From a virus, in IMG/VR virus record IMGVR_UViG_3300046009_003952, positions 1-38,896 of that record: 38,896 bases of DNA; one strand, 5' to 3'. This document shows positions 1 to 38,896 of this stretch, one piece after another. The translations under genes and the position numbers were made by a program. Below the pieces are notes generated by a model. It searched no databases, was not told the origin of the DNA, and was given only the letters and a program-made list of their open reading frames with translations. Position 1 is the first letter of the stretch. Each line of letters begins with the position of its first letter.

Positions 1-126
1 ACCGCCCACGCTCGTCGTGGTGTAGCGCACTTCGAGGCCGGTGTCCTCGCCGCTGATGCACTTCAGCGACAGACCGACTTGCTTCTCCCAGCCCTTGCGA
101 GCTTGCGGCGGCGCCGCCGGCGGTTC
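1..126. repeat. Terminal direct repeat (contig closure), left copy
   Basis: Bases 1-126 are identical to 38768-38893, and the next three bases differ (tgg here, ctt at the right end). The repeat lies inside a coding region and the reading frame continues across it. This indicates a circular or circularly permuted genome whose assembly overlaps itself. The length is what a k-mer assembler overlap would give, so it need not be a physical terminal repeat. Confidence 0.9.
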
Positions 127-402
127 TGGCAACGGCTCGGAGACAGACACCATGCTCTCTCCTAGCACCTCACCATCACCCCACGCGATGTAGCCGTGGA
201 CGAAGCTAAACGGATTGACGGCCCACAGGCTGTCATCCTCGACCTCGGTTTGATCTGCGCCAAAGACCCAGTGGCCCGTCTTGTCCATCTTCAAGATGGC
301 GGTGCCAACGGCGGCGACTTCGTTTTCCATCTGACGCAACGCCGTAGTGAGCGACGTGACGGCAGGCAGACCGGCTTTAGAGAACTTTACGATACTGGAC
401 AT
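1..402 (-). CDS. Conserved phage protein of the replication block, N-terminal part (split by contig end)
   Basis: The gene starts with ATG at 402, preceded by a strong AAAGGAG ribosome site, and stays open to base 1. Because the first 126 bases recur at 38768, it continues in the same frame from 38767 to the stop at 38516, giving about 217 residues. The N-terminal part (about residues 1-100) is acidic and ends in a proline/alanine linker. The rest carries a conserved stretch with LKCISGED and GGKRGVQT that I associate with hypothetical phage proteins. It lies just downstream of the DUF2800 nuclease and upstream of DNA polymerase. In many phages this slot holds a single-strand DNA-binding protein, but no OB-fold signature is obvious here, so that role is inference from position only. 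Confidence 0.8.
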   Translation of the reverse strand, partial: MSSIVKFSKAGLPAVTSLTTALRQMENEVAAVGTAILKMDKTGHWVFGADQTEVEDDSLWAVNPFSFVHGYIAWGDGEVLGESMVSVSEPLPEPPAAPPQARKGWEKQVGLSLKCISGEDTGLEVRYTTTSVGG

Positions 403-415
403 AATCAAGACTCCT

Positions 416-1543
416 TTACATCAGTTTATTAAGGGCCGCAGTCAACTGCTGCCCGATTTGTACGACTTCGGGCCGTGGATCATCCACGGTTGCCATCGTC
501 GTCCCCGAAGAGACTGAAGTGCAGATGCCTTCCGGCAACGGCTTCTTCAGCTTCTTCAAGACCTTTTCCACAGTCGCAGGACTTGCCATCGACTGTTCAA
601 TAATTTGATCGTCGGTCAGACCAAGCTCACGCAGCGCGCGCTGGGCCTCGGCCTCGTCGATCCACTTGCGCGTGCCGCGCTTGGCTACCAGTTTATACCC
701 TGGCACCTTGCCGCCTTTCTCAAGCGCCGTGAACGCGAGCGCACGCAAGTCTTTAATCCATTCCTCAAGCAGGTCAGCCTTCACCAGCGCCTTGCTCAAT
801 TCCTCGACGTTCAGCTCTTTCACCTGCTTGGCAAGCGCGCGATCGGCGGCGCCTGTCATCTCAGGGCAGATAGGCTTCGCTGCGCACCAGCGGCAGTGAT
901 CGCCCACATGCAGCGCAGCGCCGGGCTTTTCCGACAACTGCACGGCGTACACCAGCTCGCGCTCAAAGAGGCGCAGTCGATCGAAGCTCGTCACCCAGCG
1001 CTTGACTGAGGGCGGTTGCACGATGATGCACTCGATCTCTTTGGCGCCGTCAAACACCCACGCCAAGCTCGGCGTGCGCATCGCGGCTGCGGCGTAGAAC
1101 ATTAGCTGCGGATTTTCCTCGGCCTCGACCGCCACGCCGTCACCAAATTTCCAATCCAATATAACGGCACGATCACCAAGACGCCCAATAATATCGCAAG
1201 AGCCAAACACGCCCGGCAAAAGAGTTCCAAAGCTGACAGTTTGTTCGACGGCATACTCGAGTTCCTGATTAGGGTCGATGTTGTTAAGCGCCTGTACTGC
1301 AGGCACGAGCTTGTCTTCATACAAGTCATGCGTCAGCTCGATGCCGTTATAGATGCTCCCGATCACATCATCAGCCTTAGCGTCGGTGCCGAGCATACGC
1401 GCGATGGCGTCGTGCAACAGCGTGCCGGCGTCGGCGTATGACGACGATGGTTTTGGTGGGACTTGCTGGCAGAGCTTGACGCTGCCGGGGCACTTGATGA
1501 CGCGTTTGGCGGTGCTGCCGCCGACGATATTACTGTGTGACAC
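416..1543 (-). CDS. DUF2800 family Cas4/RecB-like nuclease
   Basis: This is a 375-aa predicted PD-(D/E)XK nuclease for DNA recombination or end processing. Visible motifs are H44 in LLHDAI, D117 in GSCDIIG, the D130-x-K132 pair in ILDWKFG, and a Q/Y motif around 146-151 (NPQLMFYA), in the order typical of the Cas4/RecB nuclease core. Cysteines at 18 and 25 and a C217-x2-C220-x5-C226 cluster resemble the iron-sulfur cysteines of Cas4/AddB, though this arrangement would need testing. The start is GTG at 1543 with an AGGAG seven bases upstream. A near-consensus promoter lies just before it. It heads the minus-strand replication block, in the usual phage association with DNA polymerase A, VRR-NUC and SNF2 helicase. 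Confidence 0.88.
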   Translation of the reverse strand: MSHSNIVGGSTAKRVIKCPGSVKLCQQVPPKPSSSYADAGTLLHDAIARMLGTDAKADDVIGSIYNGIELTHDLYEDKLVPAVQALNNIDPNQELEYAVEQTVSFGTLLPGVFGSCDIIGRLGDRAVILDWKFGDGVAVEAEENPQLMFYAAAAMRTPSLAWVFDGAKEIECIIVQPPSVKRWVTSFDRLRLFERELVYAVQLSEKPGAALHVGDHCRWCAAKPICPEMTGAADRALAKQVKELNVEELSKALVKADLLEEWIKDLRALAFTALEKGGKVPGYKLVAKRGTRKWIDEAEAQRALRELGLTDDQIIEQSMASPATVEKVLKKLKKPLPEGICTSVSSGTTMATVDDPRPEVVQIGQQLTAALNKLM

Positions 1544-1570
1544 TAGACTCTCCTGTACTGCTTTGAGCCA

Positions 1571-1599
1571 AGATTAGGCGCGGCGAAATTGGTTGTCAA
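1571..1599 (-). promoter_or_regulatory. sigma70-like promoter for the replication block
   Basis: Reading the minus strand, a perfect -35 TTGACA (1599-1594) is followed by 17 bases and a -10 TAATCT (1576-1571). The start site would fall near 1564, about 20 bases before the GTG start of the DUF2800 gene, leaving room for its AGGAG ribosome site. Confidence 0.75.
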
Positions 1600-1621
1600 T
1601 AGATGTTTTGTAAATTATTAT
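1593..1621 (+). promoter_or_regulatory. sigma70-like promoter for the VRR-NUC/SNF2 block
   Basis: On the plus strand -35 TTGTCA (1593-1598), 17 bases, and -10 TATTAT (1616-1621). Its -35 overlaps the -35 of the opposing promoter almost completely. The predicted transcript start is close to 1628, which is the A of the first good ATG of the downstream gene. Confidence 0.65.
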
Positions 1622-1627
1622 CTGACC

Positions 1628-1915
1628 ATGCGTGAGAAGACAATCGAAGAGTATTTGACGTGGGCGGTCGAAGTAGCCGGCGGCGTGACGTTTAAGTTCC
1701 GCTCGCCGTCGCAGCGCGGCGTGGCCGATCGCATCGTCTGTTTGCCTGATGGGCAGACGTGGTTCGTCGAGTTGAAAACGCAGGGCGGGCGCTTGTCGCC
1801 GCTGCAGAAGGTGTTTGCGAGCGTCATGCAGCAAACCAATCAGCGATACATGGTTATCTGGAATACAGAGCAGGTCGATGCTTTCATTGCGTCCGTATCA
1901 AAACGAAGCGGCTGA
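1628..1915 (+). CDS. VRR-NUC domain nuclease
   Basis: This 95-aa protein is a minimal VRR-NUC (PD-(D/E)XK superfamily) nuclease, a fold linked to structure-specific DNA cleavage. The catalytic pattern is visible as RGVADRIV (Asp), then VELKTQ (E-x-K) and a conserved Gln in LSPLQK. The reading frame is open upstream to a TTG at 1589, but ATG 1628 starts directly at the conserved MREKTIEEYL region. No Shine-Dalgarno precedes ATG 1628, and the predicted promoter places the RNA start at about the same base. The gene overlaps the helicase by 38 bases, so the two are probably co-translated and may act together, as in other phages that carry this pair. Confidence 0.9.
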   Translation: MREKTIEEYLTWAVEVAGGVTFKFRSPSQRGVADRIVCLPDGQTWFVELKTQGGRLSPLQKVFASVMQQTNQRYMVIWNTEQVDAFIASVSKRSG

Positions 1916-3221
1916 CTTCCTCTTCGAGCGCGACCGCGCGATGGTGCTGGCGCCGATGGGTGCCGGCAAGACGGCGCTTACCCTGACTGCTATGCGCGAC
2001 GCGCTCGCCCAGGGCGTCGTCAAGCGTTGGCTGGTGCTCGCGCCCAAGCGCGTTTGCGAGAAGGTGTGGCCCGTCGAGCAACCGATCTGGACGCCGGGCA
2101 TGACGGTCGCCGTCGCGCTCGGCACACCGGCGCAGCGCCAAGCGGCGTTGAAATCGAGCGCTTCTGTCGTGGTGACTAACTACGACAATCTGCAGTGGCT
2201 CGCCGAGCAGCAGCTCAACTTCGATGGCGTCGTGTTCGATGAGCTGACGCGGCTGAAGAACCCGAGCGGCAAGCGGTTCAAGGCGTTCGAGAAGGTCGTC
2301 GAGCCGATGAAGCTGCGCTGGGGCCTGACCGGATCGTTCACGTCCAACGGCCTCGAAGACGTGTTTGGGCAGTGCAAGATCATCGACCAGGGTTTGCTTG
2401 GCCGCAGCAAGGGCGCCTTCTTGCAACAGTATTTTGTGTGCCTCAATCGCGAGTACGGCGAGTGGGCACCGCGCAAGGGCTCGTTGGAACAGGTCATGGC
2501 GCGCATCAAGCCGGCGACGTTCCTGTTAGATCCCGGCCAGTACAAGGACAAGCTGCCGCCGTTGCACGTCGTCGAGATGCGCTGCGACCTGCCCGATCGC
2601 GAGCCCTATGAGAAGATGAAGCGGGACTTCCTGTACGACTTCCCCGACGCGCGCGTCATCGCGATGAACGCCGGCGCCGTTACCAACAAGCTGCAGCAGA
2701 TGGCCTCGGGGTTCGTCTACGACTCGCACCGCGAGGCTGACCCGACACGGCCGGGCAAGTTCACCGCGTCACAGACGCCGGTGTGGTTTGCCGAGCATAA
2801 GTTTGACTTGCTCGATGAGGTGCTCGAAGGGAACCAGCGAGCGAATACGATCATCGTGTATAACTTTGTTGAACAGCTTGCCGAGCTGCGCCGGCGCTAC
2901 CCGCAGGCGGCGACGATCGACGACCCGCAGGCGATAGAGCGCTGGAACGCAGGGCAAATAGAGTTGCTACTAATACACCCTAAATCGGCAGGGCATGGGC
3001 TGAACCTGCAGCACGGCGGTTGTCGCATGGTGTTTCTGTCGCTGCCGTGGTCGCTCGAAGAGTACGAGCAAACGGTCGGCCGACTGCACCGCAGCGGCCA
3101 AGCGCACGACGTGTGGGTCTACATTCTCATCACCAACTCGACGGTTGATGAGCGCATTTGGGCGGCGCTGCACGACAAGCGCGCCATATCGGATATTGCA
3201 TTGGAGGAACTGAAAACATGA
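1878..3221 (+). CDS. SNF2-family DEAD/DEAH-like helicase
   Basis: A 447-aa superfamily 2 helicase/translocase. Walker A MGAGKT is at residues 27-32, the DEAH-box equivalent DELT at 121-124, motif III GLTGS at about 149, motif V SAGHGLNL near the C-terminus, and motif VI QTVGRLHRSGQ at about 398-408. These are SNF2 signatures, and the compact length matches phage single-module versions. I chose ATG 1878 because MLSLRPYQ begins the Q-motif region; the 21 residues open further upstream lie inside the VRR-NUC gene and look non-conserved. The probable job is ATP-driven remodelling or strand displacement during phage replication or recombination. Its stop overlaps the next gene as ATGA. Confidence 0.9.
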   Translation: MLSLRPYQNEAADFLFERDRAMVLAPMGAGKTALTLTAMRDALAQGVVKRWLVLAPKRVCEKVWPVEQPIWTPGMTVAVALGTPAQRQAALKSSASVVVTNYDNLQWLAEQQLNFDGVVFDELTRLKNPSGKRFKAFEKVVEPMKLRWGLTGSFTSNGLEDVFGQCKIIDQGLLGRSKGAFLQQYFVCLNREYGEWAPRKGSLEQVMARIKPATFLLDPGQYKDKLPPLHVVEMRCDLPDREPYEKMKRDFLYDFPDARVIAMNAGAVTNKLQQMASGFVYDSHREADPTRPGKFTASQTPVWFAEHKFDLLDEVLEGNQRANTIIVYNFVEQLAELRRRYPQAATIDDPQAIERWNAGQIELLLIHPKSAGHGLNLQHGGCRMVFLSLPWSLEEYEQTVGRLHRSGQAHDVWVYILITNSTVDERIWAALHDKRAISDIALEELKT

Positions 3222-3403
3222 ACTGGCACGAGCTAAACAAAGCCCTTCCCGACATGAGCGAGGAAGAGGTTAAGTATTTGATGCAGCTAGAGCGTCGACG
3301 CGTCGAGCCACGCGTGACGTTCCTAGTGCGACTGCACCAGCGCTTCTGTGCGCTGCGCGATGCGAGGGAGCGCGAAGAGCTGCTCGCGGAGCTTCAGAAC
3401 TGA
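3218..3403 (+). CDS. Small conserved phage protein, unknown function
   Basis: A 61-aa charged, helical protein starting with MNWHELNKALPDMSEEE. Start ATG 3218 follows a perfect GGAGG inside the helicase gene and overlaps its stop (ATGA), so translation is coupled. It has a short acidic N-terminus followed by an Arg/Glu-rich helix (ERRRVEPR, RDAREREELLAEL). The shape suits a small accessory subunit of the helicase, but no function is recognised. Its end overlaps the stop of the convergent endolysin by 10 bases, with no terminator between them. Confidence 0.75.
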   Translation: MNWHELNKALPDMSEEEVKYLMQLERRRVEPRVTFLVRLHQRFCALRDAREREELLAELQN

Positions 3404-3882
3404 GAGCTGAGGAACAGCGCCCGCTCATCGTTGCGGCGCTTGACGAGGCCGGGCAACACGCGCCCGGCCGCTTTCGTCCACATGAGGAAAGCGTCGGCGG
3501 CGCCCTCGATGTCGCCACGGTTGTAGCGCATACGGACGCTGCTGCGCTGTGTATTACCTAAGCCGATATTGAAGGACAGACTTACCAAGGCGTCGAACTG
3601 GCCTTGATGATTAACAGAACCAGGGCAAAGTCGGGCCACGCCGCGCTCAAAGCGGCTAAGGTCTTGAGCAAGGATAGCGTCCACCTCTCCCATAGAGAGC
3701 TGACGATCCCAGCCTGGGGGTATCGGTAGGTTCTTCCGATCCGCATATTTCACCGCGATGTGGGACGGGTCGATCACATGGCCTATGGCGATACTCCAAA
3801 GCATCGCCGGGCACTGGTACGGGCGTAGCCTCACGCCCTCGTGATGTTTTAGGAGCTTTATCAGCTCGGGGCTAACTTTCAT
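3394..3882 (-). CDS. Endolysin, glycoside hydrolase 24 (lysozyme/muramidase)
   Basis: A 162-aa T4/P21-type lysozyme that cleaves peptidoglycan at the end of infection. The catalytic block has E15, eight residues, C24, five residues, S30, followed by IGH. This is the E-8-(D/C)-5-T layout of the family, with Cys at the Asp position and Ser where Thr is usual. The rest includes a substrate-binding helix region (GVARLCPGSVNHQGQFDALVS) and the normal C-terminus. There is no N-terminal signal-anchor, so it needs a holin to exit. Its ATG overlaps the holin stop (ATGA) and no Shine-Dalgarno is visible, suggesting coupled translation. It is the last gene of the late block. Confidence 0.92.
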   Translation of the reverse strand: MKVSPELIKLLKHHEGVRLRPYQCPAMLWSIAIGHVIDPSHIAVKYADRKNLPIPPGWDRQLSMGEVDAILAQDLSRFERGVARLCPGSVNHQGQFDALVSLSFNIGLGNTQRSSVRMRYNRGDIEGAADAFLMWTKAAGRVLPGLVKRRNDERALFLSSQF

Positions 3883-4364
3883 TTTTGACTGAAAGCGCGT
3901 CCACCAAAATGAAAGGCAATAATGCTGGCAAGGATTGCCATTTCATCGTCGCTGAACACGTTTTCCAGCGCGATAGCAAAAGGCACGTTTTGGTTCCACG
4001 CGTACCACATGCCAGCGATGTTGATGATGACCAGCTCCAGCACAAAGATGTAGGTGACAACCGGGCGCACCGACGAGCGCAGATTGATCATCCACTGGCT
4101 CGCACCTTTGCCGATCTCGATGTCGTGGTTGTAGAGCGACTGACGCTCTTCAGATGCGGTCTGCGTCTGGATCTGTTCGAGCTTGATCTCTTCGACGCGC
4201 GCCTGGGCAATAAAGCCGCGCTCGGCCAAAGCCAACTCACGCTCCTTCTGTGCGGCAACCAACGCAAGCTCATGCTTCTTGTCCTGCCGGTCTTGGAAGA
4301 TTTGCAGAATCTTGGGCAAACCACCCGCAAGGAACGAGAGGAAGGTACTGATCATGGTCATCAT
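3879..4364 (-). CDS. Holin, 3-TM gene-transfer-release type
   Basis: A 161-aa protein. It has a hydrophobic or amphipathic N-terminus (residues 4-24), a long charged coiled-coil (about 28-85, KERELALAERGF and similar), and two strong membrane segments (about 102-124 and 142-158) ending in the FGGRAF motif typical of the GTA_holin_3TM family. It sits directly upstream of the endolysin and its role would be to permeabilise the inner membrane at lysis. Start ATG 4364 has GAGGG upstream; ATG 4358 is a weaker alternative. It overlaps the previous gene by ATGA. The holin function is inferred from topology plus neighbour. Confidence 0.72.
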   Translation of the reverse strand: MMTMISTFLSFLAGGLPKILQIFQDRQDKKHELALVAAQKERELALAERGFIAQARVEEIKLEQIQTQTASEERQSLYNHDIEIGKGASQWMINLRSSVRPVVTYIFVLELVIINIAGMWYAWNQNVPFAIALENVFSDDEMAILASIIAFHFGGRAFSQK

Positions 4365-4768
4365 TTGCTTGCCCTCACAACGTCATCGCCCTTAGTCACG
4401 ATGACGTGACCGTCTTCCACGTCAACGCGCATCGGCATTTCCTTACGATCGAGCTTGTCGAGCTTGGCGATCAGCTCTTTGATTACGCCAAACTCAGGCT
4501 TGTCTTCCTTCTCTACCGTACCGGCAATAGACGCCAGCATGGAGATTAGGGCCGTCAGCGAGGCACCGAGCAGGCCCATGACAGCGGCAATCTTGTCGCT
4601 ATCTAGCGCAAGGCTGGAGAGGACGCCAATGACCACAATAGCGGTGATGTACTTTAGGCCATCCTTGCCAATGGCCTTGCCAGCTACATCCTTGGCGCTG
4701 CTGTGGGCTTCCAAGCGTTGCAGTTCAGCCTTGATCTGCACCTTCAGCAATTCGATGTCTTCGCTCAT
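4361..4768 (-). CDS. Two-TM membrane protein of the lysis cassette
   Basis: A 135-aa protein. Helical charged N-terminus (1-36), two predicted membrane helices (about 37-55 and 59-83) and a soluble, mixed-charge C-terminal tail. It could be a second holin, an antiholin or a membrane partner of the three-TM holin; the sequence does not decide. I start it at ATG 4768 (MSEDIELL) because this creates the ATGA overlap seen with its neighbour; the frame is open further upstream, but that stretch overlaps the neighbour and is proline/arginine-rich shadow sequence. Confidence 0.6.
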   Translation of the reverse strand: MSEDIELLKVQIKAELQRLEAHSSAKDVAGKAIGKDGLKYITAIVVIGVLSSLALDSDKIAAVMGLLGASLTALISMLASIAGTVEKEDKPEFGVIKELIAKLDKLDRKEMPMRVDVEDGHVIVTKGDDVVRASK

Positions 4769-4989
4769 TTGTCCATCTTCTCGTCTAGTTTGTCGAAGAT
4801 TTTGCCCAGCATGTTTTTGATGTCGTCGATGTCGCGCTGGTACGTCGACTGCGTGACATACGTGTGCGGCATGTTGCGCACGTCTTTGTCCAGGCGCTCG
4901 ATGGTGCGGCTGATGTTGTTCAATATCCACCCACCGAAGAACGCCGCCACACCGATGATGATGTTAAAAAGCATCTGTACGCTGTCCAC
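4765..4989 (-). CDS. Single-TM coiled-coil lysis-region protein
   Basis: A 74-aa protein with one N-terminal membrane segment (about residues 6-24, IIIGVAAFFGGWIL) followed by a charged coiled-coil tail ending KLDEKMDK. The topology resembles an inner-membrane spanin subunit or a phage holin accessory protein, but there is no clear outer-membrane lipoprotein partner in the cassette, so spanin identity is doubtful. It starts at GTG 4989, two bases after the preceding stop, with GGGAG five bases upstream. Confidence 0.6.
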   Translation of the reverse strand: MDSVQMLFNIIIGVAAFFGGWILNNISRTIERLDKDVRNMPHTYVTQSTYQRDIDDIKNMLGKIFDKLDEKMDK

Positions 4990-4991
4990 GC

Positions 4992-7832
4992 CTACTCCCT
5001 GAGCGCATTTTGGTTTGTGACGACCGGCGCGAGCACATTGACTGCCGCACCCGGCCCCGGACGGCTTGCTGGCTTCTGCAGCATTTCACCAAATTCAGAC
5101 CGCTTGCCCTTAACCATCGCTTCAGCCAGCGCCTTCGCAGCCGGATCCGAGTTGAGCATCTCCTGAGCGATGTCGACCGCCAGCTTGGCGTCGACGCGGC
5201 CCTGAGCGCGGGTGAGCAGGAAGTTGGCAAACGTAAAGAGCTGGTCGAACACTTGCAGCTTGGGGCCGGCCTGTTCGGCTGTGAGCTCACGCACACCGCC
5301 GCCAGCCGCCACGCCTTCGCGCACCAGCGTCTTGAAGCGGCGCTTGTCGAGCAAGGCTTGGCGAATGTCGTTGATGACGGTTGCCACATCTTCAGACGAC
5401 TGCGCCAACGTATCCAGCTTCTCAGCCGACTTCTCAGGCGCCACGCCAACTCGGTTGGCAAGCGTACGCGCCCGGCGCTCCAGCTCCTTTAGCTCACGCA
5501 AGCGCGGCTCAAACTCGGCGGCCACACGGGTCGTTGCTGTCTCGCCTGCCTCGGCCAACCGCGCAGCGTTTTCGTCAAACTGACGCAAGTCGTCGAGGAT
5601 CTTGATGCCCGACTCTTCAAGCGTATTGAGCGCATCGTCATTTACGCGAAGGAAATCGGCAGATTTCGACGGATTGATAACGCCGTCGCGCACCACTTGG
5701 CGGCGGTAGCGATCGACGATACCGCGACGCACCGCGTCCACGGCCAGAGGGTCTTCACCCAGCGCCGCAACAAACCGCAGTGCGTTTTGTTCGCCCTCAA
5801 GAATGGTCTTGACGACCGACTCAGGCGCGAGCTTCTGCTCGTTGGTGACGGTCTGCCGTTCCAGATCCGACACCCAGCCGGTGCGGAAGCGGCCAATCAC
5901 TTGCTCACGGTGAGCGGTACGCGCGTCTTTGTAGAGCTTCGCCGCTTCGGTGCCTTGCGTGCCTGCTTCAATAGCTTGCTCGGCGGCGCGTTTAAGCTGC
6001 ATCAGATTGGCGACAGTCTTGTTGGCTGACGCGTCGTTGGCGCGGCCCAGCGCCGCTAGGTCTTCGTTGATCGCTTGAACAAACGCATCGGCGTCTTCCA
6101 GCGTAATCATTGTCGGCTCGCGACGTATAGGCGGCTCGCCCATCAACGTCGCGTATGGCTGTTTAACTACCTTGGATTGATATGCGGCAACTGCTTTAGC
6201 CGTGAGCGGGGCCTGTTCTGGGTTAAACACATACCCGGCGTCGTCCATCAGCGCGCGAGCGGTCTGAGCTACCAAGTCGAAGCTAAACGGCTCGGGTGCA
6301 GCGTCAAACGCCGCGCGGTAGGCGGGTTGGACGATCTCTGTCTTAACGCGATCAAGCTCATCGGCGCTGCGCTCTGTTACGGTTTCGCCGATCTTGAGCT
6401 GGCTCTCTTTCGGCAACCGGCCAGCCAAGCGCTCGCGTTCCTCTCGCACAGCGCGCTGCGCCAGCTCATCCTGCTCTGACAGAGCCACCAGCCGATTCTT
6501 CTGCTGCTGGTCGAGATCCGCCTGCAAAGCGTTGACGCTACGCGAGGCAGTCGCCAGCCGGTTTGCTTGGTTTTGCTGCAAAGCTGCATCGCGAGCGAGG
6601 TAGAGATCTTTGACGATCGTATTCGCGTTGCGGGCGCTGCCGAGCAGCGCGGCAAAGCCCGAGGCGTTGAGCGCAGTCGCGACCTTCTCAGGCGGCGTGC
6701 CAAGCTCCAACAGGTTGATGGCCTGCTGCACCTTGTTCGGGTCGTTGTCGAACGCTTCGAGGTAGGCGCGAGCTTTGACCTTCTCGGCGCCGCCCGGCAG
6801 GAACGGCTCGGTGATGTTGTAGACGGTGCGTATGGCCGGCTTAGCTGCAGCGCTGATAGCTGACGGCGCAATACCGCCCGCAGCGGCGAGCAACAACTGC
6901 TGGAATGGATCGGTGACGCCGGCCTCTTGGCCTGCACCGACCGCCGTACCCGCGCCGATAGCAGAAGCAGTCTGCACGCCTGGCTTTTCGGCTAACGTCG
7001 TTAAGACGTTACGGGTAACGCCCGGCTCTACCAGCGCGTTTCGCGCTTGTTCGCCTCGAATCACGTTGCCGGTTACGTCATCAACAAGACCACGCGCCGC
7101 GCCAATCGTCCCGCGAGTAGGAGCTACGAACGCGCCCATAGTACGGAAAGCCCGACGAGCGCTCGAAGTCGCTTCAGGCGCAACAATGTCCGGGCCGTAC
7201 ATCGCGTTGATGGCCTCAGAAGGCGTCATCATGGGCTGTCGACCAAAGGCTTGCAGCACCGGATTAACAATACCGCCAGCCACCAAGTCCGACGCTAACA
7301 AGCCGCCTGTAGCCACGGCGGCGCCCGCCGGGCCGCCCAAAGCAAAGCCAGCGCCCGCAGCCGTTGCATACGGCGCTACGTTCGGATTGATCACTTCGCG
7401 CGCGATCGTCGCCATGTCTTCGCCAAAGGTGGTTGGCTGGCGAGGTGCGGGTAGACCTTCGTCGAGGTACTTAGCAAAACGGTTAGTAGCCGCAGGAGCG
7501 GCCGCCGGCGCCGTTTCCTCCGGCGGGTTAACGTACTTAGCAAACCGATTAGTTGTGGCTTTTGGCTGCTCTGCTGCAGCAGGGCCGGGCAGGGCCGTGC
7601 CTAGAGGGCGGCCACCTTCGCCAGTGACAGTCACGTCAAACTTCTCGGCCGCCGGCGCTTCGGCTTGCCGAATGATTTTAAACAACTGCTCGCGAGACTT
7701 AGCAGGCAGCACGTCAAAACCTTCCGCGCCGCGCTCAAGCGGCAACGGAGAAAGGCCGTAAGCGCGGAACAAGTCTTTAGCTTTAGCGACTTCGTTCGGC
7801 GCCAAGTTTGCGAAGCTGTACGGATCGGCCAT
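4992..7832 (-). CDS. Large internal virion / DNA ejection protein
   Basis: A 946-aa structural protein. Regions in order: soluble N-terminus; two copies of TNRFAKY (about residues 91 and 115) in a Pro/Ala-rich linker; a glycine/alanine-rich hydrophobic stretch around 155-190 that could insert into membrane; a second Gly/Ala-rich patch near 290-330; then about 550 residues of charged, helical coiled-coil-like sequence. Size, membrane-like segments and position, last of three ejection-type genes and just before lysis, match P22 gp16, which enters the cell with the DNA. Sequence similarity to gp16 itself is not evident. Start ATG 7832 has a GGCGG upstream. Confidence 0.65.
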   Translation of the reverse strand: MADPYSFANLAPNEVAKAKDLFRAYGLSPLPLERGAEGFDVLPAKSREQLFKIIRQAEAPAAEKFDVTVTGEGGRPLGTALPGPAAAEQPKATTNRFAKYVNPPEETAPAAAPAATNRFAKYLDEGLPAPRQPTTFGEDMATIAREVINPNVAPYATAAGAGFALGGPAGAAVATGGLLASDLVAGGIVNPVLQAFGRQPMMTPSEAINAMYGPDIVAPEATSSARRAFRTMGAFVAPTRGTIGAARGLVDDVTGNVIRGEQARNALVEPGVTRNVLTTLAEKPGVQTASAIGAGTAVGAGQEAGVTDPFQQLLLAAAGGIAPSAISAAAKPAIRTVYNITEPFLPGGAEKVKARAYLEAFDNDPNKVQQAINLLELGTPPEKVATALNASGFAALLGSARNANTIVKDLYLARDAALQQNQANRLATASRSVNALQADLDQQQKNRLVALSEQDELAQRAVREERERLAGRLPKESQLKIGETVTERSADELDRVKTEIVQPAYRAAFDAAPEPFSFDLVAQTARALMDDAGYVFNPEQAPLTAKAVAAYQSKVVKQPYATLMGEPPIRREPTMITLEDADAFVQAINEDLAALGRANDASANKTVANLMQLKRAAEQAIEAGTQGTEAAKLYKDARTAHREQVIGRFRTGWVSDLERQTVTNEQKLAPESVVKTILEGEQNALRFVAALGEDPLAVDAVRRGIVDRYRRQVVRDGVINPSKSADFLRVNDDALNTLEESGIKILDDLRQFDENAARLAEAGETATTRVAAEFEPRLRELKELERRARTLANRVGVAPEKSAEKLDTLAQSSEDVATVINDIRQALLDKRRFKTLVREGVAAGGGVRELTAEQAGPKLQVFDQLFTFANFLLTRAQGRVDAKLAVDIAQEMLNSDPAAKALAEAMVKGKRSEFGEMLQKPASRPGPGAAVNVLAPVVTNQNALRE

Positions 7833-7844
7833 GGTTTATGCCGC

Positions 7845-9140
7845 CTATTTCTTGGGTTTGAGCAACTTAGCCGCAGCGCCCTCACCAAAGGCTTCATCAA
7901 ACTCTTTGCGCGCTTCGGGAGACGGATCCGCCATCAAGTCTTTAATCGCGCCTGGCGGCGGCGCCAGCGGCGTGTCGTACATCTGCAGCATGTCTTTGTA
8001 TATCTTCTCGTGCTCGTCCGTCCAAGCGGACGCCGATCTATTTTTAGCGGCCTCAACTTGGTCAAGAAACAGCTTGCGCTTGGCCCTAATCGTGCCTGCG
8101 CCATCTGAAAACTGCGGAATTATCGCTTCTTGGTTGTTGTCGTATTGCAGTTTGTTATACGCCGCGCCTGTGGCGAGATACAGCAACGCATCGGCTAATT
8201 GTATTTGCGCAGCAACAATTTGCTGGCGCTCGTCATCGCGGGTAAAGTTGACGGCGCCGCTAATAAACGGCGTGTTGCCGACAACCGTTTCCCAAAACCC
8301 CGGCTTTTCCGCATTAGGGTTGGCCTTTAAGGCTTTACCGATAACGTCGCCGGCCGACAACATGCGGTTTGCGTTGTACGCGGTCTTGAGCTGATCTTCG
8401 GTAGCTTTCTGCCCCACCGCGCCCATCAACGGTTTACCGTCACCGCCCATCACCATGCGCACGTCGCTCGGGTTGCGCTTGTTGACGGCCACAAATCCTA
8501 ACGCCGTTTCTTTCAAATCGTATTCGGGGTTGTTGCGCTTCCACTGATCTTGATCGCGTTCAAACGCAAGACGATCTTTGCTTAATTTCAGCGTGTCCTC
8601 GGATACACCCAGCTTGCGCTCTTCAAGCTGATTTTCAAGATACTTGGTGTACCCTTGCGCTTGTTGACGAGCATTAGCAGTCCACAACCGATCAAATTTA
8701 GTCGGAACGCCGGTCAGGTCTAACCCTGCGCTTTTTGCTTGGTTGTAGACTCCCTGCCAACTGTTGTCGTCTTCGGCGGTGCCCAAAATGTCGTAGAGAC
8801 TGCGCGAATTTTTAATTTTATTCTCAAGTTCCGTTTGCGCGGCGTCGGTCTGAGCCTTACGCCCTTTACCAATTGCCTCGACTAATTTAGCGCCCGTCTC
8901 GCCAAACTGACCTACCACCGTCTCAAGCGCGTCCGGGCGATCAAAAAAGCCCGGCGCCGACACCACGCGGCGCAGCGCGTTCTGCTCTTCTAATGCGCGC
9001 TGAGACTCGCGCATCTGCATCTCGACCAGTTTGTTGCGCTGCTGCGCGTCTCGTAGCGCCGCAACTTGGCCGGCTAACTCAAACGGCGATTGAATCTGTA
9101 CCGGCTGAACGCCGAGTGCGATGCGAGGATCAAGGGCCAT
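7845..9140 (-). CDS. Internal virion / DNA ejection protein, gp20-like by position
   Basis: A 431-aa helical protein. The N-terminal 100 residues are a heptad-rich coiled coil (QVAALRDAQQRNKLVEMQMRES). The middle is charged and alpha-helical, and a short Pro-rich segment (PLAPPPG) precedes a basic C-terminus ending LKPKK. It lies between the 255-aa and 946-aa proteins, as P22 gp20 (471 aa) lies between gp7 and gp16. No transmembrane helix is clear. The ejection role is inference from order, length and coiled-coil character. Confidence 0.62.
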   Translation of the reverse strand: MALDPRIALGVQPVQIQSPFELAGQVAALRDAQQRNKLVEMQMRESQRALEEQNALRRVVSAPGFFDRPDALETVVGQFGETGAKLVEAIGKGRKAQTDAAQTELENKIKNSRSLYDILGTAEDDNSWQGVYNQAKSAGLDLTGVPTKFDRLWTANARQQAQGYTKYLENQLEERKLGVSEDTLKLSKDRLAFERDQDQWKRNNPEYDLKETALGFVAVNKRNPSDVRMVMGGDGKPLMGAVGQKATEDQLKTAYNANRMLSAGDVIGKALKANPNAEKPGFWETVVGNTPFISGAVNFTRDDERQQIVAAQIQLADALLYLATGAAYNKLQYDNNQEAIIPQFSDGAGTIRAKRKLFLDQVEAAKNRSASAWTDEHEKIYKDMLQMYDTPLAPPPGAIKDLMADPSPEARKEFDEAFGEGAAAKLLKPKK

Positions 9141-9152
9141 GCTGTGTCCCTC

Positions 9153-9920
9153 TTACGGGCCGACGTTATAGATAGAACGTGGAGCGCCAGCGTACACGGG
9201 TGAACCCGCGCCCGCTGACGTACCCGGAATAACGCCGCCTTGTTGCGGATAGATGCGGTTGATCAAGTCGCGCTGGTTCATGTAATTGACGCCCATACTG
9301 AGCGCGTTGTTGAGCGCGTTAGCGCCGCCGATGTAGCCTGACGCACGAGCGGCAGCGCCCGAAGTCATCAGATCGCCAACGGTGCGCGCGGACTCGCCCA
9401 CGTCCTGACCAAAGCCAGTCGTCGCTTGCAGACCGCCGCCGTACAGACCAGCCAGCGCGTTGGCACGCTCGGCGCGCAGCTGCATCGCGCGATTAAACGC
9501 GTTGCTGTATTCTTGCGACGCCAGCTCTTGCCCGTATTGCTGACCGGCCTTAAGAGCTCCGCCAGAGAACATGCGCCCGCCTGCCGACAGTCGTCGGTCA
9601 AGGTCTTTCATCCCCTCGCGCAGTCGGAACCCAACACCCGGATCCGTCATGAGCTCTTGCTCACCAAACTGGCGGCCAAACAAACCGTAGTCAGCGGCGC
9701 CGGTGTCCGGGCCGATACCACTTAGGCGGGCGAGCGCGTTTTGCGCTTCAAGGCCCGTTTCGCGGTACGGGCGAGACAGTTCTTCCTGCCGTGCAAGCGC
9801 GGCCTCGCGTTCTGCGGCCGCGTCTTTAGCGGCTTTCTCTTGAACCTTACCGGCTTTACGGGACGCAGCGGCGCCAACAAGGGCGCTACCGGCGATTGCT
9901 GCTGCTGTTGCGATTCCCAT
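9153..9920 (-). CDS. Virion DNA ejection protein, gp7-like by position
   Basis: A 255-aa protein. Its N-terminus (MGIATAAAIAGSALVGAAASRKAG) is a hydrophobic Ala/Gly helix able to enter a membrane, followed by a charged helix (20-55). The middle carries MTDPGVGFRLREGMKDLDR and SGGALKAGQQYGQELASQEY, which I recognise from putative ejection or internal virion proteins of many short- and long-tailed phages. The C-terminus is Gly/Ser-rich. First of three consecutive ejection-type genes; the gene before it ends directly at its ATG. Confidence 0.72.
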   Translation of the reverse strand: MGIATAAAIAGSALVGAAASRKAGKVQEKAAKDAAAEREAALARQEELSRPYRETGLEAQNALARLSGIGPDTGAADYGLFGRQFGEQELMTDPGVGFRLREGMKDLDRRLSAGGRMFSGGALKAGQQYGQELASQEYSNAFNRAMQLRAERANALAGLYGGGLQATTGFGQDVGESARTVGDLMTSGAAARASGYIGGANALNNALSMGVNYMNQRDLINRIYPQQGGVIPGTSAGAGSPVYAGAPRSIYNVGP

Positions 9921-10379
9921 TTACGCGACCTCTTTGTAGAACGTACGTTCCATCGGTTGAAAGCCCTGACGGACGTACAGCTTTTCCATCTTTGACGCTC
10001 GTTCGTCCTCTAACGCAATCATAAACAGCGCCGACGCCCCTTTCTCGGTCGCCCACGCGTCTATTGCATCATACATCGCCTTGCCCGCGCCATGTCCACG
10101 AGCTTCCGGTGACAAGTACCACCAGAGCTCCTGCGCGACCCAGTAGTCCGGGTTGAAGTACATCGGGTACACCAGCGCCCCACAAACGCCGATGATCTGC
10201 CCGTCCTGCTCGGCGAGCCAGACGCCCATGTTCTGACTCTCGATGGCCGCCGTATAGAAGTCGGCAAACCCTTCCGGGCTGAAGGGGATAGCCTGGCGGA
10301 TGGGCGAGGCTTCGTGGAACGCGACCGCCAGCGGCATGTACGCCGGCAGATCGTCGAGCGTAGCGGGACGGACGATCAT
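9921..10379 (-). CDS. GNAT-family N-acetyltransferase
   Basis: A complete 152-aa GNAT fold. N-terminal IVRPATLDDLPAYM (beta1-alpha1), then VWLAEQDGQIIGVCGALV (beta strands), motif A with EARGHGAGKAMYDAIDAWA (the R-x-x-G-x-G/A acetyl-CoA loop, here RGHGAGK), and the C-terminal KLYVRQGFQPMERTFYKEV. It would transfer acetyl from acetyl-CoA to an amine, target unknown. Its ATG overlaps the stop of the gene upstream (ATGA) and its stop abuts the ejection-protein start, so it is fully embedded in the late operon. It may modify a virion or host protein. Confidence 0.9.
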   Translation of the reverse strand: MIVRPATLDDLPAYMPLAVAFHEASPIRQAIPFSPEGFADFYTAAIESQNMGVWLAEQDGQIIGVCGALVYPMYFNPDYWVAQELWWYLSPEARGHGAGKAMYDAIDAWATEKGASALFMIALEDERASKMEKLYVRQGFQPMERTFYKEVA

Positions 10380-10711
10380 GACACTTCTCGCCCTGACGAT
10401 CGGATGTTGATGGCGGAGGCCGTGCCCGCAATCGTCGAGATAAACCCGCCCGGTGCGAGCACATGCCCCACAATCTCGGGGAACGTATATGTCTCGGCTG
10501 CCTGCAGAGTCTTGGTCTTAACGATCAAGTTTTGGTTGCCGGCGGCGTCAAACTGCGTCACGAGGTTGACCGACAGAGTGGCTGCCGAACCGCTGTAGTT
10601 AGTCGCCGTAAACTTGTCGATGATGGTCGACACGTTGGTAGCCGTGTATTGAGTTGTCTGCGTGTTCTCGGCAATTTTTGCCGGGATCAGGACTTTGACA
10701 TTAACTGCCAT
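10376..10711 (-). CDS. Beta-rich structural protein, unknown
   Basis: A 111-aa protein, Thr/Ser/Val-rich with alternating beta pattern (TATNYSGSAATLSVNLV, QNLIVKTKTLQAAETYTF), no membrane segment and no cysteine. This looks like a small virion decoration or fibre-associated domain. It lies between the glycine-rich fibre protein and the acetyltransferase and overlaps the latter by ATGA. No family is recognised with confidence. Confidence 0.7.
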   Translation of the reverse strand: MAVNVKVLIPAKIAENTQTTQYTATNVSTIIDKFTATNYSGSAATLSVNLVTQFDAAGNQNLIVKTKTLQAAETYTFPEIVGHVLAPGGFISTIAGTASAINIRSSGREVS

Positions 10712-10718
10712 GTGTCAC

Positions 10719-11372
10719 CTATGTAAATACAAACCGGATGCGCCCGTTGGCGCCCGGCAAGCCTGGGTCGCCGCCCTCGACGGGATCACCGCCGTTGCCG
10801 CCACCGCCGCCAGTAAGGCTGTTGTCGCCAGCAATAGCAACTGCACCTGTTTGCGTAAAAGGCGCTCCACCGTTGCCGTTAGTGTTGGTCGTATTGCCGC
10901 CAGAAGCCGTGCCGCCAGCGCCTTGCTGGCTGCCGTAGATACCAATACCACCGTAGCCTCCAAAGCCCCCCGTCGCAATCATTTCGGTCAACGCATACGT
11001 TCCAGCGTACGCCACTGACTGACCGCCAGCGCCGCCGACCGCATCACCGACCGTGCCGCCTGCACCCGCAGCGCCTACAGTGTAGAAAATGGTCTTGTTG
11101 GCGTCGCCGCCAGTGACAGCCAGCACGGTCTTAACATAAGCGCCGCCGCCACCGCCGCCGCCCGGATTGTCTTGAGGCTCGTAGGCAAACTCGCCAAAAA
11201 TGTTCGTTACCGTACCGTAGCCGCCGCCACCGCCAGCACCCCACACCTCGACGGTCATGCTCGTGACCCCCGACGGAATAGAGATAGACCCGGAGCCAGA
11301 TGAGAAGTCAAAGGTGTTCCCAGACCCGCCAGCCGTGCCTGCAATCGCTGCTGCTAGGGTAGCGCCGCCCAT
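10719..11372 (-). CDS. Glycine-rich tail fibre protein
   Basis: A 217-aa protein. After a short N-terminus it has a beta-strand domain (SISIPSGVTSMTVEVWGAGGGGGYG) and then long Gly-rich runs (NPGGGGGGGAY, GGFGGYGG, GGNTTNTNGNGG, GGGGGNGG) ending in NGRIRFVFT. This is the Trp-Gly-Ala-Gly-Gly-Gly tail-fibre type, whose Gly repeats can form polyglycine-II bundles used as adhesin tips. I start at ATG 11372 because it overlaps the previous stop as TAATG; the 18 codons open upstream overlap the fibre gene in another frame. Confidence 0.75.
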   Translation of the reverse strand: MGGATLAAAIAGTAGGSGNTFDFSSGSGSISIPSGVTSMTVEVWGAGGGGGYGTVTNIFGEFAYEPQDNPGGGGGGGAYVKTVLAVTGGDANKTIFYTVGAAGAGGTVGDAVGGAGGQSVAYAGTYALTEMIATGGFGGYGGIGIYGSQQGAGGTASGGNTTNTNGNGGAPFTQTGAVAIAGDNSLTGGGGGNGGDPVEGGDPGLPGANGRIRFVFT

Positions 11373-12175
11373 TAGGACAGTCCTGCTCCGCTGATTAGCC
11401 ACGAGGTCGAGCCAATCTTGACGCAAGTTGCCAAGCCGTTACGCGCAAGGGTGCGGGTGCCGGTCGTCGTGCTGTTAGCCAGCGTCAGGGTGTCGCTTGT
11501 AATGGCGATCGAAAGTGCCAAAGCGTTAATGTTGACGATGATGATGACCGTACCGATCGGGAACGCGACAGCCGAGTTGGCTGGAATGGTCAGCGTTAGC
11601 GACGCGCCATTCATCAAAATCGACTTGCCGCGATCGGCCAGCACCAACTGGTAATTAGCCGTCTTGCTAACTTGCGGGGCTTCTCGGTAGCCCACCGCAT
11701 AGTTCGCGCTAACCGTGTCGTTGTCGGGGATTAGCGGCGTGCCGGTAAACGTGGGTGAGGCAATCGGCGCATACGTGGCGGCAACCTGCGCGGTTGTCAG
11801 CGCGTTGGTGATGCCGTAGCCGGCCAGCGTCGTCGGCGTCCCGGTAATGGTCGACCAAGCAATCGACTCGGTAGACACGTCATTGATGCCGCCGATGTCA
11901 TCGTAATCGCCGATCTGAACATCGTCAGAATCAGTCAATACAAACCGATACAACAGCCCTTCGGTCAGCCACATGTCTTCGGGCAGGCGGCCGGCAGAGG
12001 TGAGAATAATCGGGTTCGTGTTCGCCGACGTACCTAGTACAGACGTGTACGTGGTTTGCGGCGTGGTGGTGCCAGCGGCGTAGGTGTAGATCTTACCGCC
12101 CGACAGCACGGAAGAGCCGTCGTTGGTAAAGAACTGCGCTCCCGCGCCAGCAAAAGCTGAAAGATAGACTGGCAT
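11372..12175 (-). CDS. Tail fibre protein with head/tail-binding N-terminus
   Basis: A 267-aa protein. The N-terminal about 90 residues contain GGKIYTYAAGTTTPQTTYTSVLG and LPEDMWLTEGLLYRFVLTDSD, a virion-binding module found at the start of many podovirus fibres and tailspikes. The middle (TLAGYGITNALTTAQVAATYAPIASPTFTG) is a typical tail-fibre repeat segment, followed by a beta-rich C-terminal domain with alternating hydrophobic strands. No catalytic domain is seen. Start ATG 12175 has GAGGA eight bases upstream. Probably attaches a receptor-binding arm to the tail. Confidence 0.78.
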   Translation of the reverse strand: MPVYLSAFAGAGAQFFTNDGSSVLSGGKIYTYAAGTTTPQTTYTSVLGTSANTNPIILTSAGRLPEDMWLTEGLLYRFVLTDSDDVQIGDYDDIGGINDVSTESIAWSTITGTPTTLAGYGITNALTTAQVAATYAPIASPTFTGTPLIPDNDTVSANYAVGYREAPQVSKTANYQLVLADRGKSILMNGASLTLTIPANSAVAFPIGTVIIIVNINALALSIAITSDTLTLANSTTTGTRTLARNGLATCVKIGSTSWLISGAGLS

Positions 12176-12186
12176 TGCTTAAATCC

Positions 12187-12786
12187 TCACTCCAACAGCA
12201 AGTTGTTGAATTTGGCCGCTTGCGTGATAACCCAATTTGTTCCGTCAGAGACGATGGTAGCCCAATCGCCGGCGTTTGCCGCCAAAATTGCGGTTGTGGC
12301 CGACCCGCCATCTTGGGGAACGACGTTAGCCGAAGCGGACACCAACAGTTGCGCTTGGTAACTAATGAAGTATAGAACGCGCCCGCTGCTGGCCGAAGCC
12401 GACGGCAGGGTCGCCGTGCAAGTAGAGCCCGATTTATTGACGATAATCCATGTATCCGTAGCACCGACCGTAAAGTCAGCCGTGTACGTCACTGGCGGCG
12501 TGGTCGTTACAGGCGTCGGGCCAGAGCTAGTAGACACTGCCGGAATGACCGGCGGAAGTTTCTGCAGATCGTCAATCTGCGAACGTAGCACCGCTACTTC
12601 GTCCTCGACTGTTGAAGACAGGTAAGGCGCCAGCTCAAGATCCGCAATCGTGGTCGCCGTGGTGCCGCCGCCCGTCAACACGTATTGGTTGTTTAAGAAG
12701 CGGAACCATTCACGCGAAATAAGCCCTGTCCGTTCGTCTATAAACGGGACACGCGGGGCAGGTATTTGCGTGATGTTCTGGGACAT
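12187..12786 (-). CDS. Tail structural protein in the tail-needle position
   Basis: A 199-aa protein. The N-terminus (APRVPFIDERTGLISREWFRFLNN) is a conserved phage segment I associate with hypothetical structural proteins next to tail genes. A short coiled coil follows (SSTVEDEVAVLRSQIDDLQKL, about 55-76), then a Pro/Thr linker and a beta-rich C-terminal domain of the fibre type. It follows the gp10-like gene exactly where P22 has the tail needle gp26, which is also coiled coil plus tip, but sequence identity to gp26 is not evident. Start ATG 12786 overlaps the previous stop (TAATG). Confidence 0.68.
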   Translation of the reverse strand: MSQNITQIPAPRVPFIDERTGLISREWFRFLNNQYVLTGGGTTATTIADLELAPYLSSTVEDEVAVLRSQIDDLQKLPPVIPAVSTSSGPTPVTTTPPVTYTADFTVGATDTWIIVNKSGSTCTATLPSASASSGRVLYFISYQAQLLVSASANVVPQDGGSATTAILAANAGDWATIVSDGTNWVITQAAKFNNLLLE

Positions 12787-14312
12787 TACGAGCCTGTCGG
12801 ACTAAGCTGCAGCTCGGCGCCCATGATGGCGACCTTGACCGGATCAGTACCGCTAATTTCGTACACGCGGTCGCGCAGTTTGACGGTCATGCCCAGCGCG
12901 CGGAAAAACACGCGAGTGCCATAGGCGCCGATTCGCCCCATTGAGGCTTGGCGCTTGCCAGTCCACGTATGCCCGCCGTCGTCTGACCAGCGCAGCATTA
13001 GCTGTGGGTTGGCGCCAAGAGTGAACGCCTGATCCAGCACAATGTCGTCACCGGACTCCGTTTGCAGGATTTCCAGCAGCTCTGTACCAAGGTAGGGCGG
13101 CTCATCGTTAAGCGCATAGCCCGGCAGCCCTACGCCTGTTTCGCAGTCAATCTGCAGCGTATGGTGAGCGGTGCGCTTGAGGTCGTTGGCGCCTGGCGGT
13201 AAAGCGCGCCAACGGCGCAGCCATTTCTGAGTCTGTCCATCATCGGCGTACACGTCCAAGCTAAATGCGTACAGCTTGCCGTTTTCGTAATCGCCAATAA
13301 TCGGGTCGCCGTTAAACCGGGCATGGCTGTTGCCGCGATGGCGTTTGAAGTCACCATTACGGAACCCGGCGCGCTCGTGCCATGCGCCCGTAGCCGCATC
13401 AAACACCCAAGTAGTGTCCGCGTTCGTAAAGTTCAACACGTAGAACGTGTGGCCGTCCTGCTGGTAGGTGTAGCCCACCGCGTCAGTTAGGTCGCCGTAA
13501 CCTTGAATGGCAAATTCAACGGCGTGCGTTGAGATGCGTACGCCGGTGTAGCCGTTAGCGCGATAGACGATGCCCTGACCGCGAGGGTCTGCGCCTAGCC
13601 AAAAGACGGAGTTGTCCATCTTGGCGACCGAGTACGGCGCAATACAGCCGATCTCGTTAAAGGCGCCTTGGATGCGGGTCAACGGGAAAAGCGGGTCGCC
13701 CGAGTTGTACCAGACTTCGACCGAGTTGGTGCCAAAGAGCCACGCTTCGCGATGGTCGATGATCAGCGACACCAGCCCGTCAGGCGAGCCTTCGGCGCTG
13801 GCAAAGTCGAGCGGGTCGATCGACAAACCATCGAGCAGCGCCGTCACCCACACGCGTTGCGAGTTAGGTTCGTTAAACACGAAGTAGCCATCGAGGTAGC
13901 CGACCGTCACGGCGCCTGGAAAGTCAGGATCCGTGATTTGCGCAAACGCGAGCGTATCGCTGTTGTAGATAAAGCCGTCAGGGTTGCAGGCTATGAATAT
14001 CTGTGTGCCGTTGTCAGTCATCGACACCGGGCCGGTGCCAGTCACGTCGCCAATTTTATTGGCCGCGTAGTTGGCATCAACACGGTAAAACTCGCTACCA
14101 GACACTACATACAGGTAACTGCCTAATGACCACAACCCTCGAATCGGGCCGGTGCCAACCGTCGTCTGAAGCGCAAGACCGGGACAGCGCTGCAGGTAGG
14201 CGGGTTCCTTGCCGCCTTCGGGCACCACTTCCGGGTACAGATTGACCATCTGGTTATCGGCAGCATTGACCGACCGGATGACGTAGGACGACCCGAGGAT
14301 GGGCGTCTTCAT
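12786..14312 (-). CDS. P22 gp10-like packaged DNA stabilization / tail hub protein
   Basis: A 508-aa protein (P22 gp10 is 472). Visible landmarks are an N-terminal KTPILGSSYVIRSVNAADNQMVNLYPE, a long run of beta-propeller-like strands (TVGYLDGYFVFNEPN, GLVSLIIDHREAWLFG, VYWLGADPRGQGIVYR-type motifs) and a C-terminal region with LMLRWSDDGGHTWTGKRQASMG, which is characteristic of the Phage_stabilise family. In P22, gp10 sits below gp4 and closes the portal channel. The order gp4-like then gp10-like is conserved here, and the genes overlap as TAATG. Confidence 0.88.
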   Translation of the reverse strand: MKTPILGSSYVIRSVNAADNQMVNLYPEVVPEGGKEPAYLQRCPGLALQTTVGTGPIRGLWSLGSYLYVVSGSEFYRVDANYAANKIGDVTGTGPVSMTDNGTQIFIACNPDGFIYNSDTLAFAQITDPDFPGAVTVGYLDGYFVFNEPNSQRVWVTALLDGLSIDPLDFASAEGSPDGLVSLIIDHREAWLFGTNSVEVWYNSGDPLFPLTRIQGAFNEIGCIAPYSVAKMDNSVFWLGADPRGQGIVYRANGYTGVRISTHAVEFAIQGYGDLTDAVGYTYQQDGHTFYVLNFTNADTTWVFDAATGAWHERAGFRNGDFKRHRGNSHARFNGDPIIGDYENGKLYAFSLDVYADDGQTQKWLRRWRALPPGANDLKRTAHHTLQIDCETGVGLPGYALNDEPPYLGTELLEILQTESGDDIVLDQAFTLGANPQLMLRWSDDGGHTWTGKRQASMGRIGAYGTRVFFRALGMTVKLRDRVYEISGTDPVKVAIMGAELQLSPTGS

Positions 14313-15025
14313 TAGAAGTTGCCCGTGAAGATGTTAAAGCGCGGACGGTTGACCATCAGCGCCGCCGGCATCGCCATCACATCGCCCGGATCGTTAATGC
14401 GCTTAAGGTCGCGCTTGCTGTACATCGCAATTCGCTGTACTTGCGGCGAGGGCTCCACACCAAACTCCGGTGCGATTTCGCACGCCAAGTTGTAGCGGAA
14501 CGCACGCAAGTAGCCCGGCGGAAACGTCAACTCGGTACTAAGTGTGGCCGGTTCAGACAAAGGCCGCACCGACACAAAGTGGAACTCCAGTACGCGGGTT
14601 GGCACTGGATACAAATACAGTTCGATGTTGGGGTATGTCGGGTTGTACCAAAGCACTTGCGGATAGGTAGACGTGACCGTCTTGACCGCAATGTTGTTGT
14701 ACTGCTCTTGGTTAATGATCTTGATGCCGTACGACACGTTGGTCGAGGCATCGCGAAAAAACGTGGCGTCGTCAAGCTTAATCGGACGCTCGCCCACAAA
14801 GTCGCCGGTGGGGCCGAGCGTGCGCACACGAACGCTTGGCGGCCAGTTAAAAATTTGGTCGATCGTCGAGAACACGGCCAATCGCTCCGTGCTCCACGAG
14901 TCAATCATCTGGTTGAGCGCCATCAAAGCGTCTTGGGACGTTGCGGCGGAAGGCACTTCACCCTCTGCCAACATTCCGATCAGACGTAGCGCACCGTTGA
15001 TCTGGTCAGCAGCGGTGGTAGCCAT
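14312..15025 (-). CDS. P22 gp4-like tail accessory / head-completion protein
   Basis: A 237-aa protein. The N-terminal half (AADQINGALRLIGMLAEGEVPSAATSQDALMALNQMIDSWS) is the helical gp4-type adaptor signature that binds under the portal. It continues with LYLYPVP and LTFPPGYLRAFRYNLACEIAPEFG, also typical. P22 gp4 is shorter (166 aa), but longer versions are common in related phages. I take ATG 15025 with AGGAG six bases upstream rather than the TTG three bases before it. It would complete the head after packaging and recruit the gp10-like hub. Confidence 0.85.
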   Translation of the reverse strand: MATTAADQINGALRLIGMLAEGEVPSAATSQDALMALNQMIDSWSTERLAVFSTIDQIFNWPPSVRVRTLGPTGDFVGERPIKLDDATFFRDASTNVSYGIKIINQEQYNNIAVKTVTSTYPQVLWYNPTYPNIELYLYPVPTRVLEFHFVSVRPLSEPATLSTELTFPPGYLRAFRYNLACEIAPEFGVEPSPQVQRIAMYSKRDLKRINDPGDVMAMPAALMVNRPRFNIFTGNF

Positions 15026-15028
15026 CAA

Positions 15029-15238
15029 TTACTCCTTGCGTCGTCGGCGCGCTCTTAAAGCATTAGGCGTGTCGGAACCATCCGACGCCGACATTTCTGC
15101 CGGCGCCGGTGATTCTGAGTCATCTGGGCTAGAAGGGTCAAACTCTTCCCACCCATGCTCCATATCGTCCCTCGCTTCCAACCACGAGATTGCAACTTTT
15201 TCGCCGTGTTTGGCGTGACGAAGATAGATATTCGGCAT
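15029..15238 (-). CDS. Small acidic-then-basic protein, unknown
   Basis: A 69-aa protein with an N-terminal NIYLRHAKHGEKVAISWLEA segment, a Ser/Asp/Glu/Pro-rich acidic centre and an Arg-rich C-terminus (RARRRRKE). Position between the decoration protein and the gp4-like gene suggests a head-related or connector accessory. The ribosome site is weak. The stop is followed three bases later by the gp4-like ATG. No family recognised. Confidence 0.65.
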   Translation of the reverse strand: MPNIYLRHAKHGEKVAISWLEARDDMEHGWEEFDPSSPDDSESPAPAEMSASDGSDTPNALRARRRRKE

Positions 15239-15248
15239 ATTAAAAGGC

Positions 15249-15686
15249 TTACGAAAGCCCGTGAATTACGCAAAAGTTGAGAATAACGGCTTCCGACAGA
15301 TTTCCGCCGGTGTTGTTGTACAAGCCAATAACCGCAGAACCGGTTGTTTGGCTGGCAACAAACGGCCAGTACGCGCCTACCGTGCCGCCACCCGACACAC
15401 TAACCGTGACAACATCGTTTGAGCCGATTCTGTTGTTAGTTAGCGTGAAAGTGACTGACGTGCCGCCGGCGAGTAAAGCGTTACTCATCGTGATCCGGCC
15501 CATGCTCTTATCAAGCGTGACGCCGGTAGACTTGTCGGTCAACTGCGTAACAGCGCCCTGAGCCGCGCTGGTATACCCAAGCTCGTCGCCTGCGTATATG
15601 TCTGCTGCCGTTGCTTCGCCCGTAACGGTAACGCTCTGAAACTCCGGGTCAGCGTAGGCAACACCAATCGCCTGTGTATTAGGCAT
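15249..15686 (-). CDS. Head-associated structural protein (decoration-like)
   Basis: A 145-aa beta-rich, Thr/Gly/Val-rich protein without cysteine pairs or membrane segments (FQSVTVTGEATAADIYAGDELGYTS, VTFTLTNNRIGSNDVVTVSVSGGG). It sits in the head gene cluster, third after coat, with a strong AAAGGGG ribosome site seven bases from ATG 15686. Composition and location fit a capsid decoration or stabilising protein. The assignment is from context, not from a recognised family. Confidence 0.68.
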   Translation of the reverse strand: MPNTQAIGVAYADPEFQSVTVTGEATAADIYAGDELGYTSAAQGAVTQLTDKSTGVTLDKSMGRITMSNALLAGGTSVTFTLTNNRIGSNDVVTVSVSGGGTVGAYWPFVASQTTGSAVIGLYNNTGGNLSEAVILNFCVIHGLS

Positions 15687-15707
15687 ATCAATACCCCTTT
15701 AGGTAGT

Positions 15708-15735
15708 GCCCCCGACAGATTGCTCTGCCGGGGGC
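15708..15735. promoter_or_regulatory. Strong intergenic hairpin between head genes
   Basis: GCCCCCG (15708-15714) pairs perfectly with CGGGGGC (15729-15735). Inside, CAG/CTG adds three pairs around a six-base loop after one mismatch. There is no U-tract on either strand, so it is not a standard intrinsic terminator. It lies in the 56-base gap between two head-protein genes and could dampen transcription or protect mRNA ends of the abundant coat transcript. Confidence 0.55.
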
Positions 15736-15742
15736 GTTGCCA

Positions 15743-16141
15743 TTACGAAACGCGGTAGCAAGTCCACGAACCGTCGCCCGTCTTACGAGCGCGGAAGTGA
15801 CCCGACGTACCGTTGTCGACCTGACCAGCGCCAACCAGCGTCCAGCCCGTACCAACCGCCACGGTCACGTCATCCGTGCCCGCGTCGATGTTGATGACGT
15901 AGAAGTCGAACGCCGCATCTACCTTAGAGGCAGACGAAACGTAGGCTTCGAGGTCAGCAACCGAAGGCAACACGAGGTTTCCCGCCGTGCCGTTGAAGGT
16001 GAACAGACCGTTCGCCAACTGAGCAGCGGTAGCCGTCGCGCCGGCAGTCAACGCCGCCGGGGCGCCCTGCACAAACAGCAGCGGCTCGCCAACATTACCG
16101 TCGTTGAACTGATAACCACCAGAACCATTAGGAAGTGCCAT
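15743..16141 (-). CDS. Head-associated structural protein (decoration/fibre-like)
   Basis: A 132-aa protein directly following the coat gene. It is Gly/Ala/Val-rich with a beta pattern (GNLVLPSVADLEAYVSSAS, DVTVAVGTGWTLVGAGQVDNGTSGHFRARKTGDGSWTCYRV). The C-terminal half resembles the small beta domains used in phage decoration and fibre proteins. Strong GGAG nine bases before ATG 16141. Probable capsid surface protein; function inferred from composition and from being in the second place after coat. Confidence 0.7.
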   Translation of the reverse strand: MALPNGSGGYQFNDGNVGEPLLFVQGAPAALTAGATATAAQLANGLFTFNGTAGNLVLPSVADLEAYVSSASKVDAAFDFYVINIDAGTDDVTVAVGTGWTLVGAGQVDNGTSGHFRARKTGDGSWTCYRVS

Positions 16142-16171
16142 TTTTAATTACTCCGTGAATAGATTTAACAA

Positions 16172-17374
16172 TTAGCCCCAGAGGCGCACGGCCATCTGCG
16201 GACGAATCACCGAGTAGCCATACAGCACGTCGATACGGCACGGCATACGGTCGTTGTTGATGTCGTACTGACGAACAACGCGCATGGAGATACCGTTATG
16301 CACCTGGCGGGAAGCCATGTCGACACCCTGCGGCATGAGCAAGTCAGCCGTGGCGAAGGCAATCGCGTCCTTGTGGTACACGAGGTTCTGCGGGTACTGA
16401 GTCGAAGCGGCACCCAAGAAGGTGACGGCCGCGCCAGCCTGCGGAAACGAATCAACGGTCGCCAGAGCGTTCGACGACGTGTAGATCGCCGGCGAGACGT
16501 TTACGGTGTACGCACCAGCCACAGCCGTCGCATCGGCAGTTGCCACGAACTGCTGGAGCGAGCCAGTCGATTCGCGGGTCTGCGGGTTGACAGCGTAGAC
16601 GTTAGCAACCGTGAACACGTCGCCCTTCTTGATGACCTGCGTGCCAGTGCCGGTGATGGCAATGGCCGAAGTGCCCTGGGCCGAAATGGTCGTGGTCACA
16701 GTGTGCGCGCCAGTGCGGCTACCAGTCGTAAACTGCTTGATCGACTGCGACATGTTCAGCTCGTTAAAGCCGAGGATGCCTTCGCCAAACATGCCGTTCT
16801 TAAACTGCGCCGAGATGGTGCTGACCGGGTTGAACAAGCCCTTCATGCCTTCGATGAGCGCGGCGTTCGCAGCCGGGTTCACGGTGACATAACGGGGGCT
16901 CATTACGGCAGCGGCCTCGTTGAGCTTCTGGTTAGCGGCAAGAAGAACAGCGGTGCTGCTCGGGGTCGTGCCGGGGGTGCCGACCGCCTGGTAGATGTTT
17001 TGGAACGAGTTGGCAACGTCAGCGTCGATGCTGGCGGCCAACTGGCTGATACGCGGCTTGAGCACGCGCTCGGCGAAGTCGTCCAACTGCATCGTCATTT
17101 CGGCGGTCGTGAAGTTGACGCCGATGTGCTTCTGGTTGGCAACGGTGAGCGTGGTGAACTGCTCGTTGTCGTCCTGCACCTGCAGGGCGGCACCGTCGGT
17201 CACAAGAGCGCGATCCGGCAGACGGATACGCAGCGTGGTGCCAATCTTGGCGCCTTCGACAGCGTAGCTGTTGTCGTACTGACGGTTTACGTTGCGGGTG
17301 AGCACGAGGTTGTTCTCAAGGATTTCGAGAGCTTTCCGCGTGATCATGTCAATAGTAAGAAGTGTATTAGCCAC
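16172..17374 (-). CDS. Major capsid (coat) protein, P22 gp5-like
   Basis: A 400-aa coat protein of the P22 gp5 family (P22 coat is 430). Recognisable parts are the N-terminal ANTLLTIDMITRKALEILENNLVLTRNVNRQYD arm, KIGTTLRIRLPDR, HIGVNFTTAEMTMQLDDFAERVLKP, the AALIEGMKGLFNP and GILGFNELNMSQSIK segments, an inserted Thr/Ala beta domain (about 225-310) and the C-terminal PCRIDVLYGYSVIRPQMAVRLWG. It starts at GTG 17374 with GGAG eight bases upstream. It lies directly after the scaffold gene, as in P22. Confidence 0.95.
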   Translation of the reverse strand: MANTLLTIDMITRKALEILENNLVLTRNVNRQYDNSYAVEGAKIGTTLRIRLPDRALVTDGAALQVQDDNEQFTTLTVANQKHIGVNFTTAEMTMQLDDFAERVLKPRISQLAASIDADVANSFQNIYQAVGTPGTTPSSTAVLLAANQKLNEAAAVMSPRYVTVNPAANAALIEGMKGLFNPVSTISAQFKNGMFGEGILGFNELNMSQSIKQFTTGSRTGAHTVTTTISAQGTSAIAITGTGTQVIKKGDVFTVANVYAVNPQTRESTGSLQQFVATADATAVAGAYTVNVSPAIYTSSNALATVDSFPQAGAAVTFLGAASTQYPQNLVYHKDAIAFATADLLMPQGVDMASRQVHNGISMRVVRQYDINNDRMPCRIDVLYGYSVIRPQMAVRLWG

Positions 17375-17395
17375 TGAATTATCTCCGAAAAATTG

Positions 17396-18175
17396 TTAGC
17401 GACGACGTGCTTCCCACTGCTTAATCTGTCTCTGGCGTTCGCGCTCAATCCATTCAGACGTGCTCATGGCCGAAATCGACCGTGGATCCGTCGTCTCAAA
17501 GGACGAACCGCTAGTGCCTCTAGCCGAAACAGGTTTAATCGGCGGGGGCGCGTTGGATGTTTTCTTGATTGGAACCGGATTGTCAGCCAATTTAGCCTCG
17601 ATCTTGCCAATCTCTTTGGCTTGCATGTAAGGGCTCATGCGGGAAATACGATCAGCCTCGCGGGGATTGGAGCCGAGATAGTAAGCAATATCGGGCCCAA
17701 CATCCGAAGCCTGTATCGTCTGAGCCATCACGGTCGTAATGGGCAGCGAGTTGTTATACGCGACTTGCTCGAAGTCTTCGTATTTGTCCCGCGCTGCTTC
17801 TTCGCGATCGTGATAGGCGTCACGAATAGCCTGCATTTCTCGCTCTGCTTCGCGTTTAGCTAAAAGCTCCGTTGCCTTACGCTCGGCCAAAGCCTCTGCG
17901 TACGCGTCCGGGTCTTCCATCTTGCTAGGCAGCGCTGCGGGTTCAGTCGTTGCCGGCTGTACCCTTAATGCTTGCTCTCGTTCCCACTTGCGCCGTTCAC
18001 GGGCAAGTCTTTTGCCAACCATTGCGTCCAGCTCTTCTTGAGTGAACACCTTGGCAGGCTTCTCTTCCGGCGACGCCTCATTTGGCGTTTCTACAGGTTC
18101 CGGGGCCGCCGTAGCTTCCGGTTCCGGCGCGGGTTCAGCCGCTACAACTTCAGAGAGTTGGTTTTCGTCAGACAT
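17396..18175 (-). CDS. Scaffolding protein
   Basis: A 259-aa protein preceding the coat gene, the classic scaffold position. The first about 60 residues are very acidic and Pro/Ala-rich. A long charged helix follows (FTQEELDAMVGKRLARERRKWEREQALR and ALAERKATELLAKREAEREMQAIRDAYHDREEAARDKYEDF), and the C-terminus is Arg/Lys-rich (WIERERQRQIKQWEARRR), matching the basic coat-binding end of P22 gp8. I use ATG 18175 with AAGGA six bases upstream; 11 further codons are open upstream but run into hairpins. The ribosome site itself lies in a hairpin (see 18179-18265), suggesting translational control. Confidence 0.88.
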   Translation of the reverse strand: MSDENQLSEVVAAEPAPEPEATAAPEPVETPNEASPEEKPAKVFTQEELDAMVGKRLARERRKWEREQALRVQPATTEPAALPSKMEDPDAYAEALAERKATELLAKREAEREMQAIRDAYHDREEAARDKYEDFEQVAYNNSLPITTVMAQTIQASDVGPDIAYYLGSNPREADRISRMSPYMQAKEIGKIEAKLADNPVPIKKTSNAPPPIKPVSARGTSGSSFETTDPRSISAMSTSEWIERERQRQIKQWEARRR

Positions 18176-18178
18176 GTT

Positions 18179-18265
18179 GATTCCTTGGGAATCCCTGGTG
18201 AACCGCACCAGTACAGGTAAACAATACTGTATGGTTTAACAGGGCGCAACCACTCTGTTAAACCA
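18179..18265 (-). promoter_or_regulatory. Structured leader of scaffold/coat genes: three stacked inverted repeats
   Basis: Three perfect dyads follow each other: gattcc/ggaatc (18179-18193, loop of 3), ctggtg/caccag (18195-18211, loop of 5) and an 11-bp stem tggtttaacag/ctgttaaacca (18232-18242 with 18255-18265, loop of 12). The first places the scaffold AAGGA ribosome site within its loop and 3' arm. The last spans the tailspike stop codon and could act as a processing or weak termination signal, although no U-tract follows. There is no sigma70 promoter that I can support here. Confidence 0.6.
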
Positions 18266-19688
18266 CGCGGACTTTAATGACCGATCCGGTGCGGTACAGA
18301 TTACCCACCGAAATTCCGGCCGTAGCGGCAGCCGCATCGTCGGCGTAGTCGCCAAGAGCGGGCATCCAGATTTGTCGGTCGTTACGGAAACCAACAGTCA
18401 CGTTACCTGCGCTGTCGTACATGACATTGGTGTAGTTCGCCGATGTTTGGTCGGAACCTGCAATCGCAAACTTAACGTCGCCTTGAATTGGAAGGCCGAC
18501 GCCAAATCGACCGCTAGTGTCTTTGGCAAACTGATTGCTCGTGTCTGTCCACGCCGTTGTCGAGGCGTTACCGGCGCGGGTAACGCCGTTCACAACCTGC
18601 ACGTTAGCGCCAAATGTGATGCCACCTGGCGCGTAGTCGGCCGTAGAAATCAGGTTAGTGCATTGAATAGCGTTGTCGTGGAACAAGTTTGGAAAAACCG
18701 AGTTTGCAGCGGAGAACACATATTCCGTAGGCCCGTAATACATAGATGGGCCAACCGTGTTATTGATAAAGTTGCCCGTAATGCAAATGCTTTTGTTTAC
18801 GATACCGCCTGCAAAAAAATTAAAATCTGGCGAAAAGTTTGCTTCCAGATAGCAGTTGGTCAAGGCAAACCCAGTAGCGCCGGTAATGTCGCCGATGCTG
18901 CCTTGCATACCTTCAATCACGCAGCTAGTGAACGTCAGGCTATTGGTGCCGCGAGCAACGTCAACGCTACGGATAATCGTAAAGCCGTTTTCAATAATGC
19001 AATGCGTAAACTTGATGTCGTAAGAACCCGTTACGTTCAAAAAATTGGGCGGGTTGTTGCGAATGTTGCAATTTAAGAAGTATATGGTCTGCGCGTAGAT
19101 CGGCGAAATCATGCAACGAATTAAGAAGAATACGCAGTTCTGGAACTTGATACGCAAGAAGTTCGGCGACAGCACGTAGCTTGCGTTAAAGAAGCTAGAC
19201 GATTCAAAACGAATGTTATCGAACGTCACAAACTCCGACTGCGGAGCCGTGGTGTACGGCAGCGTCGAGTTGAAGATAACGACGTTGCCAGCCGTAAAAA
19301 AGCCTGCATCCGGGCCTTCGCCGCAGATGAAGAATTCGTCGCTGTTTTGGTTAACCAAACGATTGATGATCAACGACGAGTTGATGCGGCATTTGCCTGG
19401 AATAACCAGCGTCGGCCAGTTGTTAGCGGCGCAGTAGTCGATCGCAGCTTGCACAGCAGCGGTATCGTTAGTTGTGCCATCACAAGCGGCACCAAAGTCT
19501 TTAACGCTGACGCGCTCGCCGACTTTGCTCGTCAAAGTGCGAGCAGTCGTGCCAGTGCCCGTGCGCTTGTAACCCAAAGCGTTAGATGCGGCTTTGACCG
19601 TAACGCCGCTTTGAACGACCGGATTAAGCTCTGTACCGTCTAGCGTGCCGGTAGGATTGGGCAGTGCGGAAATTTTAACCGTCGTCAT
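18258..19688 (-). CDS. Tailspike with pectate-lyase-like beta-helix
   Basis: A 476-aa receptor-binding or depolymerising protein. N-terminal 45 residues (KISALPNPTGTLDGTELNPVVQSGVTVKAA) form a small virion-attachment module. VSVKDFGAACDGTTNDTAAVQAAIDYCAANN at about 60-90 is the hallmark start of a Pectate_lyase_3 right-handed beta-helix. The following 250 residues have parallel-strand periodicity (FVTFDNIRFESSSF, LRIKFQNCVFF, IYFLNCNIRNN, DIKFTHCIIENG, LTFTSCVIEG, FALTNCYLEAN) with Asn/Cys stacks. A C-terminal beta domain ends SVGNLYRTGSVIKVRVV. Probably binds or cleaves surface polysaccharide. Start has GGAG six bases upstream. Confidence 0.88.
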   Translation of the reverse strand: MTTVKISALPNPTGTLDGTELNPVVQSGVTVKAASNALGYKRTGTGTTARTLTSKVGERVSVKDFGAACDGTTNDTAAVQAAIDYCAANNWPTLVIPGKCRINSSLIINRLVNQNSDEFFICGEGPDAGFFTAGNVVIFNSTLPYTTAPQSEFVTFDNIRFESSSFFNASYVLSPNFLRIKFQNCVFFLIRCMISPIYAQTIYFLNCNIRNNPPNFLNVTGSYDIKFTHCIIENGFTIIRSVDVARGTNSLTFTSCVIEGMQGSIGDITGATGFALTNCYLEANFSPDFNFFAGGIVNKSICITGNFINNTVGPSMYYGPTEYVFSAANSVFPNLFHDNAIQCTNLISTADYAPGGITFGANVQVVNGVTRAGNASTTAWTDTSNQFAKDTSGRFGVGLPIQGDVKFAIAGSDQTSANYTNVMYDSAGNVTVGFRNDRQIWMPALGDYADDAAAATAGISVGNLYRTGSVIKVRVV

Positions 19689-19699
19689 GCTCTACTCCG

Positions 19700-20041
19700 T
19701 TATCGCTTCGGAACCGGCAGTTCCGACTTCGGTGCCCACGGCAGCGCCACTTCGGGCTTTGGAATGGGCTGATCGTCGATGATCTTTTTGATCAACGCGT
19801 CGTAGTTGGTCACGGCTTCGTCACCCAAAGCCTCTTTGACCCACGACACCGCTTGTTCAAGCTGCACAAAACCAAGCTCAGTAAAAGTGGCCGCGTTCGG
19901 CGGTAACAAATGTATTTCGCCCGATAAGAAGGCATTGCGCCCTTGATCGTGCTCGGATACCTCGAATAGTGCTTTGACAATGACGTTTTTCAGCTCGTCA
20001 ATGTCCTTCACTTCGATGTTAGAGACGTTCCACTTAGCCAT
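19700..20041 (-). CDS. Tail-cassette protein, unknown
   Basis: A 113-aa soluble protein (MAKWNVSNIEVKDIDELKNVIVKALFEVSEHDQ) with a helical C-terminal half and a Pro-rich tail ending ELPVPKR. It starts within the end of the preceding gene (8-base overlap) and stands directly before the tailspike gene. The position would suit a fibre chaperone or an attachment factor for the tailspike, but nothing in the sequence proves it. Confidence 0.65.
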   Translation of the reverse strand: MAKWNVSNIEVKDIDELKNVIVKALFEVSEHDQGRNAFLSGEIHLLPPNAATFTELGFVQLEQAVSWVKEALGDEAVTNYDALIKKIIDDQPIPKPEVALPWAPKSELPVPKR

Positions 20042-20315
20042 TTGAAGCAGCCTGCAACGCCGCGCGAGCGGTCGCTACTTCAGCCTTTTTTGCTTGCCAA
20101 GCCGCCATTACTGGCGCTTCGTAGGCGTCAAACGAAGTAATCTCTTCGTTGGGCAAATGCCGACCGCGATCGTCCTTGCGCTCAACTTCGCCGTACGTGT
20201 GATACCACTGAATAGCGTGAATACCGGCCTCTAAAAACGACAGATCAAGACCGTTGTAGCCTTCGCTATCCACGATAACCAGCCCGTCGGGCTTCACAAC
20301 TGTAATACGAGCCAT
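20034..20315 (-). CDS. Possible tail fibre assembly protein
   Basis: A 93-aa protein (ITVVKPDGLVIVDSEGYNGLDLSFLEAGIHAIQWYHTYGEVERKDDRGRHLPNEEITSFDAYEAPVMAAWQAKKAE). The IQWY..YGEVE..D..G core followed by a helical Ala/Lys tail is of the kind seen in small proteins encoded next to tail fibres. The tail resembles chaperone-like coiled coils. I would call it a candidate tail fibre assembly factor. It overlaps both neighbours by a few bases. Confidence 0.6.
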   Translation of the reverse strand: MARITVVKPDGLVIVDSEGYNGLDLSFLEAGIHAIQWYHTYGEVERKDDRGRHLPNEEITSFDAYEAPVMAAWQAKKAEVATARAALQAASNG

Positions 20316-20626
20316 TATTTGACCTCGATATATTTAATGTCTGAATTGTTAGACGCGGCAGCCGTGGCTAACAAAACCTGTTGGCTTGTTTGATTTGCCT
20401 TGACCATCTCGTTTCTAAACGACTCTACCGCAGCGCCCGTCTGCCGTTGCTGCTGACTGTTCTCAATCATCAGTACCGGCAACCAAGCAATCGAACAGCC
20501 CCAGTCATCAATAGGATCGCCCGTGTTGGGGTGATACCCACGAATCTTAATAAACCATGTGCACTCCAGTTGGCGGCATGGCTTAAAACCATCAAGGGGA
20601 CAGTTCGGCTTTGGCTCAATCTTCAT
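20315..20626 (-). CDS. Cysteine-containing conserved phage protein, unknown
   Basis: A 103-aa protein. The N-terminal half holds C9, C17, C22 and C44 (NCPLDGFKPCRQLECTWFIKIRG then WGCSIAWLPVLMIE), a spacing that could bind zinc or an iron-sulfur cluster. The C-terminal half is a soluble Gln/Asn/Ser-rich helix. A similar CPLDGFKPCRQ motif recurs in hypothetical phage proteins near tail genes as far as I recall. Unusual for a virion operon because most neighbours avoid cysteine. Overlaps the next gene by one base (TAATG). Confidence 0.65.
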   Translation of the reverse strand: MKIEPKPNCPLDGFKPCRQLECTWFIKIRGYHPNTGDPIDDWGCSIAWLPVLMIENSQQQRQTGAAVESFRNEMVKANQTSQQVLLATAAASNNSDIKYIEVK

Positions 20627-20628
20627 AC

Positions 20629-21579
20629 TTAGTCTTTAGTCGCCACGATTACGTCAACATACTGCACAGCCAAGTTAATCGCCGTACCCGTAAACGAGTG
20701 ATTGTGCGCGTCTTGGGTGTGATTGTGCGAGTTTTGCGTATGGTTGTGCGAGTCTTGCGTGTGGCTGTGCGCCGTTCCGCTGAAACTAGACGACGCGCTA
20801 CCAGAGAAGCTACCTGACCATCCGTGACCGTGCGCTCCGCTACCACCCTCGGCGCTCGTGCCGTAAGTACCGGCGGTAAGAATGGCGTTGTTAAACGTGC
20901 CGTTAGGCACCAACCCGCCGGAACCCGTAAAGGTGTGGCTGTGCGAAGGCATTTCGCCAATGCCGAGAGTCGTGTTGCCAACGCTGCCGCTAACGCTACC
21001 GCTAACCGACGTTGAGACGCTACCACCAGCCGTCGTGTTCTGGTTGGTGGCCGTAGTTGCCGTGTTGGTAGCTGTAGTGGCTTGGTTAGTCGCGGTCGTG
21101 TTGCCAATCGTACCGGCAACACCTTGGCTGGCAAACGCCGTAGTAAACGCAACCGAGCCGCCAGAACTAGCCGAACCCGACACCACGCGCAGCGCTTTGT
21201 TATCGTGCGTCGTCGATTTAGTCCAGCCAGTCGGTGCAGCCGTCTGCACAAACAGCATGGCTGAACCTGCCGGAATGGGGCTAGTACCCGTAGCGGCAAT
21301 CGTAATCGAGCCAGCGCCGTTGGTAACGCTAATGCCGCTACCCGCAGTCAGCGTAGTGCGCGTAAAGCCGGTGCCGTTGCCAATATCTACCTGACCATTA
21401 GCGGGCGTAGAACTTAGCCCCGTACCGCCGTTAGCAACAGTGATCGGCGTACCCAAGAAGCCAACCACTTGAGCAACGGTCAATTTAAAGTTAGCGCCGC
21501 CGCGAGCAATTACAGTCTCGTCTGTACTAAGCGCAGGAGCGCCTGACGGTAATTGACTTATCTTTTTGTCTGTAGCCAT
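20629..21579 (-). CDS. Tail fibre / tail-collar-like protein with HxH metal motifs
   Basis: A 316-aa fibre. N-terminus: KKISQLPSGAPALSTDETVIARGGANFKLTVAQV, a common fibre-attachment segment, then VANGGTGLSSTPANGQVDIGNGTGF repeats. IPAGSAMLFVQTAAPTGWTK is the conserved fibre-tip start. Three 7-residue repeats (ATNQATT, ATNTATT, ATNQNTT) follow, then PSHSHTF, AHGHG, AHSHT, and three SHNHTQ-like repeats. In T4 gp37, HxH motifs at the fibre tip coordinate iron in a trimer; the same arrangement is plausible here. I start at ATG 21579 with AGGAGG four bases upstream; six further codons in frame lack a ribosome site. Confidence 0.82.
   Translation of the reverse strand: MATDKKISQLPSGAPALSTDETVIARGGANFKLTVAQVVGFLGTPITVANGGTGLSSTPANGQVDIGNGTGFTRTTLTAGSGISVTNGAGSITIAATGTSPIPAGSAMLFVQTAAPTGWTKSTTHDNKALRVVSGSASSGGSVAFTTAFASQGVAGTIGNTTATNQATTATNTATTATNQNTTAGGSVSTSVSGSVSGSVGNTTLGIGEMPSHSHTFTGSGGLVPNGTFNNAILTAGTYGTSAEGGSGAHGHGWSGSFSGSASSSFSGTAHSHTQDSHNHTQNSHNHTQDAHNHSFTGTAINLAVQYVDVIVATKD
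20698..20771. repeat. 21-bp tandem repeats encoding SHNHTQ units
   Basis: Three 21-bp units (20698-20718, 20719-20739, 20740-20760) plus a partial fourth, differing at few positions, encode heptapeptides on the minus strand of the type (D/N)-S-H-N-H-T-Q. Each keeps the HxH pair. Such in-frame tandem repeats can gain or lose units by slippage, changing fibre-tip length. Confidence 0.8.
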
Positions 21580-21587
21580 AAAGCCTC

Positions 21588-21902
21588 CTACGCCCAAGCC
21601 TTAACAGGATTGTTAGGCGTTTCAATAGTAATTGACGCAATCTTATCAGCGTCAAATTTGCTTGCATCTATGACACGCAAATTAGCGTGAAACCCGCCGA
21701 CATTACGCAACACATTCTGCTCACCATCGTCGGTCTGGATCGTCTCGCCGGTCGGCTTGTACACATCACCGATAACATCCAGAGCGTACTTATGGCCGTC
21801 GGTAACGTGCCAGCCCTGATCGCCTTCGGTCACAACGCCTGCCGCCTCTAATACGTCGTAGAGGGCTGTGGCGTCACTAGCGCGGAGATGGTAGTCGGTC
21901 AT
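21588..21902 (-). CDS. Tail-cassette protein, unknown
   Basis: A 104-aa soluble protein with alpha/beta pattern (YHLRASDATALYDVLEAAGVV, WHVTDGHKYALDVIGDVYKPTGET, GGFHANLRVIDASKFDADKIASITIETPNNPVKAWA). The ATG overlaps the previous stop (ATGA). The type is found downstream of fibre genes in other phages as a small unassigned protein; a structural, not regulatory, role seems likely from context. Confidence 0.68.
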   Translation of the reverse strand: MTDYHLRASDATALYDVLEAAGVVTEGDQGWHVTDGHKYALDVIGDVYKPTGETIQTDDGEQNVLRNVGGFHANLRVIDASKFDADKIASITIETPNNPVKAWA

Positions 21903-23839
21903 AGCGTTAAGGCCTGCAATGTGGCGTTAGGCAGCCGGGTTGGGTAGAAAGACAAGAGTTGGATGTAGCCATTCCACGGCCTTGCCAAGTCTTGGCGATT
22001 TCCGATTTGTAACCTGTCAACAGTCGGAACGGTTCCGCTGGTATCAGTCCCTACTGCGGCTCCATTTATGCTTAATGCAAAGTCGTTTGCTGCATACGCG
22101 CCTGCCAATTTGTTTGCTGTGAAACTATTTGCAGTTTGCGCTATGTTTGCTTGTGGTGCGCCGCCATTGTTGACTTGAAACCCCATCGCGGTTGCCGTTG
22201 ATCCAAAAAACTCAATTAAATTATTGTTTGTTCCATTGCTCATTGAAGCAGGTCTTGGAGAATTTGCACCAAGAGTTCCTGTGTTCACGCAAGTTACAAA
22301 CAAAGTTCCAGCCGCCGCGTTGTACCACGACGAGAAGTTAGTCCCCGTCATGCTGGCGACATCGGCGTTGCGGGTCAGCGCGGTGGTGGTTGTGGGGATG
22401 TAGGACGTAGCGAACGCGCCGGTTTCAAATTGATAACCCCAAATGTATATACCGTCAACACCGTTGCCGGTAAAATTTGAGTTATTATTTAATTGAAAAA
22501 TTTGATTTCTGATTGAAACTTCTGTTCCAGACGTAAAGGTAACAGAACATCTATACCAACCATTTCCTACGTTTTGAATTGCCCCAGATGCGTTAGTAAA
22601 TGTTCCGGCAGTGCTAACTGAAGTCACAGTTCCGTTGTCTACATTAAAACGTGCGTCTACGCCATTGGCGCTTGAAGCAGTGTCTCTTGGAAGCATTCTT
22701 AATGTGTTTGCCTCGCCTTTTTTAGCAAACACTGACAACGTATAAGTAATTGCACTTGCGGCTTTTGTAATTTCTTGACGAATACTAGAGGAGCTTGTCG
22801 ATATTCCATTATCAACAATCAATTTATCTGCTGTAACAGTTCCAGACGGTGCCACGATGGAATTAACCGACACAGTCGCGCTAACTGCAGTCCAACTCGT
22901 TGCAAAATCTTCCGACTGAAGAATGCTATTCGTCCTCTGCTCCTCAATCAGCAAGCCACGCGGGGCAAGCGTAGAGGGGTTGTAGTCAAAGCGAGGGGCG
23001 TAGTACGCAGCCGTAGTCGTGGGGTAGTATGTCGTCAGCGAGGATGTGACGCCGCCTTCCATGTTGGAAACGTTCATCTGTGCGCCAATCAAATAAAGTC
23101 CTTCACCTATTGCTATTGTCGTTGGCGTATTTGTGTCTGTTTCTCCGACTCGCTTTAAGAACAATCTAACGCCGGTCGCACCAGTTAACGTCGGCGTTGA
23201 CACAATAAAGCGTTCGCCGGCAACTGCAACGCTTGAACCTGTTGCAGCCACGTTAGTTGTAAATGTTCCGTCTACAAGATTGACATTTATTCGCGCATCG
23301 GCGCCTTGAATTACAACCAATACTCTGGTGATGTCACCAAGAGGTTTAGCAAAAAACGATACCGTTCGTTGTTGAGTTGCCGCAGTAATAGCAATCGACG
23401 TAATTCCGACAGTCGTATTGGCAACTGTAGCCTCAATTTTTTGATAATTAGTGCTAGTAATTGGCGAGGCTACCGACGTAGAAACGATAGTTGAGGAATT
23501 TTTGCTCCAGTCGGCTTGAGAAAAATCTTGGCTCCAAGTAACCAGATTATGCTTCGCATACTTCAGCGTACCCGTGCTATCAAACAGCGTTGCCTGTGAG
23601 CCACGGGAGAAGGTGACGCTGGGGTCAAGCGACGTGGAATATTGGAAATCCAGCCACAGCGTCGGCAACAACCCTTCAAGCAGAATCAATCCGCCATCTT
23701 CAAGCAGAATGTCAGCGCCGTCTTCTAACTCTAAATTGTCAAAAACAAAGTCGGGGTCTAACGAAGGCCCCATAGAGATAATTCCCCCGAGGCCAAGCCC
23801 GAGAGAATTACGCAACGGTACGCCGTAATAGCGAGCCAT
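21899..23839 (-). CDS. Large tail fibre protein with lectin-like domains
   Basis: A 646-aa virion protein. A short N-terminal module (about 1-60) is rich in LEDGADILLEDGGLILLEG acidic repeats. LDFQYSTSLDPSVTFSRGSQATLFDSTGTLKYAKHNLVTWSQDF marks a conserved phage fibre motif. Two similar jelly-roll-like segments follow, about 95-270 (LVTWSQDFSQADWSKNSS ... MNVSNMEGG) and 305-480 (SILQSEDFATSWTAVSA ... YQFETGAFATSYIPTTTTALTRNADVASMTGTNFSSW). The last is a LamG/concanavalin-like module to the end. These are carbohydrate-binding folds by pattern, so a receptor-binding role is likely. The middle of the gene is markedly more AT-rich than its neighbours, suggesting recent exchange. Confidence 0.8.
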   Translation of the reverse strand: MARYYGVPLRNSLGLGLGGIISMGPSLDPDFVFDNLELEDGADILLEDGGLILLEGLLPTLWLDFQYSTSLDPSVTFSRGSQATLFDSTGTLKYAKHNLVTWSQDFSQADWSKNSSTIVSTSVASPITSTNYQKIEATVANTTVGITSIAITAATQQRTVSFFAKPLGDITRVLVVIQGADARINVNLVDGTFTTNVAATGSSVAVAGERFIVSTPTLTGATGVRLFLKRVGETDTNTPTTIAIGEGLYLIGAQMNVSNMEGGVTSSLTTYYPTTTAAYYAPRFDYNPSTLAPRGLLIEEQRTNSILQSEDFATSWTAVSATVSVNSIVAPSGTVTADKLIVDNGISTSSSSIRQEITKAASAITYTLSVFAKKGEANTLRMLPRDTASSANGVDARFNVDNGTVTSVSTAGTFTNASGAIQNVGNGWYRCSVTFTSGTEVSIRNQIFQLNNNSNFTGNGVDGIYIWGYQFETGAFATSYIPTTTTALTRNADVASMTGTNFSSWYNAAAGTLFVTCVNTGTLGANSPRPASMSNGTNNNLIEFFGSTATAMGFQVNNGGAPQANIAQTANSFTANKLAGAYAANDFALSINGAAVGTDTSGTVPTVDRLQIGNRQDLARPWNGYIQLLSFYPTRLPNATLQALTL

Positions 23840-23844
23840 CGACT

Positions 23845-24147
23845 TTAGTTCTGGTTGATCGGCTTTGCGTAAACAGTGCCGCTAGAGGACACTTGAATGG
23901 CGCTAACACGCCACGGAGCGCCCGTACCTTGCGGAACCTTAAACGGAATCGGCGTATTCGCCGGGATCGGCGTGCCGCCCGTAGTGGCCGTTACGCCTTC
24001 GCCCACAACAACGTAGGCTTCAGACGTACACCAAATCACAACGCCTTCCGGGCCAGCGTCCCAGGTGCCAGTTGACCCGGCAGTACCCGAGTAAGAGGCA
24101 GTCTTGGCCGGGAACAGACTGACTGAAAGTGGGTTGAGTAACTCCAT
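23845..24147 (-). CDS. Beta-rich virion protein, unknown
   Basis: A 100-aa Gly/Thr/Val-rich protein with only one cysteine (MELLNPLSVSLFPAKTASYSGTAGSTGTWDAGPEGVVIWCTSEAYVVVGEGVTATTGGTPIPANTPIPFKVPQGTGAPWRVSAIQVSSSGTVYAKPI). The pattern fits a small structural domain near portal and fibre, such as a head fibre or decoration unit. Not assigned to a family. Confidence 0.65.
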   Translation of the reverse strand: MELLNPLSVSLFPAKTASYSGTAGSTGTWDAGPEGVVIWCTSEAYVVVGEGVTATTGGTPIPANTPIPFKVPQGTGAPWRVSAIQVSSSGTVYAKPINQN

Positions 24148-24157
24148 TGCCTATACC

Positions 24158-24520
24158 TCAAGCCAAGAATTTGAGCTTATAAATGGTCGAAAGATACAAC
24201 TCGAAAATTGCGTCCATAAGGTTCTGCAGGGGGGTATCTTCCTTACTGACGACCTTATAGCGCATTTCTTCCAGTTCTTTAAGTTCCTTTTCCAAAAAGT
24301 CGAGCACGTTGGTCGACTTTTGGGCTGACGCTAATGCGATCGGGCCAATCAGGCCGTATCTGCCCTGATAAGCCTCGGCAAAGCCGTCCGCGAGCGGAAT
24401 GATGCCTTCATAAAATTTTTGCAACGCCTTGTGCTTGGCGTAGTTGCGGGTATTCAGATGGGTGCTGTGGGTCACATCCCGAGCCAAAAACAGCCGTCCG
24501 ATAAAGACTTCGCAGGTCAT
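24158..24520 (-). CDS. DUF5856-like helical protein
   Basis: A 120-aa all-helical protein. CEVFIGRLFLARDVTHSTHLNTRNYAKHKALQKFYEGIIPLADGFAEAYQGRYGLIG shows His and Glu residues spaced along helices (THSTHL, YAKH, YEG, AEAYQG), as in ferritin-like four-helix bundles. This matches the DUF5856 pattern I recall from phages, sometimes near the portal. Metal binding is possible but unproven. Its ATG overlaps the portal stop (ATGA), so it is translated together with the portal. Confidence 0.6.
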   Translation of the reverse strand: MTCEVFIGRLFLARDVTHSTHLNTRNYAKHKALQKFYEGIIPLADGFAEAYQGRYGLIGPIALASAQKSTNVLDFLEKELKELEEMRYKVVSKEDTPLQNLMDAIFELYLSTIYKLKFLA

Positions 24521-26664
24521 TGCGGCGGTAACTCCATGCCCATCTCAGGCGGCATCATAGCCTCACGCTGCATCGGCGCCACGAGGTCGCCTGATGTCAT
24601 CATGCCGCTGATGGTGCCCAAGACAATATCTTGGATCTGTTCGGGCGACATACCCGCTTGAACAGCACTAATGCGTTTCGTCTCGGCATCATACGCCTTG
24701 ATGTCGACCTCGCGGGCTTCGATTGACTTCTGGACGTTATCCAGCATCGCCCGCATCTCGTCCATCTGAGCACGAAGCTGCTCGTTCTCCATTTTCGCCG
24801 CTTGAATGGCTGGATCCTCTTCATCCTCCAGCAGTCGCGGCTCGATGGTCTTTTGCAAGCGCTGGGCAATCTCCTGGGCGCCCGGCCAGTCCATGTTCTT
24901 GACGAACAGGTCGCCAGCCACAGCCCACAAGTTCGGGTTGGCCTGCAGAATTTGACCCATCGCGTCCATCGCCTCTTGGCGCTTGGTCAGATAGGACGGG
25001 CCAGTTGTCACCGCTACGTCGTACTTACCGACAGACGGGTTATAAATCTTCTCGATGATGACGCCCATTTCATTGCGCACTTCGCGCACCGGCTCGGGTT
25101 GCATCGGATCAATACGCGCAGTCGACGTTTCACCGTCAATCCCGATGATGCGCGCAATGCGCTGCGTGTCGTAGATTTTAGGAATCAGATCAACGAGTTG
25201 GCGCGTCCCGTAGCGTATAGCGCGAGCTAAGTTGTCAATATAGTGATATGAACCTGTGTCGCCTTGCCGTTCACGCGCCAAAATGGCTCGACCTGAGCGC
25301 TCGTTAGAAGTCTCGCCCAGGCTCGAATCGTAATATCCAGTGGTCGATTTAATGTCGTCCGAGGCGCCCATCTTGGCTTGAATAAGCCCGGTTTGCGCCA
25401 AAGGCGGTTGTGCGCGTGCCGGAAGCGGCAAAACAGCGCCTTGACCGTCGGTAACGTCGGGATTGATCTCCAAATACGGGTAATTTTGCGTATTGGCGGT
25501 CTTCCACTGGTGTTCGTAGCCTTCAAACTGGCCGGCGTAACCAATAAACGGCGCTTTTGGCGCCAAAGCCAGCATTTCGGCCTCTTGCGACACCCAATAG
25601 TTGTACATGCGCTGGGCATCTTTGGCGTTTCGCACCAAACCTGAGATGTACAGGCGTCCATCGACCTCAAATTCGTTGCCAATCACGCGAATAACCGGAA
25701 TGTGCTTACCCGGCCAGTCGTTTTCTTCCAAAATTTCGTAGCCGTTGGTCTTCATCCACTTAATTCGGCGGATTTCGACCTCACGGGTGCGCAGCGGACG
25801 CACGCCCATCATCTCCATCTGCCGCGCTTCGGGTGATCCGGCGTAGGCAGTTTGGTTGTTGGGATACAAATGGAGCGTGGCTTTGTCGTATACGGCGTAG
25901 AAATACTCCGCAATACGCACCGTATCTTCCATGATCCACTGCGACATGGCTTCGTCGCCTACACCACGAATGGCAATCGACGAAATCGGCTCGGCGTTCG
26001 GGAAGTTGCGCTCAAATTCGCTCTGAGGCATGTCTTCCGTGATGAAGCAGTATTCAGCGTCAGCGCCGCACGGATCTTGAATGTGCGGATCCATGTAGAC
26101 GCTAAACGAGTTGCGGATACGCTGCAGACGCAAATCTTGCTCGAAGCTCGTATCGTCGCAGTATTCCGTCAAAATGCGGAAGTACCCTTCACCGTAGGTG
26201 ACTTGGTTGTCGCACGCCGTGTCATACACCACGTCCGCGTCCGACATGTACTCAATGTGCCGCACCATGCCGTTAAAGACTTCGGCGACCTCGATGTCCG
26301 CCTTGTCATCAACCGGGATGACCTTACCCGAGGGGCGATTCTGGCGCTGGTCGTTTGTGACCTGGCGCACATGTTGCGGGAGCTTGTTGATCGTCAAGCA
26401 CGGACGCGCATTGATCGTCTGACCCTGCACCGCACCGCGAGTCGCCAGCACCTCTTGCGGCCACTGCCAGCGGTTGTCCGGGGAGCCCGCCATAAAGCGC
26501 AAGTCATCGAGTTCGCTGTCGCGGGACTCGCTGTACGCCGACAAGGACTGTTCCAAACGCTTGCGCATGGTCGCCAAAATGCCCGCAGCATCACGCGTGC
26601 TGCGTGACTGCGGGCTGTTGGCGACCTGTGCCGCGCCCTTTATGCCTGTCGGGTCTTTAGCCAT
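24517..26664 (-). CDS. Portal protein, P22 gp1-like
   Basis: A 715-aa portal (P22 portal is 725). Landmarks are RKRLEQSLSAYSESRDSELDDLRFMAGSPDNRWQWPQEV, ARPCLTINKLPQHVRQVTNDQRQNRPSGKVIPVDD, DVVYDTACDNQVTYGEGYFRILTEY, LQRIRNSFSVYMDPHIQDPCGADAEYCFI, ETSNERSGRAILARERQGDTGSYHYIDNLARAIRYG and a C-terminal coiled coil (about 600-670, the barrel). It is the ring through which terminase packages DNA and to which gp4-like proteins attach. Start is ATG 26664. Confidence 0.95.
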   Translation of the reverse strand: MAKDPTGIKGAAQVANSPQSRSTRDAAGILATMRKRLEQSLSAYSESRDSELDDLRFMAGSPDNRWQWPQEVLATRGAVQGQTINARPCLTINKLPQHVRQVTNDQRQNRPSGKVIPVDDKADIEVAEVFNGMVRHIEYMSDADVVYDTACDNQVTYGEGYFRILTEYCDDTSFEQDLRLQRIRNSFSVYMDPHIQDPCGADAEYCFITEDMPQSEFERNFPNAEPISSIAIRGVGDEAMSQWIMEDTVRIAEYFYAVYDKATLHLYPNNQTAYAGSPEARQMEMMGVRPLRTREVEIRRIKWMKTNGYEILEENDWPGKHIPVIRVIGNEFEVDGRLYISGLVRNAKDAQRMYNYWVSQEAEMLALAPKAPFIGYAGQFEGYEHQWKTANTQNYPYLEINPDVTDGQGAVLPLPARAQPPLAQTGLIQAKMGASDDIKSTTGYYDSSLGETSNERSGRAILARERQGDTGSYHYIDNLARAIRYGTRQLVDLIPKIYDTQRIARIIGIDGETSTARIDPMQPEPVREVRNEMGVIIEKIYNPSVGKYDVAVTTGPSYLTKRQEAMDAMGQILQANPNLWAVAGDLFVKNMDWPGAQEIAQRLQKTIEPRLLEDEEDPAIQAAKMENEQLRAQMDEMRAMLDNVQKSIEAREVDIKAYDAETKRISAVQAGMSPEQIQDIVLGTISGMMTSGDLVAPMQREAMMPPEMGMELPPQ

Positions 26665-26666
26665 GA

Positions 26667-26810
26667 TTACTTCTTGCCCTTCTTAGCCGCCGCGCGGCGC
26701 TTGACCGCATACGCGATAGCAACCGCTTGCTTGACGGGACGGCCGGATTTTACTTCGGCGCCAATGTTTTTGCGAAACGCCGCTTTGCTTGCACTCTTAA
26801 CCAGAGGCAT
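26667..26810 (-). CDS. Small basic phage protein (DUF6496-like)
   Basis: A 47-aa protein, MPLVKSASKAAFRKNIGAEV then KSGRPVKQAVAIAYAVKRRA and a Lys-rich tail. The K..A...NI..E...GRP.KQAVAIA motif is a widespread small phage protein near portal/terminase. It is strongly basic (Arg/Lys about one third), so DNA or RNA contact is plausible. Its start A is shared with the preceding stop (TAATG), and it ends two bases before the portal ATG. Confidence 0.8.
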   Translation of the reverse strand: MPLVKSASKAAFRKNIGAEVKSGRPVKQAVAIAYAVKRRAAAKKGKK

Positions 26811-27004
26811 TAGCGCATCCCTCCGCGACCTCGCGGGCGCCCCGGCGAGGGCATGAAGTCCACCGTCGTACGGATGGCGTCTTCACTCATCTCGCGCTTT
26901 GGCATCCGGGGCTTTTGCATTTTTGGCGGATTTACGCGGCTTTGCACGATCATGTCGCCGATCGTTGCGCCGGGCGACACGCCGGTCATTTTTCGGTAGT
27001 TCAT
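26810..27004 (-). CDS. Small basic proline/arginine-rich protein, unknown
   Basis: A 64-aa protein (MNYRKMTGVSPGATIGDMIV, then PKMQKPRMPKRE and an Arg/Gly/Pro-rich end). It overlaps both neighbours by one base (TAATG). Likely intrinsically disordered and nucleic-acid or capsid interior associated by composition. No family recognised. Because it sits in a tightly coupled row of four tiny basic proteins between terminase and portal, it is probably expressed in fixed proportion to them. Confidence 0.7.
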   Translation of the reverse strand: MNYRKMTGVSPGATIGDMIVQSRVNPPKMQKPRMPKREMSEDAIRTTVDFMPSPGRPRGRGGMR

Positions 27005-27162
27005 TACTTTTTACCTTTTTTGGCCGTTTTGGCGGACTGTCGGAAAGCTTTGGCGGTAGGAGCACCTTTTGCACCAGGCTTACGCATCTTCTCACCGCTG
27101 CCTGCAGCGATGCGAGCACGCTTTCTATTGATGTTCTCATATAGACCCCGTTTAGCTGCCAT
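27004..27162 (-). CDS. Small basic conserved phage protein
   Basis: A 52-aa protein: MAAKRGLYENINRKRARIAA, GSGEKMRKPGAKGAPTAKAF and a Lys-rich tail. The KRGLYENI..KR..I..GSGE.MRKPG..GAPT..AF signature is a common conserved motif of small phage proteins encoded between terminase and portal. Highly basic. The function is unknown; binding to packaged DNA is a reasonable guess. TAATG overlaps on both sides (27162 and 27004). Confidence 0.82.
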   Translation of the reverse strand: MAAKRGLYENINRKRARIAAGSGEKMRKPGAKGAPTAKAFRQSAKTAKKGKK

Positions 27163-27425
27163 TAGCTGCACTTCCATCGTTTGAGTGATGCCTTAGCCCG
27201 TGTTGCCGGGCCTTTAGCGTTACGCACAACACCTTTCATGCGTGCACAGAATGACTTTTTGCGGCCTGCATCGGCCTTGGTTTTTGGGCTGGGCGCGGGG
27301 GCTTTGAGCTTGCTCCCCGTCTCGCGGTTGTACTTCGCGCGGCCTTTAGCAGTAAGCCCCGCCCCTGCCTTGGTAGACAGCTTTTCCCCGCGCCCAACCG
27401 ACAGTGAGACAGACTTGCGAGCCAC
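27162..27425 (-). CDS. Small basic conserved phage protein (DUF6321-like)
   Basis: An 87-aa protein. GLTAKGRAKYNRETGSKLKAPAP and AGRKKSFCARMKGVVRNAKGPATRAKASLKRWKCS are typical of a conserved basic phage family that I know as DUF6321. Two cysteines lie near the C-terminus (C60 in FCAR and C86 in WKCS). Start is GTG 27425 immediately after the terminase TAA. Usually found next to terminase/portal; function not established. Confidence 0.82.
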   Translation of the reverse strand: MARKSVSLSVGRGEKLSTKAGAGLTAKGRAKYNRETGSKLKAPAPSPKTKADAGRKKSFCARMKGVVRNAKGPATRAKASLKRWKCS

Positions 27426-28949
27426 TTATGCTCCCATCCAACTGCCCGAGATACTGCCCTGATATTGGGTAACACGTCGAGCCTTCTCTCTATATTCGCG
27501 CTGCCCGAGCGGAAATGCAAATGTCACCGCGAGCGCGTCGGCCGCGTCAGGGCTTGCAAGCCCTCGCGACTTCATCTCTTTCTTACCTTCTAAGAATATC
27601 GTACCTGATGAGTTCGGCTTCTGCGTCGGCCCGCACAGGTCGGTCATGAGCTGCCGATCGTTCGGTATGCACCCCTCGCGCAGCCAGTCGCGCATCGTGC
27701 CCCAAAGCTCCGCACGCTTGTTGCCCCACATCACCGGGTTCTTCGCCTTCCAGCCAAAGTTAACCCCGCGCACCTTATAGCGCTGCTCCTTGAGCCGATC
27801 GAGGATGCCGTACCCGAGCCCGCCCTCGTCGATGACGGTAAACACCGGGTTGAACTCCTCGATCGCATCAATGACGCGCCCCACCGTCGTCATGGTGTCG
27901 TCGCCCTTGTACCGCTTGATCGCGATGATGTCGCGCCCTTGCCGCGCCACGATCACGGTGCTGTCGGCGCCCGAGCGCGCCGGATCCACCCCAAGCACGA
28001 TCGGCGCCGTCTCATCCTTCCACCTTGGCCGGTGCGCCGCCGCGTCCACTACCGACGGGCCAATGAACTGATCGTCACCTTCAAGCGGAAACTGACCGTA
28101 CACCTCAACGCGCGCCTGGGGACTGTCCGGCCCATACTCGTCGATGATCTGCTGGTACACCGCCTTGTCGGTGTCCTCCACCTCACGCGCGTCGATGCTC
28201 TCGGTCTGCCAAAACGCCCGTTTGGCGTTGAAGCACTCGAAGAAGTACCCCTCGTTGCGACGCGGGTTACTGAACGCGCACCAAAAGCGGTTCGGTGTGT
28301 TTTCCGTAAAAAAGCCCGCCGACACCGCCCAGATGGGGTCAGGTATACCGCTCGCTTCGTCGAAGATGACCATGACGCCATCATGGTTGTGCACGCCCGC
28401 GTACGCGTCGGGGTTCTCCTCCGACCACAGCCGGCCCTCAACTGACCAGTAGCGCGTGCCCTTCTTAAGGTCACGCTCGACCAGCTCCGCGATCCACTTG
28501 GCCGGCATCACCCGCGTGGCGGACACCTCGAACCAATGGCTGTTGATCATCAGCGCCAGCCACTTAGTGATCTCGGCCCACGTCACCGAGCGTAGCTGCG
28601 CCTCGCTGTTGGCCGACACAATAGTTGTGCTGCCTATGCGCGTCGATAGCATCCACAAGATCAGCCAGCTCACCAGCGCCGACTTGCCGATACCGCGCCC
28701 AGAGGCCGTCGCCGCCCGCAGCACCTCGAACGCCTCGCGCTGTTTGTTAGCGCGGATATGGGTAGCAAATTTGCGCAGCATTTTTAGCTGCCATGTGCGC
28801 GGGCCAATAAAGTGCTCAAGCGGGGTGCCCTTCTGCCCCCACGGAAACACGAACCGCACGAACGCCTCGGGGTCGTCCTTGATCGTGGGCGACCAGAGTT
28901 TGCTCATTAAGAGCTGTTCATCTTCGGCGTTATAGATCGGCAGTTGCAT
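27426..28949 (-). CDS. Terminase large subunit
   Basis: A 507-aa DNA-packaging motor. ATPase: Walker A SGRGIGKS at residues 83-90, Walker B VMVIFDEAS at 192-200 (D197, E198), and a coupling motif region AFSNPRRNEG at about 225. Nuclease (RNase H fold): D322 in LGVDPARSG, D374 in VIDEGGLGYGI, and a third acidic cluster in SPDAADALAVTF near 470. This is the Terminase_6 pattern. It pairs with the small subunit with which it overlaps by 20 bases, and it cuts genome-length DNA and loads it through the portal. Confidence 0.95.
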   Translation of the reverse strand: MQLPIYNAEDEQLLMSKLWSPTIKDDPEAFVRFVFPWGQKGTPLEHFIGPRTWQLKMLRKFATHIRANKQREAFEVLRAATASGRGIGKSALVSWLILWMLSTRIGSTTIVSANSEAQLRSVTWAEITKWLALMINSHWFEVSATRVMPAKWIAELVERDLKKGTRYWSVEGRLWSEENPDAYAGVHNHDGVMVIFDEASGIPDPIWAVSAGFFTENTPNRFWCAFSNPRRNEGYFFECFNAKRAFWQTESIDAREVEDTDKAVYQQIIDEYGPDSPQARVEVYGQFPLEGDDQFIGPSVVDAAAHRPRWKDETAPIVLGVDPARSGADSTVIVARQGRDIIAIKRYKGDDTMTTVGRVIDAIEEFNPVFTVIDEGGLGYGILDRLKEQRYKVRGVNFGWKAKNPVMWGNKRAELWGTMRDWLREGCIPNDRQLMTDLCGPTQKPNSSGTIFLEGKKEMKSRGLASPDAADALAVTFAFPLGQREYREKARRVTQYQGSISGSWMGA

Positions 28950-29379
28950 GTTCGCCTTCGATCGTCAGTGGGGCGCGTACGTTTTCAGATAGTCGGCCAG
29001 CAATGACGCGAGATTCCGCTTCCTGCAGCGCCGCTGTGATACTGATTTGTTGCTTGATGTCGACTTGCACCTGTTGCTTCGCCACCCAGCCATGCACATG
29101 CGTAAGGATGGCAAGGGAGGCTTTGGTGTCTCCGGCTTTAGCCGCAAGGTGTAGCTGCGTGGATGCCTCAGCCTCGCCATCGGCGCGACCTTTCTGTTCG
29201 GCCATTTGGGCTATGGGATCTAACTGACATAAGCGCCGGTACTCCGTTGGCAACAACCCGGCGGCCAGCGCCAGCGTGTCACCCTTAAGGCCAATCTTCG
29301 CGGCGTCGTATATCGCCTGCAACACTTTTTCGGTCGCCCTGATTTCGCGGGGCGCGAAGGGTAAGGACTGGAAGCTCAT
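28930..29379 (-). CDS. Terminase small subunit (putative)
   Basis: A 149-aa protein. The N-terminus (PREIRATEKVLQAIYDAAKIGLKGDTLALAAGLLPTEYRRLCQLDPIAQ) reads as a helix-turn-helix DNA-binding domain. The middle is a helical oligomerisation segment (EASTQLHLAAKAGDTKASLAILTHVHGWVAKQQVQVDIKQQISI) and the C-terminus is flexible. It precedes the large subunit with an overlap, in the expected place for a pac- or cos-recognising small terminase. Sequence similarity within this family is generally low. No strong ribosome site precedes ATG 29379; the site of recognition may be the repeat region just upstream. Confidence 0.78.
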   Translation of the reverse strand: MSFQSLPFAPREIRATEKVLQAIYDAAKIGLKGDTLALAAGLLPTEYRRLCQLDPIAQMAEQKGRADGEAEASTQLHLAAKAGDTKASLAILTHVHGWVAKQQVQVDIKQQISITAALQEAESRVIAGRLSENVRAPLTIEGEHATADL

Positions 29380-29495
29380 ACAGTGAGCATAGCGCGGTTC
29401 GCTAAAAAATAAAAAATTTTTTGCGACACCTCATAGCATTTTTTTGGCCGGTCGGTCGGCCCTCCCCCCCCATCGTTTTTTGCGCGGCGCCAGCC

Positions 29496-29535
29496 AGCCC
29501 GCCAGCCCGCCAGCCCGCCAGCCCGCCAGCCCGCC
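29496..29535. repeat. 8-bp tandem repeat AGCCCGCC x5, G-quadruplex-prone
   Basis: Five exact tandem copies of AGCCCGCC, with partial copies on both flanks (cagcc before, agcca after). On the minus strand, GGG triplets recur every eight bases with five-base loops, satisfying the G3-N1-7 quadruplex rule. The unit is not a multiple of three and no gene uses it. Confidence 0.85.
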
Positions 29536-29573
29536 AGCCATCGAGCACGCGAGCCGGTGCGCGCGCAGCGCGT

Positions 29574-29946
29574 CGAGCTTTGGGTCATTTGGGTCATGGT
29601 GCGCGAGCCGGTGCGCGCGCCAGCGCGAGCGTGCGGCCATCGAGCTTTGGGTCATTTGGGTCACGCGTTGGCCGATGACCTAAATGACCCAAGCGCCGGG
29701 GAGCTAGGCAGGCTTTGGGTCATTTGGGTCAATTTGTCACGCGAAAAAAGTCGGAGCGCCGAAACATTGGCGCGCCGATGTGGCGAGAGCTGTATGCCTA
29801 TACAGTAAAAATACAGCTTTACAAATTGATATAAAAACATGACCTAAATGACCCAAAAACCTCTCGCGCCCTATGTTTTAAGGCTCGCGCGCATGGGTCA
29901 TCGAGCTCGATCCCATGACCCAAACGCGACCCAAATGACCCAAACA
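29574..29946. repeat. Iteron-like TTTGGGTCA repeat array, both orientations
   Basis: The 9-bp element TTTGGGTCA occurs as head-to-tail pairs. Forward pairs end at 29596, 29663 and 29731. Reverse pairs (tgacctaaatgacccaa, one base changed) are at 29676-29692 and 29840-29856, and a longer reverse array is at 29916-29946. A single half-site is at 29892-29900. Two forward copies are preceded by the same cgagc. The element is not seen in pairs elsewhere in the window. Confidence 0.88.
29790..29805. promoter_or_regulatory. LexA-like dyad CTGT-N8-ACAG
   Basis: The 16-bp sequence ctgtatgcctatacag is a perfect dyad of two 6-base arms around gcct and exactly fits the CTGT-N8-ACAG LexA box of beta/gamma-proteobacteria. 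A third half-site (atacagct, 29811-29818) forms a second inverted repeat with agctgtat (29789-29796). A weak leftward promoter, -35 TTGTAA (29824-29819), 16 bases, -10 TATAGG (29802-29797), would overlap the box. Confidence 0.6.
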
Positions 29947-30041
29947 AATAATGTTTGACGGCGTGACCCGTTTCATGTTGAGATTCGCTCGTCGGCAAAA
30001 ACAACAGCGCGCGCCGGCCGCGCAGATAGGAGCAAAACGAC

Positions 30042-30269
30042 ATGACCAAGAATGAGCAGACTGAAATGATTCGCGCCGGGTACTACGTCACCATGGGCCA
30101 GCCTGATATGGCGGCGCGTACTCTCTCGATCATCCACCGCAGCGCCCGCAGTCGCGCCACCCAGCGCGCCGTGCTCGATCGCGTCGCTGAGCTGGGCCTC
30201 GCCGATCGCGTCACCATGTATAACGGTTGCTTAGCTCACGTCGCCGACGTGCCGGCGGTGCGCTCATGA
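30042..30269 (+). CDS. First gene of the rightward operon, unknown
   Basis: A 75-aa helical, mildly basic protein (MTKNEQTEMIRAGYYVTMGQPDMAARTLSIIHRSARSRATQRAVLDRVAELGLADRVTMYNGCLAHVADV). Excellent AGGAG nine bases before ATG 30042. As the first gene after the control region it could be an early product. There is no recognisable DNA-binding motif. Its stop overlaps the next ATG (ATGA). Confidence 0.78.
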   Translation: MTKNEQTEMIRAGYYVTMGQPDMAARTLSIIHRSARSRATQRAVLDRVAELGLADRVTMYNGCLAHVADVPAVRS

Positions 30270-30595
30270 GCGCCCGTCCTGAGTTCATGGCCGAAATCGA
30301 ATTCCGCATCATTCGCGGATTAGTCCGCCGCGCGCTCGCCGCTGGCTACTCGATCACCGTCATCGACGACCCGTTCGGCGCCGCCGACGGCGAGAAGGTG
30401 GTTACCGACAGCCGCGACGCCGCGCACATCATCGGCGCGCTGTGCTCGACAGGCGGCGACCTGTTAATACTGCGCGAGGCGTGCGGCAAGCGCGCCGGCT
30501 GGATCCAGCTCGTCTATAACGGCGACGAGGATGTAGTCGCCGACCACAGCCCGAACCTACCGGCCGGGATCCTTGACGCGGCGGTGCGCTCATGA
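30266..30595 (+). CDS. Small alpha/beta protein, unknown
   Basis: A 109-aa protein. AEIEFRIIRGLVRRALAAGYSITVIDDPFGAADGEKVVTDSRDAAHIIGALCSTGGDLLILREACGKRAGWIQLVYNGDEDVVADHSPNL shows a compact alpha/beta fold of alternating strands and helices. A similar small protein occurs in other phages as a hypothetical protein by my recollection. The start ATG 30266 overlaps the previous stop; the frame is open upstream but that part is non-conserved arginine-rich shadow. Confidence 0.75.
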   Translation: MSARPEFMAEIEFRIIRGLVRRALAAGYSITVIDDPFGAADGEKVVTDSRDAAHIIGALCSTGGDLLILREACGKRAGWIQLVYNGDEDVVADHSPNLPAGILDAAVRS

Positions 30596-30735
30596 CCCGC
30601 CTGCTCGATGTGATCGTCATGACGTGTGTCGGCGTACTGTGCGCCGCCATCGTGCTCGAAGACTATAACCTCGCGATCGGCGCCGGCCTGTTGGCCGGCG
30701 TCGCTGCTCTGCTCGACGACATTATCCGCAAGTAA
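30592..30735 (+). CDS. Small two-helix membrane protein
   Basis: A 47-aa protein starting MTRLLDVIVMTCVGVLCAAI. Two hydrophobic helices (about 3-22 and 27-41) separated by EDYN give a hairpin membrane topology, with a charged DDIIRK tail. Start ATG 30592 overlaps the stop of the preceding gene (ATGA). Function unknown; it could be an early inhibitor or membrane anchor. Confidence 0.65.
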   Translation: MTRLLDVIVMTCVGVLCAAIVLEDYNLAIGAGLLAGVAALLDDIIRK

Positions 30736-30751
30736 CCTAGGAGCCACTACC

Positions 30752-31480
30752 GTGCAATACACTCTTACCGTATCTCTCTCGACCCTGCGCGCTGCGCGCA
30801 CCCATTCGGCCGATGGCGACATTCGCCGCTATCTCTGCGGCGTCTATCTCGATACCCAGCGCGGCAAAGTCGTCGCCACCGACGGCCACCGCATGCTGGT
30901 CGCGCATGCGCGCGGCGTCATGTGCAAGGCGGGCGCCGCCGTCATCGTCCCGAACGACTTACTCGACGCCGCGCTAAAACAATTCGGCGGCGAGTACGCG
31001 CGCGGCAAGTCGCTGGGCGCATGCGATGTGTCGATCACGATCGACGGCGCGCAGAATTCTCTCTCGATCGCGACGCCGACGGGTCACGTCACCGGGCGCC
31101 CGCTCGACGGCCAATTCCCCGACTGGCGCAGGGTCGTCCCGAAAGGCGACGAAGACGGTTTACTCACTGGCGCGCCGGCCGTGCTCAATTCGGACTACGT
31201 GACTGAGGCCTGCGCGGCGCTCGCGATCGCGCGCAACATCTCGAAGGCGAAGGCGGGCCACCATGCGGTGCGCGTGCTGCAGCGCGGCGAATTCCCCTCG
31301 ATCGTGTGCGACACCGATCCCGATATGGTCGTCATCATCATGCCGCTGCGCGATCGCATGGTGGCTGAGGCGCCGATCGCCGCGTGCCGCATGGCGCATG
31401 ATGACGCTATCCCGTACAGCGACGACACCGCCGAGCGCGTCGCGCTCGAAGCTGCGGCCGCCGTATCGAGCGCCGCCTAA
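30752..31480 (+). CDS. DnaN-like sliding clamp lacking domain 1
   Basis: A 242-aa protein homologous to the bacterial DNA polymerase III beta clamp, which encircles DNA and tethers polymerases. Key blocks align with E. coli DnaN domain 2: RRYLCGVYLDTQRGKVVATDGHRM (about 25-48), VIVPNDLLDAALKQF (64-78) and GQFPDWRRVVP (120-130). The C-terminal block VVIIMPLR (193-200) corresponds to the MPMRL terminus. Full clamps have 366 aa and three domains; here the first domain is absent, the third is about 45 residues shorter and an additional Ala-rich tail of 42 residues follows. Start is GTG 30752, with AGGAG eight bases upstream. It probably supports the family-A polymerase or captures host clamp-binding proteins. 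Confidence 0.88.
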   Translation: MQYTLTVSLSTLRAARTHSADGDIRRYLCGVYLDTQRGKVVATDGHRMLVAHARGVMCKAGAAVIVPNDLLDAALKQFGGEYARGKSLGACDVSITIDGAQNSLSIATPTGHVTGRPLDGQFPDWRRVVPKGDEDGLLTGAPAVLNSDYVTEACAALAIARNISKAKAGHHAVRVLQRGEFPSIVCDTDPDMVVIIMPLRDRMVAEAPIAACRMAHDDAIPYSDDTAERVALEAAAAVSSAA

Positions 31481-31494
31481 CCTTTGCTCCACTC

Positions 31495-31522
31495 GGGCGC
31501 CGCCCATGGGCGCCCTCTTTTT
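31495..31522 (+). terminator. Rho-independent terminator after the clamp gene
   Basis: GGGCGCC (31495-31501) pairs with GGCGCCC (31509-31515) around a seven-base loop, followed by TCTTTTT (31516-31522). It lies 14 bases after the clamp stop and would separate the first four genes of the rightward block from the rest. Confidence 0.85.
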
Positions 31523-31543
31523 ACCCTATCGGAGAATCAAACC

Positions 31544-32035
31544 ATGTTGACCACACAATCGACCACCGCCGCCAGCTATCCGCCGGCCGATCCCCTGCGC
31601 GACAACATCATCGAGGCGCTGTATAGCTGGATCCGCCAGCGGCCGGGCCTCGATCCGCGCAACTATATTTCCGACTGGCGCGACACCGCCGGGCGCGCCG
31701 CGTACCGCAGCGACTCGCGCTCGATCACGACCCAGCTACACCATGCGCGCATCATGCTGCGGTACATCGAGCTGCGGCCGTCGATCACCGGCGCGATGCT
31801 GCAGGCAGCGCTCGATCAGTCGAGCCGCCTCTCATATTCAGCCGATCAGGGACTCGACTACACCACCGGCCAATATTGGTCGATGGAGTACCGCGCGGCG
31901 GCGTGCCGCGTGATGGCGAGCGCTATATGGGATTGGCTGCGCGAGCAGCAGGGTGACGCGGTGCTGGGCTTTATGATCCGCGAGGCTGCGCGGCGTGAGC
32001 TGGGCGCGACGATCGCGCGGCGGTGGTTCTCATGA
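31544..32035 (+). CDS. Conserved phage protein, unknown
   Basis: A 163-aa soluble helical protein. RPGLDPRNYISDWRDTAGRAAYRSDSRSITTQLHHARIMLRYIELRP is a distinctive conserved block that I recall in hypothetical phage proteins encoded near replication or early genes. The C-terminal half is helical (AACRVMASAIWDWLREQQGD, REAARRELGATIARRWF). It has GGAG nine bases upstream of ATG 31544 and follows the terminator, so it opens the second half of the operon. Function not known; a nucleic-acid-related role is possible from Arg/Tyr content. Confidence 0.75.
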   Translation: MLTTQSTTAASYPPADPLRDNIIEALYSWIRQRPGLDPRNYISDWRDTAGRAAYRSDSRSITTQLHHARIMLRYIELRPSITGAMLQAALDQSSRLSYSADQGLDYTTGQYWSMEYRAAACRVMASAIWDWLREQQGDAVLGFMIREAARRELGATIARRWFS

Positions 32036-32193
32036 GCGCCAACTATAAGTCAGTACACGACGCGCGCCGTCACATAAACGCCTATCTTGCCGCTATCGAG
32101 CGCGGCGAGGATGTTGCGGAATATGCCGCGCTAATCCGTGAGGCCGTCCGTTGGATTATCGACGCGGCGCCAGCTGCAGGCGGTGCGGCATGA
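32032..32193 (+). CDS. Small helical protein, unknown
   Basis: A 53-aa protein starting MSANYKSVHDARRHINAYLA. Two short amphipathic helices with Arg and Glu/Asp on one face and an Ala/Gly tail. Start ATG 32032 overlaps the preceding stop (ATGA) and its own stop overlaps the next ATG. No family recognised. Confidence 0.68.
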   Translation: MSANYKSVHDARRHINAYLAAIERGEDVAEYAALIREAVRWIIDAAPAAGGAA

Positions 32194-32456
32194 GCGCGCA
32201 CACTTCCGGCCCATGGTTCTGGGCGGATAACGTACCAGACGCGCCGCCACACTATCGCATGATCGTCGACGCCGACGGCGCGACAGTCTGCGACCCGTCG
32301 CCGATACGCGAGGCGGACGCGCGCCTGATAGCGGCGGCGCCGGCGCTACTGGCGTTCGCTGAACGGGTCGCAAACTTGCCTGAATTCGGTCATTACATCG
32401 AGTTGATCGACGCCGCGCGAGAGCTGATCGAGCGCGCCACTGGCGGTGCACCATGA
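32190..32456 (+). CDS. Conserved phage HTSGPW...ARLIAAAPALL family protein
   Basis: An 88-aa protein: HTSGPWFWADNVPDAPPHYRMIVDADGATVCDPSPIREADARLIAAAPALLAFAERVANLPEF. The HT.GPW start, the variable sugar-phosphate-like middle and the DARLIAAAPALL helix form a very widespread phage family with unknown function, often in early or accessory regions. I start at ATG 32190, which overlaps the previous stop. Confidence 0.82.
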   Translation: MSAHTSGPWFWADNVPDAPPHYRMIVDADGATVCDPSPIREADARLIAAAPALLAFAERVANLPEFGHYIELIDAARELIERATGGAP

Positions 32457-32737
32457 GCGCGCCCAGCTGGGAAGTGTTGACGCGCGTCGGCGACTACATG
32501 GAAAACGTCTGGAGCGCCGACGGCGAGCCGGAGACGTTTGCAAGCTATGAAGAGGCTGACGCGGCGCTGGCGGAGCACTTGCGCGACTGCCGCTATGCGG
32601 TAGACGCCGGGCACCTCGACGACGTGCCGCCGCGCTCCGATTTCTTGATCGTTCAATGCGGACTATCGGCGGCCGATTTTTATCGGGCGCTGCAGCTATC
32701 GCCACCATGTAAACCACAACAGGAGATGACCACATGA
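32453..32737 (+). CDS. Small acidic protein, unknown
   Basis: A 94-aa acidic protein (APSWEVLTRVGDYMENVWSADGEPETFASYEEADAALAEHLRDCRYAVDAGHLDDVP ... FLIVQCGLSAADFYRALQL). The YEEADAALAEHLRD helix plus the hydrophobic strand FLIVQC suggest a compact alpha/beta fold. Two cysteines. Coupled to both neighbours by ATGA overlaps. No confident assignment. Confidence 0.72.
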   Translation: MSAPSWEVLTRVGDYMENVWSADGEPETFASYEEADAALAEHLRDCRYAVDAGHLDDVPPRSDFLIVQCGLSAADFYRALQLSPPCKPQQEMTT

Positions 32738-33087
32738 AAAAGCTGATGACACTCGCCGCGATCGCGGCCACCGCCACCACCGCACATGCGGACGTGTTCG
32801 CGATCGCGGGCATGGCGCCGCCGGATAAAGGGCGCACCATTCTGACGACGGAGCCGTGCGCGCTTACCATCGACGCGGCCGCGCTCAAAACGACGCCGGC
32901 CAACGTCGAGAACATGCGGCGCGTCTTTTATTATCTCAACGACGGCCGCACCGAGGAGGGGTGCTGGAAATATGACGCCGAGACGGTCGTGCTCGCATGG
33001 CCGGCGTCGAACATTCTCACGCGGCGGCCGCTCGCGAATTTCACACTCAAGCGGCGCGCGGGCGCTGCGGCATGGGGCGCGCTCTGA
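32734..33087 (+). CDS. Small secreted (periplasmic) protein, unknown
   Basis: A 117-aa protein with a clear signal peptide: MKKLMTLAAIAATATTAHA, basic start, Ala-rich core and likely cleavage after residue 19 (AHA/DV). The mature part carries two cysteines (C42 and C77), which could form a disulfide in the periplasm. An AGGAG lies eight bases upstream of ATG 32734, and the gene is translated from the same transcript as cytoplasmic small proteins. Phage-encoded periplasmic proteins can serve in superinfection exclusion or envelope modification; which applies here cannot be told. Confidence 0.72.
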   Translation: MKKLMTLAAIAATATTAHADVFAIAGMAPPDKGRTILTTEPCALTIDAAALKTTPANVENMRRVFYYLNDGRTEEGCWKYDAETVVLAWPASNILTRRPLANFTLKRRAGAAAWGAL

Positions 33088-33350
33088 TGGGCGCCCGTCC
33101 GCGCTGCTCATGCTGTGCGGGCTCAGGATATGACGCGCTTGCCGTCGACGACGACGGCGGCGCTGTCACCTGCTGGGCTTGTGATGGAACCGGCCACGAC
33201 GAGCGCGCGCCGGCCGACTGGCCGCCAGAGTACGCGCGCGCTCGCGCTGAGGGTGACGCCTGGGCGGAGCGCGAGCGCCAGGCGTTCGAGAGCTTGCGCG
33301 GCGAGTTGAAAACGCTGACGGAGCTGATACAACAGGCAGAGAGGCGCTGA
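33087..33350 (+). CDS. DnaJ-like zinc-ribbon protein
   Basis: An 87-aa protein. Two CxxCxGxG-type motifs lie near the N-terminus: CSCCAGSGYD (residues about 7-16) and CWACDGTGHD (about 29-38), as in the zinc centre of DnaJ; one zinc ion would be held by four cysteines. The C-terminal half is a coiled coil (about 50-85, ARAEGDAWAERERQAFESLRGELKTLTELIQQAERR). There is no J-domain, so it is not a full co-chaperone. Start ATG 33087 overlaps the previous stop (TGATG). Confidence 0.78.
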   Translation: MGARPRCSCCAGSGYDALAVDDDGGAVTCWACDGTGHDERAPADWPPEYARARAEGDAWAERERQAFESLRGELKTLTELIQQAERR

Positions 33351-33353
33351 AAT

Positions 33354-33470
33354 ATGCTTCGATGGTTGTGGAACTATTGGCGCCGGCGTGACGAGTACCG
33401 CCGGCGAGAATGGGCGAGCGTGCCGCCGCCGGCGTGGAGCGCGAAGCGCTCGGGTCGCGACTACTGGTGA
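33354..33470 (+). CDS. Tiny arginine/tryptophan-rich protein
   Basis: A 38-aa peptide starting MLRWLWNYWRRRDEYRRREW, with six tryptophans and many arginines. It is in frame between two genes with matching spacing and ends four bases before the next ATG. The composition resembles cationic antimicrobial-type peptides; it could equally bind nucleic acid or be a small regulator. No ribosome site is strong. Coding status is plausible, not proved. Confidence 0.45.
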   Translation: MLRWLWNYWRRRDEYRRREWASVPPPAWSAKRSGRDYW

Positions 33471-33473
33471 GCT

Positions 33474-33725
33474 ATGGCGAAAATATCAGATGACGAGCTG
33501 CGCGACTTATTCGGCGCTGAGGACGTGCCACACGGCCCAGCCGCCGCCGCGCGTCTGGACAGTCCCGACAAGCGCGCGGAGCGCTACCGGCAGGCGCTCG
33601 AAGGGATACTAGCCTGCGCGCCGTGTAGCCGCGCCGTGATCATGCTGCAGGCGGTAGCCGCTCGCGCTTTAGGGTACGAGGCCCTAGAGCGTGAGCTACT
33701 GCGACGCCTAGAGCCGCCGACGTGA
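33474..33725 (+). CDS. Small helical protein, unknown
   Basis: An 83-aa protein: MAKISDDELRDLFGAEDVPHGPAAAARL, then KRAERYRQALEGILACAPCSRAVIMLQAVAARALGYEALERELLRRLEPP. Mostly helical, with a CAPC pair in the middle. A weak GGTGA lies upstream. It is in the row of short ATGA/GTGA-coupled genes; its stop overlaps the following GTG. Confidence 0.68.
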   Translation: MAKISDDELRDLFGAEDVPHGPAAAARLDSPDKRAERYRQALEGILACAPCSRAVIMLQAVAARALGYEALERELLRRLEPPT

Positions 33726-33790
33726 TCGCGCTATTCATTGGCGCGGTGCTGGCGGTGATCTGCGCTTGGTTATTTAACGACGGCGAGTGA
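33722..33790 (+). CDS. Micro-peptide with one membrane helix (possible)
   Basis: A 22-residue reading frame (GTG 33722, GTGA overlap with the previous stop) encoding IALFIGAVLAVICAWLFNDGE, nearly all a single transmembrane helix. It overlaps the end of the convergent primase gene by 21 bases. The coupling and hydrophobic pattern support it, but it is short enough to arise by chance. Confidence 0.35.
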   Translation: MIALFIGAVLAVICAWLFNDGE

Positions 33791-36073
33791 CGGCGGCGCC
33801 GTGGGCTCCACCGCTCGCCTGAGCTCCGACTTGCTGCGCGTGACCATATCGGGCGCGCAGAATAAGTGCTTTTTCGAGGGATAGTCGCCGCTCGCGACGC
33901 GCCCCAAGTCTTGCCAGCCCGCCTCCCGTAGCGCGTGCAGCAGCGCCGACTGTGGCACCTTGACGCCTGCAGGCATGGCGCCGGCGACGCGATCGCACAC
34001 GGCGTGGAACGGCGAGCCGATCACACCGCGCGCGAACTCGCCCGCGCGGGCGCGCATCATCTCGACAAGGTACGACTCGGCCGTGCTCATGCCCGCGTCG
34101 ATCATGATGGCCTTGGCCTCTGTCATCATCGGGACGGCGCCGGGGTTGAACTTGGAAACGTCGTATGAGGAAAGCCAACAGGCAATTTGCTCGAAGCCTC
34201 CGGCCTTATACCAAGCCCAGAGACGCGCCGCGTCGCGCTCAGGCAGACGCTCGGCCTCGCTCCAGACGACCATCCAGCGACGATCGTCAGAAGGCAAGCT
34301 GATAGCGGCGCGCTCGTTGGAGAACGCAAGGACGAAAATGCGGTTTAAGGCATCGTACGGGTGTAGACCCTTACGGTTGACGGGCAGAAGCTCAGGCGGA
34401 GCCGCGATAATAGGCTTGAGCTGATTTTCCAACGCGCGGCGATCCTTGGCCTCAGCTTGGCGCAGCTCGTTAATGACCATGATTTCCGCTTCGAGCGCGT
34501 AGCCCCATTGGCTCGACAACTCTTCGTTGCGCACCATCGACACGTTTACGTTAAGAGGCCCGCCAACAGCCCATAAGAACGGCGCCCAGAGAGTATCTTT
34601 GCCAGAACCAGGACGACCGGCGTGTAAAACGGCGTGATTTATTTTTACATCGGGGTGCTGGACTTTGTACGCCATCACGTTTAAGACGTGAGCGCGCTCG
34701 GCGGCGTCAGGGATCATGTGCTCTAAGTGCTCAAGCCACGGCGACACGTCGCCGCCGCCGCTCACGACGGGCCGCGCGTTGCGCCAGCGGTTGCCATATA
34801 CGAGCCCAGCACGCGAGACGAGTATGTCCTCGCCGGCGGCGTAGGTGACGCCGATCAGTGAGTGCGCGCCCTTCTCTTGGCGGTGCTCATCGAAGCAGAT
34901 GGACGCCTCGATGGCTCGGCCGGTGCGTATGGATTTAGAGGAAACGTGACGGAAAAGTGCGTTGAACGTCCCGCGCGAAATTTCGCGGCGCTCGACCATA
35001 TCAAAGTACGCGTCGTCGTCCTGCAGATAGGCGAAACGCTCGTACCATTCATTCTTAGTCAGTCGCCCAAGCTCACGCCGGCGCACCTCTTCGATGACCT
35101 GTTGCGCAGCGTCAGGGTACGAGTCGGTCGGCGTGATCTTCGAGAGCGCGGACTCCATCGTCTTTGCAAGCAGCTCATCGCGCAGGCCGTAGCCCGTCGC
35201 CGGGCCGCCCTCGGCCTCGACCCAACGGAGGAACCGCTCGCTGTTCCAGTCGCCGCAGTGCTCGTGGAAGCAATCGAACGCGCGGTGCACCGGGTGATAA
35301 CGCCCTTCTGGGTTGTTGTCGGAGTGCTCGGCGTGGTTCGGGCACACGACGCCCGCCCAGCCTGTGCTGTTCGGTGGGTTGATGACGAGGCCTTGCTCGG
35401 AGAGCCAAGCGAGCACGGCGTCGTTGCCGTCGTCCTCAATGTGCATCGGCTGGTAAGAGGCGGTGTCAGCGGCGGCAGGCGTAACGCCGAGCTCACGACA
35501 GATTTGATCGAGAGTGAAAAACCGAATAGGAGAAAACTCAACAAGGCGCGCAGGGAAGTTATCGCGCCCAGGCTTTAAGTTGATCGAGCCGGGGATGCGA
35601 AAATTACGAACGGCGTTGATCGCGCCCTTGTCGGTGTAGCCGGCTTCGGCGATCGCAAAAATCGCGGCGGCGAAATCCTCTTTCGTCGGCTGGTGGTCGT
35701 AGTCGAACGTGTAGCCCCACTGGTAGTTACCGGGACTCGTTTCGATCTTCCATGACGGCTCCAGAGGCGGAATCTTGGACTTGGTACCCACGTCATCGAG
35801 CACCATGAACGCGACGTGTTTCGAGAACGCGGCGCCTGCTGAGAGCTTGCCGTCCTTGAACCGATCAAGCACGAAGAGCGCGGTGTTGCCGTACCAAGCG
35901 GCAGGCTTGTCCTCGCGATAACGCTCGGGCAGACACGGCGGCCAAGTGTATTTAGGCGTGCCGTCGCCGTGCAGCGCCGGCTGGCCGTCGTAGATACGCG
36001 GCTTTTGACGCACAAGTAGAATTGTCTCGCCTTCTGGGGCGGCCTGTGCTAAATAGTCGACGAAGGTCATCAT
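33770..36073 (-). CDS. Primase-polymerase / SF3 replicative helicase (DUF5906-like)
   Basis: A 767-aa replication initiator. The N-terminal third looks like an archaeo-eukaryotic/RepB-type primase: LDD at 92-94 (catalytic acid pair) and RNFRIPGSINLKPG at 156-169. A zinc-type module follows (C244-x2-H247 with C268, H270, H272, C273; VCPNH and AFDCFHEHCGDW). The C-terminal third is an SF3-type AAA+ helicase: Walker A GRPGSGKDT at 486-494, IMVINEL at 531-537 as the B motif, and VLAFSNERAAISLPSDDRRW near 581-600 (sensor and arginine region). It would unwind DNA and prime synthesis for the polymerase just upstream. Start is ATG 36073 with AGGAG eight bases before. Confidence 0.85.
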   Translation of the reverse strand: MMTFVDYLAQAAPEGETILLVRQKPRIYDGQPALHGDGTPKYTWPPCLPERYREDKPAAWYGNTALFVLDRFKDGKLSAGAAFSKHVAFMVLDDVGTKSKIPPLEPSWKIETSPGNYQWGYTFDYDHQPTKEDFAAAIFAIAEAGYTDKGAINAVRNFRIPGSINLKPGRDNFPARLVEFSPIRFFTLDQICRELGVTPAAADTASYQPMHIEDDGNDAVLAWLSEQGLVINPPNSTGWAGVVCPNHAEHSDNNPEGRYHPVHRAFDCFHEHCGDWNSERFLRWVEAEGGPATGYGLRDELLAKTMESALSKITPTDSYPDAAQQVIEEVRRRELGRLTKNEWYERFAYLQDDDAYFDMVERREISRGTFNALFRHVSSKSIRTGRAIEASICFDEHRQEKGAHSLIGVTYAAGEDILVSRAGLVYGNRWRNARPVVSGGGDVSPWLEHLEHMIPDAAERAHVLNVMAYKVQHPDVKINHAVLHAGRPGSGKDTLWAPFLWAVGGPLNVNVSMVRNEELSSQWGYALEAEIMVINELRQAEAKDRRALENQLKPIIAAPPELLPVNRKGLHPYDALNRIFVLAFSNERAAISLPSDDRRWMVVWSEAERLPERDAARLWAWYKAGGFEQIACWLSSYDVSKFNPGAVPMMTEAKAIMIDAGMSTAESYLVEMMRARAGEFARGVIGSPFHAVCDRVAGAMPAGVKVPQSALLHALREAGWQDLGRVASGDYPSKKHLFCAPDMVTRSKSELRRAVEPTAPPSLAVVK

Positions 36074-36096
36074 CGTTCAGTTCTCCTTAGAGCGTT

Positions 36097-36123
36097 AGCC
36101 CCGGCTCCCACCGGGGCTTTTTT
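36097..36123 (+). terminator. Rho-independent terminator, rightward
   Basis: AGCCCCGG (36097-36104) pairs with CCGGGGCT (36111-36118) around a six-base loop, followed on the plus strand by TTTTTT (36118-36123). It lies between two leftward genes, directly after the polymerase stop, but its U-tract is oriented for rightward transcripts. On the minus strand the stem is preceded by A-residues, so it would act there as a plain hairpin. Confidence 0.8.
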
Positions 36124-38077
36124 ATTTCCCGTACCGCTTCATGACCTTCACATCGGCCTTGAGCGGGAACCCCTCAGCCCACGCGGGCGCCGTGCACATG
36201 ACCGATCGCAACGTGGCGACGGTCGCATCGGCGGCGTCCTCGGGGCACTCCAAAACAATTTCGTCGTGAACATGCAGGACAGTCGACAGCCCTCGACGAT
36301 CCAGCTCGCGCAAGCTCTCGCGCAGTAGATCGTTGGCGGTCGCCTGAGTGATGTTCTCGCACGCAAGGCCACGCCAAAGTCGAGCGCGAGGCCATTCGGT
36401 CGCGTCGGCTGCGGGTTTCCATGCGGCTTTCAAGTACGATACGCCATCCTCTTCGAGGCGTGCAAACGGATAATTGAGCACACGTCCGCTTGGCAACATG
36501 TACCAAAGATGCAACTTGTCGTACAAATACGTCACGCGTCCGGCGCTGAACTCGTGGCCGGGATTACGCATGGCGCGCATGTACGCGTTCTCTAGCAACT
36601 GCCAGTAGCGCAGCGCCCATGGATTCGCACGGCGCCAGGCGTTGACGATGCGCTGCGCGTCGGACTCGCTCATCAAGATGCCGTAGCCGCGACCCATCGC
36701 CGCGAACGCACCGATGCCGCCGGCGAAGCCAAGCGAGAGGATGGCGACCTTGCCGATCTGGCGCTGCTCGTCGGTGATAGCGTCGGGCGTGGTGTTGTAG
36801 ATGCCGGCGGCCTCACGCTTGTATATGTCGCCGCCTGCGCGGAACACATCGAGCACGGTGTCGGCCTGCAGGTCGGCGGACAGCCACGGCGTCGCGCGGG
36901 CTTCTATCGCTGACCAGTCGGCCACGACGAAAACGTGACCTCGGGTGGGGATGAGAGCGGGTCGCAACATTCCTTTAAGTACATCTGTAACCCGTCGCCC
37001 ATATTCTGGAACGATACTGTGACCTCTGACCATTGAATGTCGGACGGCATCAGCGTTTCCAAGAGTGCGACGCGTGAAGTTGTGAACTTGGGCGCCATAG
37101 CTTGAAGCGCGCCCCGTGGCACTTCCACCAGCAAATACAAATGCTCCTCTGACACGGTGATCCTCAACATCGGCTAAGTTGGCGAGCCTGTTGAACTTAG
37201 CGACAGACGAGGCCCACAGATCGTCAGCGCATTGGATAACGTCCGCCACGTCCGGCGGCACTTGCTCAGGGTCGGTGACGGCGAGCAAGTTAGCGCGCAC
37301 CGCCTTGTCGATCGACGTTTTCTTCTCGCCGTCTTTGTAGACGGTCATCAGCTTGCGGGCTTCTGCCCCTAAACGCTCGGCGACCCATTCGCGCATACGC
37401 GGCGAGCGCACTGACGTGAGCGCGCCTTCGGTAATCTCGACGACGAGCTTCTCAATGTCGGTGAGCTCTTGCTCAGCGTAGGTGACGGCGGCCTTGCAGA
37501 GCGGCACGTCCACGAGCACGCCACGGTCATTGATCCGCTCGTTGACGTGGTAGTCGGCGAGCTCCGCATCGGACAGGTCACGCATGGCCTGACTCGCTGC
37601 ACGCATGGCGCGCACGTCCTGCTCGCAGTAGGCGATCATCTCGGCCATCAGGTCGGGGTCGCTGCGGAAGGTGCCGTCGGGCTTTGGAATCGAGAGCTGG
37701 CGAATGAGCGCCGCGCCTCGATGGTCTTTACGCATACCGGCGCCAAGCGCACGGCCTATGTCTTCAAGGCTGCCGGGCAGGCAGTTGGCACGCGCCTGCG
37801 CGGCGGTGCAGTAGAACTGGGTCAGGTCGTAGTTGAGCTGCAGGACGTACCAAAAGATAAGCCGCTCGAAGGCGGCGTTGTGCGCGCGGATCTGGCCTTT
37901 GAAGTTGGCGACGCGCTCAGGGAACGGGTGCACCGGGAGCCACGTCTGCACGGGCTCGTTGTCGAACGCGTAGGACATGCACAGCACCTCGGTGCTGGCA
38001 TCCTGCGCGTAGTTGTAGACGCCGCCGACCTTCAAGTCGTAGCGGCTGCGCGTCTCGAAGTCGACCCAAAGAGTCAC
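36122..38077 (-). CDS. DNA polymerase, family A (PolA-type) with 3'-5' exonuclease
   Basis: A 651-aa replicative polymerase. The N-terminal DnaQ-like proofreading domain has DFE (residues 6-8), HNAAFE (about 66-71) and YCEQD (150-154). Polymerase: TGRASS at about 321-326, motif A DWSAIEAR (387-394, usually DYSQIELR), motif B R-x3-K (RQIGKVAILSLGFAGG, about 439-454) with Phe-Ala-Gly in place of the usual Tyr-Gly, and motif C HDE (604-606). Frame is open to a GTG at 38092, but GTG 38077 gives a GTGA overlap with the preceding stop, and GGAAAG lies nine bases upstream, so I prefer it. It follows the upstream small genes in a coupled operon. Confidence 0.93.
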   Translation of the reverse strand: MTLWVDFETRSRYDLKVGGVYNYAQDASTEVLCMSYAFDNEPVQTWLPVHPFPERVANFKGQIRAHNAAFERLIFWYVLQLNYDLTQFYCTAAQARANCLPGSLEDIGRALGAGMRKDHRGAALIRQLSIPKPDGTFRSDPDLMAEMIAYCEQDVRAMRAASQAMRDLSDAELADYHVNERINDRGVLVDVPLCKAAVTYAEQELTDIEKLVVEITEGALTSVRSPRMREWVAERLGAEARKLMTVYKDGEKKTSIDKAVRANLLAVTDPEQVPPDVADVIQCADDLWASSVAKFNRLANLADVEDHRVRGAFVFAGGSATGRASSYGAQVHNFTRRTLGNADAVRHSMVRGHSIVPEYGRRVTDVLKGMLRPALIPTRGHVFVVADWSAIEARATPWLSADLQADTVLDVFRAGGDIYKREAAGIYNTTPDAITDEQRQIGKVAILSLGFAGGIGAFAAMGRGYGILMSESDAQRIVNAWRRANPWALRYWQLLENAYMRAMRNPGHEFSAGRVTYLYDKLHLWYMLPSGRVLNYPFARLEEDGVSYLKAAWKPAADATEWPRARLWRGLACENITQATANDLLRESLRELDRRGLSTVLHVHDEIVLECPEDAADATVATLRSVMCTAPAWAEGFPLKADVKVMKRYGK

Positions 38078-38283
38078 TGCTGTTCTTTCCACAGGATGTA
38101 GTCGTACTGTTTAATGCCGCGAAACACGGCGGTCGCCATGTGGTGCTGCTTGATACCCCAAGCTTCCACTAAATCTTTGTACCGCACGCGCTCGTTGTTA
38201 ATGCGTGCCCAGCGCTTGCGCTCCATCAGCACGCGGTACTGCTCCAGCGTCAGGACTAGGTTTTTCCATGACGGTTTGGTCAT
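38074..38283 (-). CDS. Small protein upstream of polymerase, HTH-like
   Basis: A 69-aa basic protein (TKPSWKNLVLTLEQYRVLMERKRWARINNERVRYKDLVEAWGIKQHHMATAVFRGIKQYDYILWKEQQ). VRYKDLVEAWGIKQHHMATAVFRGIKQYDY reads as a helix-turn-helix with a basic recognition region. Its start ATG overlaps the preceding stop (ATGA) and its stop overlaps the polymerase start. Role could be regulation or a polymerase accessory; unproved. Confidence 0.68.
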   Translation of the reverse strand: MTKPSWKNLVLTLEQYRVLMERKRWARINNERVRYKDLVEAWGIKQHHMATAVFRGIKQYDYILWKEQQ

Positions 38284-38453
38284 GCTGCTCTCGCTTTGTC
38301 TATCAGCTCGCCGATCATGTGCGCCCAGTAACTCACACGTCGCTCACGCGCTGTTCGTTCGTGCCAGTCATAGACGCGCTTGTGGTAACGGCAGGCTTTA
38401 CCGCCGTACGTCTCTACGCCACAGACGGGGCAGTTGCGTCGTTCACGCTTCAT
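38280..38453 (-). CDS. Small zinc-finger protein
   Basis: A 57-aa protein starting MKRERRNCPVCGVETYGGKA, followed by CRYHKRVYDWHERTARERR and a helix. C8-x2-C11 and C21-x2-H24 form a CCCH zinc site, followed by a long basic helix (about 25-56), typical of small phage DNA- or RNA-binding proteins. The ATG at 38453 lacks a strong ribosome site. The stop overlaps the next ATG (ATGA). Confidence 0.7.
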   Translation of the reverse strand: MKRERRNCPVCGVETYGGKACRYHKRVYDWHERTARERRVSYWAHMIGELIDKARAA

Positions 38454-38515
38454 CAGAATCGGGAGCCTACTCGCCGCTTGGGTGGGTGGGGCGACGGCTT
38501 TCGGCTCCCTCTCCT

Positions 38516-38896
38516 TTAGCCGGCCCTGCGCCGACGACCCGTGGGGGCAGCGGCTTCTGTTACCGCAGGAGCTTCTGCCTCTACAGACTCAGGAGCGTCA
38601 CCTTCCATGCCGATCCAGCGCACGACTTCAAAGACGGGCGTGAAGATGCGGCCATAGGACTTGTGCTGGTAATGCTCCTTGCCCAGACGCACGATAGCGA
38701 CCGGCTTCGCTTGGTCTTTATCGACCTGCTCAGCGATCGCCACCGCCAACGTCTGCACTCCGCGCTTACCGCCCACGCTCGTCGTGGTGTAGCGCACTTC
38801 GAGGCCGGTGTCCTCGCCGCTGATGCACTTCAGCGACAGACCGACTTGCTTCTCCCAGCCCTTGCGAGCTTGCGGCGGCGCCGCCGGCGGTTCCTT
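38516..38896 (-). CDS. Conserved phage protein of the replication block, C-terminal part
   Basis: This is the continuation, across the contig ends, of the gene that starts at 402. Here the last 83 unique codons and a second copy of 43 codons (38768-38896) are visible. The sequence EVRYTTTSVGGKRGVQTLAVAIAE, AKPVAIVRLGKEHYQHKSYGRIFTPVFEVVRWIGM is a compact conserved module, then an acidic Glu/Ala tail and a basic end (TGRRRRAG). The last three window bases differ from the corresponding ones at 127-129, so the outermost codon is uncertain. The module is a conserved phage family with no assigned function that I can name. Confidence 0.8.
   Translation of the reverse strand, partial: KEPPAAPPQARKGWEKQVGLSLKCISGEDTGLEVRYTTTSVGGKRGVQTLAVAIAEQVDKDQAKPVAIVRLGKEHYQHKSYGRIFTPVFEVVRWIGMEGDAPESVEAEAPAVTEAAAPTGRRRRAG
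38768..38893. repeat. Terminal direct repeat (contig closure), right copy
   Basis: Identical to bases 1-126. Coding is continuous through it, which supports a circular map of about 38.77 kb. Confidence 0.9.

Follow-up and report, generated by a model that had tools for sequence, protein, structure and literature searches.

Repeat Array and Its Surroundings

The window analyzed here is the whole 38,896-bp record. Its first and last 129 bp (1–129 and 38768–38896) overlap (126 matches), and the joint between them is spanned by an open frame, ORF 38516–38797 being part of the gene cut there, so that the map appears circular. To the right of the small-terminase (TerS) gene, a sequence search of the window identified six 18-bp pairs of the 9-bp word TTTGGGTCA, three on each strand, at 29579–29944 (Table 1). 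This agrees with the original prediction of head-to-tail 9-bp pairs at six places, three forward and three reverse, but the triples it also described are weak, consisting of a degenerate half-site at D and an offset one at F.

Half-sites with at most one mismatch number 21 in the window vs. 5.4 expected, a count reached in none of the shuffles (0/100); the eight that fall outside the array are single, dispersed, and approximately as numerous as expected by chance. No 18-bp pairs with up to two mismatches were found elsewhere in the record, and reversed-pattern controls yielded 0 matches. The pairs are confined to the array, which contradicts the dispersal through coding genes that would have spoken against a distinct element. 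Comparison of the array with phages and plasmids (blastn) gave chance matches only, and a literature search for the word TTTGGGTCA gave no match. Besides the pairs, tandem 8-bp GCCCGCCA repeats occupy positions 29489–29540, between the TerS gene and the array.

The sites form two groups, A–D and E–F, flanking an AT-rich stretch of 40 bp. In 97 loci, the 40 bp preceding site E have a mean GC content of 0.20 (sd 0.04), vs. 0.49–0.57 in neighboring stretches. Just upstream, partly overlapping this stretch, lies a perfect LexA-type box. The consensus CTGT-N8-ACAG is present in the D–E spacers of 51 of the 97 relatives, in at least two word classes, and in other clades the palindrome is replaced by GGGTATACCC-like sequences (30/97) or by TACAGTAACTGTA (3/97). 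A consensus scan found no sigma-70-like promoter in the array region. Among the early genes, the one at 30626–31480 is sliding-clamp-like (Pfam DNA_pol3_beta_2 just under the cut-off), its best match in PHROGs being RusA-like.

Table 1. Features of the array, its neighbor gene, and the proposed initiator gene
Feature	Position	Strand	Comment
Small-terminase-like gene	28930..29379	-	Conserved neighbor directly left of the array; not the likely binder
Site A, TTTGGGTCA pair, outer left	29579..29596	+	Exact match
Site B, pair	29646..29663	+	Exact; opposite site C at 28–30 bp in relatives
Site C, pair	29676..29693	-	2 mismatches; position kept in relatives
Site D, pair and third half-site	29714..29740	+	Pair 29714–29731 (exact); degenerate half-site ATTTGTCAC 29732–29740
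LexA-type palindrome CTGTATGCCTATACAG, array center	29790..29805	.	Perfect box, identified from sequence
Proposed melting region, AT-rich 40 bp before site E	29800..29839	.	20% GC
Site E, pair	29840..29857	-	1 mismatch; 105–139 bp past D in relatives
Site F, pair and extra half-site	29916..29944	-	Pair 29927–29944 (1 mismatch); offset half-site 29916–29924
Proposed initiator, primase-helicase (DUF5906), 767 aa	33770..36073	-	Model resembles NrS-1 and SaPI primase-helicases
Predicted winged-helix region, residues 641–760	33794..34153	-	Covaries with the repeat word
Wing-tip residues 727–729 (A-S-G)	33887..33895	-	729 predicts base 2, 727 predicts base 6 of the half-site

Conservation of the Array in Related Phages

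A geometry-guided search with a threshold score of at least 70 (25 shuffled controls scored at most 63) retrieved arrays from 134 of 251 loci, and a second set of 109 loci yielded 51 more. Arrays of the six-site geometry occur in at least 185 relatives at the equivalent position, directly upstream of the small-terminase gene, contrary to the absence of conservation that the original prediction had named as evidence against itself. The exact 18-mer is present in at least 119 IMG/VR stretches, about 100 of which represent a single family, whose members have PolA and a DUF5906 primase-helicase along with P22-like structural genes. The array-bearing family comprises widespread environmental podoviruses (freshwater phages), complete and P22-like, and the phage records searched contain almost no close relatives of it. 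The GTDB host search yielded MAG contigs only, several of them labeled betaproteobacterial, which is too unreliable for naming a host; betaproteobacterial hosts are possible. Relatives of the primase-helicase (L374, L380) occur in freshwater MAG contigs, two of which belong to a Rhodoferax MAG.

The order of sites, A+ B+ C- D+ / E- F-, is conserved. Distances are about 28–30 bp for B–C, 38–41 or 51–53 bp for C–D, and mostly 87–89 bp for E–F, and those for D–E fall into the classes of 105–107, 115–119, 126–128, and 137–139 bp. A third half-like sequence follows site D in most relatives, and the number and spacing of the outer-left sites (A position) differ among them. The spacings are either kept or shifted in steps of about 10 bp, yielding classes approximately one helical turn apart, which are descriptive, since the uniform null ignores relatedness. 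Binding to one DNA face had been suggested earlier on the basis of the fixed 9-bp spacing of the half-sites; the helical-step behavior is seen instead in the spacing between the pairs. The suggestion of a two-sided switch, with forward copies toward one operon and reverse copies toward the other, is unsupported, as the order + + - + / - - is conserved, and strand does not divide cleanly by side because the reverse pair at 29676 sits within the forward group.

Replacement of the Word Under a Fixed Layout

Relatives with other 9-mers were retrieved by large terminase (TerL). In these relatives, the word is swapped at all sites together and the geometry is retained. The words found include TTTGGGTCA, TATGGGTCA, AATGGGTCA, TGTGGGCAA, TGTGGGTCA, TGTGGACAA, TGTGTGCCA, TGTGTATAA, TGTAAGCAA, and TATTGGCAA. 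For example, in L137 with the word TGTGGGCAA the sites are arranged as + 68 + 29 - 39 + 127 - 89 -, vs. + 67 + 30 - 38 + 126 - 87 - in the window. Judging from these sequences, the DNA word and the corresponding part of a protein have most likely changed together, repeatedly, in related phages, while the layout was retained.

Correlation of the Word With Protein Regions

Among the five proteins scanned, the strongest same-word excess was observed for residues 661–760 of the primase-helicase (up to 0.83 for the same word vs. 0.60 for other words), two further segments of this protein showing a marginal same-word difference of 0.10. For TerS, TerL, PolA, and portal, the clade of the window is nearer to the TGTGGGCAA clade than to the distant TTTGGGTCA clade, and no region of these four proteins clearly reverses that relation. 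In 19 dereplicated loci, the distance between words correlates with the distance between residues 641–760 (r = 0.64), and in the partial Mantel test the correlation for the C-terminus given the rest of the primase-helicase is r = 0.645 (permutation p = 2e-4). No segments of the primase-helicase outside residues 641–760 have a partial r above 0.18, and the TerS distance given the helicase C-terminus adds nothing (partial r = -0.08). The trees of the two parts of the protein disagree: that of residues 1–650 rejects the TTTGGGTCA clade (p-AU = 9e-5), and that of residues 651–767 recovers it, with weak support and the alternative not rejected (p-AU = 0.18). The repeat word tracks the C-terminal predicted winged-helix domain, the sole tested protein region to do so.

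Of the binders proposed originally, i.e., an initiator, a repressor, or the small terminase, the covariation points to an initiator, with the primase-helicase as the binder. The small terminase is disfavored both by covariation, given the partial r above, and by distribution, as same-word arrays adjoin TerS genes of only 57–63% identity, whereas phages with TerS of 66–74% identity carry no array. The latter phages (L153–L165), whose TerL is 77–78% identical to that of the window, have a different, shorter helicase (~451 aa) and no detected PolA; this is a replaced replication module, and the accompanying loss of the array favors the origin model described below. The protein encoded at 38074–38283, also suggested as a binder, is rejected, since L009 retains the array in its absence.

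Predicted Protein–DNA Contacts

The primase-helicase matches the Pfam profile DUF5906 above the cut-off and RepB_primase below it, and its full-length model matches the C-terminal region of the NrS-1 polymerase, the helicases of SaPI5 (7ola) and PriRep (7pds), and D5. The C-terminal domain modeled by AlphaFold2 (pLDDT ~90) has the order helix-strand-helix-helix-hairpin, with the hairpin at residues 721–739 and its turn at 729–730, and from this order of elements the domain is predicted to be a winged helix; the C-terminal model alone had no significant match in PDB (best E = 0.13).

Among all 767 residues of the helicase and those of TerS, base 2 of the half-site is predicted best by helicase residue 729 (0.93), and no TerS residue accounts for more than 0.41 of a base. 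The rule pairing Arg729 with G at base 2 was derived from the first set of loci, where 29 Arg and 45 non-Arg loci were concordant and one discordant, the sole misfit being L349, whose word is implausible. In the held-out loci, 31 Arg and 15 non-Arg were concordant and 0 discordant (46/46), the register list for aligning the words having been compiled after some of the held-out words were already seen. On the tree of residues 1–640, residue 729 switched independently about six times, and base 2 always moved likewise (sign test, p = 0.031). Base 6 is best predicted by residue 727 (Lys with A, 24/28), and bases 7 and 8, by residues 723/737. Counter-evidence to the Arg729–G2 rule comes from L174, where a helicase with Arg729 is paired with a AATGGGTCA array that scored just under the threshold. 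This locus and L207 share 98.5% identity over 5.8 kb including the helicase gene, and as only the array region (5784–6286) differs, the mismatch reflects recombination, a chimeric assembly, or a true exception to the rule.

A one-to-one code between the wing and the iterons, with residue 729 reading base 2 and residue 727 reading base 6, is a tentative extension of these correlations, and we hold it to be somewhat less probable than its negation. Under such a code, all the sites and the wing would switch as a unit while the helical architecture stays fixed, a phage would not fire the origin of a co-infecting relative, and the host LexA box inside many origins would tie firing to DNA damage.

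Replication-Origin Model and Its Alternatives

The array, its geometry, its AT-rich center, and the covariation of the word with the C-terminal domain and the wing residues were established computationally. In our interpretation, the array is very probably the replication origin of the phage, bound by its own primase-helicase through the C-terminal winged-helix domain. The protein would bind the TTTGGGTCA pairs through this domain, and in each half-site bases 2 and 6 would be read by the wing tip (residues 727–729). Its copies would assemble on the left (A–D) and right (E–F) groups of sites in a fixed helical arrangement and melt the AT-rich 40 bp between D and E, after which they may load as helicase rings, and the primase domain together with PolA would then begin synthesis at the array. 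GC skew at fourfold sites jumps at the array in the window in a sawtooth manner, from -0.10 on the left to +0.17 to +0.22 on the right, and its sign agrees in seven out of seven array-bearing genomes and in none of two genomes without the array; as the signal in relatives is noisy and gene content is a confounder, with the same genes on each side, it provides weak support.

The position between divergent operons, the central LexA-type palindrome in 51 of 97 loci, and helically phased paired sites that suit looping are also what one would expect of an operator array, at which the primase-helicase as an autoregulator, or another repressor, controls the divergent early and late promoters, replication starting elsewhere. 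We regard this as unlikely, given that no conserved regulator gene was found in the early region of array-bearing phages, the covarying protein is a helicase with the domain order of origin-binding Reps, the array contains a melting-like AT-rich stretch, and the consensus scan revealed no sigma-70-like promoter. An additional regulatory role of the array is possible. Iterons frequently function in replication control in addition to initiation, and the array might therefore be a copy-control or incompatibility locus, where the initiator limits replication that truly starts at another place, as with ori and crr of P4; as the window has the pairs at this locus only and the AT-rich stretch lies within the array itself, we assign this a very low probability.

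Pac and cos sites are often located near terminase genes, and the array is always directly upstream of the TerS gene, a location compatible with a pac or cosB-like packaging site to which the neighboring small terminase binds. It is, nevertheless, the helicase rather than TerS that predicts the word, both by distances once the helicase C-terminus is taken into account and by single residues (at most 0.41 vs. 0.93), the array is missing beside TerS proteins of 66–74% identity, and near-complete contigs have no fixed ends at the array. Hence, a packaging function appears the least probable of the readings considered. The position of the array varies among near-complete contigs, which speaks against a fixed genome end there, though not against headful pac; contig ends seemed overrepresented near the array, but this was a product of locus cutting and was dropped.

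Comparison With Known Systems

The proposed origin has several features of the SaPI/PICI replicons. In SaPI Rep and SCCmec Cch2, the C-terminal domain binds the origin repeats (PMC7581432), and in PICI origins an AT-rich region lies between two iteron sets (PMC6092414). Likewise, Pfam and model matches indicate a D5-like (DUF5906) primase-helicase as the initiator here, two sets of sites (A–D and E–F) surround 40 bp with 20% GC, the initiator C-terminus appears to set the iteron specificity, as judged by covariation, the origin is located 3' of the initiator gene, and the specificities are lineage-specific. Unlike in SaPI/PICI, the origin is ~3.8 kb from the initiator gene, past the opposing early operon, and not immediately downstream; the iterons come as tandem pairs of 9 bp whose order on the two strands is fixed and whose spacing changes in ~10-bp steps, and many lineages have the LexA-type box. 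The genome is that of a whole podovirus with its own P22-like coat, portal, terminase, and lysozyme, not an integrating satellite, and none of the proteins searched was an integrase. The array-bearing phage is not a PICI, since its genome is that of a whole phage and its origin lies apart from the initiator gene. Its anatomy is best read as a replicon of the SaPI/PICI type, which would work like one.

If this is true, complete phages, too, use an origin layout that has been described as exclusive to PICI satellites, and the origin and the initiator are assigned for a widespread family of environmental podoviruses. Co-change of initiators and origins is usually studied with two or three alleles. 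Here, about ten or more natural specificities reside on one scaffold and single residues predict single bases, which makes both the reading of the origin by the helicase and the initiator–origin co-change testable.

The alpha protein of phage P4 has primase, helicase, and origin-binding activities, and we propose the same combination in a single protein here. P4, however, has two separated loci (ori, crr), compared to the single pair-motif locus in this genome, and its iteron sequences probably differ from those of the window. The fusion of helicase and primase in P4 alpha has been described (PMC7145576). Covariation of the initiator DNA-binding domain with the iterons is shared with the RepA_N origins of PLE, where specificity has been swapped repeatedly and the remainder of the protein kept (cf. 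the ICP1 nuclease Odn) (PMC8263062). The PLE initiator differs in that it belongs to an unrelated family, has no helicase or primase, carries the DNA-binding domain at the N-terminus, and is known in few variants.

Podoviridae sp. ctNMl277 (MW202483) shares the gene order, has a primase-helicase that is 53% identical, and also carries a repeat array upstream of TerS (L384:28215–28593), but this array consists of palindromic GTTTAYGTAAAC repeats, some of them in 14-bp steps, with no 9-bp pair array. The C-terminus of the ctNMl277 helicase is very divergent.
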